Origin: Chloroflexota bacterium
Lineage (GTDB): Bacteria; Chloroflexota; Anaerolineae; Promineifilales; Promineifilaceae
Direction: 5' to 3'
Assembly (NCBI GenBank): GCA_008501785.1
Contig: QQUD01000137.1
Location: forward strand, 1 to 6,350
DNA length: 6,350 bases
In this document: one piece after another, positions 1-6,350 of the stretch
Layout: every line of letters begins with the position of its first letter
Numbering within the stretch: position 1 is the first letter of the stretch
The notes under the pieces: model-generated
Seen by the model: only the letters and a program-made list of their open reading frames with translations
Database searches by the model: none
Told to the model about the DNA's origin: nothing
Translations under genes and position numbers: made by a program

Positions 1-645
1 GCTGAATATGCGGCGCAGGTTGAAGAATTGGCAACTGTTAACGAAAGGAATCGGTTAGCACGGGAAATACATGATAACTTGGGCCATTACTTGACCGTGG
101 TTAATATTCAGATTGAGGCCGCACATACGATCATGGATTCGAATCCAGAAAAAGCAAAGGATGCGTTGTCTAAGGCACAAAAGTTGACACAGGATGGATT
201 GGCTTCGGTGAGAAGATCTGTGAGTGCATTGCGCGAGTCGCCATTGGCAGAACGGCCGTTACCCGAAGCCATTAACCAACTCATCGCAGAAAACCAGGCC
301 GCAGGCATTGTTACAAACATGATAGTTCAAGGGGATACGCGCCATCTAGACCCCAAAGTTGCACTCACCTTATATCGAACTGTACAAGAAAGCTTAACCA
401 ATGTGCGCAAACATGCTCATGCTTCACAAGTTGATATTTTTCTTGATTATAGAAATGAACAAATGATGCAAATCATTGTACAGGATAATGGCATTGGGGC
501 CGAAAAAACAGAGGGTGGATTTGGCTTGCTGGGGCTGCAAGAAAGAGTGCAACTTTTAAACGGAACTCTAACCATTGAATCAGAACCAAGCAGTGGATTT
601 ATACTCACAAGTCAAATTCCAACACCTAAGGAAAACACCAAATGA
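1..645 (+). CDS. Sensor histidine kinase, HisKA_3/NarL-partner type (5' end missing)
   Basis: This is the catalytic C-terminal part of a two-component sensor kinase that autophosphorylates on His and passes the phosphate to the response regulator encoded next. The frame is open to base 1, so the TTG at 28 is not the real start and the sensor domain lies outside the window. Counting residues from base 1, the HisKA_3 dimerisation motif E-R-N-R-L-A-R-E-I-H-D is at 15-25, with the phosphoacceptor His at 24 (codon 70-72). The HATPase_c domain follows: N box Q-E-S-L-T-N-V-R-K-H-A with Asn134, D-N-G-I-G with Asp162, and the glycine-rich G-G-F-G-L-L-G-L-Q-E-R at about 172-182. All key ATP-binding motifs are intact. 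The family (NarX/DesK/LiaS-like) pairs with LuxR-type regulators, which fits the neighbour. The stop overlaps the next start by 4 bases (ATGA), implying translational coupling. The stimulus cannot be inferred. Confidence 0.94.
   Translation, partial: AEYAAQVEELATVNERNRLAREIHDNLGHYLTVVNIQIEAAHTIMDSNPEKAKDALSKAQKLTQDGLASVRRSVSALRESPLAERPLPEAINQLIAENQAAGIVTNMIVQGDTRHLDPKVALTLYRTVQESLTNVRKHAHASQVDIFLDYRNEQMMQIIVQDNGIGAEKTEGGFGLLGLQERVQLLNGTLTIESEPSSGFILTSQIPTPKENTK
251..260. repeat. AACGGCCGTT palindrome, copy 1
   Basis: This perfect 10-bp palindrome containing ACGGCCGT lies in the kinase gene and is read in frame as (E)-R-P-L. The 50 bases to its right hold about 17 C. It is one of seven exact copies in the window. 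Confidence 0.8.
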
Positions 646-1298
646 CCATCAAAATCATCCTGGTTGACGACCAAATGTTGTTTCGAGAAGGACTTAGTAC
701 TTTATTGTCTGTGCATGATGACATCGAAGTCATTGGTGAAGCCGAAAATGGGGAAGAGGCGATTAAGCTGGTTACCAAGTTAAAACCAGATGTGGTGCTG
801 ATGGATGTGCGCATGCCTGTTCTTGATGGAGTTGCCGCAACGCGCAAGCTCACCCAAGATCATCCCAACAGCCGGGTGATTATGTTAACTACGTTTGATG
901 ACGATGAATATGTATTTGAAGGGTTGCGGGCCGGCGCTGCTGGTTATTTACTAAAAGATGTGCCCTCAAAAAAACTCGTTGAAGCGATTCGGGCGGCTGC
1001 CAAGGGAGAATCGTTTTTGCAGCCATCAGTAGCAGCGAAAGTTGTGGCTGAGTTTACGAGAATGTCGGCAAATACGGCCGTTTCCTCCCCCAAACAACCC
1101 CTCATCGACCCCCTCTCCAACCGCGAACTCGAAATCCTGAACCTGGTTGCCACGGGTGCGAGCAACCGAGAGATTGCCTCGTCATTATTTATTGCTGAAG
1201 GGACAGTTAAAAACCATGTCACAAATATTTTAGGGAAACTGGGCGTCCGTGACAGAACACAAGCGGCTTTAAAAGCAAAAGAGCTTGGACTCATCTAA
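642..1298 (+). CDS. Response regulator, NarL/FixJ family (REC + LuxR-type HTH)
   Basis: This is a DNA-binding transcription regulator and the likely phosphorylation target of the kinase it overlaps. The receiver domain (about residues 3-120) has the acidic pair Asp9-Asp10, phosphoacceptor Asp55 in V-L-M-D-V-R-M-P, Thr83 and Lys105 (L-L-K-D), so it should be phosphorylatable. A linker at about 140-156 leads to a LuxR-type helix-turn-helix (about 157-218) with P-L-S-N-R-E-L-E-I-L, then A-S-N-R-E-I-A and G-T-V-K-N-H-V-T-N-I-L. At 218 residues it has the usual family length. The ATG at 642 is supported by AAGGAA at 628-633, eight bases upstream, and by the ATGA overlap with the kinase stop. The linker is encoded by an ACGGCCGT palindrome followed by an unusually C-rich stretch (see findings). 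Target genes are unknown; its own operon or the adjacent secreted-protein gene are possible but unproven. Confidence 0.96.
   Translation: MTIKIILVDDQMLFREGLSTLLSVHDDIEVIGEAENGEEAIKLVTKLKPDVVLMDVRMPVLDGVAATRKLTQDHPNSRVIMLTTFDDDEYVFEGLRAGAAGYLLKDVPSKKLVEAIRAAAKGESFLQPSVAAKVVAEFTRMSANTAVSSPKQPLIDPLSNRELEILNLVATGASNREIASSLFIAEGTVKNHVTNILGKLGVRDRTQAALKAKELGLI
1074..1081 (+). repeat. ACGGCCGT palindrome, copy 2, with C-rich right flank
   Basis: This perfect 8-bp palindrome encodes T-A-V (residues 145-147) in the response-regulator linker and continues as TTCCTCC. Bases 1081-1140 hold 29 C and 5 G, against 12 C and 19 G in 1021-1080. Orientation (+) is assigned by the C-rich side. Confidence 0.85.
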
Positions 1299-1305
1299 AA
1301 TTCCC

Positions 1306-1329
1306 AGCTTCCGGAACCTCCCGGAAGCT
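1306..1329 (+). repeat. Perfect 9-bp inverted repeat (hairpin) after the response regulator
   Basis: AGCTTCCGG at 1306-1314 is matched by CCGGAAGCT at 1321-1329, with a 6-base loop. It starts 7 bases after the regulator's stop codon, the usual place for a terminator, but no T tract follows. It may be a weak or factor-assisted terminator, an mRNA 3'-end stabiliser or a protein-binding palindrome. A further AGCTTCC lies at 1364-1370, inside a weaker imperfect hairpin that is followed by TTTT at 1377-1380. Confidence 0.6.
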
Positions 1330-1456
1330 AAGAAATCGCTTATTGCCTAAGCCATTGGTTCAAAGCTTCCGAGAAGTTTTATCCAACCATTTATCTTACC
1401 GTCTATTTCATACAAAAACCTCTCAAAAAAACTTGTTTTCTCGACATAACGAGGTA

Positions 1457-1465
1457 TGCTATACT
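1457..1465 (+). promoter_or_regulatory. Candidate extended -10 promoter for the secreted CAP-domain gene
   Basis: TGC-TATACT at 1457-1465 matches an extended -10 element (TGn plus a hexamer one base off TATAAT). No good -35 sits at 17 bp; TTGTTT at 1433-1438 would need a 21-bp spacer, so an extended -10 promoter is the better reading. The predicted start, around 1472, leaves a leader of about 110 bases before the ATG at 1585. A direct repeat TAATGTA (1471-1477 and 1479-1485) lies at the predicted start point, and CTCG/CGAG arms (1440-1443, 1450-1453) flank the spacer. These could be operator sites. The call rests on sequence pattern only. Confidence 0.45.
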
Positions 1466-1572
1466 TTACGTAATGTATTAATGTAAGTTGGCATGAAATG
1501 TGAACAGACTATCGTTAGATATGTCCTTTACTACTATTCGTAACACCCACATTAACCATTGAAGGACAAGTC

Positions 1573-1579
1573 AGGAGGT
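1573..1579 (+). promoter_or_regulatory. Strong Shine-Dalgarno that fixes the start of the CAP-domain gene
   Basis: AGGAGGT at 1573-1579 is nearly full-length complementary to the 16S rRNA 3' end and lies 5 bases upstream of the ATG at 1585. This decides the start codon and suggests efficient translation. Confidence 0.85.
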
Positions 1580-1584
1580 CCCTC

Positions 1585-3009
1585 ATGAGAAGAGTACTAA
1601 AAATTACATTTTTGATAATTCCATTTTTACTTGTGGCTGGCGTATTTTTGGTATCAGCAAATAATGACTCGCCACGGGGCACCATTCGCGGTGGTGTTTA
1701 TTTGGATGCCGATGGAGACGGACAGTGTGGCACTTCAACCCCTGTACCCAATATTGACATCCTATTTGTCTCTGGAAACAATCGAGTCACACTGTACACT
1801 GGTTCCAACGGCACTTATGGTTTGCCTGCTGCCGGACGCGGCACATGGGAGATAACGGCAAACCCCGACCTCGCTATCTGGACCGTAACCTCTACCAACC
1901 CACTCATGGTCACTGTGTTTGAAGATGAGGGTCTCGTGCAAACAGATGTCAATTTCTGCGTGTCAGGTGATGGACCTGTTGGTACCACATCATCTGAAAC
2001 AACAACCCACTCATCAAGTGCAACCTCATCATTTACGGCAAGCAGTCCTTCCAGCAGTGCATCATCACCCACAAGTGGCAGATCAGAAATAGAAAATGAA
2101 TTAGCCTCAAATCACAGCGTTAGTTCAGAGTTGTTGTCTGCATCAGCCACATTCGAAACAGTTGAAAATGTGGCTGACATTGCCACCGTTGCCCCACCAA
2201 GTGGAACTGAATGGCTAGATTATCTCAATCAGTTCCGTGACATAGCTGGGTTGCCGCGATTCACAGAGCTTGAATCTCTGACACAAGGTAGTTTGTTGCA
2301 CAGCAAATATATGGTGCTTAACGACAAGCCAATTGCCCACAATGAAGATGAAGCCAATCCGCTGTTTGACCCGGCTGGAAGGCAAGCAGCTATCAACGGA
2401 AACATCTTTGCTACGAGCCAGATTCAAGCTGATCATGTGTGGGGAACTAATTTTTGGATATCCGCACCATTCCATTTACTAGCAGTTATCAATCCCGACG
2501 TTGATAAAGTTGGTTACGGCCAATATAACCAGACCATTGGTCAATTCTATATGGCGGCCGTTTTAGATGTACGCTCTGAACTAGGCAACGCCGAAACCGA
2601 AGTTCAATACCCCATTTACTTCCCAGGAGATGGATCTGAAACCTGGGTTGTACGTCGCAGCCTCTACGAATGGCCCGATCCGTTAGGCAATTGTGAAGGG
2701 TACAGCGCCCCAACCGGCACCGCTCTTATCCTGCAACTTGGTGATGGCAGCCTGACACCTAAAGTTGAAAGCCATGCAGTCTATCAAGGGACTACGTTGA
2801 TTGAATCTTGTGCTTATGACGAAACAACCTATGTAAATCCCGATCCGTATGCGCAGAAAACTGGGCGCACCATCATCGGGGCACAAGATGCAATTGTTAT
2901 CATCCCAAAGAATCATTTGCCAATTAATGAAACCTATACCGTGCAAGTTACGGTAGATGGCGAACGTTATGAATGGAGTTTTAGCACCCGCAAAGGTCCG
3001 CCCGAATAA
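1585..3009 (+). CDS. Secreted multidomain protein: SdrD-B-like domain + Ser/Thr linker + CAP (SCP/PR-1-like) domain
   Basis: This is a predicted exported protein of 474 residues. Residues 1-25 form a classic signal peptide: M-R-R, then a hydrophobic run to V-S-A, with probable signal peptidase I cleavage near Ala25. Residues about 33-130 resemble an SdrD-B/prealbumin-like beta domain (G-G-V-Y-L-D, then D-A-D-G-D-G at 41-46, a possible calcium loop). Residues 133-165 are a Ser/Thr-rich low-complexity linker, and the stretch to about 205 also looks flexible. A bacterial CAP domain spans about 208-333 (W-L-D-Y-L-N-Q-F-R, H-S-K-Y-M at 239-243, H252-N-E254, and A-P-F-H297 followed by V-G-Y-G). A C-terminal beta-rich region follows. 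The mature protein has exactly four Cys (48, 125, 370, 409), two in each beta-type region, suggesting one disulfide per region. There is no membrane anchor, lipobox or sortase motif, so it is probably released. The substrate and biological role are unknown. Confidence 0.85.
   Translation: MRRVLKITFLIIPFLLVAGVFLVSANNDSPRGTIRGGVYLDADGDGQCGTSTPVPNIDILFVSGNNRVTLYTGSNGTYGLPAAGRGTWEITANPDLAIWTVTSTNPLMVTVFEDEGLVQTDVNFCVSGDGPVGTTSSETTTHSSSATSSFTASSPSSSASSPTSGRSEIENELASNHSVSSELLSASATFETVENVADIATVAPPSGTEWLDYLNQFRDIAGLPRFTELESLTQGSLLHSKYMVLNDKPIAHNEDEANPLFDPAGRQAAINGNIFATSQIQADHVWGTNFWISAPFHLLAVINPDVDKVGYGQYNQTIGQFYMAAVLDVRSELGNAETEVQYPIYFPGDGSETWVVRRSLYEWPDPLGNCEGYSAPTGTALILQLGDGSLTPKVESHAVYQGTTLIESCAYDETTYVNPDPYAQKTGRTIIGAQDAIVIIPKNHLPINETYTVQVTVDGERYEWSFSTRKGPPE
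2554..2561 (+). repeat. Degenerate palindrome copy GCGGCCGT
   Basis: This is one mismatch from ACGGCCGT, inside the CAP-domain gene (A-A-V), followed by TTTTAG. The C-rich flank is weak or absent. It may be a decayed copy or chance. Confidence 0.35.
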
Positions 3010-3023
3010 TTCGCAGATTGGCA

Positions 3024-3029
3024 TATAAT
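3024..3029 (+). promoter_or_regulatory. Consensus -10 box upstream of the PLP-enzyme gene
   Basis: TATAAT at 3024-3029 is a perfect -10 hexamer, 15 bases after the stop of the CAP-domain gene. No recognisable -35 lies 16-18 bp upstream (the region is CCCGAA-like). If it is used, transcription would start near 3036, and the hairpin at 3045-3079 would lie inside the leader of the downstream gene. AT-rich intergenic DNA can produce such a match by chance. Confidence 0.4.
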
Positions 3030-3044
3030 TTAACAAGAGTTTTT

Positions 3045-3087
3045 GAACACGCATCACATTTTTTTGAGGGTGCGTGTTCGTTTTTTT
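3045..3087 (+). terminator. Strong intrinsic terminator between the CAP-domain gene and the PLP-enzyme gene
   Basis: GAACACGCA at 3045-3053 pairs perfectly with TGCGTGTTC at 3071-3079. One further G-U and one C-G pair can extend the stem to 11 bp. The stem is followed by a G and then seven Ts (3081-3087). The loop itself holds another T run (3059-3065). It lies 35 bases after the stop of the secreted-protein gene and should end that transcript. Its T tract runs directly into GAGGA (3088-3092), the probable Shine-Dalgarno of the next gene, which leaves little room for a promoter between them. Confidence 0.88.
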
Positions 3088-3098
3088 GAGGATTTACA

Positions 3099-4205
3099 AT
3101 GGACATGACTCAAATTATTAAACCTACACTTTTGATAGATGAGAAAAAGGCGCGGAAAAACATTGCTGACATGGCAAAAAGGGCGCGTCAGGCTGGCGTT
3201 ATCTTTCGCCCCCATTTCAAAACGCATCAATCAGCAGAAATTGGCAATTGGTTTCGTGACAATGGCGTTACCAAAATAACGGTATCTTCGGTAGACATGG
3301 CTGTCTATTTTGCAGAACATGGTTGGGATGACATTACGATTGCATTTCCGGTGAATGTGCGACAACTGCCAACAATTAATCAACTTGCAAAAAAGGTGAC
3401 GTTAAATCTGTTAGTCGAGAGTGAAATTGTTATTGAACATTTGCATAAACACCTCACAAAACAAGTAAATGTCTGGCTGGAAATTGATGCGGGGTATCAG
3501 CGAACTGGTTTACCCTGGGATGATTTGGAAGCGATAACGGCCGTTTCCACTCTCCTCCAAACCTCGCCATCCCTTCATCTCTCCGGGCTGCTGCTTCATG
3601 CAGGCAACACGTATAAAGGGCGAGGAAAAACGGCCGTTCTCGACACCCACCGCCAATCCTTACATCACTTGCATCACGTCCAGAATCATTTGCAACAACA
3701 AGGCCTTTCTGCCGCTATTTCCATTGGCGACACCCCAGCCTGTACACTTGCCAATGATTTCGCCGGGATTGATGAAATTCGCCCTGGGAATTTTGTGTTT
3801 TTTGACATGATGCAGGTGCAAATTGGGGCGTGTTCCATTGATCAAATAGCTGTTGCCATTGCCTGTCCGGTTGTGGCTAAATATCCAGCAAGAAATTGCA
3901 TTGCTGTTTACGGCGGCGCAGTTCACCATTCCAAAGAAGCGTTGGTACGAGATGATGGAACGGTTAGTTACGGCCGTATCGCCCTCCCCACTGCCAACGA
4001 ATGGCAAGTCACATCTGACGAAAACTACATATATAGTTTGTCACAAGAACACGGGTTGGTGCAAGCATCCACTCATTTGATGGAACAAATTGAAGTTGGG
4101 GATTTGCTGCTAGTGCTGCCAGTGCATTCTTGTTTGACAGCAAATTTGCTCAAAAGTTACGTCACATTAGGTGGAAAACGGATCGAAATGGCTGACATAC
4201 ATTAA
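3099..4205 (+). CDS. PLP-dependent D-threonine aldolase / D-serine dehydratase-like enzyme (alanine racemase N-terminal fold)
   Basis: This is a predicted cytoplasmic fold-type III PLP enzyme acting on a D-hydroxy-amino acid. Relatives split D-threonine to glycine and acetaldehyde, or convert D-serine to pyruvate and ammonia, using PLP and a metal ion. The PLP lysine is Lys41 in R-P-H-F-K-T-H. His167 lies in L-H-A-G-N-T-Y, followed by G-D-T-P at 210-213 and D-E-I-R-P-G-N-F-V-F-F-D, typical of the family. The C-terminal metal site His343-x-Cys345 (V-H-S-C-L-T-A-N) is intact, as in eukaryotic-type D-serine dehydratase. At 368 residues it has full family length. The ATG at 3099 has GAGGA (3088-3092) six bases upstream. 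An in-frame ATG at 3105 (codon 3) is less well spaced. Three ACGGCCGT palindromes fall inside the gene. The sequence does not settle aldolase versus dehydratase. Its stop overlaps that of the convergent minus-strand gene. Confidence 0.88.
   Translation: MDMTQIIKPTLLIDEKKARKNIADMAKRARQAGVIFRPHFKTHQSAEIGNWFRDNGVTKITVSSVDMAVYFAEHGWDDITIAFPVNVRQLPTINQLAKKVTLNLLVESEIVIEHLHKHLTKQVNVWLEIDAGYQRTGLPWDDLEAITAVSTLLQTSPSLHLSGLLLHAGNTYKGRGKTAVLDTHRQSLHHLHHVQNHLQQQGLSAAISIGDTPACTLANDFAGIDEIRPGNFVFFDMMQVQIGACSIDQIAVAIACPVVAKYPARNCIAVYGGAVHHSKEALVRDDGTVSYGRIALPTANEWQVTSDENYIYSLSQEHGLVQASTHLMEQIEVGDLLLVLPVHSCLTANLLKSYVTLGGKRIEMADIH
3536..3545 (+). repeat. AACGGCCGTT palindrome, copy 3, with C-rich right flank
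   Basis: This perfect 10-bp palindrome encodes T-A-V (147-149) in the PLP-enzyme gene and continues as TCCAC. Bases 3541-3600 hold 27 C and 8 G, against 9 C and 20 G in 3481-3540, the same switch seen at copy 2. Confidence 0.85.
3629..3638 (+). repeat. AACGGCCGTT palindrome, copy 4
   Basis: This perfect 10-bp palindrome lies only 93 bases after copy 3 and encodes T-A-V (178-180). Bases 3631-3690 hold 24 C and 8 G, while the 30 bases before it hold 5 C and 9 G. Confidence 0.85.
3969..3978 (+). repeat. TACGGCCGTA palindrome, copy 5
   Basis: This perfect 10-bp palindrome is read in a different frame, as Y-G-R (291-293) of the PLP enzyme. The C-rich run GCCCTCCCCA follows at 3981-3990. The 50 bases before the CGGCCG core hold 8 C and 14 G; the next 50 hold 20 C and 11 G. 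Confidence 0.85.
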
Positions 4206-6350
4206 CGATTTTCAGCGTCAGTCAAGATTTTTTCCAGCAAATCGTCTAATTTCCAGGCACGCCCTTTTGCTTTTGCTGCTGCATTGGTTTTTTCATCGAG
4301 ATGAGAGGGTGTTGATTGGAAAACGGCCGTAATCAAAGATCGCGTTTCATACCAAAGTGCCGGATGCGCTTCCACAAAAGCCGCCAACTCTACGGCCCCT
4401 TCATACGCACCTACCCGCTGCAAAAGTTGTGCATATGCGGCAATCGCTAACATGCTCACTCCCAAATTAGACAACTCTTTCGCGTGCGATAATGCCTCAA
4501 CCATTTGCCCATAAGCCCCATCAACATCGCCATCAGCCAGCAAAGCGAGGCCCAGCCAACTTCTGGCACAGGACACATTCCAATTATGGTAATCCTTGAC
4601 AGATAACTCAACGCTGCGTTTCAGTGCAGTTTTTGCACCATCAATATCATTGGTCCGCAGCAACATCCAACCCTTAACCCGAAAATAAAATGCATGTCCC
4701 CGTAATATTTCGTTTGTATCAAAAAATTGCTTGCTTTTTTCCAAATATCGCCATCCGGTTTCTGCATCACCGGTTAAAAAAGTAAGTTCAGCATTTTCGA
4801 AATAACACCAGGCCATGCTATTAACGTCATGCAGTTTTTCATAAAGGGCTTGTGAATCGCCACGCAAGGTCAACGCATATTCATATTGTCCCATCCGCCG
4901 AGCAGACAAACTTTCCCAAGACAATGCACGCGCAACAGAATGCCGGTCGCCCAATTCCTCAAAAACATCTCGGCCCCGTCGATAATAAATGAGGGCTTGT
5001 TCGTATTCACCTTTGGCATCGTAGGTGGCACCCATATCAATAAAACTATTTCCTACCCCCCCACGATTCCCAACAGATTCATATATTTCACGGCACTCTT
5101 CATAGATACTCAATGTCGTGTCAAAATCGTGCTCATCGCCAGTTACATGTGCCAGACTACCCAATAGATAAGCGAGTACGATACGATCACCTAATTGCCG
5201 ACTGAGCGCTATTCCCTCGTTAATTAGTGCTCGCCCCTCATCTTTCATATTTGAAGCCCAAAAAGAGCCGCCAACGATGCTTAAACCAACAGCTAATGAC
5301 CAAACATCACCATCCTGGCGTATGTACGCTAAAGATTCTCGGACAAGGGCAGCGCCTTGTTCGCGATGGATGCGCCACATATAGATTTCAGCATTCAACA
5401 GAAAATAAACACCCATTTTTGAGCGGATGCCATATGCATCTGCCAGGTGTAAAGCTTCTTGACAAAGTTGTTTAGTACGATTTGAAGCAAAATCAAATGA
5501 GAGCGTAAAAGACAATAAAGCAATCAATGAAGCATGCAGCAGTTGGGCATCACTGCTTTGTATGTTTTTTTCTAATTCTGCCGTCGCCACAGCTTCGACA
5601 TCTTCCACCACCAATTCAAGCACCTCAATCATTAACATTAAATTGGCACGCACCAGATAAAAATTAAACAGGCCAGACAAAGCAGCCAGCCCAATTTGAT
5701 GAGCACCATGAGCCAATCCCCAAAACCAGGCGGCCAAAATGTTACCAAGCTCCTGCTCAACAACATCATAAGCGGCACGCTGTTGGGGGCCTTGCATCAA
5801 TAGGGATTGTTTAGCTAAAAAGTGAAGATAATAAAGGCTGTGTCGGCTCCTAAAGTTGAACAGGCTTTCGGCATCTTCTTGAATTTTTTCTGTCGCATAT
5901 TGACGCAGCAGCTCGTGGATGGCAAAACGGCCGTTTTCCTCCCGCCGCACCAATGATTTATTCACCAGCCGCATCAACGTGCGTAAATTCGTCTGTGCTA
6001 CTTTTTGCGCTGCATCTCGCGAGAAACCGCCTTGAAAAAGGGCTAATTGTGGAAAAAGCTGCTTTTCCTCAGCATTCATCAATTCCCAAGAATAGTTAAA
6101 AACAGCGCGTAAGCTGCGCTGTCGCTGTGGCACATCTTGCACTTCGGTTTCTAAAAAATCTAGATTCTCGCTAATTTCTGCCCGAATCTCGGTGACAGAA
6201 AGCATCTCCATCCAGCTTGCCGCCAATTCAATACCGAGCGGCAGCCCATGTACCAATCGACAAATCTCGGTCACATCCACAATATTTTCGGGCAAAAGTG
6301 AAAATCCAGACTGCACACGCACAGCACTTTGTTGAAACAGTTGTAAAGCG
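4202..6350 (-). CDS. STAND-type ATPase regulator, C-terminal part with winged helix and TPR repeats (5' end missing)
   Basis: This is the C-terminal portion of a large signal-transduction ATPase or transcriptional regulator of the MalT/AfsR-like STAND class. The frame stays open to the right edge (A-L-Q-L-F-Q-Q-S-A precedes the GTG at 6322), so that GTG is almost certainly internal. The P-loop and any N-terminal effector domain lie outside. Counting from the GTG, G-L-P-L-G-I-E-L-A-A at 26-35 is the conserved STAND/NB-ARC GLPL-type motif. A winged-helix-like region follows at about 68-155 (F-N-Y-S-W-E-L-M, L-V-N-K-S-L-V, H-E-L-L-R-Q-Y-A). A helical region comes next, then about seven 40-residue TPR-like repeats at about 335-640, for example G-A-T-Y-D-A-K-G-E-Y-E-Q-A-L. 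TPRs in this class bind an inducer or a partner protein. The C-terminal tail (K-G-R-A-W-K-L-D-D-L-L-E-K-I-L) is also typical. Whether it carries a DNA-binding HTH, SARP or cyclase domain cannot be seen. Confidence 0.88.
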   Translation of the reverse strand, partial: ALQLFQQSAVRVQSGFSLLPENIVDVTEICRLVHGLPLGIELAASWMEMLSVTEIRAEISENLDFLETEVQDVPQRQRSLRAVFNYSWELMNAEEKQLFPQLALFQGGFSRDAAQKVAQTNLRTLMRLVNKSLVRREENGRFAIHELLRQYATEKIQEDAESLFNFRSRHSLYYLHFLAKQSLLMQGPQQRAAYDVVEQELGNILAAWFWGLAHGAHQIGLAALSGLFNFYLVRANLMLMIEVLELVVEDVEAVATAELEKNIQSSDAQLLHASLIALLSFTLSFDFASNRTKQLCQEALHLADAYGIRSKMGVYFLLNAEIYMWRIHREQGAALVRESLAYIRQDGDVWSLAVGLSIVGGSFWASNMKDEGRALINEGIALSRQLGDRIVLAYLLGSLAHVTGDEHDFDTTLSIYEECREIYESVGNRGGVGNSFIDMGATYDAKGEYEQALIYYRRGRDVFEELGDRHSVARALSWESLSARRMGQYEYALTLRGDSQALYEKLHDVNSMAWCYFENAELTFLTGDAETGWRYLEKSKQFFDTNEILRGHAFYFRVKGWMLLRTNDIDGAKTALKRSVELSVKDYHNWNVSCARSWLGLALLADGDVDGAYGQMVEALSHAKELSNLGVSMLAIAAYAQLLQRVGAYEGAVELAAFVEAHPALWYETRSLITAVFQSTPSHLDEKTNAAAKAKGRAWKLDDLLEKILTDAENR
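4323..4330 (-). repeat. ACGGCCGT palindrome, copy 6, opposite orientation
   Basis: This perfect 8-bp palindrome lies in the minus-strand STAND gene, encoding T-A-V there. On the minus strand it continues as TTTCCAATC and then ACCCTCTC, so the TTTCC extension and the C-rich side point in the opposite direction to copies 2, 3 and 7. Confidence 0.8.
5934..5947 (+). repeat. AAAACGGCCGTTTT palindrome, copy 7
   Basis: This is the longest copy, a perfect 14-bp palindrome in the minus-strand STAND gene (N-G-R on its coding strand). On the plus strand it is followed by CCTCCCGCCGC. The C-rich side therefore lies on the non-coding strand, showing that the skew does not follow gene direction. Confidence 0.85.

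Follow-up and report, generated by a model that had tools for sequence, protein, structure and literature searches.

What makes one eight-letter word recur through the genes of a single locus? The window, by which we mean the whole stretch of 6,350 nucleotides analysed here, has its closest named relatives in Chloroflexota/Anaerolineae and carries seven exact copies of ACGGCCGT, a perfect palindrome with 75% GC. The genes and the copies, the latter listed without strand, are arranged as follows.

1..645, plus strand: histidine kinase, C-terminal part (HisKA_3, HATPase_c); copy 1
642..1298, plus strand: response regulator with LuxR-type (GerE) domain; copy 2
1585..3009, plus strand: CAP-domain protein; near copy only
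3099..4205, plus strand: alanine racemase/D-serine dehydratase-like protein; copies 3-5
4202..6349, minus strand: TPR-repeat protein, open at the window edge; copies 6 and 7
252..259: ACGGCCGT copy 1, histidine kinase gene, codon phase 2
1074..1081: ACGGCCGT copy 2, response regulator gene, phase 0
2554..2561, plus strand: near copy GCGGCCGT, CAP-domain protein gene
3537..3544: ACGGCCGT copy 3, racemase/dehydratase-like gene, phase 0
3630..3637: ACGGCCGT copy 4, racemase/dehydratase-like gene, phase 0
3970..3977: ACGGCCGT copy 5, racemase/dehydratase-like gene, phase 1
4323..4330: ACGGCCGT copy 6, TPR-repeat protein gene (minus strand), phase 0
5927..5934: ACGGCCGT copy 7, TPR-repeat protein gene (minus strand), phase 1

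All seven copies lie inside reading frames; they are spread over four of the five genes, occupy every codon phase and fall on both coding strands, much as the initial annotation had described. Its count of seven, its near copy at 2554-2561 and its coordinates 1074-1081 and 4323-4330 were also correct; some other copies had been drawn one base too wide, and the last, placed at 5934-5947, in fact lies at 5927-5934. Dinucleotide-preserving shuffles of the window gave a mean of 0.03 copies and a maximum of 1, with none of 200 reaching seven, and the second-order Markov expectation is 0.07. When the codons of the five genes were shuffled synonymously 1,000 times, the mean was 0.45 and the maximum 4. 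Every other 8-bp palindrome appears at most once in the window, and seven of its eight CGGCCG hexamers belong to ACGGCCGT.

Iteration of the palindrome in one Chloroflexota order

Relatives of the window were found through the alanine racemase/D-serine dehydratase-like protein (3099..4205), and genome-wide counts, persistence measurements and gene searches were performed on these relatives. The genome-wide excess that the initial annotation had set as a test holds there: three genomes (L001, L050 and L067) contain 6,147, 13,708 and 15,176 copies of ACGGCCGT, against 71, 192 and 183 copies of the reversed control word. One order, which may be Promineifilales, is represented by 56 genomes; 28 of these have ACGGCCGT at a density of 437-2,102 per Mb. 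Three further genomes (G164, G217 and G291) were dropped from this set, ACGGCCGT making up at most 15% of their CGGCCG. In a draw of 396 genomes from the class, none outside the order had 1,000 or more copies.

Detailed statistics came from G372, which has 14,867 sites in its whole genome. In 400 kb of this genome, 790 copies of ACGGCCGT gave observed-to-expected (O/E) ratios of 90, 50, 28.6 and 8.9 under Markov orders 1-4, the highest of any palindrome at each order (runner-up 4.0 at order 2); at order 5, where the model contains most of the word itself, ACGGCCGT was not top. Density was 1,984 per Mb in coding and 1,702 per Mb in noncoding DNA, and synonymous shuffling (20 shuffles) yielded a mean of 93.5 copies against 712 observed. 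One-base deviations in the 400 kb of this one genome were concentrated at the outer position (46, 73 and 70 against 4-29 for inner positions), and the inner variants did not exceed third-order expectation, save one mirror pair (13 vs 10.0). Spacing between copies was near exponential, with a CV of 1.11. In ACGGCCGT genomes, the flanks lengthen the dyad to GGNNACGGCCGTNNCC; at 70 noncoding sites of G372, C was found at 45% at +3 and 54% at +4, against a background of 24%. The dyad, noncoding and deviation counts are based mainly on G372.

Within the order the octamer is replaced in some relatives. TCGGCCGA takes its place in two genomes (G405, 9,414 copies; G109, 7,668) and GCGGCCGC in one (G194, 12,040), both with the same core, while TGCCGGCA does so in one more; three of the four octamer replacements thus keep CGGCCG. 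The outer base of the repeat is A in 28 genomes, T in two and G in one, and six genomes of the order have abundant CGGCCG but no outer pair that dominates. The dyad flank extension is weak or absent in TCGGCCGA genomes.

Copies of ACGGCCGT persist between relatives. In a sample of eight genome pairs, with one or two regions each, 88-96% of sites were kept between syntenic relatives, compared with 35-68% for other octamers; in the most diverged pair the values were 71% and 23%. The instances are not independent because pairs were counted in both directions. Between G003 and G002, 92 of 96 sites were kept (other octamers, 43.5%), and per-base divergence was 0.02-0.03 at each of the eight positions. 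The near-fixed stretch is exactly eight bases, synonymous positions included, and the flanks are not likewise conserved. Third-position divergence was 6.0% for ACG codons within sites vs 22.3% for ACG elsewhere, and 0.7% vs 15.6% for GCC. In a ranking of octamer persistence (median of 79 octamers, 0.62), CCGCGCCC came first, level with the repeat at 0.92 (89 aligned instances vs 521). The control octamers of this ranking comprise a small number of sites, counted repeatedly over many genome pairs; more weight was therefore given to the G003-G002 comparison and the codon third-position data.

These observations leave next to no probability that the copies reflect chance, codon usage or protein conservation, which are refuted by the shuffles of the window and of G372, the Markov counts, the noncoding density, the persistence and the third-position data. 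Protein conservation in particular, already discounted in the initial annotation, is excluded in the relatives examined because in G372 the word is about equally dense in noncoding DNA and synonymous positions are frozen only within sites. One Chloroflexota order has a highly iterated palindrome (HIP) in ACGGCCGT, a HIP1-like phenomenon outside cyanobacteria that involves a different phylum and a different word.

A candidate methyltransferase-like partner

The best candidate for a partner, and putatively the writer, of the repeat is a protein of ~660 residues that resembles a permuted methyltransferase and has a long insert containing Cys. It is present in 26 of 28 ACGGCCGT genomes (in seven of the 26 only as pieces) and also in 17 of 28 non-ACGGCCGT genomes of the order; by itself it is insufficient. 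Association with ACGGCCGT gave a Fisher p of 0.0095, and two other groupings gave 0.0089 and 0.0019, all ignoring kinship, the grouping behind 0.0019 having been picked after G405 and G109 were seen. In these two TCGGCCGA genomes the candidate is split over two frames (G109) or strongly diverged (G405).

Six candidate proteins matched the N6/N4 DNA methylase family PF01555 at 49.6-57.8 bits (cut-off 26.7), and the motifs DPxxGGGT and DPPY are invariant in a 90-sequence alignment. Structure prediction was poor with eight sequences (pLDDT 59) and good with 90 (88.7). The best fold matches are tRNA methyltransferases, Foldseek also lists DNA enzymes, and the best PDB sequence match is a DNA cytosine-N4 methyltransferase, at a weak 9.4e-5; the predicted fold does not separate DNA from RNA substrates. 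PADLOC yielded no more than partial matches to methyltransferase models. Assignment to the DUF1156 antiphage methyltransferases (NF042963) was rejected, four proteins scoring 67.5-79.3 bits over their C-terminal part only, against a cut-off of 1000. No restriction enzyme family was found among 21 proteins neighbouring the candidate gene in 15 genomes, one of these proteins lacking any match.

A shared m5C methyltransferase (PF00145) was also rejected: among the 22 genomes having 1,000 copies or more, only 12 contain it. PF00145 matches were absent from G003, G372, G367, G397 and G355, all among the richest in ACGGCCGT; G002, likewise ACGGCCGT-rich, has four such matches. A second PF01555 protein, of ~330 residues, occurs in at least seven of the same 22 genomes.

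Explanations for maintenance of the palindrome

We lean tentatively, at somewhat less than an even chance, towards a mechanism in which the cell marks the site, most likely through methylation of the CGGCCG core, and a reader of the marked octamer would make loss of the site costly or reverse it. Recognition would seemingly have two layers, a core enriched across most of the order and an outer pair set by lineage; the ~660-residue protein may be the writer.

It is possible, though unlikely, that the octamer serves as a Chi-like flag of self DNA to a resection or degradation machine, possibly NurA plus a helicase, so that flagged DNA is spared or recombined; chromosome and phages would then both gain by carrying it. 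Of the 43 genomes having the methyltransferase-like gene, nine have NurA (PF09376) as its same-strand neighbour, the evidence being a contig-end fragment in G387 and coordinates in G409. All nine have an octamer repeat, and NurA was not found beside the candidate in the examined loci of genomes lacking an octamer repeat where the flank was long enough. However, NurA was ruled out as a repeat-specific gene, since 49 of the order's 56 genomes have it, and the adjacency may therefore be one ancestral gene order; moreover, NurA does not adjoin the candidate in at least 13 ACGGCCGT genomes, including G003, G372 and G207. In some virus contigs ACGGCCGT is as dense as in hosts or denser, the densest record (G426) having 227 copies in 65.5 kb, or 3,465 per Mb, against a host maximum of 2,102 per Mb, but these records were chosen by a pattern that favours dense ones. 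Known Chi sites are also oriented, which the palindrome is not.

Some of the same data bear on an explanation without a function. In Elhai's model, a bias of mismatch repair or conversion at a methylated core ratchets sequences toward an octamer that is itself functionless. The predominance of deviations at the outer pair, with inner variants held at or below expectation save for the one mirror pair, is consistent with this, as are the six genomes in which CGGCCG is iterated and no outer pair prevails, and the switching of outer letters among relatives. Elhai's version, however, requires G beside the methylated C, a base found at the outer position in just one genome, and some virus records, which should be exposed to host repair for less time, carry as much or more of the octamer. 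We consider such an epiphenomenon improbable, if worth keeping in view. We give still less credence to a binding site for an abundant, sequence-specific chromosome-organising protein; the dyad extended as GGNNACGGCCGTNNCC, noncoding DNA included, would suit such a protein, but the flanks are less conserved among relatives than the octamer, the spacing is near exponential and the extension fades in TCGGCCGA genomes. A DNA-uptake signal kept common through transformation seems very improbable. The uptake signals of Pasteurellaceae and Neisseriaceae are dense and sharply conserved, and ACGGCCGT resembles them in both respects; nevertheless, palindromes are unusual among uptake signals, and some virus records carry the octamer.

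The fullest form of the self-mark idea is an order-wide system in which a resection machine linked to NurA recognises the octamer, whose methylation would probably come from the 660-residue enzyme, and destroys or turns away octamer-free DNA. If this were true, chromosomes would be locked into thousands of copies, phages would have to import the octamer, and recoding of the outer pair would raise barriers between lineages; taken as a whole, this reading is decidedly unlikely. Whichever reading holds, a second HIP system in another phylum, whose core and outer pair vary separately, offers natural contrasts for studying repeat function, as do the split or diverged candidate enzyme in two TCGGCCGA genomes and the virus records with the word. 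As a signature, ACGGCCGT might also help to link contigs and phages with these hosts.

Comparison with known systems

Chi sites and DNA-uptake sequences are short, dense, conserved, lineage-specific words that are oriented and non-palindromic, a Chi site being read by RecBCD or AddAB in an orientation-dependent manner; ACGGCCGT is a perfect palindrome, and assignment to the Chi class failed on this point. The sites of type II restriction-modification systems are depleted in the genome, with an endonuclease beside the methyltransferase. This assignment failed as well, the site being strongly enriched and no restriction enzyme family being matched among the 21 neighbours of the candidate gene.

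Synechocystis M.Ssp6803II is described, in the consulted part of PMC6560206, as methylating GGCC to give N4-methylcytosine. Its target is a frequent GC-rich palindrome contained in the CGGCCG core; the Chloroflexota candidate differs as a 660-residue protein with a long insert. The motifs given for lake Chloroflexi in the consulted portions of PMC6329791 and PMC12772301 are GANTC, TTAA and GCWGC, and GGCC does not appear in the main text of PMC12772301. We found no report of a HIP in Chloroflexota; papers containing the string ACGGCCGT were off-subject by their titles and the start of their abstracts. A typing PCR based on HIP is described in the accessible text of PMC8093824.

The closest counterpart is HIP1 of cyanobacteria (GCGATCGC), which the available sections of PMC4390886 describe as a GC-rich 8-bp palindrome at ~500-2,500 copies per million bases, far above expectation. 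According to these sections, its single-base variants fall preferentially at the outer pair, its flanks extend the palindrome in 12 genomes, and in some relatives a different palindrome takes its place. The same sections state that cyanobacterial genomes with such a repeat all have a putative methyltransferase for it. The likeness to HIP1 with another sequence, suggested in the initial annotation, is supported on the points measured because density, palindromy, overrepresentation, outer-pair deviations and replacement in relatives are all shared. The features of the HIP class in the consulted parts of Elhai 2015, namely ~500-2,500 copies per Mb, extreme O/E and deviations at positions 1 and 8, are found here, the last two in G372, with the sparsest ACGGCCGT genome (G406, 437 per Mb) slightly below 500. 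HIP1 proper is ruled out by the different sequence and the Chloroflexota/Anaerolineae relatives; its core is CGATCG, served by GATC and CGATCG methyltransferases, whereas the Chloroflexota core is CGGCCG, with no GATC within. The Chloroflexota repeat further differs in its outer pair (A..T, T..A or G..C), in having a methyltransferase only as a candidate and in occurring in some virus records as densely as in hosts or more so. Alternate cyanobacterial HIPs, listed in the same parts of Elhai 2015 as GGCGCC, rCCGGy, GCsGC, GGGATCCC and TCGATCGA, likewise show different palindromes replacing each other among relatives. They are described by Elhai, however, as sporadic, each in one or a few genomes, whereas ACGGCCGT spans 28 genomes of one order and most of its octamer replacements retain the core.

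Density of the octamer in the window and across one order

The window contains seven copies of the palindrome ACGGCCGT, confirming the excess noticed in the initial annotation: dinucleotide shuffles give 0.03, a second-order Markov model gives 0.07, and 1,000 synonymous-codon shuffles within its five genes give 0.45 (never more than 4). As that annotation had also held, the copies lie in four of the five genes and in differing codon frames, with all three phases represented; its coordinate of 5934-5947 for one copy is corrected here to 5927-5934. When all 8-bp palindromes in the window were counted, no second one occurred two or more times.

The racemase-like protein of the window matched itself on one 8.2-kb contig; next came relatives at 78-79%, followed at 56-63% by proteins from Anaerolineales, Anaerolineae and Chloroflexota. 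Among the best 80 loci kept from a contig scan with this protein, three, all from Chloroflexota, were dense in ACGGCCGT (14, 32 and 48 copies in loci of 6.6, 16.8 and 21.1 kb, respectively), and every other had three or fewer. Enrichment limited to the window, the outcome that the initial annotation had set against its own proposal, is not what these relatives show: the whole genomes behind the dense loci carry 6,147, 13,708 and 15,176 copies. Twelve other Chloroflexota genomes carry 1-188. A sample of 396 genomes from the class contained 22 with at least 1,000 copies, all of them members of one order, represented by 56 genomes. Defining ACGGCCGT genomes as those in which the octamer exceeds 30% of all CGGCCG and 400 per Mb, we found 28 within the order, with densities of 437-2,102 per Mb and shares of 34-85%.

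In 400 kb of one such genome, G372, ACGGCCGT (790 copies) is the top palindrome, with observed/expected ratios of 90, 50, 28.6 and 8.9 at Markov orders 1, 2, 3 and 4; at order 5, where the model itself contains most of the word, it is no longer top. Synonymous shuffling in G372 reduced 712 observed copies to 93.5. Density is similar in coding (1,984 per Mb) and noncoding DNA (1,702 per Mb), and spacing is approximately exponential (mean 505, CV 1.11). One-off variants are most frequent at the outer position (46, 73 and 70, versus 4-29 at inner positions).

Maintenance of the octamer between relatives

Eight pairs of genomes were compared along syntenic DNA to measure persistence, each pair counted in both directions, with other octamers as the baseline.

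ACGGCCGT sites kept, and other octamers kept, in each genome pair
Pair 1: 54/57; other octamers 68.2%
Pair 2: 92/96; other octamers 43.5%
Pair 3: 36/38; other octamers 43.5%
Pair 4: 50/55; other octamers 38.8%
Pair 5: 46/51; other octamers 35.1%
Pair 6: 42/48; other octamers 38.0%
Pair 7: 46/52; other octamers 49.7%
Pair 8: 24/34; other octamers 23.4%

In 521 aligned instances, each of the eight positions diverges by 2-3%, the directly adjoining bases by 25-26% and the remaining flank positions by 4-21%. For sites in the ACG-GCC-GTN phase (302 instances), in-site third positions diverge by 6.0% (ACG) and 0.7% (GCC), versus 22.3% and 15.6% in the same codons off-site; third positions flanking these sites diverge by 36-37%. 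Since in-site divergence is low, synonymous third positions included, ACGGCCGT is maintained as a DNA sequence and not via the protein, in agreement with the earlier argument that protein conservation does not explain the copies.

The flanks widen the dyad to GGNNACGGCCGTNNCC, in noncoding DNA too. ACGGCCGT genomes (G372, G003, G207 and others) have GG at -4/-3 and CC at +3/+4; the +1 base is T or G depending on the genome, and mostly T at the window's seven sites.

Other words and neighboring genes in the order

Two further words join the CGGCCG core to other outer pairs: TCGGCCGA, with 9,414 copies in G405 (L355) and 7,668 in G109 (L352), and GCGGCCGC, the NotI site, with 12,040 in G194 (L354); all three genomes have few ACGGCCGT. 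Six genomes (G164, G217, G291, G361, G422 and G423) are CGGCCG-rich (19,809-25,568 copies), and no outer pair dominates in them; sequence samples came from five, the G423 sample reading N; the ACGGCCGT share is at most 15%, with the maximum in G291. The candidate methyltransferase gene, encoding a PF01555 protein of ~660 residues, also occurs in 13 further genomes of the order with low ACGGCCGT, and CGGCCG is at ~1.4-3.5 times expectation in six sampled among them.

The core of G408 (L349, L350, L401-L404; the order of G003) differs from CGGCCG, which is scarce there (447). This genome has 14 copies of ACGGCCGT and 3,665 of TGCCGGCA in 4.0 Mb (48 in a 48-kb sample), an abundance that surfaced when TGCCGGCA served as the reversed control word in genome counts. 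A search across the order's genomes gave no match to the candidate methyltransferase in G408. CGGCCG is less frequent than its rearranged control, GCCGGC, in G317, G344, G407 and G408. The control is very scarce in G194 (51 in 8.0 Mb) and G164 (132 in 4.1 Mb), where CGGCCG is plentiful. A gene for the nuclease NurA adjoins the candidate methyltransferase gene on the same strand at L166, L164, L169, L347, L352, L354 and L355; in G003 (L153), NurA lies 22 bases from another PF01555 protein, of 329 residues.

Mobile DNA and a possible mechanism

Scanning virus records for two ACGGCCGT copies at most 30 bases apart returned at least 80 loci; among the matches listed, 16 of 80 had at least five copies and at least 800 per Mb. 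Counts over 19 entire virus records ran up to 227 copies in a record of 65.5 kb, others being 226 (100.4 kb), 93 (40.4 kb) and 85 (33.5 kb), with five or fewer copies in five of the 19; the records behind L193, L230, L189, L181 and L203 have ~2,250-3,465 per Mb. ACGGCCGT is present at host density or above in some mobile DNA; the scan pattern is biased to dense records and therefore shows the existence of such DNA, not its frequency. Among ten proteins scanned from four of the dense loci are an antirepressor, an FtsK-like protein, a lytic transglycosylase and a DnaC-like loader; three of the ten lack a PHROG match. The dense contigs may be mobile elements belonging to these hosts; if so, ACGGCCGT could aid host assignment.

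The most economical mechanism would be a core marked by a putative marker, with an outer pair set lineage by lineage; a putative reader would recognize the marked site. Elhai's repair model requires a G next to a methylated C (PMC4390886); it does not fit the A and T outer letters unless the rule differs in these genomes. ACGGCCGT is a highly iterated palindrome (HIP) in Elhai's sense (PMC4390886) in 28 genomes of the order, bearing out the suggestion of a HIP1-like phenomenon with another sequence; unlike the cyanobacterial HIPs, it comes from another phylum and has a core of its own.
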